DNA of 27,858 bases, taken from IMG/VR virus record IMGVR_UViG_3300028374_000052, positions 1 to 27,858 of that record; one strand, given 5' to 3'. The DNA comes from a virus. The number at the start of each line of letters is the position of its first letter. Positions within the stretch are counted from its first letter, which is position 1. The translations under genes were made by a program, and so were the position numbers. The notes under the pieces are model-generated. The model ran no database searches and was not told the origin of the DNA. It was given only the letters and a program-made list of their open reading frames with translations. Shown piece after piece: positions 1-27,858 of the stretch.

Positions 1-349
1 CAGCACCTTCTTGTATTTTAGGGTATTTTACCTTTGCATCACCTAAATGTTTAAATTCAAAGATATCTTGTTCTTCATTTAACCATGCTTTGAAACTTTG
101 TCTAATTTCTTTATGCAAGGTAGAAATACCAACATTCCTACCTACCATTTTTGTACCAATAATAACAGGATTTCCTCTTTCGTAAATATTTAAGAGAATT
201 TCTCCAGTATTGATTTCTTCTAATACGTTAATATCGTATAGTTTGGTTTTAGATTTTGTAGGGCAATGCCATTCGATATTCAAGATCTTCATAAACTGCA
301 TAGGGCCAGTCGCTGTAGGGTGCCAAGCTTTTTCTTTCTTTTTTGCCAT
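1..349 (-). CDS. unknown protein, C-terminus outside window
   Basis: Partial gene of 116 visible codons that runs off the left edge. The protein begins MAKKKEKAWHPTATGPMQF and continues with an aromatic-rich segment (ILNIEWHCPTKSK) and a charged region with FKAWLNEEQDIFEFKHLGD. I do not recognise the family. The start is the ATG at 349-347. It lies about 36 bases after a strong terminator (385-410), so it probably opens a new transcription unit. Its leader has no Shine-Dalgarno sequence, as elsewhere in the window. The open frame and the position directly after a terminator make it a real gene, but its function is unknown. Confidence 0.75.
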   Translation of the reverse strand, partial: MAKKKEKAWHPTATGPMQFMKILNIEWHCPTKSKTKLYDINVLEEINTGEILLNIYERGNPVIIGTKMVGRNVGISTLHKEIRQSFKAWLNEEQDIFEFKHLGDAKVKYPKIQEGA

Positions 350-384
350 ATAATTATATGAGTTGAGTTGTGATTAGTTTAAAG

Positions 385-410
385 AAAAAAATAGAACCAT
401 TAAGGTTCTA
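385..410 (-). terminator. rho-independent terminator
   Basis: On the minus strand the sequence TAGAACC-TTAAT-GGTTCTA forms a perfect 7-bp stem with a 5-nt loop (392-410) and is followed by a run of seven T (391-385). It lies a few bases after the stop of the 22-codon ORF and closes the dUTPase/polymerase/ribonucleotide-reductase unit. Confidence 0.85.
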
Positions 411-414
411 AATT

Positions 415-483
415 TTAACGTGCAGATAATTGTTCAATGTATAAACTATAAATCCAACATTCTGTTCCTAAATAAGTATTCAT
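415..483 (-). CDS. tiny ORF of 22 aa, possible coupled peptide
   Basis: The frame encodes MNTYLGTECWIYSLYIEQLSAR and then TAA. Its ATG overlaps the stop of the upstream 45-aa gene in an ATGA arrangement (483-480), and it ends just before a terminator. That arrangement is typical of translational coupling. The peptide is hydrophobic and aromatic but too short for family recognition. Against it: an ORF of this length can arise by chance, and nothing else shows that it is expressed. The context makes it worth listing, with limited confidence. Confidence 0.35.
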   Translation of the reverse strand: MNTYLGTECWIYSLYIEQLSAR

Positions 484-617
484 TTCTTTTTCTTTTTCTT
501 TTTATACGGACAATGTTTACAACCATTGTTGCAGCAATATCCTCTTTTTTTATGATAAGTGGAGGTAAAAACTAATTTACCATCCACCATATAGTAATCT
601 TCTTTAGATAAATCCAT
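480..617 (-). CDS. DUF5522-like Cys-rich small protein
   Basis: A 45-aa protein with an N-terminal part like MDLSKEDYYMVDGKLVFT, then the signature YHKKRGYCCNNGCKHCPY (residues 21-38) and a tail of seven lysines. The motif H-x-x-R-G-x-C-C-x-x-x-C-x-H-C-P-Y is how I recall DUF5522, a small family common in Bacteroidota and also found in eukaryotes. Its four Cys (28, 29, 33, 36) and His residues suggest metal binding, but the function is not known. Its ATG shares a base with the stop of the ribonucleotide reductase gene (TAATG at 617), so it is probably translationally coupled to it. The oligo-lysine tail could bind nucleic acid; that is a guess. Confidence 0.8.
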   Translation of the reverse strand: MDLSKEDYYMVDGKLVFTSTYHKKRGYCCNNGCKHCPYKKKKKKK

Positions 618-2905
618 TACCAAGCTATTTCACATGCACCGCCTGAACAAGCCATGGCTGCAGTTATACTAACATCTGTATAACTAGGTTTGACGTCTAA
701 GTTTAACCAATCAATAGGTTGAATTTTAGCATTAACTTTAACCCATTTATGGTGAAGATATACATCTTTAAGTAAATAAGAAGTTCTCTTATAATCACCA
801 TCATGGTAATTGTTTGCAAATTTCTTAAATCTTCTTACCCAGTCTTTCTTTAATACTGTATCTGAATTTTCTTCAAAAGGTGTATTATACATAACAGCAT
901 CACAAGCACCCCATAAATTTTGATTAAATGCATGTAAAGCATCAACTATTAAACCACTTGCAAACATTGAAGATTCTCCATAATGTTCTAATATTTCTTG
1001 AGAAGTTTTTACAGATGTGAAAGGTGCTTGAGCATAATCTTTATCACCTGCATTTGCAAGTAAACTAACACCAGCGAACCATTCTCTATTTTCATAAATG
1101 TAATCTCTAGTTTCATCCCAGTCTACAACATTAATAGTATTTGATACATTATGTCTAATTGCCGGATGGATACATAACTCATGGTTAGTAGATGCTTCAA
1201 CCCAGTGTTTCTGTACTAATTTAACTTTCTCTAATAAATCAACACCTAATAAATCATCTTTAAATAGATAATCATCGTCATTTTCAATAGGGAAAGATGC
1301 TACATAATCAGTACCATTACTTGACCATACTGATTCTTCAAACATTGCAGGATTTTGTTCCATTAAGAATTTACCTAAATCTTCATCCTTATTCACTTGT
1401 ACATTTCTGAAATGTAATTTTGAATGTTCACCATGAATTCCAGATGGAGTCATTAATAAAACAGATGCATTGCCTGACGGTTTAACACAACCAATTCTTG
1501 CTGCAGGATTGATTCCTAATATTGCAGCAACCTCAGCATTTACTTGTTTCAATACAGCTGCACCTTCTTCTAAGATTTCAGGATCAAATAAAATATCTGG
1601 GTTAGCAGTAAAACCGGTAATTGAACAACCTAATAAAGATTCTAATTCAAATATTTCTTTAGCAGGACTAGTTTTATCAACATAATCAAAATCAGTATAT
1701 GCTGCTTGCATAGTACCTATAATTGCAGAAGCACGGCACATCGCTAAGAATTTCTCTTTTGTATCACATAAAGCACCATTACCTTCAGTCAAGTTACAAC
1801 CTTGCCATCCAGATACGCCCATTATTGTTTGAGGGAATTTTCCTATTTCTACACATGGGTTATAAGTAATATCATAACTGTCAGTCCATACGAACCCGGG
1901 CTCACCCCATTCTTTAATACTTTCAAATAATTCATTAAATTCTTGTTCAGAAGTATCTTTTCTTAATAATAAAACTGAATTATTAGACCTTGCTCTTTGT
2001 GGATTTTCTGTAAACCAATTTCCAGTTTTTGCATTAAGCATTAATTTATCAGACTTATGAAATAAGCATATAGAAGCAGATCTTCTAACGCCACCAGATA
2101 AAACAGCATCAGACATATGCATCATAATATCATATGAATCTATAGTTTCTAGAAACCCTCTTTGCTCAATTGCTTTTTCAATTAATAGAGTTATTTTCTC
2201 TAAACTTGCTTTTAATCCATCTGGGCCTGGAGCTTTAAAACCTCCACTAATTAATGCGCCTTTTTTTCTAATTTTACTATAATCAAAATCTACTCTATAG
2301 CCTTGATACTCTTTAAAAGTAACTTGATTATTTAATATATTACTTGTATCAAAAAACGAACTCATTAATACACCAACTGCATCAGACCAACCTTCAATAG
2401 AATCTTCTATTACATAAGTTTTAACACCATTGCTTCTTGTACTAACATACTTGTAATTATCAACATCTTTCTGGAATATTCTAAATCCGATTCCACAACC
2501 TGATAATAACCAATACATTGCTTCCTGAAAAAATTGAGGTCTATCGGCATATGAACTAAGACAATTATACATCTTAGAATTATGTTTGAGTATACCTTGA
2601 TTTTCATCTGCAAATCCAAATTGAAGTGCTCTTTGAGATCCTAATAATAATTTATTTAAATAAGCTTCTTCAACTTCTTTTAAATAAGGATCTAATTCAT
2701 TAAGTTTATTTTTAAATTTTATTTTATGCATTCCCATTACTCTATCGGAAATGGCTTCATTCCATGATTCATATCTACCTAAATCGTGCAAATATTTTGA
2801 ATAGTTACCAGAATAGAACTTAAATTCTGATAATAACTGTTTACCTATTTTCGACTCATCATGATTGGTAATTCCTTTTATGGATAACTCATCAAGTATA
2901 CTCAT
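617..2905 (-). CDS. nrdJ: adenosylcobalamin-dependent (class II) ribonucleoside-triphosphate reductase
   Basis: A 762-aa protein of the monomeric class II ribonucleotide reductase type (Lactobacillus leichmannii RTPR-like). It reduces ribonucleoside triphosphates to deoxynucleotides with coenzyme B12. Residues match the known active site. MYNCLS (C115) and QGCNLTEGN (C370) would be the internal disulfide pair. NPCVEIG carries the thiyl-radical cysteine C351 and E353. The C-terminal ACSGGACEIAW supplies the redox shuttle pair C753/C758, spaced as in RTPR. GCGIGF and SGGVRRSASICLF are further family motifs. The length is close to RTPR (about 740 aa), with no intein. The enzyme needs no oxygen and no small subunit, but the host must make or import cobalamin. 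The gene lies between a half DNA polymerase gene and the DUF5522-like gene, with dUTPase further upstream, so this is a nucleotide-supply block. Confidence 0.95.
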   Translation of the reverse strand: MSILDELSIKGITNHDESKIGKQLLSEFKFYSGNYSKYLHDLGRYESWNEAISDRVMGMHKIKFKNKLNELDPYLKEVEEAYLNKLLLGSQRALQFGFADENQGILKHNSKMYNCLSSYADRPQFFQEAMYWLLSGCGIGFRIFQKDVDNYKYVSTRSNGVKTYVIEDSIEGWSDAVGVLMSSFFDTSNILNNQVTFKEYQGYRVDFDYSKIRKKGALISGGFKAPGPDGLKASLEKITLLIEKAIEQRGFLETIDSYDIMMHMSDAVLSGGVRRSASICLFHKSDKLMLNAKTGNWFTENPQRARSNNSVLLLRKDTSEQEFNELFESIKEWGEPGFVWTDSYDITYNPCVEIGKFPQTIMGVSGWQGCNLTEGNGALCDTKEKFLAMCRASAIIGTMQAAYTDFDYVDKTSPAKEIFELESLLGCSITGFTANPDILFDPEILEEGAAVLKQVNAEVAAILGINPAARIGCVKPSGNASVLLMTPSGIHGEHSKLHFRNVQVNKDEDLGKFLMEQNPAMFEESVWSSNGTDYVASFPIENDDDYLFKDDLLGVDLLEKVKLVQKHWVEASTNHELCIHPAIRHNVSNTINVVDWDETRDYIYENREWFAGVSLLANAGDKDYAQAPFTSVKTSQEILEHYGESSMFASGLIVDALHAFNQNLWGACDAVMYNTPFEENSDTVLKKDWVRRFKKFANNYHDGDYKRTSYLLKDVYLHHKWVKVNAKIQPIDWLNLDVKPSYTDVSITAAMACSGGACEIAW

Positions 2906-2963
2906 ATAATTTGTTTGTTTTTGTTTTTGGTTTAACTTTCTTTAAAGACAAAAATTCACCTAA

Positions 2964-2984
2964 TTAAAATCGTCCGGATTTTAA
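2964..2984. other. AT-rich hairpin between polymerase half and nrdJ
   Basis: An inverted repeat ttaaaatc-GTCCG-gattttaa forms a perfect 8-bp stem with a 5-nt loop. On the minus strand it lies about 60 bases before the nrdJ start. Neither side has a proper T tract, so it is a weak terminator candidate. It may instead be an mRNA processing or stability element. The rest of the 164-base gap 2906-3069 holds only AT-rich leader sequence. Confidence 0.35.
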
Positions 2985-3069
2985 AAGTTTAAAATAATGA
3001 AATTTCTAAGTGAATTTGTAGAATATTTATCAGATCCAATTTGAATATTGGAAGTTACTATACACTATA

Positions 3070-4572
3070 TTATAAAGTTTTTTCTAATTCTTTTATTTCT
3101 TTTTCTAGTTCGGATATTTCTAATTTACGTTGGAGCATTTTTTTCTTATAAACCTTTCTTTGATTATAAAGATTAGTAAGAATTTCTTTCAATGTAGAAT
3201 CCTTTTTATGATAAACTACACCATTATCACAGTATATTTTATCTTCATTTCCATCTCTATTTTTTGCAGCAATCTCTGCCCAAACTTTCTTTTGCTCTTC
3301 ATTTGACATTTTATTCCAAACCATGTCTGGGTAGCCATGTGGAAGTTTTTCAATAAACGCTTCAGGTGAGATATTAAATTGTCTCATAGTAGTTGGATAT
3401 AGCGAAGCAAAATCGAATGCTGACACCCATTCATAATATCCAGGGATTGGAGCTTTAACATAAGCACCTTCATATGACTCTCTTTCCTTAGGTTTTTTGA
3501 AACCTTTGGTAATTACCTTATTTTCTTTTTTATATCCTTGAGATAATAAAGCATCTCCAATGATTGTAGGCATATCCGCTTGGTAAATTGAAATCCTACA
3601 TAAGTTTGATATTGTAAATAGAAGTTCAAGTATCTTTGTTCTTTCGTCTATTTGATGAACAAGAATACTATCTACAACATTATACCAAACATATCGTTTG
3701 AAATCCTTCTCATATAGTTCATTCAATGATTCTGAGTGATAAACTTTATTGATACCTAAAATCTCCTTTGAGACGAAGTCTAATGTATTATTTTCTTTTA
3801 CCTTTATCGATCTATCATGCTTTGAAAAGATTGAAGCATAGTCAATGATTGCAACGTGAGAAGGGAATTTCTCTTTGTAATCCATAGATTTTGTTGGTGA
3901 TGCATCAGCAGGGTTTCCACCTAGTTTAATATATCTGTTTTTTAAATATGTCCAGTCAAATTTAACTACATTCCATCCTGTCAATAATCCAAATGAAGGA
4001 ACAATCTTCATAAAGAAAGTATGAAGCATTTCCATTTCATTTTTGAATTTCAAATACTGAAACTGACATTCATAATCTATTTTTGAAAATTCCTTATTAA
4101 CATTCATTTGGATCTCACCTTGTTCTCTAATCGAAAGATCTTTCAATCCCATTACAATTGCTTTACCTCTTTGGTTAACCACTGAAATAGTTACAATTGG
4201 GTTCTGAGTTGTTTGGCACCATTCATCGAAAGATTTAACACCTTCCTCAGGAGTTAAAACCTCAATATCAAGAAATCCTACAGATGGGTAATTTAAAGCA
4301 TAAAGTTCATCAGTTTCCTCTTTTGGCAAGTCAGCCATAAACTCATAAATTCTATGTTTTGTTAAAGTTTTAGTTGGAGATTTCTTAACGGATTTACCAT
4401 TCCATGCTTTTATTTTTGGATGCGCATTATCATCTGTATCTTTACATTCTCTCCAAGAATAAAGCTGTGAATCAGGTATATTAATTTTTTTAAGTTTAAC
4501 CTTTCCATTTTCATCATAATGAGAAACTACTAAAAGTTGTTTTCTCGAATTCTGTTCAATGTCTATTATCAT
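3070..4572 (-). CDS. 43A: family B DNA polymerase, N-terminal half (gp43A-like)
   Basis: A 500-aa protein matching the N-terminal part of the T4-type replicative polymerase. Exonuclease motifs are visible in order: Exo I GFLDIEV, Exo II LLTGWNVVKFDW, Exo III YVWYNVVDS. Polymerase motif A follows (FDFASLYPTTMRQFNISPE). The protein then reaches the segment NLYNQRKVYKKKM and stops after a short charged coiled-coil-like tail ending ELEKTL. Motif B (K-x-x-x-N-x-x-YG) and the catalytic motif C (DTDS) are absent, and I see neither elsewhere in the window. It can therefore act only with a separate C-terminal half, which should lie elsewhere in the genome. T4-like phages with a split gene 43 (43A/43B) are known. 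The start overlaps the upstream cupin-like gene (ATGA, 4572-4569). Confidence 0.9.
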   Translation of the reverse strand: MIIDIEQNSRKQLLVVSHYDENGKVKLKKINIPDSQLYSWRECKDTDDNAHPKIKAWNGKSVKKSPTKTLTKHRIYEFMADLPKEETDELYALNYPSVGFLDIEVLTPEEGVKSFDEWCQTTQNPIVTISVVNQRGKAIVMGLKDLSIREQGEIQMNVNKEFSKIDYECQFQYLKFKNEMEMLHTFFMKIVPSFGLLTGWNVVKFDWTYLKNRYIKLGGNPADASPTKSMDYKEKFPSHVAIIDYASIFSKHDRSIKVKENNTLDFVSKEILGINKVYHSESLNELYEKDFKRYVWYNVVDSILVHQIDERTKILELLFTISNLCRISIYQADMPTIIGDALLSQGYKKENKVITKGFKKPKERESYEGAYVKAPIPGYYEWVSAFDFASLYPTTMRQFNISPEAFIEKLPHGYPDMVWNKMSNEEQKKVWAEIAAKNRDGNEDKIYCDNGVVYHKKDSTLKEILTNLYNQRKVYKKKMLQRKLEISELEKEIKELEKTL

Positions 4573-5026
4573 ATATTTTTAGTTTCTTGTTTAATAATTC
4601 TATTATGGGAATATGTAATAGTTTTCTTTTCTTCAGGAAAATATTCATTCCAAGTTTCATCCCATTTCCCAGATAATAAAAGAGTTAAGCAACCTTCACT
4701 TTTTGTAATTCGGTGGTAAGTGTTCTTAGGAATAAAAATCCATCTATCTAAATTTCTTGGGAATTTCATTATAAAATCAACAGTTCGGGATTCATTCGAG
4801 TCTTTTGATTTTCTAACTTTTAAATCAGTTAATTTTTCTTCAATGTAATTTCCAAATATTCTAAAGGACCAAGCATCAAATGCATATGTATGGAATCTAT
4901 CTTGTTTGTTATCAGATTTATGGAAATAAAAGAAAATAATTGAAAACCAATTTTTCTTTTCAAACAAAATAAATTGGGATACATGTTGTCCCCAAATTTG
5001 AATTTACTATACTTAAATATCTTCAT
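4569..5026 (-). CDS. cupin-like protein with apparent 1-nt frameshift
   Basis: The main frame (ending 4569) has no ATG near its start; its first usual start codon would be TTG at 4967. The same frame stays open upstream to about 4998 and reads sensibly (IQIWGQHVSQFILFEKKNW). A neighbouring frame has a good ATG at 5026 preceded by the usual A-rich leader and reads MKIFKYSKF before the two frames meet near 4990-5003. One missing base there would join them into a protein of about 150 aa. It contains RFHTYAFDAW and, later, FIPKNTYHRITKSEGCLTLL. The second fits the cupin motif P-x-[GN]-x-x-H, so a small beta-barrel fold is likely; the substrate is unknown. It lies between dUTPase and the polymerase half and overlaps the latter by four bases. 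Confidence 0.6.
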
Positions 5027-5051
5027 AGTTTTTTTTAACGAAAACTAAGTT

Positions 5052-5684
5052 TTATGCTCCAGTTGACCCGAATCCTCCTTGACCTCTTTCTGAGTCATTA
5101 GTATATAATGAATCAAATTCTACTTCATTGGGCATTGATAACAAAATGGGTTCTAAAATAAACTGAATTAATTTATCTCCTGGGTTTATTCTTTGAATTT
5201 CATTTCCAGCATTAATAACTGAAATATGAAGTTCTCCTTGGTAATCTTCATCAACAACTTCTGCTAATCTGTCAAATCTTTTCTTGGTTCCAACCCCAGA
5301 TTTATTATGTGCAGTTAACATCAAACCCAATGGAGCACCGAACATTTCTCTACTTCTTGCAATATTAATAGGTCCTGAAGGACATTCACCTTCCCACGCT
5401 ACATCAAGTACTTGTTCTAAATTTACATGGATACCTGATGGAATCATTACAGATTCTTGAGGAGCTATTAAAATATCATTTTCAGATATCCTACCAACCT
5501 CTGCTAGGTGCGGATTCTTTTCAATAAGATCAGATAAGAATTTAGAATCAAATTCATCATGATTTATTTGACCATGTACATCAGATTCTTTTGTAATTCT
5601 TTGAGGTACAAAGAAATCTATACCTGCAGAAAGTTTTGTGCCTCTTTGAGGACTTCGTACTGTTCTAACTTTTGCGTAGTTCAT
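5052..5684 (-). CDS. dut: trimeric dUTPase
   Basis: A 210-aa deoxyuridine 5'-triphosphate nucleotidohydrolase that hydrolyses dUTP to dUMP and pyrophosphate, which keeps uracil out of DNA and supplies thymidylate synthesis. The five trimeric dUTPase motifs are in order: SAGIDFF (19-25), AHNKSGVG (125-132, in place of the usual RSS-type motif 2), RLAEVVDEDYQGEL (139-152), GDKLIQFILEP (169-179), and the C-terminal ERGQGGFGSTGA (199-210) that closes over the substrate. It is longer than the usual 140-160 aa. The extra length is a charged insert between motifs 1 and 2 (about residues 30-75) and a second segment around 92-117. The gene starts a unit just after the Hsp20 terminator and leads into the cupin-like, polymerase and reductase genes. 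Confidence 0.95.
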   Translation of the reverse strand: MNYAKVRTVRSPQRGTKLSAGIDFFVPQRITKESDVHGQINHDEFDSKFLSDLIEKNPHLAEVGRISENDILIAPQESVMIPSGIHVNLEQVLDVAWEGECPSGPINIARSREMFGAPLGLMLTAHNKSGVGTKKRFDRLAEVVDEDYQGELHISVINAGNEIQRINPGDKLIQFILEPILLSMPNEVEFDSLYTNDSERGQGGFGSTGA

Positions 5685-5750
5685 TTATTTTTTTTAATGT
5701 TTAATATTAATTTGAAAATTATATATAAGTAATTGAACTAAGTTTAAGCC

Positions 5751-5784
5751 AAAAAAAAAATCCCACAAAGTTAATCATGGGATT
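5751..5784 (-). terminator. rho-independent terminator after hsp20
   Basis: On the minus strand AATCCCA (5784-5778), a 12-nt loop and TGGGATT (5765-5759) form a 7-bp stem followed by about ten T. It lies some 27 bases after the Hsp20 stop and separates that unit from dUTPase. The rest of the gap 5685-5750 is AT-rich and probably holds the dUTPase promoter, but I could not place one convincingly. Confidence 0.85.
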
Positions 5785-5810
5785 TACATAACAGTTAATT
5801 AAAGGAAATA

Positions 5811-6191
5811 TTAACTTAGTTTAATTCGTTTTACTTTCTTACTTTTTTCAATTGGCATTACTACATCTAAGATTCCGTTCTCCATTGCGGCGGTGATCTT
5901 ATCCGAGTCAATGTTGTCTGAAACGTATATTGTCTCAGAGAATGTTGAAACAAATTTAGTTTCTTCATCGATTTCAGCAGAAACTGTAAGAAATCCTTTT
6001 TCAAATTCAATACTCAATTGATCTTTTGTATATCCCGCAAGCGGGAATTGAACAGTAAAGTCATCTTCATTTTTAAAAACTTCTGCAGATATTAAATATC
6101 TTTTAGGTGCTGAGAATCTCTCCAATTCTTTAAAATTTAAATTGTTCATAGAATGAATTTTGTGTAAATCATTAAATAATAAGTTTAACAT
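5811..6191 (-). CDS. small heat shock protein, Hsp20/alpha-crystallin family
   Basis: A 126-aa ATP-independent holdase chaperone. The alpha-crystallin domain covers about residues 40-120: FPLAGYTKDQLSIEFEKG, FLTVSAEIDE, and the characteristic A-x-x-x-x-G-[IL]-L segment AAMENGILDVVMPIEK. The C-terminus RIKLS approximates the I-x-I/V tail motif. I chose the ATG at 6191 rather than a TTG 14 codons upstream, because the intervening sequence looks like a leader (TTTAAAACAAAACC) and contains a promoter-like -7 element. Hsp20 genes are common in T4-like phages of cyanobacteria and other aquatic bacteria, where they are thought to aid virion protein folding or assembly. It is the last gene before a terminator. 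Confidence 0.9.
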   Translation of the reverse strand: MLNLLFNDLHKIHSMNNLNFKELERFSAPKRYLISAEVFKNEDDFTVQFPLAGYTKDQLSIEFEKGFLTVSAEIDEETKFVSTFSETIYVSDNIDSDKITAAMENGILDVVMPIEKSKKVKRIKLS

Positions 6192-6219
6192 AGTTTTTTG
6201 GTTTTGTTTTAAATATTTA

Positions 6220-6227
6220 CAAAAATA
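6220..6227 (-). promoter_or_regulatory. candidate Bacteroidota-type -7 element for hsp20
   Basis: The minus strand reads TATTTTTG, an exact match to the Bacteroidota -7 consensus TANNTTTG, about 28 bases before the Hsp20 ATG. I see no clear TTTG/TTG at the -33 position, so the assignment is tentative. Confidence 0.4.
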
Positions 6228-6272
6228 GATCAAATCTTATGCCGAAAATATTATTATGACTAAATTACTGAT

Positions 6273-6782
6273 TTATCTCCAAGATGGCAAAGTATCTGCA
6301 CCATGTTGCTCTGGGAACATGTCAGTTAGTCTGTGTATATAATCAGAATGAAATCTTGTCTTAGAATTAGTTAATCCAATTGTTATATGATATTTATAAA
6401 AAGGTGAAGGTGGTAACCCTAAGTCCTTTCTCAATTCTTGTGCTTCAATTGAATCTGATCTCAACCACCAATGTTCTCCATTAGTTCTTGAGTTAACATC
6501 AAATTTAAGAGTGATTTCTCTTCCATCCCATTTCTTTTTTACTTTATCCCATATCCTACCGTCTGTAAATTTATCATTGACAATAGTCATATGAGATTTT
6601 CTAAGAGGTGGAAGTAATTCCAAGTTATATCTCTTTTTAATGAACCAAGCATAATACTCATGTAAGTCACCATCAATATTTGCTAATACAGACTTTTTCC
6701 ATGAAGATTGATTTTCATGTTTCTTTGTATAGTTTTGCGGATCAAACTGTACTGTTGCTTTTATTTCAAAAAATGAGATCAT
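6273..6782 (-). CDS. 2H phosphoesterase-like protein, possible Acb1-type anti-CBASS
   Basis: A 169-aa protein with the two H-x-T motifs of the 2H phosphoesterase fold: SHMTIVND (H64, T66) and YHITIGLTN (H132, T134). Families with this fold cleave cyclic or 2'-5' phosphodiester bonds (RNA ligase/cyclic phosphodiesterase-like enzymes). T4 Acb1 (product of gene 57B), which destroys cyclic nucleotide signals of the CBASS defence, is a 2H protein of similar size, and as I recall its motif spacing is close to the 68 residues seen here. An anti-defence role is therefore plausible but unproven; RNA repair or processing is the alternative. The gene sits among small genes behind two strong host-like promoters, a typical place for early host-takeover genes. 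Confidence 0.65.
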   Translation of the reverse strand: MISFFEIKATVQFDPQNYTKKHENQSSWKKSVLANIDGDLHEYYAWFIKKRYNLELLPPLRKSHMTIVNDKFTDGRIWDKVKKKWDGREITLKFDVNSRTNGEHWWLRSDSIEAQELRKDLGLPPSPFYKYHITIGLTNSKTRFHSDYIHRLTDMFPEQHGADTLPSWR

Positions 6783-6799
6783 TTGTTAATTTTTACTTT

Positions 6800-7045
6800 T
6801 TATGTTAAATATTCTTCTGAATAATCAGAAAATTTATCTGCGCATCTCCATCCAAACTTTTCTATTACAGATGCATCTTCTATATGAAATACAGTTGGAC
6901 TTTTCAGAAAAGGAGATTCAGGATTTTGCTCTTCAATTAAAATATCTATTGCTTCAACAACTCCAATTGAGTGACCTTCCTTTTTTAATTCATTTTCAAT
7001 ATAAAGACCTTCCCAGTCGTCATATCTTACAATTATAATTTCCAT
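6800..7045 (-). CDS. unknown small acidic protein, 81 aa
   Basis: The protein starts MEIIIVRYDDWEGLYIENEL and ends FSDYSEEYLT. It is acidic and predicted mixed alpha/beta, without signal peptide, membrane segment or a motif I recognise. It sits between a 52-aa gene and the 2H phosphoesterase gene with gaps of 13 and 17 bases, clearly in the same transcription unit. The ATG at 7045 follows the leader AAATAAATTACT. The evidence for reality is the tight packing and the open frame; the function is unknown. Confidence 0.7.
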   Translation of the reverse strand: MEIIIVRYDDWEGLYIENELKKEGHSIGVVEAIDILIEEQNPESPFLKSPTVFHIEDASVIEKFGWRCADKFSDYSEEYLT

Positions 7046-7058
7046 AGTAATTTATTTA

Positions 7059-7217
7059 TTATCCTCTTCTTTTTCTATTTGAGCGAATATTCGACTGAAA
7101 TTCTTTCATGATGAATTTATCATAGTCTTTACTCATGTCAGGCGTCCTTCCGTAAAAGGATTGGAAGCTGTCGCATGCATATTGGTAATCTGATTTTTGT
7201 CGATCTGAATTGCTCAT
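7059..7217 (-). CDS. unknown basic small protein, 52 aa
   Basis: The frame encodes MSNSDRQKSDYQYACDSF at the N-terminus and SNIRSNRKRRG at the C-terminus. It is hydrophilic, with a strongly basic end that could contact nucleic acid. Its ATG overlaps the stop of the upstream 127-aa gene (ATGA, 7217-7214), a translational-coupling arrangement, and the next gene starts 13 bases after its stop. It fills what would otherwise be a 168-base gap. No family is recognised. Confidence 0.65.
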   Translation of the reverse strand: MSNSDRQKSDYQYACDSFQSFYGRTPDMSKDYDKFIMKEFQSNIRSNRKRRG

Positions 7218-7597
7218 GATTTCACTTCTTCAATTGTTGCTTTTTCCATTTCCCACCCAGCTTTTGCTAATTCATTATAAACATCAATTAACTTATATCC
7301 TTTGTCAGTGATAATAACTGGATCATTGTCATCTTTATCCTCTCTGAATGTGAATTTAAATGTTTTTTCTTTTTCATCAAGATTAACATGGTCACCTTTA
7401 GTAACTCTGAAATAGTCGTCATTATATTCAAAGATATAAGATTCTCCTTCAAATGTTACTGAAAATGATTTCGATCCTTTCCATTCGTGTAATCTATTGA
7501 AATAGCGAGTACCGGCATCTAAGAAGACAACATTGATTAAATCTTCATTTACATTTTTGATTATATTTTCGAGAGTATATTTAATTTTTGAGTCCAT
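7214..7597 (-). CDS. unknown protein, 127 aa
   Basis: The protein starts MDSKIKYTLENIIKNVNEDL and has a beta-rich, acidic middle (FSVTFEGESYIFEYNDDYF; FKFTFREDKDDND), then a helical end with YNELAKAGWEMEKATIEEV. It has no membrane segment and no catalytic motif that I can see. It begins 28 bases after a promoter with a clear TTTG-N20-TATATTG pattern (7626-7659), so it heads a unit running through the 52-aa, 81-aa and 2H genes and perhaps hsp20. That promoter suggests early, host-polymerase-driven expression. The function is unknown. Confidence 0.75.
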   Translation of the reverse strand: MDSKIKYTLENIIKNVNEDLINVVFLDAGTRYFNRLHEWKGSKSFSVTFEGESYIFEYNDDYFRVTKGDHVNLDEKEKTFKFTFREDKDDNDPVIITDKGYKLIDVYNELAKAGWEMEKATIEEVKS

Positions 7598-7625
7598 AAC
7601 GTTTGTTGTTTAATGTTTTATTATA

Positions 7626-7659
7626 ATACAATATACGAAAATTAATTGGGATAAGCAAA
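7626..7659 (-). promoter_or_regulatory. promoter P1, Bacteroidota-type with extended conserved spacer
   Basis: On the minus strand TTTG (7659-7656), a 20-nt spacer and TATATTGTAT (7635-7626) match the Bacteroidota housekeeping promoter layout (TTTG / TANNTTTG). The 34-base element differs at only four positions from P2 (8120-8153), including 21 identical bases across the spacer end and -7 region. Confidence 0.7.
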
Positions 7660-7663
7660 TAAT

Positions 7664-8098
7664 TTAGCGATTATATGTTAAAGAATTTAATTCTGTAATT
7701 ACTGAATCAGTCACTTTACAATTTAAATTAGTTTGTTTAACAATTTCCTTTTTGGAAAATCTAACATTAGCAGAATGAATTTCAAGATGCGAATTTCTTT
7801 TAAAAGAATCGATATTAATAGCGAAATCTGTTAATTGTCGTATTTCTTTTGTAACTGTTCTTCCATAAAACTCTTTGGAAAAAACCATTTTAAGATGTGA
7901 AATTAATTTTGTTCCTTTTTTCTTTTTAATAAGAATTTTATCAACAAATTCTAATTTTTCTAAATCAGAAACAAGTTTTGAAAATAATGGTTGAAGAATT
8001 TGAAATTGTTCATTTTCCAACTTGTCTTCTAAATCTAATCTTAATTTAATAAGATTTTTAAGTTCTTTGTCAATTTTTTTAATTTCGTCAGTTGTCAT
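7664..8098 (-). CDS. unknown coiled-coil protein, 144 aa
   Basis: The first 60 or so residues (MTTDEIKKIDKELKNLIKLR and onward) are highly charged and heptad-like, so a coiled coil is likely. The remainder (KKKKGTKLISHLKMVFSKEF; LTDFAINIDSFKRNSHLEIH) is basic and may be globular. It is the first gene behind promoter P2 and is followed directly by promoter P1. Standing alone between two copies of the same promoter suggests strong early expression. I do not recognise the family. Confidence 0.75.
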   Translation of the reverse strand: MTTDEIKKIDKELKNLIKLRLDLEDKLENEQFQILQPLFSKLVSDLEKLEFVDKILIKKKKGTKLISHLKMVFSKEFYGRTVTKEIRQLTDFAINIDSFKRNSHLEIHSANVRFSKKEIVKQTNLNCKVTDSVITELNSLTYNR

Positions 8099-8119
8099 TA
8101 TTTTGTTGTTTGTTTACAT

Positions 8120-8153
8120 ATACAATATACGAAAATTAATCGGGAATAACAAA
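8120..8153 (-). promoter_or_regulatory. promoter P2, near copy of P1
   Basis: On the minus strand TTTG (8153-8150), a 20-nt spacer and TATATTGTAT (8129-8120), 22 bases before the ATG at 8098. It is nearly identical to P1. Directly upstream is a long A-rich tract with AAGTAGAAAAAAAT (to 8171), which could act like an UP element. Confidence 0.7.
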
Positions 8154-8184
8154 TTTTTTTCTACTTTTTTTTTACTTTTTTTGC

Positions 8185-8220
8185 AAAAAAAAAATCCTGC
8201 ACCATTACAGCACAGGATTC
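8185..8220 (-). terminator. rho-independent terminator
   Basis: On the minus strand AATCCTG (8219-8213) and CAGGATT (8199-8193) form a 7-bp stem, extendable by three pairs with two G-T wobbles, followed by a T run to 8185. It lies 30 bases after the stop of the 237-aa gene and ends the unit that runs from the replication block. Confidence 0.85.
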
Positions 8221-8249
8221 CTCCTTTAAACTATTCGAAATAAAAAGGG

Positions 8250-8963
8250 TTATGCTACTGAATTTGCAAAGTTAATTGCTGTTTCTTTTGCTTGTTCTTT
8301 ATTTTCAATTGTATACTCACCTTTACCAAAAGTTTCAGGATAGGGGGCAAAATGAGTACTTCTAATAATTTCATTATTAATATTAGGGTATTCGTATTCA
8401 AAAAAGATTCCGGTTCCTTGAAAGTCACCATTAGGATCTTTTACATCTAATTCTGTTTTAGTAACAATTACTACTTCAATATCTTCAGTAAAAAACCTTA
8501 TCATTTCATCCATGAAGTCTTTTTCATTCTTTGGCATATAAGCTAAGCTACCTTTTTTAATTTCCATTCCTTCTTTAAAACCATAAATTGCTCTATGACT
8601 CCAGCCGAACCATTCTTGAGTTTTTTCAGAGAATCCAATTGAAGCAACTTTATGAGATTCATCGATTGCTTGTGCTATGATTTCTTTTTTCTCTAAAAAT
8701 TTTGCCATCGTTTTATCTCCAATATAAGAACCATCTACAACAGAATAAGCAGATTCCATATAAAATGCTTCATCAGATTCAAACTGATGTTTTTCTTTTT
8801 TAAGGATATAAAATTGAGTTTCTTTTATAACATCTGATTCTAATATCTCAAAATTTTCTGAAATAGATTCTGAATAACTTTCAAATATGAGACCTTCAAA
8901 AAAAGATCTCCATGTTTCTTGTTCTGTTAATTCTAATCCTAAATATTTTTCTGTTAGATTCAT
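8250..8963 (-). CDS. unknown protein with GWSHRAI motif, 237 aa
   Basis: I chose the ATG at 8963 (MNLTEKYLGLELTEQETW), one base after the upstream stop (TAATATG), over a TTG nine codons upstream inside that gene. The N-terminal third is acidic and helical. The middle carries VASIGFSEKTQEWFGWSHRA followed by IYGFKEG and IKKGSLAYMPKNEKDF, a compact segment with conserved-looking aromatic residues that I associate with uncharacterised phage proteins. The C-terminal part has YPNINNEIIRSTHFAPYPET. There is no membrane segment. It is the last gene of the 14.5-8.2 kb unit and is followed by a terminator. The function is unknown. Confidence 0.75.
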   Translation of the reverse strand: MNLTEKYLGLELTEQETWRSFFEGLIFESYSESISENFEILESDVIKETQFYILKKEKHQFESDEAFYMESAYSVVDGSYIGDKTMAKFLEKKEIIAQAIDESHKVASIGFSEKTQEWFGWSHRAIYGFKEGMEIKKGSLAYMPKNEKDFMDEMIRFFTEDIEVVIVTKTELDVKDPNGDFQGTGIFFEYEYPNINNEIIRSTHFAPYPETFGKGEYTIENKEQAKETAINFANSVA

Positions 8964-8964
8964 A

Positions 8965-9444
8965 TTATTCTTTTTCTTTAAAACTCTCAAAATTTTGAAA
9001 GGTTAATGCTGGTAAATCGATATAAACATTGAGCTTCTTTTTCTTCTTATCTGAAGGTAGATCACCTGATCCTGCTTCTTGTTCTGCAAAATCAGTTTGT
9101 GAGCCTGGATCTCCTGGAAAATTAATAGGCCCTGCTCCTGGAGTATTTGCAACGGTTGCAGTTGCTGCTTCTTTTAAAGGTTTAACTTTTTCACCTTTAG
9201 GTTCTTTTAATAACTTAAATAATTCTGAACTACTTAAGTCGTGCATCAACTCTAAATCTATTGAGTCATATTTCCAAACTGCTTCTTTATCACCTTTTTT
9301 CTTTTGGCCATATACAACAATGTCATCCTGATCTTTATCTTTAACTACAGTACCATTTTGCTTTTTCCAATTATGGATAAGTATTGCAGCCTGAAAAGGG
9401 AACATTTTTGTATTGGTTTTAAAAACTCCTGATTTACTTGGCAT
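8965..9444 (-). CDS. unknown protein, 159 aa, disordered linker and C-terminal aromatic motif
   Basis: The N-terminal half (residues 1-85) looks globular: MFPFQAAILIHNWKKQNG, DDIVVYGQKKKGDKEAVWKY, then DLSSSELFKLLKE. A low-complexity Ala/Gly/Pro linker follows (ATVANTPGAGPINFPGDPG). The end is a Lys-rich stretch and the C-terminal LTFQNFESFKEKE. That last piece resembles the F-x-x-F leader motif seen at the N-terminus of several neighbours, but here it is C-terminal. The ATG at 9444 lies 11 bases after the stop of the 147-aa gene. It is probably virion- or head-related by context only; no family is recognised. Confidence 0.7.
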   Translation of the reverse strand: MPSKSGVFKTNTKMFPFQAAILIHNWKKQNGTVVKDKDQDDIVVYGQKKKGDKEAVWKYDSIDLELMHDLSSSELFKLLKEPKGEKVKPLKEAATATVANTPGAGPINFPGDPGSQTDFAEQEAGSGDLPSDKKKKKLNVYIDLPALTFQNFESFKEKE

Positions 9445-9455
9445 TTGTTAAAATT

Positions 9456-9899
9456 TTATTTAAGTTCTTTTGGGTAGTCGACTGATAATTCTTTAACATC
9501 ACCACTATCTAATCTTACTTCGATGTGAATCTGTTTTTTATCTTTATCAACTCCAATTCCAACCATTTCTCCACCTTTAGATTTAAATTTCTGTTCTGCA
9601 TAATTAGCAGCCCATTCATGTTCTTCATCAGATATAGGTTCCATTTTAGAAGCTTCATCTAAAATATAATCTGCTTTCGCTGATTCCTTTACTTTCTTTA
9701 AAGATTTCTTAACTTTTTTAATAGTATTTAAAATATCCTCAAGTTCATCCATGTTTACTTCATTGTCAATCTTTAATTGAGCAGCCATGGCAGCTAAGTC
9801 GTCAGCAGTTTTATTTAAGATAAATTGTTTCGACTTGTCTGGAATTACATAAACGTAACCTTCATCGGTGTTTATGAATTCTTTAAATGATTCGTACAT
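9456..9899 (-). CDS. putative head-internal protein, 147 aa
   Basis: It begins MYESFKEFINTDEGYVYVIP, which matches the leader pattern M-x(3)-F-x-[ED]-F-I of the T4 internal-protein type, but the usual Glu of the [IL]-x-E cleavage site is replaced (I-N-T). A helical region follows with MDELEDILNTIKKVKKSLKK, a likely coiled coil, and then an alpha/beta domain with EWAANYAEQKFKSKGGEMVG and a strand-rich end (IHIEVRLDSGDVKELSVDYP). The end resembles a small double-stranded fold, but I cannot name it. It lies between two other short acidic genes. Capsid targeting is an inference from the leader. Confidence 0.7.
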   Translation of the reverse strand: MYESFKEFINTDEGYVYVIPDKSKQFILNKTADDLAAMAAQLKIDNEVNMDELEDILNTIKKVKKSLKKVKESAKADYILDEASKMEPISDEEHEWAANYAEQKFKSKGGEMVGIGVDKDKKQIHIEVRLDSGDVKELSVDYPKELK

Positions 9900-9933
9900 A
9901 GTAGTTATAATTAAGTTTTATTTAAGTGAAAGA

Positions 9934-10185
9934 TTAAAAGCTAATTTTATCTTCTAATTTTTCGAATTGATCTCTAATAGATCTGAACTCTTTGATTATT
10001 TCAGAGTCCACTTCATACTGCTCTAATATTTGTCTAAATTTGACAAATGCAGAAAAAAGTTCATTTGAGGCTTCATTCACTGATTTAGGCATTTCTAAAT
10101 CATTATCTAATCCTTCTCTTGCTTCTAATATTTCTAAGTCCTCTTCATGTTGTATTGATTCGGAAATCTCGTTAAATTGATTCAT
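9934..10185 (-). CDS. unknown acidic helical protein, 83 aa
   Basis: The protein starts MNQFNEISESIQHEEDLEIL and ends IRDQFEKLEDKISF. It is strongly acidic and probably almost entirely helical, with a coiled-coil C-terminal half (FSAFVKFRQILEQYEVDSEI). The N-terminus (F-N-E-I-S-E) is a degenerate form of the neighbouring leaders. It sits between the polyacidic 209-aa gene and the 147-aa gene with short gaps. Small acidic helical proteins in T4-like head clusters are often prohead-core components (gp67/gp68 type), a possible role here without sequence proof. Confidence 0.65.
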   Translation of the reverse strand: MNQFNEISESIQHEEDLEILEAREGLDNDLEMPKSVNEASNELFSAFVKFRQILEQYEVDSEIIKEFRSIRDQFEKLEDKISF

Positions 10186-10200
10186 AATATAATTATTTAA

Positions 10201-10830
10201 TTAGTCTTCGTCTTCTTCCTCTTCTTCCTCTTCTTCATCTTCCTCTTCTTCATCCTTTTTAGGATCTTTCTTATCTTCTTTATCATCCTTTTTAGGATTT
10301 TCTTTCTTAGGCTTTTTCTTGTCTTCGTCTTCTTCTTCTTCGTCCTCTTCTTCATCGTCCTCAGCTTTCTTCTTTGAGTCCTTTTTCATATCTTCTGGAT
10401 TTTCGTCTTCTTCGTCTTCTTCACCGTCTTCTTCTTCCTCGCCTTCTTCTTCTTCCTTTTTCTCTTTGTTCATAGATGAAAATTCTTCAAATGTTAAGAA
10501 TGTGTTTCCGCCTTCATTTTCTTCAAATAATTCTGATTCGTTTGTTGTCATTACTGAGTCGTATATTTTTGTTCCTTTTCTAGAAAGTGATACCTTTTTT
10601 TCTACATCACCTTCTTTTATATTAAATAAACCTGATTTCTTTCGTAACCAAGCTTTTGCGCCTTTTTGAGTTTTTGATACTTCTTTTACAAAAGCAGCCA
10701 ATTGGTCATATGTAACCTCACCGTTCCGAGCAACAAATTCAATTACTTGATTTCTTACTCTTGCAGCTTGATTCACTCTTTTAGGAGGATGACGTTCTGT
10801 GTACTTTCTCTTTATTGTAACTCTAGACAT
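10201..10830 (-). CDS. basic (winged-helix-like) domain plus polyacidic tail, 209 aa
   Basis: Residues 1-95 are basic and look like a winged-helix fold (RVRNQVIEFVARNGEVTYDQ; then KAWLRKKSGLFNI and a SLSRKGTKIYDSV hairpin). A linker contains FLTFEEFSSMNKEKK, an internal copy of the F-x-x-F motif used as leader by its neighbours. The last 85 or so residues are almost only Glu, Asp and Lys, with long acidic runs encoded by repetitive GAA/GAT codons. The combination could mimic DNA or act as a scaffold/core protein that occupies the prohead like T4 gp22/gp67. The repetitive tail may vary in length between isolates. Function not established. Confidence 0.7.
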   Translation of the reverse strand: MSRVTIKRKYTERHPPKRVNQAARVRNQVIEFVARNGEVTYDQLAAFVKEVSKTQKGAKAWLRKKSGLFNIKEGDVEKKVSLSRKGTKIYDSVMTTNESELFEENEGGNTFLTFEEFSSMNKEKKEEEEGEEEEDGEEDEEDENPEDMKKDSKKKAEDDEEEDEEEEDEDKKKPKKENPKKDDKEDKKDPKKDEEEEDEEEEEEEEDED

Positions 10831-10840
10831 TTTTTATATT

Positions 10841-11776
10841 TTAATTTATTAAATTAGCAAAATCTAAACCTTTTATTTTTAGATTTATTTTATTTATCAC
10901 CTCTTTAATATTACTAATATCATTTTTCGTGTATAACCCTCTAGAGGTAATATTTTTATTAAATGTACTCAATAATATTTTATATACTACAATAAACTCT
11001 GGATGATCTTCAAATAGTCTTAAAATAGGTTTATCTATAAATTCTTCGGATATTCTATAATTAGGCGTATCAAACTCAATTCCTTTCAAATTATTTATAT
11101 TCTTATAAAGATATTGATAAATGTATGAGTTCATTAACTGTACATATCTTTTATCTAACTTATCAGAATCAAACTTAATAATAGTATCAACAGAATCTAT
11201 AAAATTCATGAAGTGGTTAACTATGATAACATTAAGATCTTTAGGGATTGTTTTCTTTGCTTTAGGATTGAATGTATAATAATCTCTTTTGCCTGTCTCA
11301 GAAGACGTAAAAATACCTGCTAAATTTGAAGGTTCTTCTATATGGTTTTGGATTATCTCATTTTTCTGATTCGAGTTTAAAGTTCCTTTATATAAAGGTT
11401 CTATTGGGTCGAGTTTTAAAATTTTCGAATATTCATTTAAAGTGTCACTATCAAATGTTCTTATCCCTCCATCATTAACATGATATAGAACTTGTCTATC
11501 CTCGGAGAATCCAATTTTGAACTTGTAACCTTTAAATTTTTTGAGATAGCGTATTGAATTAAAATGTTCTTCCGCTTTTTTGTAATCGGGATTTAAAATC
11601 TTATCTACTAAAGTAATAGGTGATTTATTCTTTTTGAGAATAATACATTTATCTTTTCCTAGGTACTTTACAAACAAAAGGGTTTCCATCCTCTTCTCGA
11701 AAATGAAAACCTCTTTTGATAAAATTTTATAAACAGATTTAAATCCTTTCTGCTTTAAAATTTCTTTTAAATTCAT
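10841..11776 (-). CDS. unknown protein, 311 aa
   Basis: The protein starts MNLKEILKQKGFKSVYKILS and is basic, Ile/Lys/Asn-rich and mixed alpha/beta. Visible segments include LLFVKYLGKDKCIILKKNKS, YKFKIGFSEDRQVLYHVNDG, FTSSETGKRDYYTFNPKAKK, and a long helical part with LDKRYVQLMNSYIYQYLYKN. It has no membrane segment and lacks the F-x-x-F leader of its neighbours. I see no confident catalytic motif. It is separated by 10 bases from the 779-aa gene upstream and from the 209-aa gene downstream, so co-expression is near certain. The function is unknown. Confidence 0.75.
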   Translation of the reverse strand: MNLKEILKQKGFKSVYKILSKEVFIFEKRMETLLFVKYLGKDKCIILKKNKSPITLVDKILNPDYKKAEEHFNSIRYLKKFKGYKFKIGFSEDRQVLYHVNDGGIRTFDSDTLNEYSKILKLDPIEPLYKGTLNSNQKNEIIQNHIEEPSNLAGIFTSSETGKRDYYTFNPKAKKTIPKDLNVIIVNHFMNFIDSVDTIIKFDSDKLDKRYVQLMNSYIYQYLYKNINNLKGIEFDTPNYRISEEFIDKPILRLFEDHPEFIVVYKILLSTFNKNITSRGLYTKNDISNIKEVINKINLKIKGLDFANLIN

Positions 11777-11786
11777 AGTTTATTGT

Positions 11787-14126
11787 TTAATCTAATCCTG
11801 ATTGTAATGCTCCAACTGCAGCACCCCAGTCACCTTTACTTCCGTATTTTTTGATTAATCCGTCAATAACAGCTTTCGCTCTTGATTCTTCAAATTCATC
11901 ACCAAATGCCTTTTTCAAAATAGTCATTCCGTATTCTCTGAATTCTTTTTCATTACTGATTTTTTCTTCATTAATTTCAGTTGATTCATTTGCTTTTTCT
12001 CTTGCATCTCTAATTGCAGCAGCAACTCTTCTTAGTTTTTCTTCTTCAGCAGCAAGTTGTGATTTTACATTTTCAGAATCATCTTTCTTTATTTTCTTTT
12101 TAAGAGCCTTAACATTATTTTCAATTTGCTTGGCATCTTTCATCATTTTGTCAAGTTTACCTTCTGCTAAATATTCATCAGTAATTTCAACTGCTTCGAA
12201 AGTTACATTTTCTTCTGATTCTTTTAAATCAGCAATTGCTGTTTGGAATTCTTCTAAAGTCATATTGCCTGATTGGAAATCTTTAATTAAAGATTCAGCA
12301 GTAACTTCTTCTGTTGACTCAGATTTTTTCATCATCTCAACAATTTTTTCAGCAATTTTATCATGCTTCATTTCAGATGCATCAAGATCAGCTTTACCGT
12401 CTCCATCTACATCGATATGACCAGAAACTTCATATTGCTTTTCTTCTTTTCCTTCATCGATGTCTTCCTTTTCTTTAACATCAACATAACCTTCCATTTT
12501 GCTTTCGCCGTATTTACCTTCATTGCAAGAAGATTCATACATTTCTTTAACGTCTTCAACTCCAGCTTCCATCATTCCGTACTTCATTTCGTACATCATT
12601 TCTGCAACGTTTTTAACAGCAGATTCTTCCATTCCTTTGTATTTCTCAGTTTCTTTTAAACCTTTATACATTTCAGAAATTTCTTCATCTTTTGATTCTT
12701 CGTATTTCCCTTCTCCAATTAAATCCTTTTCAGATTTTTTATCACCACTGTGTTTTTGTTTGTCATCTGATTTTTTATCTCCTTCATCAAACTCTGGAGC
12801 TTTAATTGCTTTTGAAACATCATTATAAATCTTTTTAGATGCTGGTGACATTTTAGGATTAGGTTTGATTTCAGCCTCATTCATAATAAGTACCTTACCA
12901 AATAGAGTGTAAAGTTCTTTCAAGAATTCAGAGCCTTCATTTGTTGCAACTACATTTTCACCTTCTTCATTTGATAACCAAAAGTTATCGTTTGAATTTT
13001 CAAGTGTTAATGAAACTTCATTCGCTAAAATAATTTCAGCAGTTCCATCTGTATCAACTAATACATCAGTAATAGATTTTACAGATTCGAAAGTTAATAA
13101 TATGTTTCTTAAAACGTTTCTATTAGATTCAGAAACATTTTCGTTTAATTCAGCTTTTAAGAAAATATCAACTAATTCAGAATCAGAGTTAGACTCTAAA
13201 AATTCTCTTGCATAATAATCTTTTAATGCATCAAGATCCCAGTCAGATGTATCAATATTAGACTCATTGATTTCTTCTTCAAGTCGTACCATTAATTCAG
13301 CAGCGATTTTCTTAATATCGTCTTTATCAATTTTTACAGAATTAACTCCGTTTTCCTTTTTATACATTTCAAAGAATGAAGGTACTTTGCTTTCCATTTT
13401 TCCTTTTTTACCAGCAGCGATTGCAGCTTTGTAAGCAGGCCCATTGTTAATAACAAATAAAACCACATCTCTTTGTAGATCTTTATCTTTCGATTCACCT
13501 ACCATGTGATATCCTTTTCCGTCACAATGGTCACAGCCTTCGCCTTCGCATTTAGGACACTCTTTTTTCTCTTTTTCTTCAGTTACAGTTTTTGCAACCT
13601 TCTCATCAGCGTCTGCAGCTTTTTTGTCTTTTTTAATATCATCTGTTTCTGGATTTTTACCAGTTTTCTTGATAACATCTTTTGCTACTTTCGTATCAAC
13701 ATCTTCAGCTTCATTTGCTTTCTTCACATAAAGCGACTGATCGCCATCAAATGTATAGTTATCTGGATTAAATCCTTTAAGCTTTTTAGCTTTTTGATAC
13801 TCTTCTGAAGAAAGTTTATCTTGTTTCAAGAGTTTATTTTCTTCAATGATTGTTGACTCATTTATTACAGTTCCTGTAAATTCAGTATCATAAGCAAGCT
13901 CATATGCTTCTCTTATTTGTTGGTTTTCACCAAGCATAGAATCTAATTTCTCAAAGAAATCTTTTCTTTTTTCAGAAGGTAATTCATGTACAGCTTCAAC
14001 TTCGAATTCTTTTAATAATTCAGAAATTGCTGATGTATACTTTTGCTTCGCTTCTTTTTTCTTTTCAAGAGCTTTATTTTCATCTCTTGATAGTTTCCAC
14101 TCAGTAAACGTTTTAATTAGGGCCAT
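11787..14126 (-). CDS. large acidic multi-module protein, probable head-internal or core protein
   Basis: A 779-aa Glu/Lys-rich protein. It starts MALIKTFTEWKLSRDENKAL, a degenerate F-x-E leader. Residues 190-205 form a zinc-knuckle-like CPKCEGEGCDHCDGKG (C190, C193, C198, C201), the same as half of a DnaJ zinc domain. Residues 470-550 are low complexity with recurring GKYEES/GKYGES and MYKG/MYES blocks. IDVDGDGKADLD (571-582) looks like a calcium-binding loop. SLIKDFQSGNMTLEEFQTAI (612-631) resembles a SHOCT-type helix pair. The last 50 residues (MTILKKAFGDEF, then KAVIDGLIKKYGSKGDWGAA) are a compact C-terminal domain of a kind I recall in other aquatic myovirus proteins. Many [IL]-x-E sites could be cut by a prohead protease. 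It follows the 122-aa leader protein by 16 bases. Confidence 0.75.
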   Translation of the reverse strand: MALIKTFTEWKLSRDENKALEKKKEAKQKYTSAISELLKEFEVEAVHELPSEKRKDFFEKLDSMLGENQQIREAYELAYDTEFTGTVINESTIIEENKLLKQDKLSSEEYQKAKKLKGFNPDNYTFDGDQSLYVKKANEAEDVDTKVAKDVIKKTGKNPETDDIKKDKKAADADEKVAKTVTEEKEKKECPKCEGEGCDHCDGKGYHMVGESKDKDLQRDVVLFVINNGPAYKAAIAAGKKGKMESKVPSFFEMYKKENGVNSVKIDKDDIKKIAAELMVRLEEEINESNIDTSDWDLDALKDYYAREFLESNSDSELVDIFLKAELNENVSESNRNVLRNILLTFESVKSITDVLVDTDGTAEIILANEVSLTLENSNDNFWLSNEEGENVVATNEGSEFLKELYTLFGKVLIMNEAEIKPNPKMSPASKKIYNDVSKAIKAPEFDEGDKKSDDKQKHSGDKKSEKDLIGEGKYEESKDEEISEMYKGLKETEKYKGMEESAVKNVAEMMYEMKYGMMEAGVEDVKEMYESSCNEGKYGESKMEGYVDVKEKEDIDEGKEEKQYEVSGHIDVDGDGKADLDASEMKHDKIAEKIVEMMKKSESTEEVTAESLIKDFQSGNMTLEEFQTAIADLKESEENVTFEAVEITDEYLAEGKLDKMMKDAKQIENNVKALKKKIKKDDSENVKSQLAAEEEKLRRVAAAIRDAREKANESTEINEEKISNEKEFREYGMTILKKAFGDEFEESRAKAVIDGLIKKYGSKGDWGAAVGALQSGLD

Positions 14127-14142
14127 TTGTTTCTTTTTAATT

Positions 14143-14511
14143 TTAAATTATGACTGTCTTCGTGCCTTTTTTAGGTTTAAAGTCTTTTTTAATCATTACG
14201 GTTATAATTACAAGTTTCATATTAGTGCCTTCGCCTTCTAACTTTGTAACTAAATTTAAATTGTTCTTTGGATTATAAATGTGAATGAATGCTCCAATAT
14301 CTAATTTGTCAAATATTAGTTCATCAGTTATTTTAGGTAATGCTTTGTCAGCAGTACTAACAATATCTGAATCTGTAATTACAGTTCCTTCATGTCTCCT
14401 TTTTCTTTCATCAGAATGAACGGTTGCATCTATCACAACTTTAATCTTGATATTCTTCTGTATCTTTGCAAGATTTCGTTCTACTATAAATTCATCAAAG
14501 TTCTTAAACAT
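14143..14511 (-). CDS. putative packaged protein with T4 IP-like leader; possible RelE/EndoU-like fold
   Basis: A 122-aa protein that starts MFKNFDEFIVERNLAKIQKN. Residues 1-11 match the T4 internal-protein capsid-targeting sequence (MKTYQEFIAE) and end in I-V-E, the [IL]-x-E site of the prohead protease. The basic body has ATVHSDERKRRHEGTVITDS and ends LVIITVMIKKDF plus a short basic strand. An H-x-x-E-R-x-x-R helix followed by strands ending in a T-V strand recalls the Barnase-EndoU-ColicinE5-RelE nuclease folds found in phage and toxin proteins. That match is weak, seen by eye only. The gene follows UvsW by 31 bases and has a GATAAATA box 26 bases upstream, suggesting late expression. Confidence 0.75.
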   Translation of the reverse strand: MFKNFDEFIVERNLAKIQKNIKIKVVIDATVHSDERKRRHEGTVITDSDIVSTADKALPKITDELIFDKLDIGAFIHIYNPKNNLNLVTKLEGEGTNMKLVIITVMIKKDFKPKKGTKTVII

Positions 14512-14536
14512 AAAGTAGTATTGTTGATTATTTTTA

Positions 14537-14544
14537 TATTTATC
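14537..14544 (-). promoter_or_regulatory. candidate T4-type late promoter box
   Basis: The minus strand reads GATAAATA followed by TAAAAATAA, ending 26 bases before the ATG at 14511. It is one base from the T4 late consensus TATAAATA. It overlaps the UvsW stop (TGATAAATA). Such octamers are expected a few times by chance at this base composition, so only the placement supports it. Confidence 0.35.
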
Positions 14545-16462
14545 AAAGATTCACAGATTTAATTTGGTAAGGTAGTTCTACATCTTTATAAATTTTTAAC
14601 CTTTCGTACATGTGTCTAATCATGAAATTATTGAAGTAGACCTTTCCGTCTCTCTTTAAAGAAAAATCATCTGTAAAATCTATGATTAATAATTTTGATT
14701 TCTCATGATGTTTTCTTAATCCTCTACCGATACTTTGTCTTACAATTACTTCTGATTTATATGATTCTGTAAAGAAGATTGAGAAGATCTTACGTATCGA
14801 GACTCCTGTGGAAAAAGTACCATATGATGCTACAAGAATAACATTATCTCCTTGTTCCATTTTTCTCTTATATACTTCTCTAGTTTCTGTTGGAGTTGAA
14901 CCATCGACATAATAAATTTCTCTCCCTCTATTTAAATCTCTTAATTTATTATAGAGTGCTTTACCATATGCAACTCTATGAAATAATACTAGAGAATTCT
15001 TTTTAGATGTGGATATAGTTTTACAAACAAAGTCAAGACGTTGCTTGTTTTCTATAATATAATCTCTTTCAATATTATATAACCTTTTTGAATCAGCTGA
15101 TTGAGATGCTTTAAAAAATGCTTCTCTAATTTTTTCAGGTGCATAATTTAATTTGATTACTTTAATTTCTACTGGAGTAATATGTCCTTTATCAATTAAG
15201 AATCGAGTACCAACTTCAGAAACTACAGGTCCTGTTTGACTCATTAATGTTAAACGGTCAAGTGTCCCAGGCTTAGGGATTGTTCCTGATACTCCAAAGG
15301 TATAGTGGGTATGTTTACATTTCTGTAAAATTGTTTTAATTGAGTTCGCTTTCATTTTGTGGCAATTGGCAACGTTTAGTCCATTTGCTATATAATTATG
15401 ATTTAAGCCATCTTCTGATTTTATTCGAAGATTAAAAACTTCATCTTTATAATCTATTTTTTTAATTGATTTAATTTTCATAAAATAATCTTCTAAACTT
15501 AAAATTTCATCATCTTCAGTCAATTGATCTGCTCTTTTATATTCACCTGAAATTAATTTTACTTTATGATTTCCGGTAATTTTTATTGTAGATCCGTTTT
15601 CCATTTCTATTTCATACATTTGATTACCTTTTGATAAATTAGTATATACGAAATCAACTTCTTTAATTTCTTGTTTGAGTGTTCTATCATTAGTAGTATA
15701 TACTAAATCTCCTGAATTAATTTCAGATATTTTCTTTTCCGAACCATCTGACATTGTAATTAATGTATCTGGGTGCAAGCACTCATCAATACAGACAGCA
15801 TCAAATTGTGCGAAAAATTCTTTAGGTTTTTTAACTAATGATTGATAAGTACCAACAACTATATTTGAACTCTTTTTAATTTTCTTACCTGAGTAAATTA
15901 ATTGAATTTCATAATCAATTATCTTTGGGTCATTGTATTCATAAAAATCTCCATCTGCTTGTTCCACAAGAGTGACATTGGGAACTATCATTAAGATCTT
16001 TTCAAATTTTAATACTTTGATGAGATATGAAAAAACCATAAATGTAATTAAGGTCTTTCCTGCAGAAGTAGCTAATTCACCTAGGCAAGATTTGTATTTT
16101 ATTATTTTCCAAGCAGTTTCAACTTGATAATCTCTAGGTTGTAATGCATTTCCTTCGAATTGCTCAGTTACCCATGACTGGAAATCTTCTAATGAGATTC
16201 CTGAAAAATAAGAGGATAGGTTTTCAATTTCAAGTTCGAATTTGAATCTTTGACAAATATCGTAAACTTCTTTCCATAAACCAAAGGGTATAAGGTTCCC
16301 TTTGATAAATTTCACTTTACCATCCCATCCTGAATAGAATTTCTTCTTAAATGCCCAACCTTCAATTTGTTTCTCTAATGAGATATTGAGTTGGTCTATT
16401 TCAATTTGTGTAGCATCAACTATTTGTAGTAGTTTGTGCTCGTGTAAAACCTTTATTTTCAC
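14543..16462 (-). CDS. uvsW: UvsW-type DNA helicase interrupted by a mini-intein
   Basis: A superfamily 2 helicase that in T4 drives branch migration and Holliday junction processing and resolves R-loops, switching origin-dependent to recombination-dependent replication. Motif I is ELATSAGKTLIT (129-140). The DECH box is split: VCIDE (223-227), a 139-residue intein, then CHKMKAN (from 367). Motif III is GVSGTIPKPG and motif VI is RQSIGRGLRKH. Without the intein the protein is 500 aa, close to T4 UvsW (about 503). The N-terminal part (GWDGKVKFIKGNLIPFGL) matches the UvsW entry domain. The start is GTG at 16462: an in-frame TGA lies directly before it and the nearby ATG (16466) is out of frame. 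UvsY lies directly upstream, as in T4. Confidence 0.93.
   Translation of the reverse strand: MKIKVLHEHKLLQIVDATQIEIDQLNISLEKQIEGWAFKKKFYSGWDGKVKFIKGNLIPFGLWKEVYDICQRFKFELEIENLSSYFSGISLEDFQSWVTEQFEGNALQPRDYQVETAWKIIKYKSCLGELATSAGKTLITFMVFSYLIKVLKFEKILMIVPNVTLVEQADGDFYEYNDPKIIDYEIQLIYSGKKIKKSSNIVVGTYQSLVKKPKEFFAQFDAVCIDECLHPDTLITMSDGSEKKISEINSGDLVYTTNDRTLKQEIKEVDFVYTNLSKGNQMYEIEMENGSTIKITGNHKVKLISGEYKRADQLTEDDEILSLEDYFMKIKSIKKIDYKDEVFNLRIKSEDGLNHNYIANGLNVANCHKMKANSIKTILQKCKHTHYTFGVSGTIPKPGTLDRLTLMSQTGPVVSEVGTRFLIDKGHITPVEIKVIKLNYAPEKIREAFFKASQSADSKRLYNIERDYIIENKQRLDFVCKTISTSKKNSLVLFHRVAYGKALYNKLRDLNRGREIYYVDGSTPTETREVYKRKMEQGDNVILVASYGTFSTGVSIRKIFSIFFTESYKSEVIVRQSIGRGLRKHHEKSKLLIIDFTDDFSLKRDGKVYFNNFMIRHMYERLKIYKDVELPYQIKSVNL
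15365..15781 (-). other. mini-intein in the UvsW DECH box, 139 aa, no homing endonuclease
   Basis: The insert starts at Cys228 (CLHPDTLITMSDGSEKKISE), a typical block A with a Hint fold start. Block B is GSTIKITGNHKV with the conserved T-x-x-H. Block F is DEVFNLRIKSEDGLNHNYIA, and block G is NGLNVAN followed by Cys+1 of the downstream extein. The terminal Asn is present, but the usual penultimate His is Ala (VAN instead of VHN). At 139 residues it has room only for the splicing domain. Exact removal restores D-E-C-H and a normal-length UvsW, so splicing is required for helicase activity. Confidence 0.92.
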
Positions 16463-16492
16463 TCATAAGGTTTGTTTTTTATATTAGGCTAT

Positions 16493-16951
16493 TTACATCC
16501 TGTTAGAATCTACAATATGCTTAATGGAGAATCCCATTTTATCACATGTCATAATCTGCTCTTTTAAGAAATATACATAATTATCGAATATTTCTATCTG
16601 TCTTATATGTTCATTTAAATCTCCTGAGATATAAATGTCTTTGTCATAATAAGTTGCAAGTTTTAAATCAAAATTAGTAGCGTAATTATGATACTTGGTT
16701 TTCTTTTCCCTTTTTAAAGATGAATTAAGATAAGATACTTTGTTCTTATAAGAAGCAATTTCAAATACTAAATCCTCTCTTAATATCAACATGTCCATAT
16801 GGATTTGAGTATGCTTAGTTGCATCTAAGTCAATTTGCTGTAATTGTTTAACTACGGCAATGACTTTATCTTTCCATTCTCTTCTGCTTTCTAAGAATTT
16901 CTTCTCTAGTGCTTTGTTTAACTCCGAATAATCTACTTTTTTCTTATCCAT
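16493..16951 (-). CDS. uvsY: UvsY recombination mediator
   Basis: A 152-aa helical protein. T4 UvsY loads the UvsX recombinase on single-stranded DNA covered by gp32. The C-terminus GFSIKHIVDSNRM matches the T4 UvsY end (GFAIKHIQDMRAF), the best-conserved part. A Lys/Tyr-rich middle (SYLNSSLKREKKTKYHNYAT) and NHIRQ-like helices fit DNA and partner binding. The gene lies immediately upstream of uvsW, as in T4, and one base after the 80-aa gene (stop to ATG at 16951/16952). Location next to gp32 and primase genes supports the assignment. Overall similarity is low, as is usual for UvsY. Confidence 0.85.
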   Translation of the reverse strand: MDKKKVDYSELNKALEKKFLESRREWKDKVIAVVKQLQQIDLDATKHTQIHMDMLILREDLVFEIASYKNKVSYLNSSLKREKKTKYHNYATNFDLKLATYYDKDIYISGDLNEHIRQIEIFDNYVYFLKEQIMTCDKMGFSIKHIVDSNRM

Positions 16952-17194
16952 TTAAAAAAGATCTTTTGTTTGCTTTCTTGACGTTTGTGGACCTATCTCT
17001 CTCATCCTAACAGATCGATTTTGAGTGGCTTTAGGTTTTTTATTTAGATCGATGTCAATGCTACCTAAAGAATCAAGATCAGGTAGATCTGAGTCCCATT
17101 CGTTAATCAATTTGTATCTCTTCTGAGATAATTCAAGATCCCTCTCGAAATTTTCATTTTCTTCCAAAAATATGTCTATATTATTTTTATACAT
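16952..17194 (-). CDS. unknown small acidic protein with clamp-binding-like C-terminus, 80 aa
   Basis: The protein starts MYKNNIDIFLEENENFERDL, has an acidic centre (LPDLDSLGSIDIDLN), then a basic segment (RSVRMREIGPQTSRKQ) and ends KQTKDLF at the stop codon. A terminal hydrophobic D-L-F is reminiscent of sliding-clamp-binding tails such as those of T4 gp43 (LDFLFG) and gp33 (LDFLL). A role as a gp33-like late-transcription co-activator or another clamp partner is therefore possible, but no global similarity was seen. It overlaps the primase gene by eight bases and abuts uvsY. Confidence 0.7.
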   Translation of the reverse strand: MYKNNIDIFLEENENFERDLELSQKRYKLINEWDSDLPDLDSLGSIDIDLNKKPKATQNRSVRMREIGPQTSRKQTKDLF

Positions 17195-18242
17195 ATATCA
17201 AGTCTAAAGCTTCGCTTGTAAAATATTTTTCAGCCTCTCTAAATAGAGGTTTCTTAATTTGACTGCTTAGAACTATAATATCAGCCCAATCTTTTAAGTC
17301 ATAATCCCATAGTTCAAAATCAGAGATGAACTTTCTCCACATGAAAACCTTTTTTCCTAATTTGATTTTTTCAGCCATTTTTGTATAACCTGCTTTATCA
17401 TTATCAAAAAAGTATCTCACGTTCGGATGCTCATCTAAGAATTCATCATTTAATCCAACTGAACTTTTTCCAATTGAATTTGGGTATAACCATGAATCTG
17501 ATGCTCCTTCAAAAACTGTAACTCTCCTCTCAAATTGTACTGTAAGAAGATTATATAGTAAACTGATTTTATCTATACTATCAAACTCATATCCTTTGGG
17601 TTTATCCTCAGGAAAAAATTTGTCATATATTTTTCCTAGCGGGTATTTTATATATTTCATTGTAGATTCGTACTTCGGATTGAAAGTTCTTGTTTGAAAT
17701 CCAAGTACGTTTTCATCATCTAACATATTGAAGAAATATAAATTACCTCTTTTAAATGCTAAATGATTTAATCTATGATGAAGTTTTTTCTTTGCAACAT
17801 AAGGATGAGTAGGATATACTGGAGATAATCCTAATTTATCAATGATTTTTTGTTTAGGGATTGCATACTTTTTTAATTCATCTATTTTCTTTTGAGAAAT
17901 AGTATCAATATTTTTTGTAAGCCCCTGCTCAATATAATCATTAACAGTTTTCCTGATATTAATTCTTATATTAACATCGTCAATTTCTCTGTTATAGAAA
18001 TCAAAAAAGTTAAGAATTGTAGTGTGCCAATCACAATTGTAACAATGAAAGTAGCCTGAACTAAAAAAGAAGTTTCCTCTTTTCTTAGAAAGCTTTTTGT
18101 CAGAATCTCCACATCTAGGACATGCAAATCTTAAAAAGTCTCTTCCTTGTTTTATACTTTGTTTCTCATAAGAGTCATGGTGTTCAACCAAAATCTCATG
18201 AAGTGTATCTTTTATTTCAGGTATGTTATCTTTCTCAATCAT
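17187..18242 (-). CDS. 61: DNA primase (gp61/DnaG-like)
   Basis: A 351-aa primase that makes RNA primers for lagging-strand synthesis with the gp41-type helicase. The N-terminal zinc-binding domain has ACPRCGDSDKKLSKKRGNFF and YFHCYNCDWH (C41, C44, C67, C70). The TOPRIM domain shows VTVFEGASDSWLYPNSIG (E245) and VRYFFDNDKAGYTKMAEKI with the D280-N-D282 metal site. The length agrees with T4 gp61 (about 340 aa). The start at 18242 lies just 18 bases after the gp32 terminator, so the mRNA probably comes from readthrough or a promoter inside the gp32 region. The next gene overlaps by eight bases. Confidence 0.93.
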   Translation of the reverse strand: MIEKDNIPEIKDTLHEILVEHHDSYEKQSIKQGRDFLRFACPRCGDSDKKLSKKRGNFFFSSGYFHCYNCDWHTTILNFFDFYNREIDDVNIRINIRKTVNDYIEQGLTKNIDTISQKKIDELKKYAIPKQKIIDKLGLSPVYPTHPYVAKKKLHHRLNHLAFKRGNLYFFNMLDDENVLGFQTRTFNPKYESTMKYIKYPLGKIYDKFFPEDKPKGYEFDSIDKISLLYNLLTVQFERRVTVFEGASDSWLYPNSIGKSSVGLNDEFLDEHPNVRYFFDNDKAGYTKMAEKIKLGKKVFMWRKFISDFELWDYDLKDWADIIVLSSQIKKPLFREAEKYFTSEALDLIYV

Positions 18243-18259
18243 TAGGCTTTGTTTTTATC

Positions 18260-18290
18260 AAAAAAAAGGGCCTAACTAAGTAGGCCCTTT
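18260..18290 (-). terminator. strong rho-independent terminator after gene 32
   Basis: On the minus strand AAGGGCCTA-CTTAGT-TAGGCCCTT forms a perfect 9-bp GC-rich stem with a 6-nt loop, followed by six more T. It lies 26 bases after the gp32 stop and would make most gp32 transcripts end here while letting some reach the primase. Confidence 0.93.
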
Positions 18291-18315
18291 TATTAAGTTC
18301 AGAAATTAAATGATA

Positions 18316-19314
18316 TTAAATATCATTCAAGAAAGATTCAAGATCATCGTCAGACGATGCATCAGAAGTTTCTTCTTTGCTCTCAGGAGAGCTAACAGAT
18401 TCTGTTAAATCAAAGTCGTCATCTTCTTCAGAAGCGTCAGATTTGCTTTCAATATCAGAAACAGTATCTTCAACAGAAGGTTTTGATTTTTTCGCTGGAG
18501 TAGAAGTTGTTGCTTCTCCACCCATGATAGATCCTAAATGTGAAGTATCTTCAGTTATTGAAGAAATAAATGTAAATACTTGACTTTCTTGCTCTTGAGT
18601 TAAAGGTTTGTAATCATATTCAGCTAAGTCCGGAGCTGCTGATAAAACTTTTTGTTTAATTAACTCCATTCCTTCCTTAGTTCTTTCAACTTGCTCGCCA
18701 TCAACAGTGATTGCTGAAACTTTTGGAGAGAATTTACAACCTGAATAATCAGGAAATTCACCTTTTTTAGAGATTTGAATGTAGAAGTCTTTACCTTTGA
18801 ATAAATCAAAAACATTAATTGGATCTTCATCAGTCATCTCGTCAGGTTTCGCTTGCTCATCAATAAGAGCTTTGATAGTCTTATTATATCTGAAAATCAA
18901 GGTTTGTCCTTCAAGATCTGGGTTATTAGGATCTTTGATAATATGAACTAAAGAGTGAAATTGCTCTTTTCTGTTCAATTTTTTTGCATTTTGCTGATCT
19001 ACTGCAGATTCAGATTTTGCAAGTTTCCAATAAGTACTTGCTAAAGGACATTTTTCTCCAATTGTTTGTGGAGAATCAAAGTAACCTCTTACATTTACTG
19101 ATTGCTCATTTAACCAATACACGTATTTATGTAGCATTGATTTATTTTTCGGATCGGTAGGATTTGGAATAAATCTTACGATTGCTTTGTAGATATTATC
19201 TTTCCCGTCAGCGTACTTTGGAGAATATAATATTTTTTTCTTTTCTTCTTTTTCTTGAAAGTTCATGTCTTGAACATCAAGATCAAAAATGTCAAAATTG
19301 TCTGATTGACTCAT
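18316..19314 (-). CDS. 32: gp32-like single-stranded DNA-binding protein
   Basis: A 332-aa protein with the gp32 core: YKAIVRFIPNPTDPKNKSML, SLVHIIKDPNNPDLEGQTLI followed by FRYNKTIKALI, and INVFDLFKGKDFYIQISKKG then EFPDYSGCKF, all of which line up with T4 gp32. The C-terminus is a long Ser/Asp/Glu-rich acidic tail (residues about 265-332) ending DDDLESFLNDI, the usual partner-binding tail. T4 gp32 has a zinc site (His64, Cys77, Cys87, Cys90). Here only GEKCPLASTYW remains at the C-x-x-C position and the second Cys is replaced, so the zinc site seems lost. It is flanked by a long upstream region and a strong terminator, as expected for a highly expressed single-gene unit. Confidence 0.92.
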   Translation of the reverse strand: MSQSDNFDIFDLDVQDMNFQEKEEKKKILYSPKYADGKDNIYKAIVRFIPNPTDPKNKSMLHKYVYWLNEQSVNVRGYFDSPQTIGEKCPLASTYWKLAKSESAVDQQNAKKLNRKEQFHSLVHIIKDPNNPDLEGQTLIFRYNKTIKALIDEQAKPDEMTDEDPINVFDLFKGKDFYIQISKKGEFPDYSGCKFSPKVSAITVDGEQVERTKEGMELIKQKVLSAAPDLAEYDYKPLTQEQESQVFTFISSITEDTSHLGSIMGGEATTSTPAKKSKPSVEDTVSDIESKSDASEEDDDFDLTESVSSPESKEETSDASSDDDLESFLNDI

Positions 19315-19381
19315 AGGCTTAATTATTATTTTTATTTAGGTTATTTAATTGAACAATTATATTGAGAATAAAGCATAAGTT

Positions 19382-19423
19382 TAAACATATTAGTAAAAAG
19401 TTTCATTTTTTTCTACTTTTTTT
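19382..19423 (-). promoter_or_regulatory. candidate promoter region of gene 32
   Basis: The 251-base gap 19315-19565 is the longest non-coding stretch. On the minus strand it holds an A-tract element AAAAAAAGTAGAAAAAAAT (19423-19405) identical over 19 bases to the one upstream of promoter P2. TATGTTTA (19389-19382) follows, one base from TANNTTTG. A TATAAATA octamer (19472-19465), the exact T4 late consensus, lies further upstream. Which of these is used is not clear. Confidence 0.4.
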
Positions 19424-19565
19424 CTAAAAATTTTTATTTGCTTAGACTATTGTATCAATGTTTTTATTTATATTCAGAAATAGTTAGAAAGTTTTTTATT
19501 AGATTATTAAACTTTTTTGGCTAGAGGCCATAAAATAATTGTCTTCAATTTTCCAGAGATGAAAT

Positions 19566-20249
19566 CTATTCTAAGCTAGATAGGTATTCTATTAAATGTT
19601 TAACTACAAAATAAGAATCTATAATATCGTCAAAAGGTTTAGGCACGTCTATAGAATTTTTCTTTTTAACTAATTCTATTTGATTTCTACAAAACTCTTG
19701 AAACTCAGAACCAGAAGTTATTTTTTCTTTCAAGAAGAACTCAAACATAATATCTTTCTTAGATCTACCACTACCTGTAGCAGATGATTTAATTGCTGTT
19801 GGTGCAAAGACATAAACTTCTTTCTTAGTTCTCATTTCAAAGAAATGTTTCAATATAGAAGTCATAGTAACTAAATCAATAAGTACATTCCCTTTTGCTC
19901 CATAAGCGTATCCTTCAAATGCAACAACGGTTTCTTCCCACTCTTCATCAGACATAAATGGTTCTAAAGCTTCAAATACGATATTCTTAATAGATCTACC
20001 ATTCTTTAACTTATTCCATTCATTGACATAATAAGGCTGTTTCTTATCATTAGTAACTAAAAGAGAATAATCAAATACAGAACAGTCAGAAATTTCTTCC
20101 GAAAGTATATTATGATATTGGAAAGCTTTTTTGTGGGAATTACCTTCATAATCTCGTGCTATTGAAAAAAAGTGTATTTTGTCAGGTTTAATTAAAGTAA
20201 TACCTGTGGAGTTCTTTGAAAAATCGACTCCTATAAAATTTTTAATCAT
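19566..20249 (-). CDS. RuvC-like Holliday junction nuclease
   Basis: A 227-aa RNase H-fold protein. The first strand is MIKNFIGVDFSKNSTGITLI with D9, the next acidic strand is VVAFEGYAYGAKG with E112, followed by VYVFAPTAIKSSATGSGRSK, and the C-terminal helix has PFDDIIDSYFVV (D207, D208, D211). This D-E-D/D layout is that of RuvC-type resolvases, which cut four-way junctions. T4 itself uses endonuclease VII (gp49); a RuvC-like enzyme here would do the same job of debranching replicating DNA before packaging. It ends 251 bases before gp32 and follows the leader-bearing nuclease gene by 35 bases. Confidence 0.8.
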   Translation of the reverse strand: MIKNFIGVDFSKNSTGITLIKPDKIHFFSIARDYEGNSHKKAFQYHNILSEEISDCSVFDYSLLVTNDKKQPYYVNEWNKLKNGRSIKNIVFEALEPFMSDEEWEETVVAFEGYAYGAKGNVLIDLVTMTSILKHFFEMRTKKEVYVFAPTAIKSSATGSGRSKKDIMFEFFLKEKITSGSEFQEFCRNQIELVKKKNSIDVPKPFDDIIDSYFVVKHLIEYLSSLE

Positions 20250-20284
20250 ATTTTATTTTCTTATAAATGTTGTAAATTGGTTTC

Positions 20285-21454
20285 TTAAACTCGATATTGT
20301 TTAGCCTTATTTGAAGTAGCAGTTATTCCGGTAGCATTAGTGTCCCATTCAGCTGCACCGCTAACGTGTACATATTTTCTGAATATTTTAAATAAATCAT
20401 TAAATGAAGTATTTTTGAAATCAATTACTAAGAATGAATTTTTAGTATCAATTTGATTCTTAGAAATTTTAGGGTACATTGCTAATAAAAGATATTTAAA
20501 TCCATCATCTAAACAGTAACCATTGAAATCAACTAATGCTTTGAAATCTATAAATGCTGAATAATCTTGCTTCTCAATTATAGTTGTGATAATCTTTTCT
20601 TCATCAGATGATATTTGAGGATTCATTGGAATTCCTTCAGATCTATGTCCTCTTAAAATATATGCTAATTTTTTAAGATAATCCTTTTTTGCATTAGAAT
20701 CTAATGTAGCAATTAACTCATTTGAGTAATCAACTACATCTTTAACAAACTTTCCAGTGAATCCACCTTTAGATTTTCTGTAAAAATTAGTATATTTTGT
20801 TTGATCTACTGTTACATATTGGTCAGATAATTCAACTATATTTTTAGTGATAGTTTCAATAAAGAGATATTTTGCAACTGGTAATACTCTACCATTTTTA
20901 GATTTAACTTCTATGCTTTCATTTGCTACACTTTGTAAATCTCCATGATTTGCAAATTTTAAGTCTGTAAAAATTGAAAGTAATCCTTCTCCAGGTCCAG
21001 TGATAGGTCTAACCCCTAATTGTTTCTTAAATAACTTTTCAAAAAAATCAGCGTTGAAAAACTTTTTATAATGTTTTGCAATATCATCTATTGAATTATT
21101 AATACCATTTGATAAATTAAATTTATAAATATTATCACCATTAATTAAAATTCTTTCCAATTCCTTTAATGTCTCAGCATCTGCAACCTTTATACTTGAA
21201 GAAAATAAACTGATAATTTGTTCAGCTATTAATTCAGGTCTGTTACTGTTTGCTGTCTCTAATGTGGTTTTAAGAAGTAGAAAAATTTCTTTCTTTAATA
21301 AAGTTGATCTTACTTGATTTAATTTCTTAGAATCTTCTGCATCTGAAGTATCGAATTGTGCAATAGTATCATCTGTCTTTTTATCAGATAGATTTAAATA
21401 TTGTAATTTTTCAGTAATAAATTCTTCAAATGATATATTTAAGTATTTCTTCAT
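20285..21454 (-). CDS. putative packaged PD-(D/E)XK nuclease with T4 IP-like leader, 389 aa
   Basis: I prefer the ATG at 21454 (MKKYLNISFEEFITEKLQYL), seven bases after the upstream stop, over one eight codons earlier. The N-terminus carries FEEFITE, which matches the T4 internal-protein leader and ends in I-T-E, a prohead-protease-type site. The middle holds TGPGEGLLSIFTDLKFANHG, then GDLQSV and SIEVKSKNGRVLP. E156, D172, E182 and K184 fit the PD-(D/E)XK nuclease signature (acid, then D, then E-x-K), including the G-D-L and I-E-V-K contexts. The rest is helical. A virion-packaged DNA nuclease would be delivered at infection; a head-maturation role is an alternative. Nuclease fold fairly likely, packaging inferred. 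Confidence 0.75.
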   Translation of the reverse strand: MKKYLNISFEEFITEKLQYLNLSDKKTDDTIAQFDTSDAEDSKKLNQVRSTLLKKEIFLLLKTTLETANSNRPELIAEQIISLFSSSIKVADAETLKELERILINGDNIYKFNLSNGINNSIDDIAKHYKKFFNADFFEKLFKKQLGVRPITGPGEGLLSIFTDLKFANHGDLQSVANESIEVKSKNGRVLPVAKYLFIETITKNIVELSDQYVTVDQTKYTNFYRKSKGGFTGKFVKDVVDYSNELIATLDSNAKKDYLKKLAYILRGHRSEGIPMNPQISSDEEKIITTIIEKQDYSAFIDFKALVDFNGYCLDDGFKYLLLAMYPKISKNQIDTKNSFLVIDFKNTSFNDLFKIFRKYVHVSGAAEWDTNATGITATSNKAKQYRV

Positions 21455-21461
21455 AATTTTA

Positions 21462-21812
21462 TTAAAATTGTTTTCCAATTGTCGACCCCATGGCTGCGCC
21501 GAAGATTCTTGATGTTAAAAGGTCATATAAAATACCCTTTTCAATCCCCATTACTTTGGCAATTATTTTTCCTATCTTTTTTCCTAATGCAAATCCAGTT
21601 AATCCGCCAAAAATAGATCCTAAAATACCTTCATTTTTTGGATTCTCTAGCCAATCTTTAACATCCTGATCTGAGATCTCATTAGACTCATATAATGCTT
21701 CGAATTTTTCAAACATTAAATTATCTTCTTCTGTAAGTTCATAATTAAGAGCTTCATTTAATGAATCCATTTCAGTATTATTAACTATATCTTCAAATTT
21801 TGTAAAAGTCAT
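21462..21812 (-). CDS. small protein with glycine-zipper hydrophobic segment, 116 aa
   Basis: It starts MTFTKFEDIVNNTEMDSLNE, a degenerate version of the neighbouring leaders, followed by an acidic helical part (EEDNLMFEKFEALYESNEIS). The C-terminal half is hydrophobic and Gly-rich: GILGSIFGGLTGFALGKKIG, then KIIAKVMGIEKG and FGAAMGSTIGKQF. The G-x(3)-G spacing is a glycine-zipper pattern seen in proteins that insert into or oligomerise in membranes. If it is packaged, a role in DNA or protein passage through the host membrane is conceivable. The gene lies between two leader-bearing genes with gaps of 7 and 10 bases. Confidence 0.7.
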   Translation of the reverse strand: MTFTKFEDIVNNTEMDSLNEALNYELTEEDNLMFEKFEALYESNEISDQDVKDWLENPKNEGILGSIFGGLTGFALGKKIGKIIAKVMGIEKGILYDLLTSRIFGAAMGSTIGKQF

Positions 21813-21822
21813 TTCTTATAAT

Positions 21823-22116
21823 TTATTTAAATAAAGGTCCGGCAGAGTTTAAATATGGCTTACCATCTATTCCGATTAATGCCCAACCTTTTTCTCCAAT
21901 TACTTCAATACTTCCGTCAGCTTGTATTTTAAATCCAACATATCTTCCAGTTTCACCTTTAGACTGTTTTCTTATTTTTGCCCAGTTTTTAGCACTTGAT
22001 ATTTCACTAACTTTATTTACTCCGAAATAATCTAGAGTTGCTTTAATAGCAGGATTAGCTGCTGTATATGTGTAATCTCTTTGCTCATTTAAAAAATCTT
22101 TAAAAGTACTGTACAT
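21823..22116 (-). CDS. putative packaged protein with T4 IP-like leader, 97 aa
   Basis: The protein starts MYSTFKDFLNEQRDYTYTAA. Its first 11 residues match M-x(3)-F-x-[ED]-F-[IL]-x-E with L-N-E as a prohead-protease-type site, as in the T4 internal proteins. The body after the leader is basic and about 85 residues long (KATLDYFGVNKVSEISSAKN; KQSKGETGRYVGFKIQADGS), with a C-terminal IGEKGWALIGIDGKPYLNSA. It resembles a small beta-rich domain with no recognised family. Its start overlaps the end of the 23-aa leader-like ORF by 17 bases. Packaging into the head is inferred from the leader. Confidence 0.75.
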   Translation of the reverse strand: MYSTFKDFLNEQRDYTYTAANPAIKATLDYFGVNKVSEISSAKNWAKIRKQSKGETGRYVGFKIQADGSIEVIGEKGWALIGIDGKPYLNSAGPLFK

Positions 22117-22171
22117 AATTAGTTATTTTAATTTTTGATTCATTTATGAATTCTTCGAAATTAGTAAACAT
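22100..22171 (-). CDS. 23-aa ORF consisting almost only of the IP-like leader
   Basis: The frame encodes MFTNFEEFINESKIKITNYV then QYF and stop. Its first 11 residues follow the leader pattern with I-N-E at the end, as in the neighbouring genes, but no body follows. It overlaps the next gene in another frame by 17 bases. A GATAAATA box lies 23 bases upstream, the same arrangement as for the 122-aa leader protein at 14511. It may be a remnant of a packaged protein gene whose body was lost, or a real short peptide. The leader match makes chance unlikely. Confidence 0.6.
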   Translation of the reverse strand: MFTNFEEFINESKIKITNYVQYF

Positions 22172-22193
22172 AACTTTGTTTTAATTTATAATG

Positions 22194-22201
22194 TATTTAT
22201 C
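22194..22201 (-). promoter_or_regulatory. candidate T4-type late promoter box
   Basis: The minus strand reads GATAAATA followed by CATTATAAAT, 23 bases before the ATG at 22171. It is one base off the T4 late consensus TATAAATA. It would drive the leader-bearing gene cluster 22171-20285. The octamer alone is not statistically rare here. Confidence 0.35.
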
Positions 22202-22205
22202 AACC

Positions 22206-22760
22206 TTAATCAAATGGGAATTTAATCTCATATGAGTTAAAAACGAAAGTAGCATCAAAAGAATTGAATTGCTGTACATTATCCGAATAGTTCAATTGAA
22301 GTTCTTGCATATTTGTAAATAAGACATCTTTCATTACAAATTGCATTAATCTATTTCCATCACCATCAACGGTAAATAAAGTCATTGTAGGACAGTAGTT
22401 CTCTGTATTGTAAAAATCATACCAATAGTCGAATAATTCCATTAACAAGAAATAATTAGCGTATCCATCAATTAACTGAAAAGTAACTGATAATTCTTTT
22501 GAAGATGTTTGTCCTATTGGAGCAGATGATCTCCATTTTCTTTCCTGTCTTTTTCTTTGTGTATGGGATTGTTCTGCTGGATCATATGAAAGAGATGATG
22601 TATTAACTCCTTGAATCGTAAAATTTAAAAACTCAGGAACCTCTTGAATAGGTGAAGGTGCTCTTCTTACATATTTAACCCATTTATCTCTAATTTCTTG
22701 AGGGAAAAAAGTTTTTGGGAATTGAAATTCGAATAAATCATTTCTTGCATCTAATAGCAT
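22206..22760 (-). CDS. tail-tube-like structural protein, 184 aa
   Basis: The protein starts MLLDARNDLFEFQFPKTFFP. Visible segments are FLNFTIQGVNTSSLSYDPAE, KELSVTFQLIDGYANYFLLM, YCPTMTLFTVDGDGNRLMQF and LQLNYSDNVQQFNSFDATFV. Alternating strands, a Y-W-Y-rich helix and a C-terminal strand pair of this kind are typical of the contractile-tail tube fold (gp19/gp54-like baseplate and tube proteins). I cannot tell which tail component it is. Its ATG overlaps the stop of the 678-aa gene (TAATG at 22760), consistent with coordinated structural expression. Assignment to the tail is by pattern and context. Confidence 0.55.
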   Translation of the reverse strand: MLLDARNDLFEFQFPKTFFPQEIRDKWVKYVRRAPSPIQEVPEFLNFTIQGVNTSSLSYDPAEQSHTQRKRQERKWRSSAPIGQTSSKELSVTFQLIDGYANYFLLMELFDYWYDFYNTENYCPTMTLFTVDGDGNRLMQFVMKDVLFTNMQELQLNYSDNVQQFNSFDATFVFNSYEIKFPFD

Positions 22761-24796
22761 TATTTGTTAGGATTAAGTTTAACGTTCTTTAATAAATTAC
22801 CTTTCTTTCTAATATCGACTTTTCTTTTCTCATTTGTTTGTGATGTTACAACTCTAACATCAGATTGAGAATTTTCAATTTTTTGAAGATTAGCCTTTGC
22901 AGGGCTAGTTCTTTGAATAGTAGAATTAGGATTTTTCAAGAATTGAATCTGTTCTTCTTTTGTTGAAACCAAAGCTGTTAGTCTTTCAATTTCTCTATCC
23001 TTTCGAGATATAGTTTCTTGTAAGTTTTCGATATTTTCATTCTTATTAAGAACTGTATTTTGTAAATTTTGAATGTAATTAACAGAGTTTTCTTTGGTTC
23101 TTTCTGATTCTGTTACAAATGTTCCAGAATATACTAAATTATCTCCACCATTATCAGTTCTTATTATGATATAGAATTCTCTATTTACATAACTTTGAAT
23201 TTCAGCAGCTGCAGCTTTTGGTACATAAAATAATACTTCACCTGAATCAGGATTAACAGATTCAGTTACTAAATTTTTATAACTAACTTGAGAATTATTA
23301 TTATCTGTAAATGCAATTCTTAATTCTCCAACCTGTGTTAAATTGAAAAAATTAATTTGGTTATCTTTTGAAGTTAATAATACAAATTTTAAGTAGTTAT
23401 CAAAAGGCGAAATAGCAATTTTTAATTCACCTTGTTTATATCTTTTCTCTGGTACATTTTGTAAAGATGTTTGAGTTTGTCCATTTTGAGTATTTACTTC
23501 ATTGATATCTTGTATTAAAATATTAGCACTATCAAAGAAATTAGGTACATATTGAACTGAACCTTCAGATTTTCCTAAAAATCCTTGCATCTTAATTTCG
23601 TTACCTTGTACTAAGTTATAAATTTCATCGATAACTGGAGTTGCTCCTAAATCAATTCTCTTTAATGACTTGCCATATTTTGTAACATCATCAAAAGTTT
23701 CTACTGCTCTTTTAATTATTTGCTCATTTGTAGATCTATTAAATAATCTAACAGTATAATCAATTGTATAGCTTAAAGCTCTTTCATTTCTAATAACAGG
23801 TCTCCAAAATCTTGCTTCTTCAAAATCAGAGTTTTGAATCCAAGTCTCATTGTTTGTTTCAATCAATGTCTGACCGATCTGTTCAACTTGATATAAGTTA
23901 TTGATTATCACCCAATTAGAATTTGGTTGTGTGTTGAGTAGCGTTATATAGTCTTGAATTGAACCTCCATTAAATTTTGCTGATAATAAAAAATAATCAC
24001 CTTCTTCTGCTTGTTCAATATTTGCTGTAATACCTTCAAACTCATCTCCAACTGGAATGCTGAATTCTACTTTATCTAAAATATTAAAATATCTTTGAGC
24101 ATTTATTGTTTCAGAAGATCTAATTGTACTTACTTTGAATTTTAAATCCTCTGATGTATCAATACCATAGCCGTTAGTTAACCTTGAATTAAGTTTATCA
24201 GTGTCCTCAGCATCATCTTGTGCCTCTGCAATTAAACCGTAAATAGCAGGTAATGAAACTTCTACATAAGAAGAGTATTCCGCACCGCCTATTAAAAATG
24301 GTCTTGGATTAATAATTGCATATGAATCTGAAGCAAGATATGTAATAGAAGATAAATTATGTCTTCTTCCTAATCTGTTTATAACTTGTGCCTCAACTAT
24401 AAATCCATCATTTCCTTCAAAATCATATCCTGAAGCAAAGTGAATTCTAAATTTATCATAAGGGATATCATAATCAGTAGCAAAGTCAACAGCCAAACTA
24501 TCTGAATCAGTTAATCTGTCTAACTCATCATTTAAAGCAGTAGGTTTATCAATATTTAAATATCCATATCTACTTTGTGTTTCATCTAATAAAACAGATG
24601 AAAGATCTCTAACATTTTTGAAAGTTTGTTCTTCAGCATCGTCAAAAAAGAAATAATTTCTTCCTAGACCTGTATCTTTCATTATATAAACCCCAGTATC
24701 TCCAGTGTTAAATTGTGCTGGATCTAATCTGTCAGTATAAATGTACTCAATTAATATGTTAGGATTTACCTGAAAGTACCTTGAAGTTCCGTTCAT
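22760..24796 (-). CDS. putative baseplate or tail structural protein, 678 aa
   Basis: The protein starts MNGTSRYFQVNPNILIEYIY and is rich in beta strands, Asn and aromatic residues through about residue 560 (RHNLSSITYLASDSYAIINP; RALSYTIDYTVRLFNRSTNE; LKIAISPFDNYLKFVLLTSK). Near the C-terminus a clear coiled coil follows (YIQNLQNTVLNKNENIENLQ; ISRKDREIERLTALVSTKEE), then a basic tail (KVDIRKKGNLLKNVKLNPNK). No enzyme motif is seen. The length and its place between the tail fibre and a tube-like protein fit a baseplate or tail component. It starts seven bases after the spanin-like gene. The exact gp number is not recognisable. Confidence 0.6.
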   Translation of the reverse strand: MNGTSRYFQVNPNILIEYIYTDRLDPAQFNTGDTGVYIMKDTGLGRNYFFFDDAEEQTFKNVRDLSSVLLDETQSRYGYLNIDKPTALNDELDRLTDSDSLAVDFATDYDIPYDKFRIHFASGYDFEGNDGFIVEAQVINRLGRRHNLSSITYLASDSYAIINPRPFLIGGAEYSSYVEVSLPAIYGLIAEAQDDAEDTDKLNSRLTNGYGIDTSEDLKFKVSTIRSSETINAQRYFNILDKVEFSIPVGDEFEGITANIEQAEEGDYFLLSAKFNGGSIQDYITLLNTQPNSNWVIINNLYQVEQIGQTLIETNNETWIQNSDFEEARFWRPVIRNERALSYTIDYTVRLFNRSTNEQIIKRAVETFDDVTKYGKSLKRIDLGATPVIDEIYNLVQGNEIKMQGFLGKSEGSVQYVPNFFDSANILIQDINEVNTQNGQTQTSLQNVPEKRYKQGELKIAISPFDNYLKFVLLTSKDNQINFFNLTQVGELRIAFTDNNNSQVSYKNLVTESVNPDSGEVLFYVPKAAAAEIQSYVNREFYIIIRTDNGGDNLVYSGTFVTESERTKENSVNYIQNLQNTVLNKNENIENLQETISRKDREIERLTALVSTKEEQIQFLKNPNSTIQRTSPAKANLQKIENSQSDVRVVTSQTNEKRKVDIRKKGNLLKNVKLNPNK

Positions 24797-24803
24797 AAGT
24801 TAT

Positions 24804-25610
24804 TTATTTAAATCTTTTTATTGTCCAAACATTCCAGTTTAATCCAACTCCTATATAAGGATTAACTTTGCCGTTTGAATATGCAATGCCTAAAGTAGGA
24901 CCAACTCCTAATCTTGACTTAGTTTCTGTAGGTGTATTTAAATTCTTATCAATATAAACAGAATTTAAAGCATTAAATTGCACAAACTCAGAAGGTGAAC
25001 GTGCAACTACTTTAGATCTACCATCATCAGTTTGAATTGTTTCGAAACTTAATTTTATATTAAATGTATTATCTAATATAGTTGTTTCTCCTTTATCTAA
25101 AAAAATTCCAGTTTCTAAATACTTTAAAGATATTGGAGTTTCCCATTTCATGTTATGTACTAAACCTGAATCAGAATAAAAATATGAATCTTTAAGAGTA
25201 AATGCAGAATCTGAATCTTGTTCTATTGAACCTTTGGTTTCTCCAACTTTAGTTAAAACAGTTTCAATCTCAGAATTTATAAATGCTTTTAAGTCTTTAT
25301 CTGATGCAACTAATTCTTCATATAACTGCTTATCAAATTGCTTAAGTTCTTCGATGTTTTCAACTGCATATCCTAGTTTTTCAGAATACATATTGCCGTT
25401 CTTATCTATTTGTACTTTTACAGAATCTTTTAGAGCAGAAATATTTCCCATCATCGATTGCTCGAATTTTTCTCTTGAAGCGATTTCCTCTTTTAATCTG
25501 TTTTTGGCCGGCATTACAAATGCAAACCAAATTATAACAAATATTATAACATATTCAATAATACGTGGATTCTTTTTAAAAAACTGTAATATGGAATTTA
25601 ATATTTTCAT
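24804..25610 (-). CDS. membrane-anchored coiled-coil protein, spanin (Rz)-like candidate
   Basis: A 268-aa protein with a short basic N-terminus, one membrane segment at about residues 18-34 (IIEYVIIFVIIWFAFVM), and a long charged helical stretch from 36 to 125 (NRLKEEIASREKFEQSM and onward) predicted as coiled coil outside the cytoplasmic membrane. The C-terminal part is beta-rich and ends LGVGPTLGIAYSNGKVNPYI then GVGLNWNVWTIKRFK, like a small outer-membrane barrel end. This layout recalls Rz-type spanins and analogous small membrane proteins of Bacteroidota phages, which join the two membranes at lysis. No endolysin or holin is visible nearby, so a tail-associated or other envelope role remains possible. 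It overlaps the upstream gene (ATGA, 25610-25607). Confidence 0.55.
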   Translation of the reverse strand: MKILNSILQFFKKNPRIIEYVIIFVIIWFAFVMPAKNRLKEEIASREKFEQSMMGNISALKDSVKVQIDKNGNMYSEKLGYAVENIEELKQFDKQLYEELVASDKDLKAFINSEIETVLTKVGETKGSIEQDSDSAFTLKDSYFYSDSGLVHNMKWETPISLKYLETGIFLDKGETTILDNTFNIKLSFETIQTDDGRSKVVARSPSEFVQFNALNSVYIDKNLNTPTETKSRLGVGPTLGIAYSNGKVNPYIGVGLNWNVWTIKRFK

Positions 25611-26011
25611 TTTAAATCATTTTTTTCTTCCCATGACTTTAAGTTTAAATCTGGAAATTCTTTTCTAAGATCTCTATAATCAATCTCTTTATTTAGGTGC
25701 TTTTCTACTATCCATTTTATAGATGCACCATGGTCTACTATCATTGCTTCCCAAACAGTTCCATCATATGAATCCCAATCTGCAACTTCTTCTGCTTGTA
25801 CATAACCCATCTTAGTTAACCAAAATGTATGAGTAGGATGCATCTCATTTACAAATTTAGTAATAAAATTTTTAGAGTCAAAAACAGTAGTTCCATCCTC
25901 TTTTTTAGCATGTTTTGCTAATGATTCACCTACACCACAAAGACCGTCATCTTTCATTGATTGCACAAAGTCTTCAAATGCATTTTCTCCTTCAAATATT
26001 TTCTTTTCCAT
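25607..26011 (-). CDS. unknown protein, 134 aa
   Basis: The protein starts MEKKIFEGENAFEDFVQSMK and is acidic. It contains LAKHAKKEDGTTVFDSKNFI, MHPTHTFWLTKMGYVQAEEV and VWEAMIVDHGASIKWIVEKH, with several His and Trp residues that could bind metal or ligand; I see no known motif. It has no signal or membrane segment. The gene follows the tail fibre by 29 bases and overlaps the spanin-like gene by four, so it belongs to the structural/lysis unit. A tail-fibre chaperone or lysis role is possible from position only. Confidence 0.7.
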   Translation of the reverse strand: MEKKIFEGENAFEDFVQSMKDDGLCGVGESLAKHAKKEDGTTVFDSKNFITKFVNEMHPTHTFWLTKMGYVQAEEVADWDSYDGTVWEAMIVDHGASIKWIVEKHLNKEIDYRDLRKEFPDLNLKSWEEKNDLK

Positions 26012-26040
26012 ATCTAAGTTTTTAATTAATTAATTTTTTA

Positions 26041-27858
26041 TTAGGAAATGGGTACCCAAGAACTCCAATTACTTCCTGTATCATTACTATATCTCAACCA
26101 AGTACCATTTACACTAGAGCTACTTCCATCAGCAGCTGATAATCGTGCAGCTGCTGTTAATTGTTGAACAATATAATTTCCTGATCTTGCTACTGTCATT
26201 AATCCAACACATCCTGATTCTAATATAGTATTAGGTAAATTGCTATATGTACCTTCAGTAGTATACATATAAATTGCAGAAGTAATAGCATTATTTGCAT
26301 TTGATCCTGCCATTCTTCTACCCATAACAGTATCATCTATTCTTAGATAATCTACAGAACTATTTGCTATTTTAGATGTAGTAACTGCATTTGTTGCTAA
26401 TTCATCTGTGCCAACTGCACCTGCATCAATATCATCAGAAGTAACAGAGTTGGTTGAATGTTTTGTAGATTCACCGGAATCATTAATTCCTGAAGTATTT
26501 AAATTTCCAGAGTGATAAATTGTTCTCAAAGTACCCCATGTAGCCGAGTCATAATTCTGTCTTTGAAATCCTATAAATTCATCAGTTTTACCCATAACTA
26601 ATGCATTGGATCCTTTTACATTACCACCTGTATATGAACTTATCCATAATACATCATTCCATGTGGGTGCAGCTGATCCGATATTATTATCTTGTAACAT
26701 TTGGTATCTAAGTTTACCAGCACCAAATATTGAATTATTAGGTTTTTCTTGTCCACCATAAATATAATTGTTACCATTTAATTGTGGAATCCTTTGAGCT
26801 GTAAGTGTACCTGAGAAATAAGCACCTTTATTAAAGTAAAATCTGGATCTATCTGTATGGATGTGACCCCAACTTGTATTTTTAGGACCTATTTCAATAT
26901 ATCCATTTGGTGTTTGATGTCTTACTGCTCCATCTGATATAGGATTAAGGTAACTATTTGCACTTGAATTAGTAGTACCAAAGTATAACCTCCTTCCAAT
27001 TGCAGCATCTCCAGATCCATAAAGTCTAATCTTTGCATCTGGAGAAACTCCGGAATTTACTGTCTGTACTGTACCTGCATCAACATTACCTCTAATTTCT
27101 AATCCAATATCGTTAACATCTCCATCTGTTGCAATCATTAATGCAGCATGAGAACCAGCAGCAGTAATTGGTTTTATAATTTTCACTACATGGTTATCTG
27201 CTGTAGTTTGAAATGTTGATGTACCACTTAAAGCATGTACATAATCTACATTAATATTATCAACATTAAGACTCGTACCATTAATAGTACCAGTTGTTGC
27301 ATCAAGAAATATTCTAGCATCTCCTTCTGCGGCAACATATAATCCCCATCCAGAAGTAAATCCTTGATTATTTAAAAATGATGCATCAGATCCCTTAGAA
27401 AATCCTATTCCAAACATTCCAAGCATGTTACCATCTAACGAACTTGAAGCAGGGTTATAATCACTACCTATTGTATAAATAGGATTTGATTTTGAAGAAT
27501 TTTTTCCAATATTATTATAACTTCCTTCTAAATGTCCAACATTATGTGCACCTCTTTGTAAGTTACCATCATACATCATTAAATTTAATGTATCAGATAA
27601 ATTACCATATAAAATAACAGATCTTTCAGTACCTCCACCTCCGTCTGAAAATGTAATTACAAATGGATCTGTAACTCCTGCTAAATTCGAACCGTATTTA
27701 CCAATTGTTAATCCTCTAAAACTTGCTCCTCCAGTAGTACTAATGCTTGAAGCAGAAATTGCATTTGCATTAATAGTTCCGTTAGCATTGAAAGTAGATT
27801 TTAAAGTTAAAACACCTGAAGTAGTTAACTTCATAGCATCATCATGACCAGATCCTTT
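26041..27858 (-). CDS. long tail fibre/adhesin, N-terminus outside window
   Basis: At least 605 aa; the frame stays open through the right edge (KGSGHDDA before the Met at 27834), so that Met is not the start. The visible part has repeated strand-rich blocks typical of phage fibres: VLTLKSTFNANGTINANAIS, FRGLTIGKYGSNLAGVTDPF, RLYGSGDAAIGRRLYFGTTN, and later AGAVGTDELATNAVTTSKIA. That last repeat type is frequent in fibre stalks of aquatic phages. The C-terminus (GCVGLMTVARSGNYIVQQL; WLRYSNDTGSNWSSWVPIS) fits a pyocin-knob-like receptor-binding tip ending in a W-x-x-W-x segment. The product binds the host surface and determines host range. Confidence 0.85.
   Translation of the reverse strand, partial: KGSGHDDAMKLTTSGVLTLKSTFNANGTINANAISASSISTTGGASFRGLTIGKYGSNLAGVTDPFVITFSDGGGGTERSVILYGNLSDTLNLMMYDGNLQRGAHNVGHLEGSYNNIGKNSSKSNPIYTIGSDYNPASSSLDGNMLGMFGIGFSKGSDASFLNNQGFTSGWGLYVAAEGDARIFLDATTGTINGTSLNVDNINVDYVHALSGTSTFQTTADNHVVKIIKPITAAGSHAALMIATDGDVNDIGLEIRGNVDAGTVQTVNSGVSPDAKIRLYGSGDAAIGRRLYFGTTNSSANSYLNPISDGAVRHQTPNGYIEIGPKNTSWGHIHTDRSRFYFNKGAYFSGTLTAQRIPQLNGNNYIYGGQEKPNNSIFGAGKLRYQMLQDNNIGSAAPTWNDVLWISSYTGGNVKGSNALVMGKTDEFIGFQRQNYDSATWGTLRTIYHSGNLNTSGINDSGESTKHSTNSVTSDDIDAGAVGTDELATNAVTTSKIANSSVDYLRIDDTVMGRRMAGSNANNAITSAIYMYTTEGTYSNLPNTILESGCVGLMTVARSGNYIVQQLTAAARLSAADGSSSSVNGTWLRYSNDTGSNWSSWVPIS

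What the first reader, a model, noticed from the sequence alone, without database searches (positions are those of the whole stretch)
15365..15781. Mini-intein splitting the DECH box of UvsW, with Ala in place of the penultimate His
A 139-residue intein lies exactly between E and C of D-E-C-H, so the helicase is inactive until splicing. Blocks A, B, F and G are recognisable, no homing endonuclease is present, and the C-terminus is V-A-N/C rather than the usual V-H-N/C. Removing it leaves a 500-aa protein, the normal UvsW length. UvsW controls the switch to recombination-dependent replication, so splicing speed could time that switch.
Basis: partly seen in the sequence, partly recalled or inferred. 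Interest (0 to 1): 0.78.

Follow-up and report, generated by a model that had tools for sequence, protein, structure and literature searches.

The report
Re-fused split intein in phage helicase
A phage DNA-helicase gene carries a self-splicing protein insert inside its catalytic motif; 81 of its 84 relatives at the same spot are encoded as two separate genes, mostly with an endonuclease gene between them, so this continuous copy most likely arose when the two halves fused back together.

Summary
A 139-residue mini-intein (15365-15781, minus strand) sits exactly between E and C of the DECH box of a 639-aa UvsW-type helicase, and removing it leaves 500 aa. Pfam, fold prediction and fold search all support an intein. 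The reading changes once relatives are included.

I found 85 distinct inteins at this site, essentially all in phages. Of these, 81 are split: helicase N-half plus intein-N ends in a stop, a gap follows (usually holding a TnsA-like PD-(D/E)XK endonuclease gene), then a separate gene starts "MKIK..." with intein-C plus the C-half. The window is one of four continuous copies, is nested among split ones, and keeps the intein-C start, "MKIKSIKK", inside its frame. Best explanation: a split ("fractured") gene whose endonuclease was lost and whose halves re-fused.

Alanine for the penultimate His is not special: the family has Ser (69), Ala (12), His (2), Lys (1), Gln (1). Intein-free close relatives are common, so a mobile element explains the data; a replication timer has no support. 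All 65 intein-bearing alleles have Cys at +1; 52 of 55 intein-free alleles have Thr. Splicing itself is untested.

The parts
14543..16462 (-). uvsW-type SF2 helicase precursor, 639 aa, GTG start
15782..16462 (-). N-extein (227 aa) ending ...CIDE
15365..15781 (-). mini-intein, 139 aa (Cys1 ... Asn139)
15482..15781 (-). part matching intein-N of split relatives (100 aa, ends ...DDEILSLEDYF)
15365..15481 (-). part matching intein-C of split relatives (39 aa, MKIKSIKKI...NVAN); its ATG lines up with the start codon of the separate intein-C gene in relatives
14543..15364 (-). C-extein (273 aa plus stop) starting CHKMK
15764..15794 (-). short tract across the N-junction: 7 substitutions against near-identical contig L002/L023, rare codons in the window
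14792..14801 (-). second short tract: 9 substitutions in 10 bases just 3' of the GTFSTG motif, where relatives carry a second endonuclease break

Best explanation
This is a splicing-competent class-1-type mini-intein (inferred from sequence and predicted fold) that excises itself from the UvsW precursor and joins E227 to C367, restoring the DECH box. It descends from a split intein of a 'fractured' uvsW gene: N-half plus intein-N, endonuclease gene, intein-C plus C-half. In this lineage the endonuclease gene was lost and the two reading frames fused in frame, turning trans-splicing back into cis-splicing. The element spread by homing into the DECH site and brought its required +1 Cys; this copy carries no endonuclease and so should no longer home on its own. 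Shown: anatomy, relatives, nesting, retained internal start. Inferred: splicing, direction of change, homing.
For: 85 same-site inteins, 81 split and 4 continuous. The window's intein lies in a starred clade (SH-aLRT 97) with 39 split and no other continuous copy, and in a 14-row group (94) whose other 13 are split. One clade for the four continuous copies is rejected, p-AU 0.0004. Without re-fusion, the path to the window needs at least 8 separate fractures at support 80, against one fusion. The ATG of the separate intein-C gene is kept in frame in the window: MKIKSIKK; 65 of 81 split intein-C parts contain M[KR][ILV]. Eight split loci have lost the endonuclease but are not fused: intein-N stop and intein-C start lie tens of bases apart or overlap. 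Catalytic residues are intact: Cys1, TGNH, HNY, Asn139, Cys+1. High-confidence Hint fold. A near-identical contig with 53 mismatches over 8.4 kb has the same fusion, so an assembly error is unlikely.
Against: The intein tree has few columns (141); collapsing branches below 95 leaves only 2 fractures against 1 fusion on the path to the window, so support for the direction is moderate. Splicing was not observed. The exact deletion end points cannot be reconstructed. The two contigs carrying the fusion are almost identical, so they count as one event.
Confidence: 0.78

Rival explanations
1. The window keeps the ancestral continuous mini-intein, and the many split copies arose by repeated insertion of endonuclease genes into such inteins.
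For: Three other continuous copies exist at the site (L090, L151, L161); with only branches of support 95 or more, just two fractures are needed on the path to the window.
Against: Needs at least 8 fractures at support 80; leaves the in-frame ATG at the intein-C start as coincidence; L151 and L161 have no Met and no extra linker there.
Confidence: 0.15
2. The intein is a retained regulatory switch: slow splicing (Ala for His) delays active UvsW and so times the move to recombination-dependent replication.
For: It interrupts motif II, so the precursor should be inactive; UvsW has this role in T4 (Dudas and Kreuzer 2001, cited in PMC3322345).
Against: Sporadic presence: 14 of 24 nearest helicases lack it; Ala is within the family's normal range; most copies travel with an endonuclease gene; cis fusion would if anything speed assembly (inference).
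Confidence: 0.05
3. Degenerate, non-splicing insert, so uvsW is dead in this phage.
For: No penultimate His, F:4 Asn, no mobility function.
Against: Cys1, TGNH, Asn139 and Cys+1 are intact; F:4 Asn and non-His are shared by nearly the whole family; both extein halves are intact and match helicase families.
Confidence: 0.04

Closest known systems
Fractured genes with split inteins (Dassa et al. 2009, Nucleic Acids Res 37:2560; not held, cited from memory and from reference lists)
   Same: Relatives at this site have exactly that arrangement: gene half plus intein-N, free-standing endonuclease, intein-C plus gene half.
   Different: The window is one continuous ORF without the endonuclease; the relatives' endonuclease is TnsA-like PD-(D/E)XK, whereas (from memory) about half of Dassa's loci had a Vsr-like family. 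Whether UvsW was among their eight enzyme types could not be checked.
Salmonella phage S16 gp114 / gp114.1 / gp115 and Proteus phage PM2 gp180-182
   Same: Same DECH site; same split order with an endonuclease-like ORF in the gap. Annotated only as 'DNA helicase' twice plus a hypothetical protein.
   Different: Split; penultimate His present; intein-N 43% identical to the window's.
Ssp/Npu DnaE, gp41-1 and NrdJ-1 split inteins
   Same: Hint fold, TM about 0.8; Ssp DnaE has penultimate Ala and Npu Ser (own knowledge; ref 87 in PMC4031507).
   Different: Different host genes and sites; fused forms of these are laboratory constructs (own knowledge), whereas the window's fusion is natural.
Npu DnaB mini-intein (4o1r)
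   Same: Nearest solved sequence (E 1.9e-6) and a natural cis mini-intein of similar size.
   Different: Different site and helicase family.

Membership tests
Intein (class 1) | Nucleophile at intein position 1 | tested here: met
   Cys1 in the window and in 85 of 85
Intein (class 1) | Block B TxxH | tested here: met
   TGNH, residues 69-72; 81 of 85 TGNH
Intein (class 1) | C-terminal Asn and +1 Cys/Ser/Thr | tested here: met
   Asn139 and Cys367; 85 of 85 Asn; 65 of 65 Cys
Intein (class 1) | Penultimate His (common, not obligatory) | tested here: not met
   Ala; family Ser 69, Ala 12, His 2, Lys 1, Gln 1. Not a defining feature: Ssp DnaE lacks it (PMC4031507 refs 74, 87)
Intein (class 1) | Block F position 4 usually Asp, Cys or Trp (PMC4031507) | tested here: not met
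   Asn in the window and in 82 of 85; described as less conserved, so not defining
Intein (class 1) | Hint fold | tested here: met
   pLDDT 94; TM 0.83 to 4o1r
Intein (class 1) | Self-splicing | not testable with these tools
   needs expression
Mini-intein | No endonuclease domain, about 130-150 aa | tested here: met
   139 aa
Fractured gene / split intein | Intein halves in two separate ORFs | tested here: not met
   continuous in the window; met in 81 relatives. The window is a derivative, not a member
Fractured gene / split intein | Free-standing endonuclease gene between the halves | tested here: not met
   none in the window record or in L002's record, with positive controls; an ORF occupies the gap in 70 of 81 split relatives, mostly with the endonuclease motif
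UvsW helicase | SF2 ResIII/DEAD core, helicase C domain, UvsW_N | tested here: met
   ResIII 3.9e-15, Helicase_C 6.9e-5 (23.5 bits, equal to its cut-off), UvsW_N 4.6e-5 just under its cut-off; PHROG DNA helicase 5e-72

The most novel reading that the evidence does not exclude
Gene fracture by split inteins is reversible and runs as a cycle in phages: empty site, fractured gene with endonuclease, fractured gene without endonuclease, re-fused cis intein, with several independent re-fusions at one site.
Probability: 0.4. Interest if true: 0.72.

Novelty: new variant of a known kind. Interest (0 to 1): 0.6.

Why it matters
Split inteins are usually described as arising from continuous ones; from memory, I know of no report of a natural reversal. 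One site in one phage gene shows every stage, which makes the direction and the number of changes testable. It also supplies a large set of naturally split inteins (81 distinct at one site) that mostly lack both the penultimate His and the usual F:4 Asp, of possible use for enzymology and protein ligation, and it shows that PHROGs already holds the two halves as separate 'DNA helicase' families (phrog_16259 and phrog_9690).

Tried and rejected
Timer role: rejected for lack of support. Ala as a mark of slow or defective splicing: rejected on family statistics. Donor of the two recoded tracts: exact patterns not found in viral contigs. Cellular relatives: only three weak hits in genome contigs, so the family looks phage-confined. 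Endonuclease elsewhere in the two records: none, but both are fragments. Alignments mixing intein-N and intein-C pieces (A5, A6) misaligned, probably because of the internal symmetry of the Hint fold, and were dropped; A8 was used. Dassa et al. 2009 was not held, so overlap with their enzyme list is unchecked.

Full report
Observation. The ORF at 14543-16462 on the minus strand encodes 639 aa. Residues 228-366 form a 139-aa insert between E and C of IDECHK; the joined exteins are 500 aa. Pfam gives Intein_splicing above its cut-off and ResIII/DEAD/helicase-C on the exteins. A structure predicted from 35 aligned sequences has mean pLDDT 94 and matches solved inteins: Npu DnaB, gp41-1, NrdJ-1, Npu and Ssp DnaE.

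Relatives. Searches of phage records and IMG/VR with the intein, with its N-part, with its C-part and with the helicase N-half gave 85 distinct inteins at the same DE|C site. In 81 the gene is broken: the first ORF usually ends about 93-130 residues into the intein, and a second ORF begins with the intein-C part and runs into CH... of the helicase. Of 81 split loci, 70 have an ORF in the gap, mostly 240-380 aa. Most of these are related endonucleases with a VDF...YEIK motif (alignment), Pfam TnsA-like PF08722 and PHROG 'endonuclease'. The family includes Salmonella phage S16, Proteus phage PM2 and Lak-B phages. The same nuclease family also lies between the halves of large terminase genes in T4-like phages. 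PHROGs holds the two helicase halves as separate families whose boundaries fall at the window's intein-N and intein-C limits.

Direction of change. In the intein tree the window falls inside 39 split inteins (SH-aLRT 97) and inside a 14-row group (94) whose other members are all split. The four continuous copies do not form one clade, p-AU 0.0004. If fusion never happened, at least 8 separate fractures are needed on the path to the window when branches under 80 are collapsed, and 2 when branches under 95 are collapsed. The window's ORF reads ...TEDDEILSLEDYF-MKIKSIKKIDY...: the Met is where the separate intein-C gene of relatives starts, and two other continuous copies, L151 and L161, lack both that Met and the short linker. 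In 62 of 78 split loci a long ORF stops within 40 bases of the intein-C start. Eight split loci no longer hold an endonuclease, with the intein-N stop and intein-C start tens of bases apart or overlapping. These look like intermediates (inference).

Mobility. In the helicase tree the 24 rows nearest the window include 14 intein-free, 8 split and 2 continuous alleles, so the element is sporadic. All 65 intein-bearing alleles have Cys after the site, while 52 of 55 intein-free ones have Thr, 2 Ala and 1 Cys; in 5-6 independent comparisons the two traits almost always change together and never in opposite directions (the sign test is borderline because pairs are few). The simplest reading is that homing copies the +1 codon with the intein, since splicing needs it.

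The penultimate residue. Across 85 inteins it is Ser 69, Ala 12, His 2, Lys 1, Gln 1, and F:4 is Asn in 82. The window's Ala is thus ordinary in its family. Splicing without a penultimate His is established for other inteins (Chen et al. 2000 and Sun et al. 2005, refs 74 and 87 in PMC4031507).

Recent exchange. Against the near-identical contig L002/L023, uvsW differs at 17 positions, 16 of them in two tracts: 31 bases across the intein N-junction and 10 bases just after GTFSTG. At the latter place L004 and L008 have a second break with an HNH-type endonuclease. The window's version of both tracts uses codons that are rare in its genes. This fits two short conversion tracts at two endonuclease sites, but no donor was found.

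Mechanism. Most likely: the precursor is translated as one chain, the Hint domain folds, Cys1 and Cys+1 carry out the acyl shift and transesterification, Asn139 cyclises, and motif II is restored. All of this is inferred from the conserved residues and the fold. The precursor is probably inactive as an ATPase (inference). No evidence favours regulated timing.

Verdict. A real intein whose main interest is its history: a probable natural return from split to continuous.

Noticed in passing
L004 6288-8463; L008 6118-8303; L259 (Vibrio phage D506) 1277-3039: Second break in UvsW near VASYGTFSTG: the first ORF gains a conserved tail of about 45 aa (FGDKEIKV...LSDGTQKKARDITCDDDV...). In L004 and L008 an HNH endonuclease gene follows; in Vibrio phages the halves are adjacent. 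No intein-C part is visible, so it may be a gene in pieces without splicing.
   Followed up: partly
L006 5291-9566; also L014, L031: About 4.3 kb of other genes, two of them weakly tail-fibre-like, and no endonuclease recognised, lie between the split helicase halves. L013 has a shorter gap of about 1.5 kb.
   Followed up: partly
window 15764-15794 and 14792-14801: Two tight tracts hold 16 of 17 differences in uvsW against a 99% identical contig, both at endonuclease-associated sites.
   Followed up: partly
window 3070-4572: B-family DNA polymerase N-part of only 500 aa, matching the whole of phrog_2062 (502 positions); it ends in a coiled-coil-like tail, has no intein-N, and no C-part was identified in the window.
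   Followed up: no
L260 1603-4437 (Pseudomonas phage PspYZU05): Large terminase is broken at its own IDEC motif with the same nuclease family between the halves; looks like an atypically split intein.
   Followed up: no
collection-wide: All but three of 55 intein-free UvsW alleles near the window read DE-TH rather than DE-CH.
   Followed up: yes

Follow-up and report, generated by a model that had tools for sequence, protein, structure and literature searches.

Phage T4 sends its internal proteins to the head by means of a short N-terminal sequence, which is cut at an L/I-X-E site, as described in passages of PMC9026906. Foreign EcoRI or staphylococcal nuclease fused to the T4 internal protein IPIII or to its leader (CTS) was packed in T4 heads and delivered to cells, according to passages of PMC9026906 and PMC3012670; the latter source also describes how T4 IPI* blocks the gmrS/gmrD enzyme. 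Head-packaged enzymes allow a phage to act ahead of any transcription. In the accessible portions of the open-licence PMC literature, neither a natural class of head-packaged nucleases nor a family such as the one analyzed below was found described, and no proteomics of a family member was found in that literature.

The window analyzed here is a virus record of 27.9 kb, IMGVR_UViG_3300028374_000052 of IMG/VR, taken over its whole length of 27,858 nucleotides. One of its genes encodes the protein P0001 (Table 1); the plus-strand reading of the same interval, 20285–21454, was ruled out because of stops throughout. The N-terminal leader of P0001 is MKKYLNISFEEFITEK, in which I13-T14-E15 fits the T4 head-protease site L/I-X-E described in PMC9026906. 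Its first residues (MKKYLNISFEEFITE) form an N-terminal leader of the L/I-X-E type found in the head-targeted internal proteins of T4, and the predicted head-protease cut lies after E15. The acid, D, and (D/E)xK residues stand in PD-(D/E)XK order, and the ORF sequence bears out the motif and the numbering (E156, D172, E182, and K184) given in the original prediction; IEVKSKNGR covers residues 181–189. RNA structure around the start codon was unremarkable. In the near-identical contig L002 (5944–7170), MKKY is doubled at the leader start (MKKYMKKYLNIS) with the reading frame kept. We hold with moderate confidence that P0001 is most likely a head-packaged PD-(D/E)XK-type nuclease.

Table 1. P0001, its sequence features, and the genes next to it in the window.
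Feature	Coordinates	Strand	Evidence
RuvC-like gene, other side of the P0001 slot	19566..20249	minus	phrog_159, 8.2e-15
P0001, 389-aa leader-bearing PD-(D/E)XK-like protein	20285..21454	minus	ATG start, 389 aa plus stop
Y313 codon of P0001; tyrosine conserved family-wide, outside the search motif	20516..20518	minus	Y in 89/96 other rows
NGR, P0001 residues 187–189; GGR in most family members	20888..20896	minus	R in 74/96 other alignment rows
IEVK, P0001 residues 181–184 (E182, K184), predicted strand 180–184	20903..20914	minus	
GDL, P0001 residues 171–173 (D172)	20936..20944	minus	
GPGE, P0001 residues 153–156; E156 opens predicted helix (154–162)	20987..20998	minus	
P0001 leader, residues 1–15 (MKKYLNISFEEFITE), possible head-protease site after E15 (I-T-E)	21410..21454	minus	sequence; L/I-X-E rule as described in PMC9026906; aligned in L101
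116-aa leader-like gene, immediately upstream of P0001	21462..21812	minus	LR756500 relative in the same place, 46% over 113 residues
97-aa leader-bearing gene (MYSTFKDFLNEQ)	21823..22116	minus	

Direct searches of IMG/VR with P0001 returned nothing beyond a near-identical (98%) contig. In a phage collection P0001 had two weak matches (E 0.6 and 3), and it had no match among PDB sequences, in Pfam, in PHROGs, or among solved structures. The stretch IEVKxxNGR was tried alone as a family handle and rejected as unspecific by itself, because only one of the 57 stretches found, that of the near-identical contig, had GPGE; the remainder were VRR-NUC-like, baseplate-like, or chance ORFs. Two scans of IMG/VR, one for each of two glycine codons, used a DNA pattern that encodes GPGE, GD, and E-x-K at variable spacing and gave at least 240 loci; an in-frame ORF with the motif was present at 184 of the 240 loci listed. 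With seven chance loci (L100, L123, L161, L165, L189, L237, and L285) and one truncated ORF (L179) left out, at least 176 members remained, and the real family exceeds 176 members. Those with a domain of at least 200 amino acids comprised at least 124 distinct proteins at 90% identity and at least 96 at 70%. The family signature is GPGE-GD-E[VIL]K-(GGR).

No consistent match was found in Pfam, PHROGs, NCBIfam, or PADLOC for any of the 97 aligned members. The family profile had five matches among PDB sequences (best E 0.03), which were dismissed, all being to stretches outside the motif. No relative was found in a bacterial genome collection with P0003 or A4 as the query. In the phage collection, P0003 matched Flavobacterium phage immuto only, plus one short weak match, and the ten family queries other than L073, among which were P0001 itself and 53 residues of it, found no member besides immuto. 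Family members are not always adjacent to head genes. On two phage contigs, genes that we take to be of the curli type (with repeats such as VYIEQIGNSNTVTITQVG) adjoin family members (L084 7466–10642 and L110 3626–6829).

The family was collected by the motif of P0001 itself, so the invariance of the motif in alignment A1 is by construction and proves nothing. A profile made from 44 other members gave P0001 35.6 bits, as against a mean of 0.4 (sd 3.2, maximum 18.0) for 1000 shuffles that kept the eight motif residues. With these residues masked, P0001 scored 6.4 bits (masked shuffles: mean −0.33, sd 1.9, maximum 7.6), and the 3698 background ORFs reached 11.5 bits in this test; most of the score therefore comes from the motif in context, and the masked-motif score is weak support for membership. 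Outside the search pattern, Y313 is conserved in 89 of the 96 other rows and the R after E-x-K in 74 of the 96.

The closest distinct relative of P0001 among the matches listed is L101, with a BLASTP match of 27% over 201 alignment columns (residues 7–195), from the leader through the motif (E 8e-15, single comparison). A profile built without both proteins gave 68.8 bits for L101 and 26.0 bits for P0001, and a profile of P0001, L101, and L002 matched with 96.8% probability (E 2.9e-10). The L101 protein, unannotated and 345 amino acids long, is encoded on a 238-kb contig (IMGVR_UViG_3300043425_001539) and shares with P0001 the leader and GPGE-GDL-VEVKxKNGR. Other leader-bearing ORFs lie alongside its gene, as they do in the window; however, no other shared gene and no synteny with the window were found in the 26 kb around L101. 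Judged by sequence comparison, P0001 belongs, as a divergent member, to a phage protein family that is widespread and uncatalogued.

The original prediction had called P0001 leader-bearing, and this holds: its leader is of the T4 type, and such leaders are enriched in the family, where a strict pattern, written after the leaders were read, occurred among the matches listed in 76 of 112 distinct members with complete N-termini vs. 122 of 644 other ORFs of the same loci. The bare [LI]xE site, taken from T4, was present within residues 1–20 of 80 of the 112 members and of 194 of the 644 neighboring ORFs, again among the matches listed. In a sizeable share of the members the N-terminus is of another kind (SLxDIY, EWxYR, or unclassified). 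Near family members, several ORFs (L092 2612–3277, L268 3552–4574, L207 3829–5304, and L190 3118–4038) carry a T4-type leader ahead of a G(R/W)xNP(P/A)T(I/L)GH stretch, which we take to be nucleotidyltransferase-like; given these ORFs, enzymes other than nuclease-like proteins may be targeted to the head too.

Leader-like N-termini also recur in the window itself. The pattern [FY]x[EDQ][FWIYL], chosen post hoc from the leaders, was found within the first 20 residues of 11 of the 31 window ORFs, some of them not leader-looking, with about 6.5% expected per ORF. A mini-ORF of 23 codons (MFTNFEEFINESKIKITNYVQYF; 22098–22169, minus strand), barely more than a leader, overlaps the start of the 97-aa leader-bearing gene and may be what is left of a cargo gene that was lost or exchanged.

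The tail-tube-like gene of the window (22206–22760) has relatives in huge phages and Bacteroidetes phages (a 462-kb uncultured phage, Tenacibaculum phages, and Lak phages). The order of tube gene, leader-like gene (116/125 aa), P0001 slot, RuvC, SSB, primase, and UvsW is kept in the 462-kb phage LR756500 with extra genes interspersed. There, the slot is occupied by a 283-aa protein (L005 13004–13855) without the nuclease motif and with no strong match in Pfam or PHROGs, and neither P0001 nor the family profile matched the LR756500 genome. P0001 was unmatched in all six huge phages related via the tube gene; in the same six, the family profile gave nothing below E 0.1, a lone weak match in LR756502 (E 0.256) not being counted. 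The UvsW-like helicase gene (14543–16462, minus strand) contains an apparent intein (CLHPDTLITMSDGSEKKISEINSGDLVYT ... NYIANGLNVANC), and each of the two flanking halves has its own alignment to the LR756500 relative, which has no intein.

This neighborhood bears on where P0001 would act. As the RuvC-like, SSB, primase, and UvsW genes adjoin it, and part of the family has no T4-type leader, P0001 could be a PD-(D/E)XK nuclease acting in the infected cell on phage DNA (in recombination, resolution, repair, or packaging) rather than traveling in the head, its leader serving as a tether to assembling heads or having some other meaning. We consider this unlikely, since the leader is enriched across the family and is common to ORFs of the window outside replication, and since LR756500 keeps the replication genes and yet has an unrelated protein in the slot.

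The tblastn search with member L073 led to a cultured homologue, gp078 of Flavobacterium phage vB_FspM_immuto (KNV73_gp078, "hypothetical protein"; host Flavobacterium sp. LMO8), encoded upstream of and close to the terminase, portal, prohead protease, and major capsid genes. It matched the family profile with 94.9% probability (E 4.4e-8) and has counterparts of the family features in GKGE, KGD, IEIK, and the conserved Y. In contrast to P0001, the leader of gp078 is of the EWAFRCKKGYPD type, GKGE stands in place of GPGE, and the R after ExK is absent. Relatives of gp078 were retrieved with six peptides, mostly outside the motif, and 16 distinct proteins, including that of immuto, share the first 42 residues at no less than 79%. 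Ten of the 16 matched the family profile (33.6–91.0 bits for the nine besides immuto), and the remaining six (6.2 bits or less) were classed as other cargo and left out; since the profile leans on the motif, this division is in part circular. The E, D, and E-x-K residues are kept in all ten profile-matching members, while GPGE varies to G[KRE]GE; five of the six set-aside proteins have a "D-[IL]-I...SLK" stretch and one has "GRGE...KDV...LEVK".

Within the ten immuto-type members the leader is 89% identical on average and the rest 29%; between the ten and the six, the leader is 87% and the rest 24% identical. Judging from these sequence identities, the part behind the immuto-type leader is evidently fast-evolving or swapped. 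The proteins L332, L334, L335, L336, and L337 have the immuto-type leader joined to a domain of another kind (SLGTISEVLLTKLL...D[IL]I.NG..ISLKTT), perhaps a further cargo resembling a nuclease. The EWxYR leader was also considered as a multi-cargo signal within one genome; this was not borne out, the leader being found once per genome in four of four records, two of which (immuto and one IMG/VR record) share length and match place.

Rapid divergence behind a conserved leader would suit anti-defence as well, and the injected internal proteins of T4 with a known role include an inhibitor, as described in passages of PMC3012670. P0001 could then be packaged and injected without being a working nuclease, its nuclease-like fold binding DNA or blocking a host enzyme in the manner of T4 IPI* and gmrS/gmrD. 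We find this very improbable: the four putative catalytic residues are kept in ten of ten immuto-type members, the rest of which is about 29% identical.

AlphaFold2 gave a mean pLDDT of 40.0 for the single sequence of P0001, and this model was not used. With alignment A1 the mean pLDDT was 70.6, and most ten-residue blocks of residues 151–360 had values of 78–91, with dips at 191–200, 271–280, and 331–340. In the A1-based model, E156 lies in helix 154–162, D172 before a short strand, and E182 and K184 on strand 180–184. This placement of helix and strands resembles the arrangement of EcoRI and EcoRV, in which the second and third strands bear the catalytic acids and the lysine, as described in a passage of PMC4081073.

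Foldseek found no confident match to the model in the PDB, and the best match in a viral structure library (E 1.4e-3) was an uncharacterised phage protein. VIA-align aligned residues 150–387 of the model with HhaI endonuclease (Z 4.5, rmsd 5.4, 133 residues), a Z below 8 that, by the tool's own warning, may reflect merely a common arrangement; the other rows, mostly helical stretches (36–105 or 194–275), were not read as function. Profile comparison of the family with HhaI, MutH, and VRR-NUC established no link. Against 14 proteins, presumably VRR-NUC-like, hhalign gave 26 columns with a probability of 11.7, and 3.7 for a baseplate-like control.

The nuclease assignment of the original prediction is thus sustained in part. 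The motif, its retention in relatives, and the model speak for it, with E156 on a helix, E182 and K184 on a strand, and a helix/strand order that fits an alpha/beta core having D on the second and ExK on the third strand. Confident similarity to a solved nuclease did not emerge: no PDB match of Foldseek was confident, the best relevant alignment was that with HhaI at Z 4.5, and the profile searches gave neither a match in the family libraries nor a link to HhaI, VRR-NUC, or MutH. Because of the missing confident PDB match and the failure of profiles to tie the family to HhaI, MutH, or VRR-NUC, we hold the PD-(D/E)XK assignment of P0001, as seen in the model, as probable. That the motif is coincidental in an unrelated fold and P0001 is a structural or other head protein would agree with the absence of a confident structure or profile match to any nuclease and with the presence of IEVKxxNGR in baseplate-like proteins outside the family, but is hardly to be expected given the conservation of E, D, and ExK in the expected order, the helix/strand placement, and a whole C-terminal domain alignable to HhaI.

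A head-packaged nuclease is favored by the motif family of at least 176 members, the profile score of P0001 obtained without itself, and the homology to L101 over leader and motif; by E, D, and ExK in ten of ten immuto-type members and Y313 conserved outside the motif; by the AlphaFold2 helix/strand placement together with the weak whole-domain HhaI alignment; and by leaders in the family, on other window ORFs, and beside L101, the immuto member close to head genes, and the T4 precedent. Against it stand the lack of a confident solved-nuclease match and of a profile link, the 6.4 bits of masked P0001, the other N-termini in part of the family, members that are not always beside head genes, and the gathering of the family by motif.

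For such a head-packaged nuclease, we infer packaging, leader cleavage, DNA cutting, target, and means of self-protection as follows. The N-terminal leader would bring P0001 into the prohead core, and the head protease would probably remove it after E15. The C-terminal half would be a metal-dependent PD-(D/E)XK-type nuclease with E156, D172, E182, and K184 as the active site. P0001 would exit the head together with the phage DNA and cut DNA in the newly entered cell, its target being the host chromosome, a plasmid, or the genome of a rival phage. The DNA of the phage itself might be spared by being chemically modified, by the sequence specificity of the enzyme, or by metal exclusion in the head.

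A broader proposal is offered tentatively: large and marine phages might carry, packed in the head, a widespread and undescribed class of "first-strike" nucleases, in which a conserved targeting leader is followed by nuclease domains that diverge fast and can be exchanged. Entering the cell with the genome, these enzymes would break down the DNA of hosts, plasmids, or competitors ahead of any phage gene expression, and they would diversify as restriction enzymes do, in an arms race. If the head-packaged reading is right, it would account for a large set of "hypothetical" phage proteins and provide a testable route by which jumbo phages could take over the host early or exclude superinfecting phages, with Flavobacterium phage immuto as a cultured test case.

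Among known enzymes, the HhaI restriction endonuclease (PDB 6uke) has SD...IEAK in an order similar to that of P0001 and aligns weakly over the entire C-terminal domain; it differs from P0001 in having no sequence homology detectable by profile comparison and no phage leader. The internal head proteins of T4 (IPI, IPII, IPIII, and Alt) have a short leader with L/I-X-E and varied cargo behind it, as described in passages of PMC9026906, and the leader of P0001 is alike. However, none of the T4 internal proteins described in the passages of PMC9026906 and PMC3012670 is a nuclease, Alt being an ADP-ribosyltransferase and IPI an enzyme inhibitor. T4 heads with staphylococcal nuclease or EcoRI, described in passages of PMC9026906, combine a leader and a nuclease as P0001 would, but they are artificial, whereas the fusion proposed for P0001 would be a natural one.
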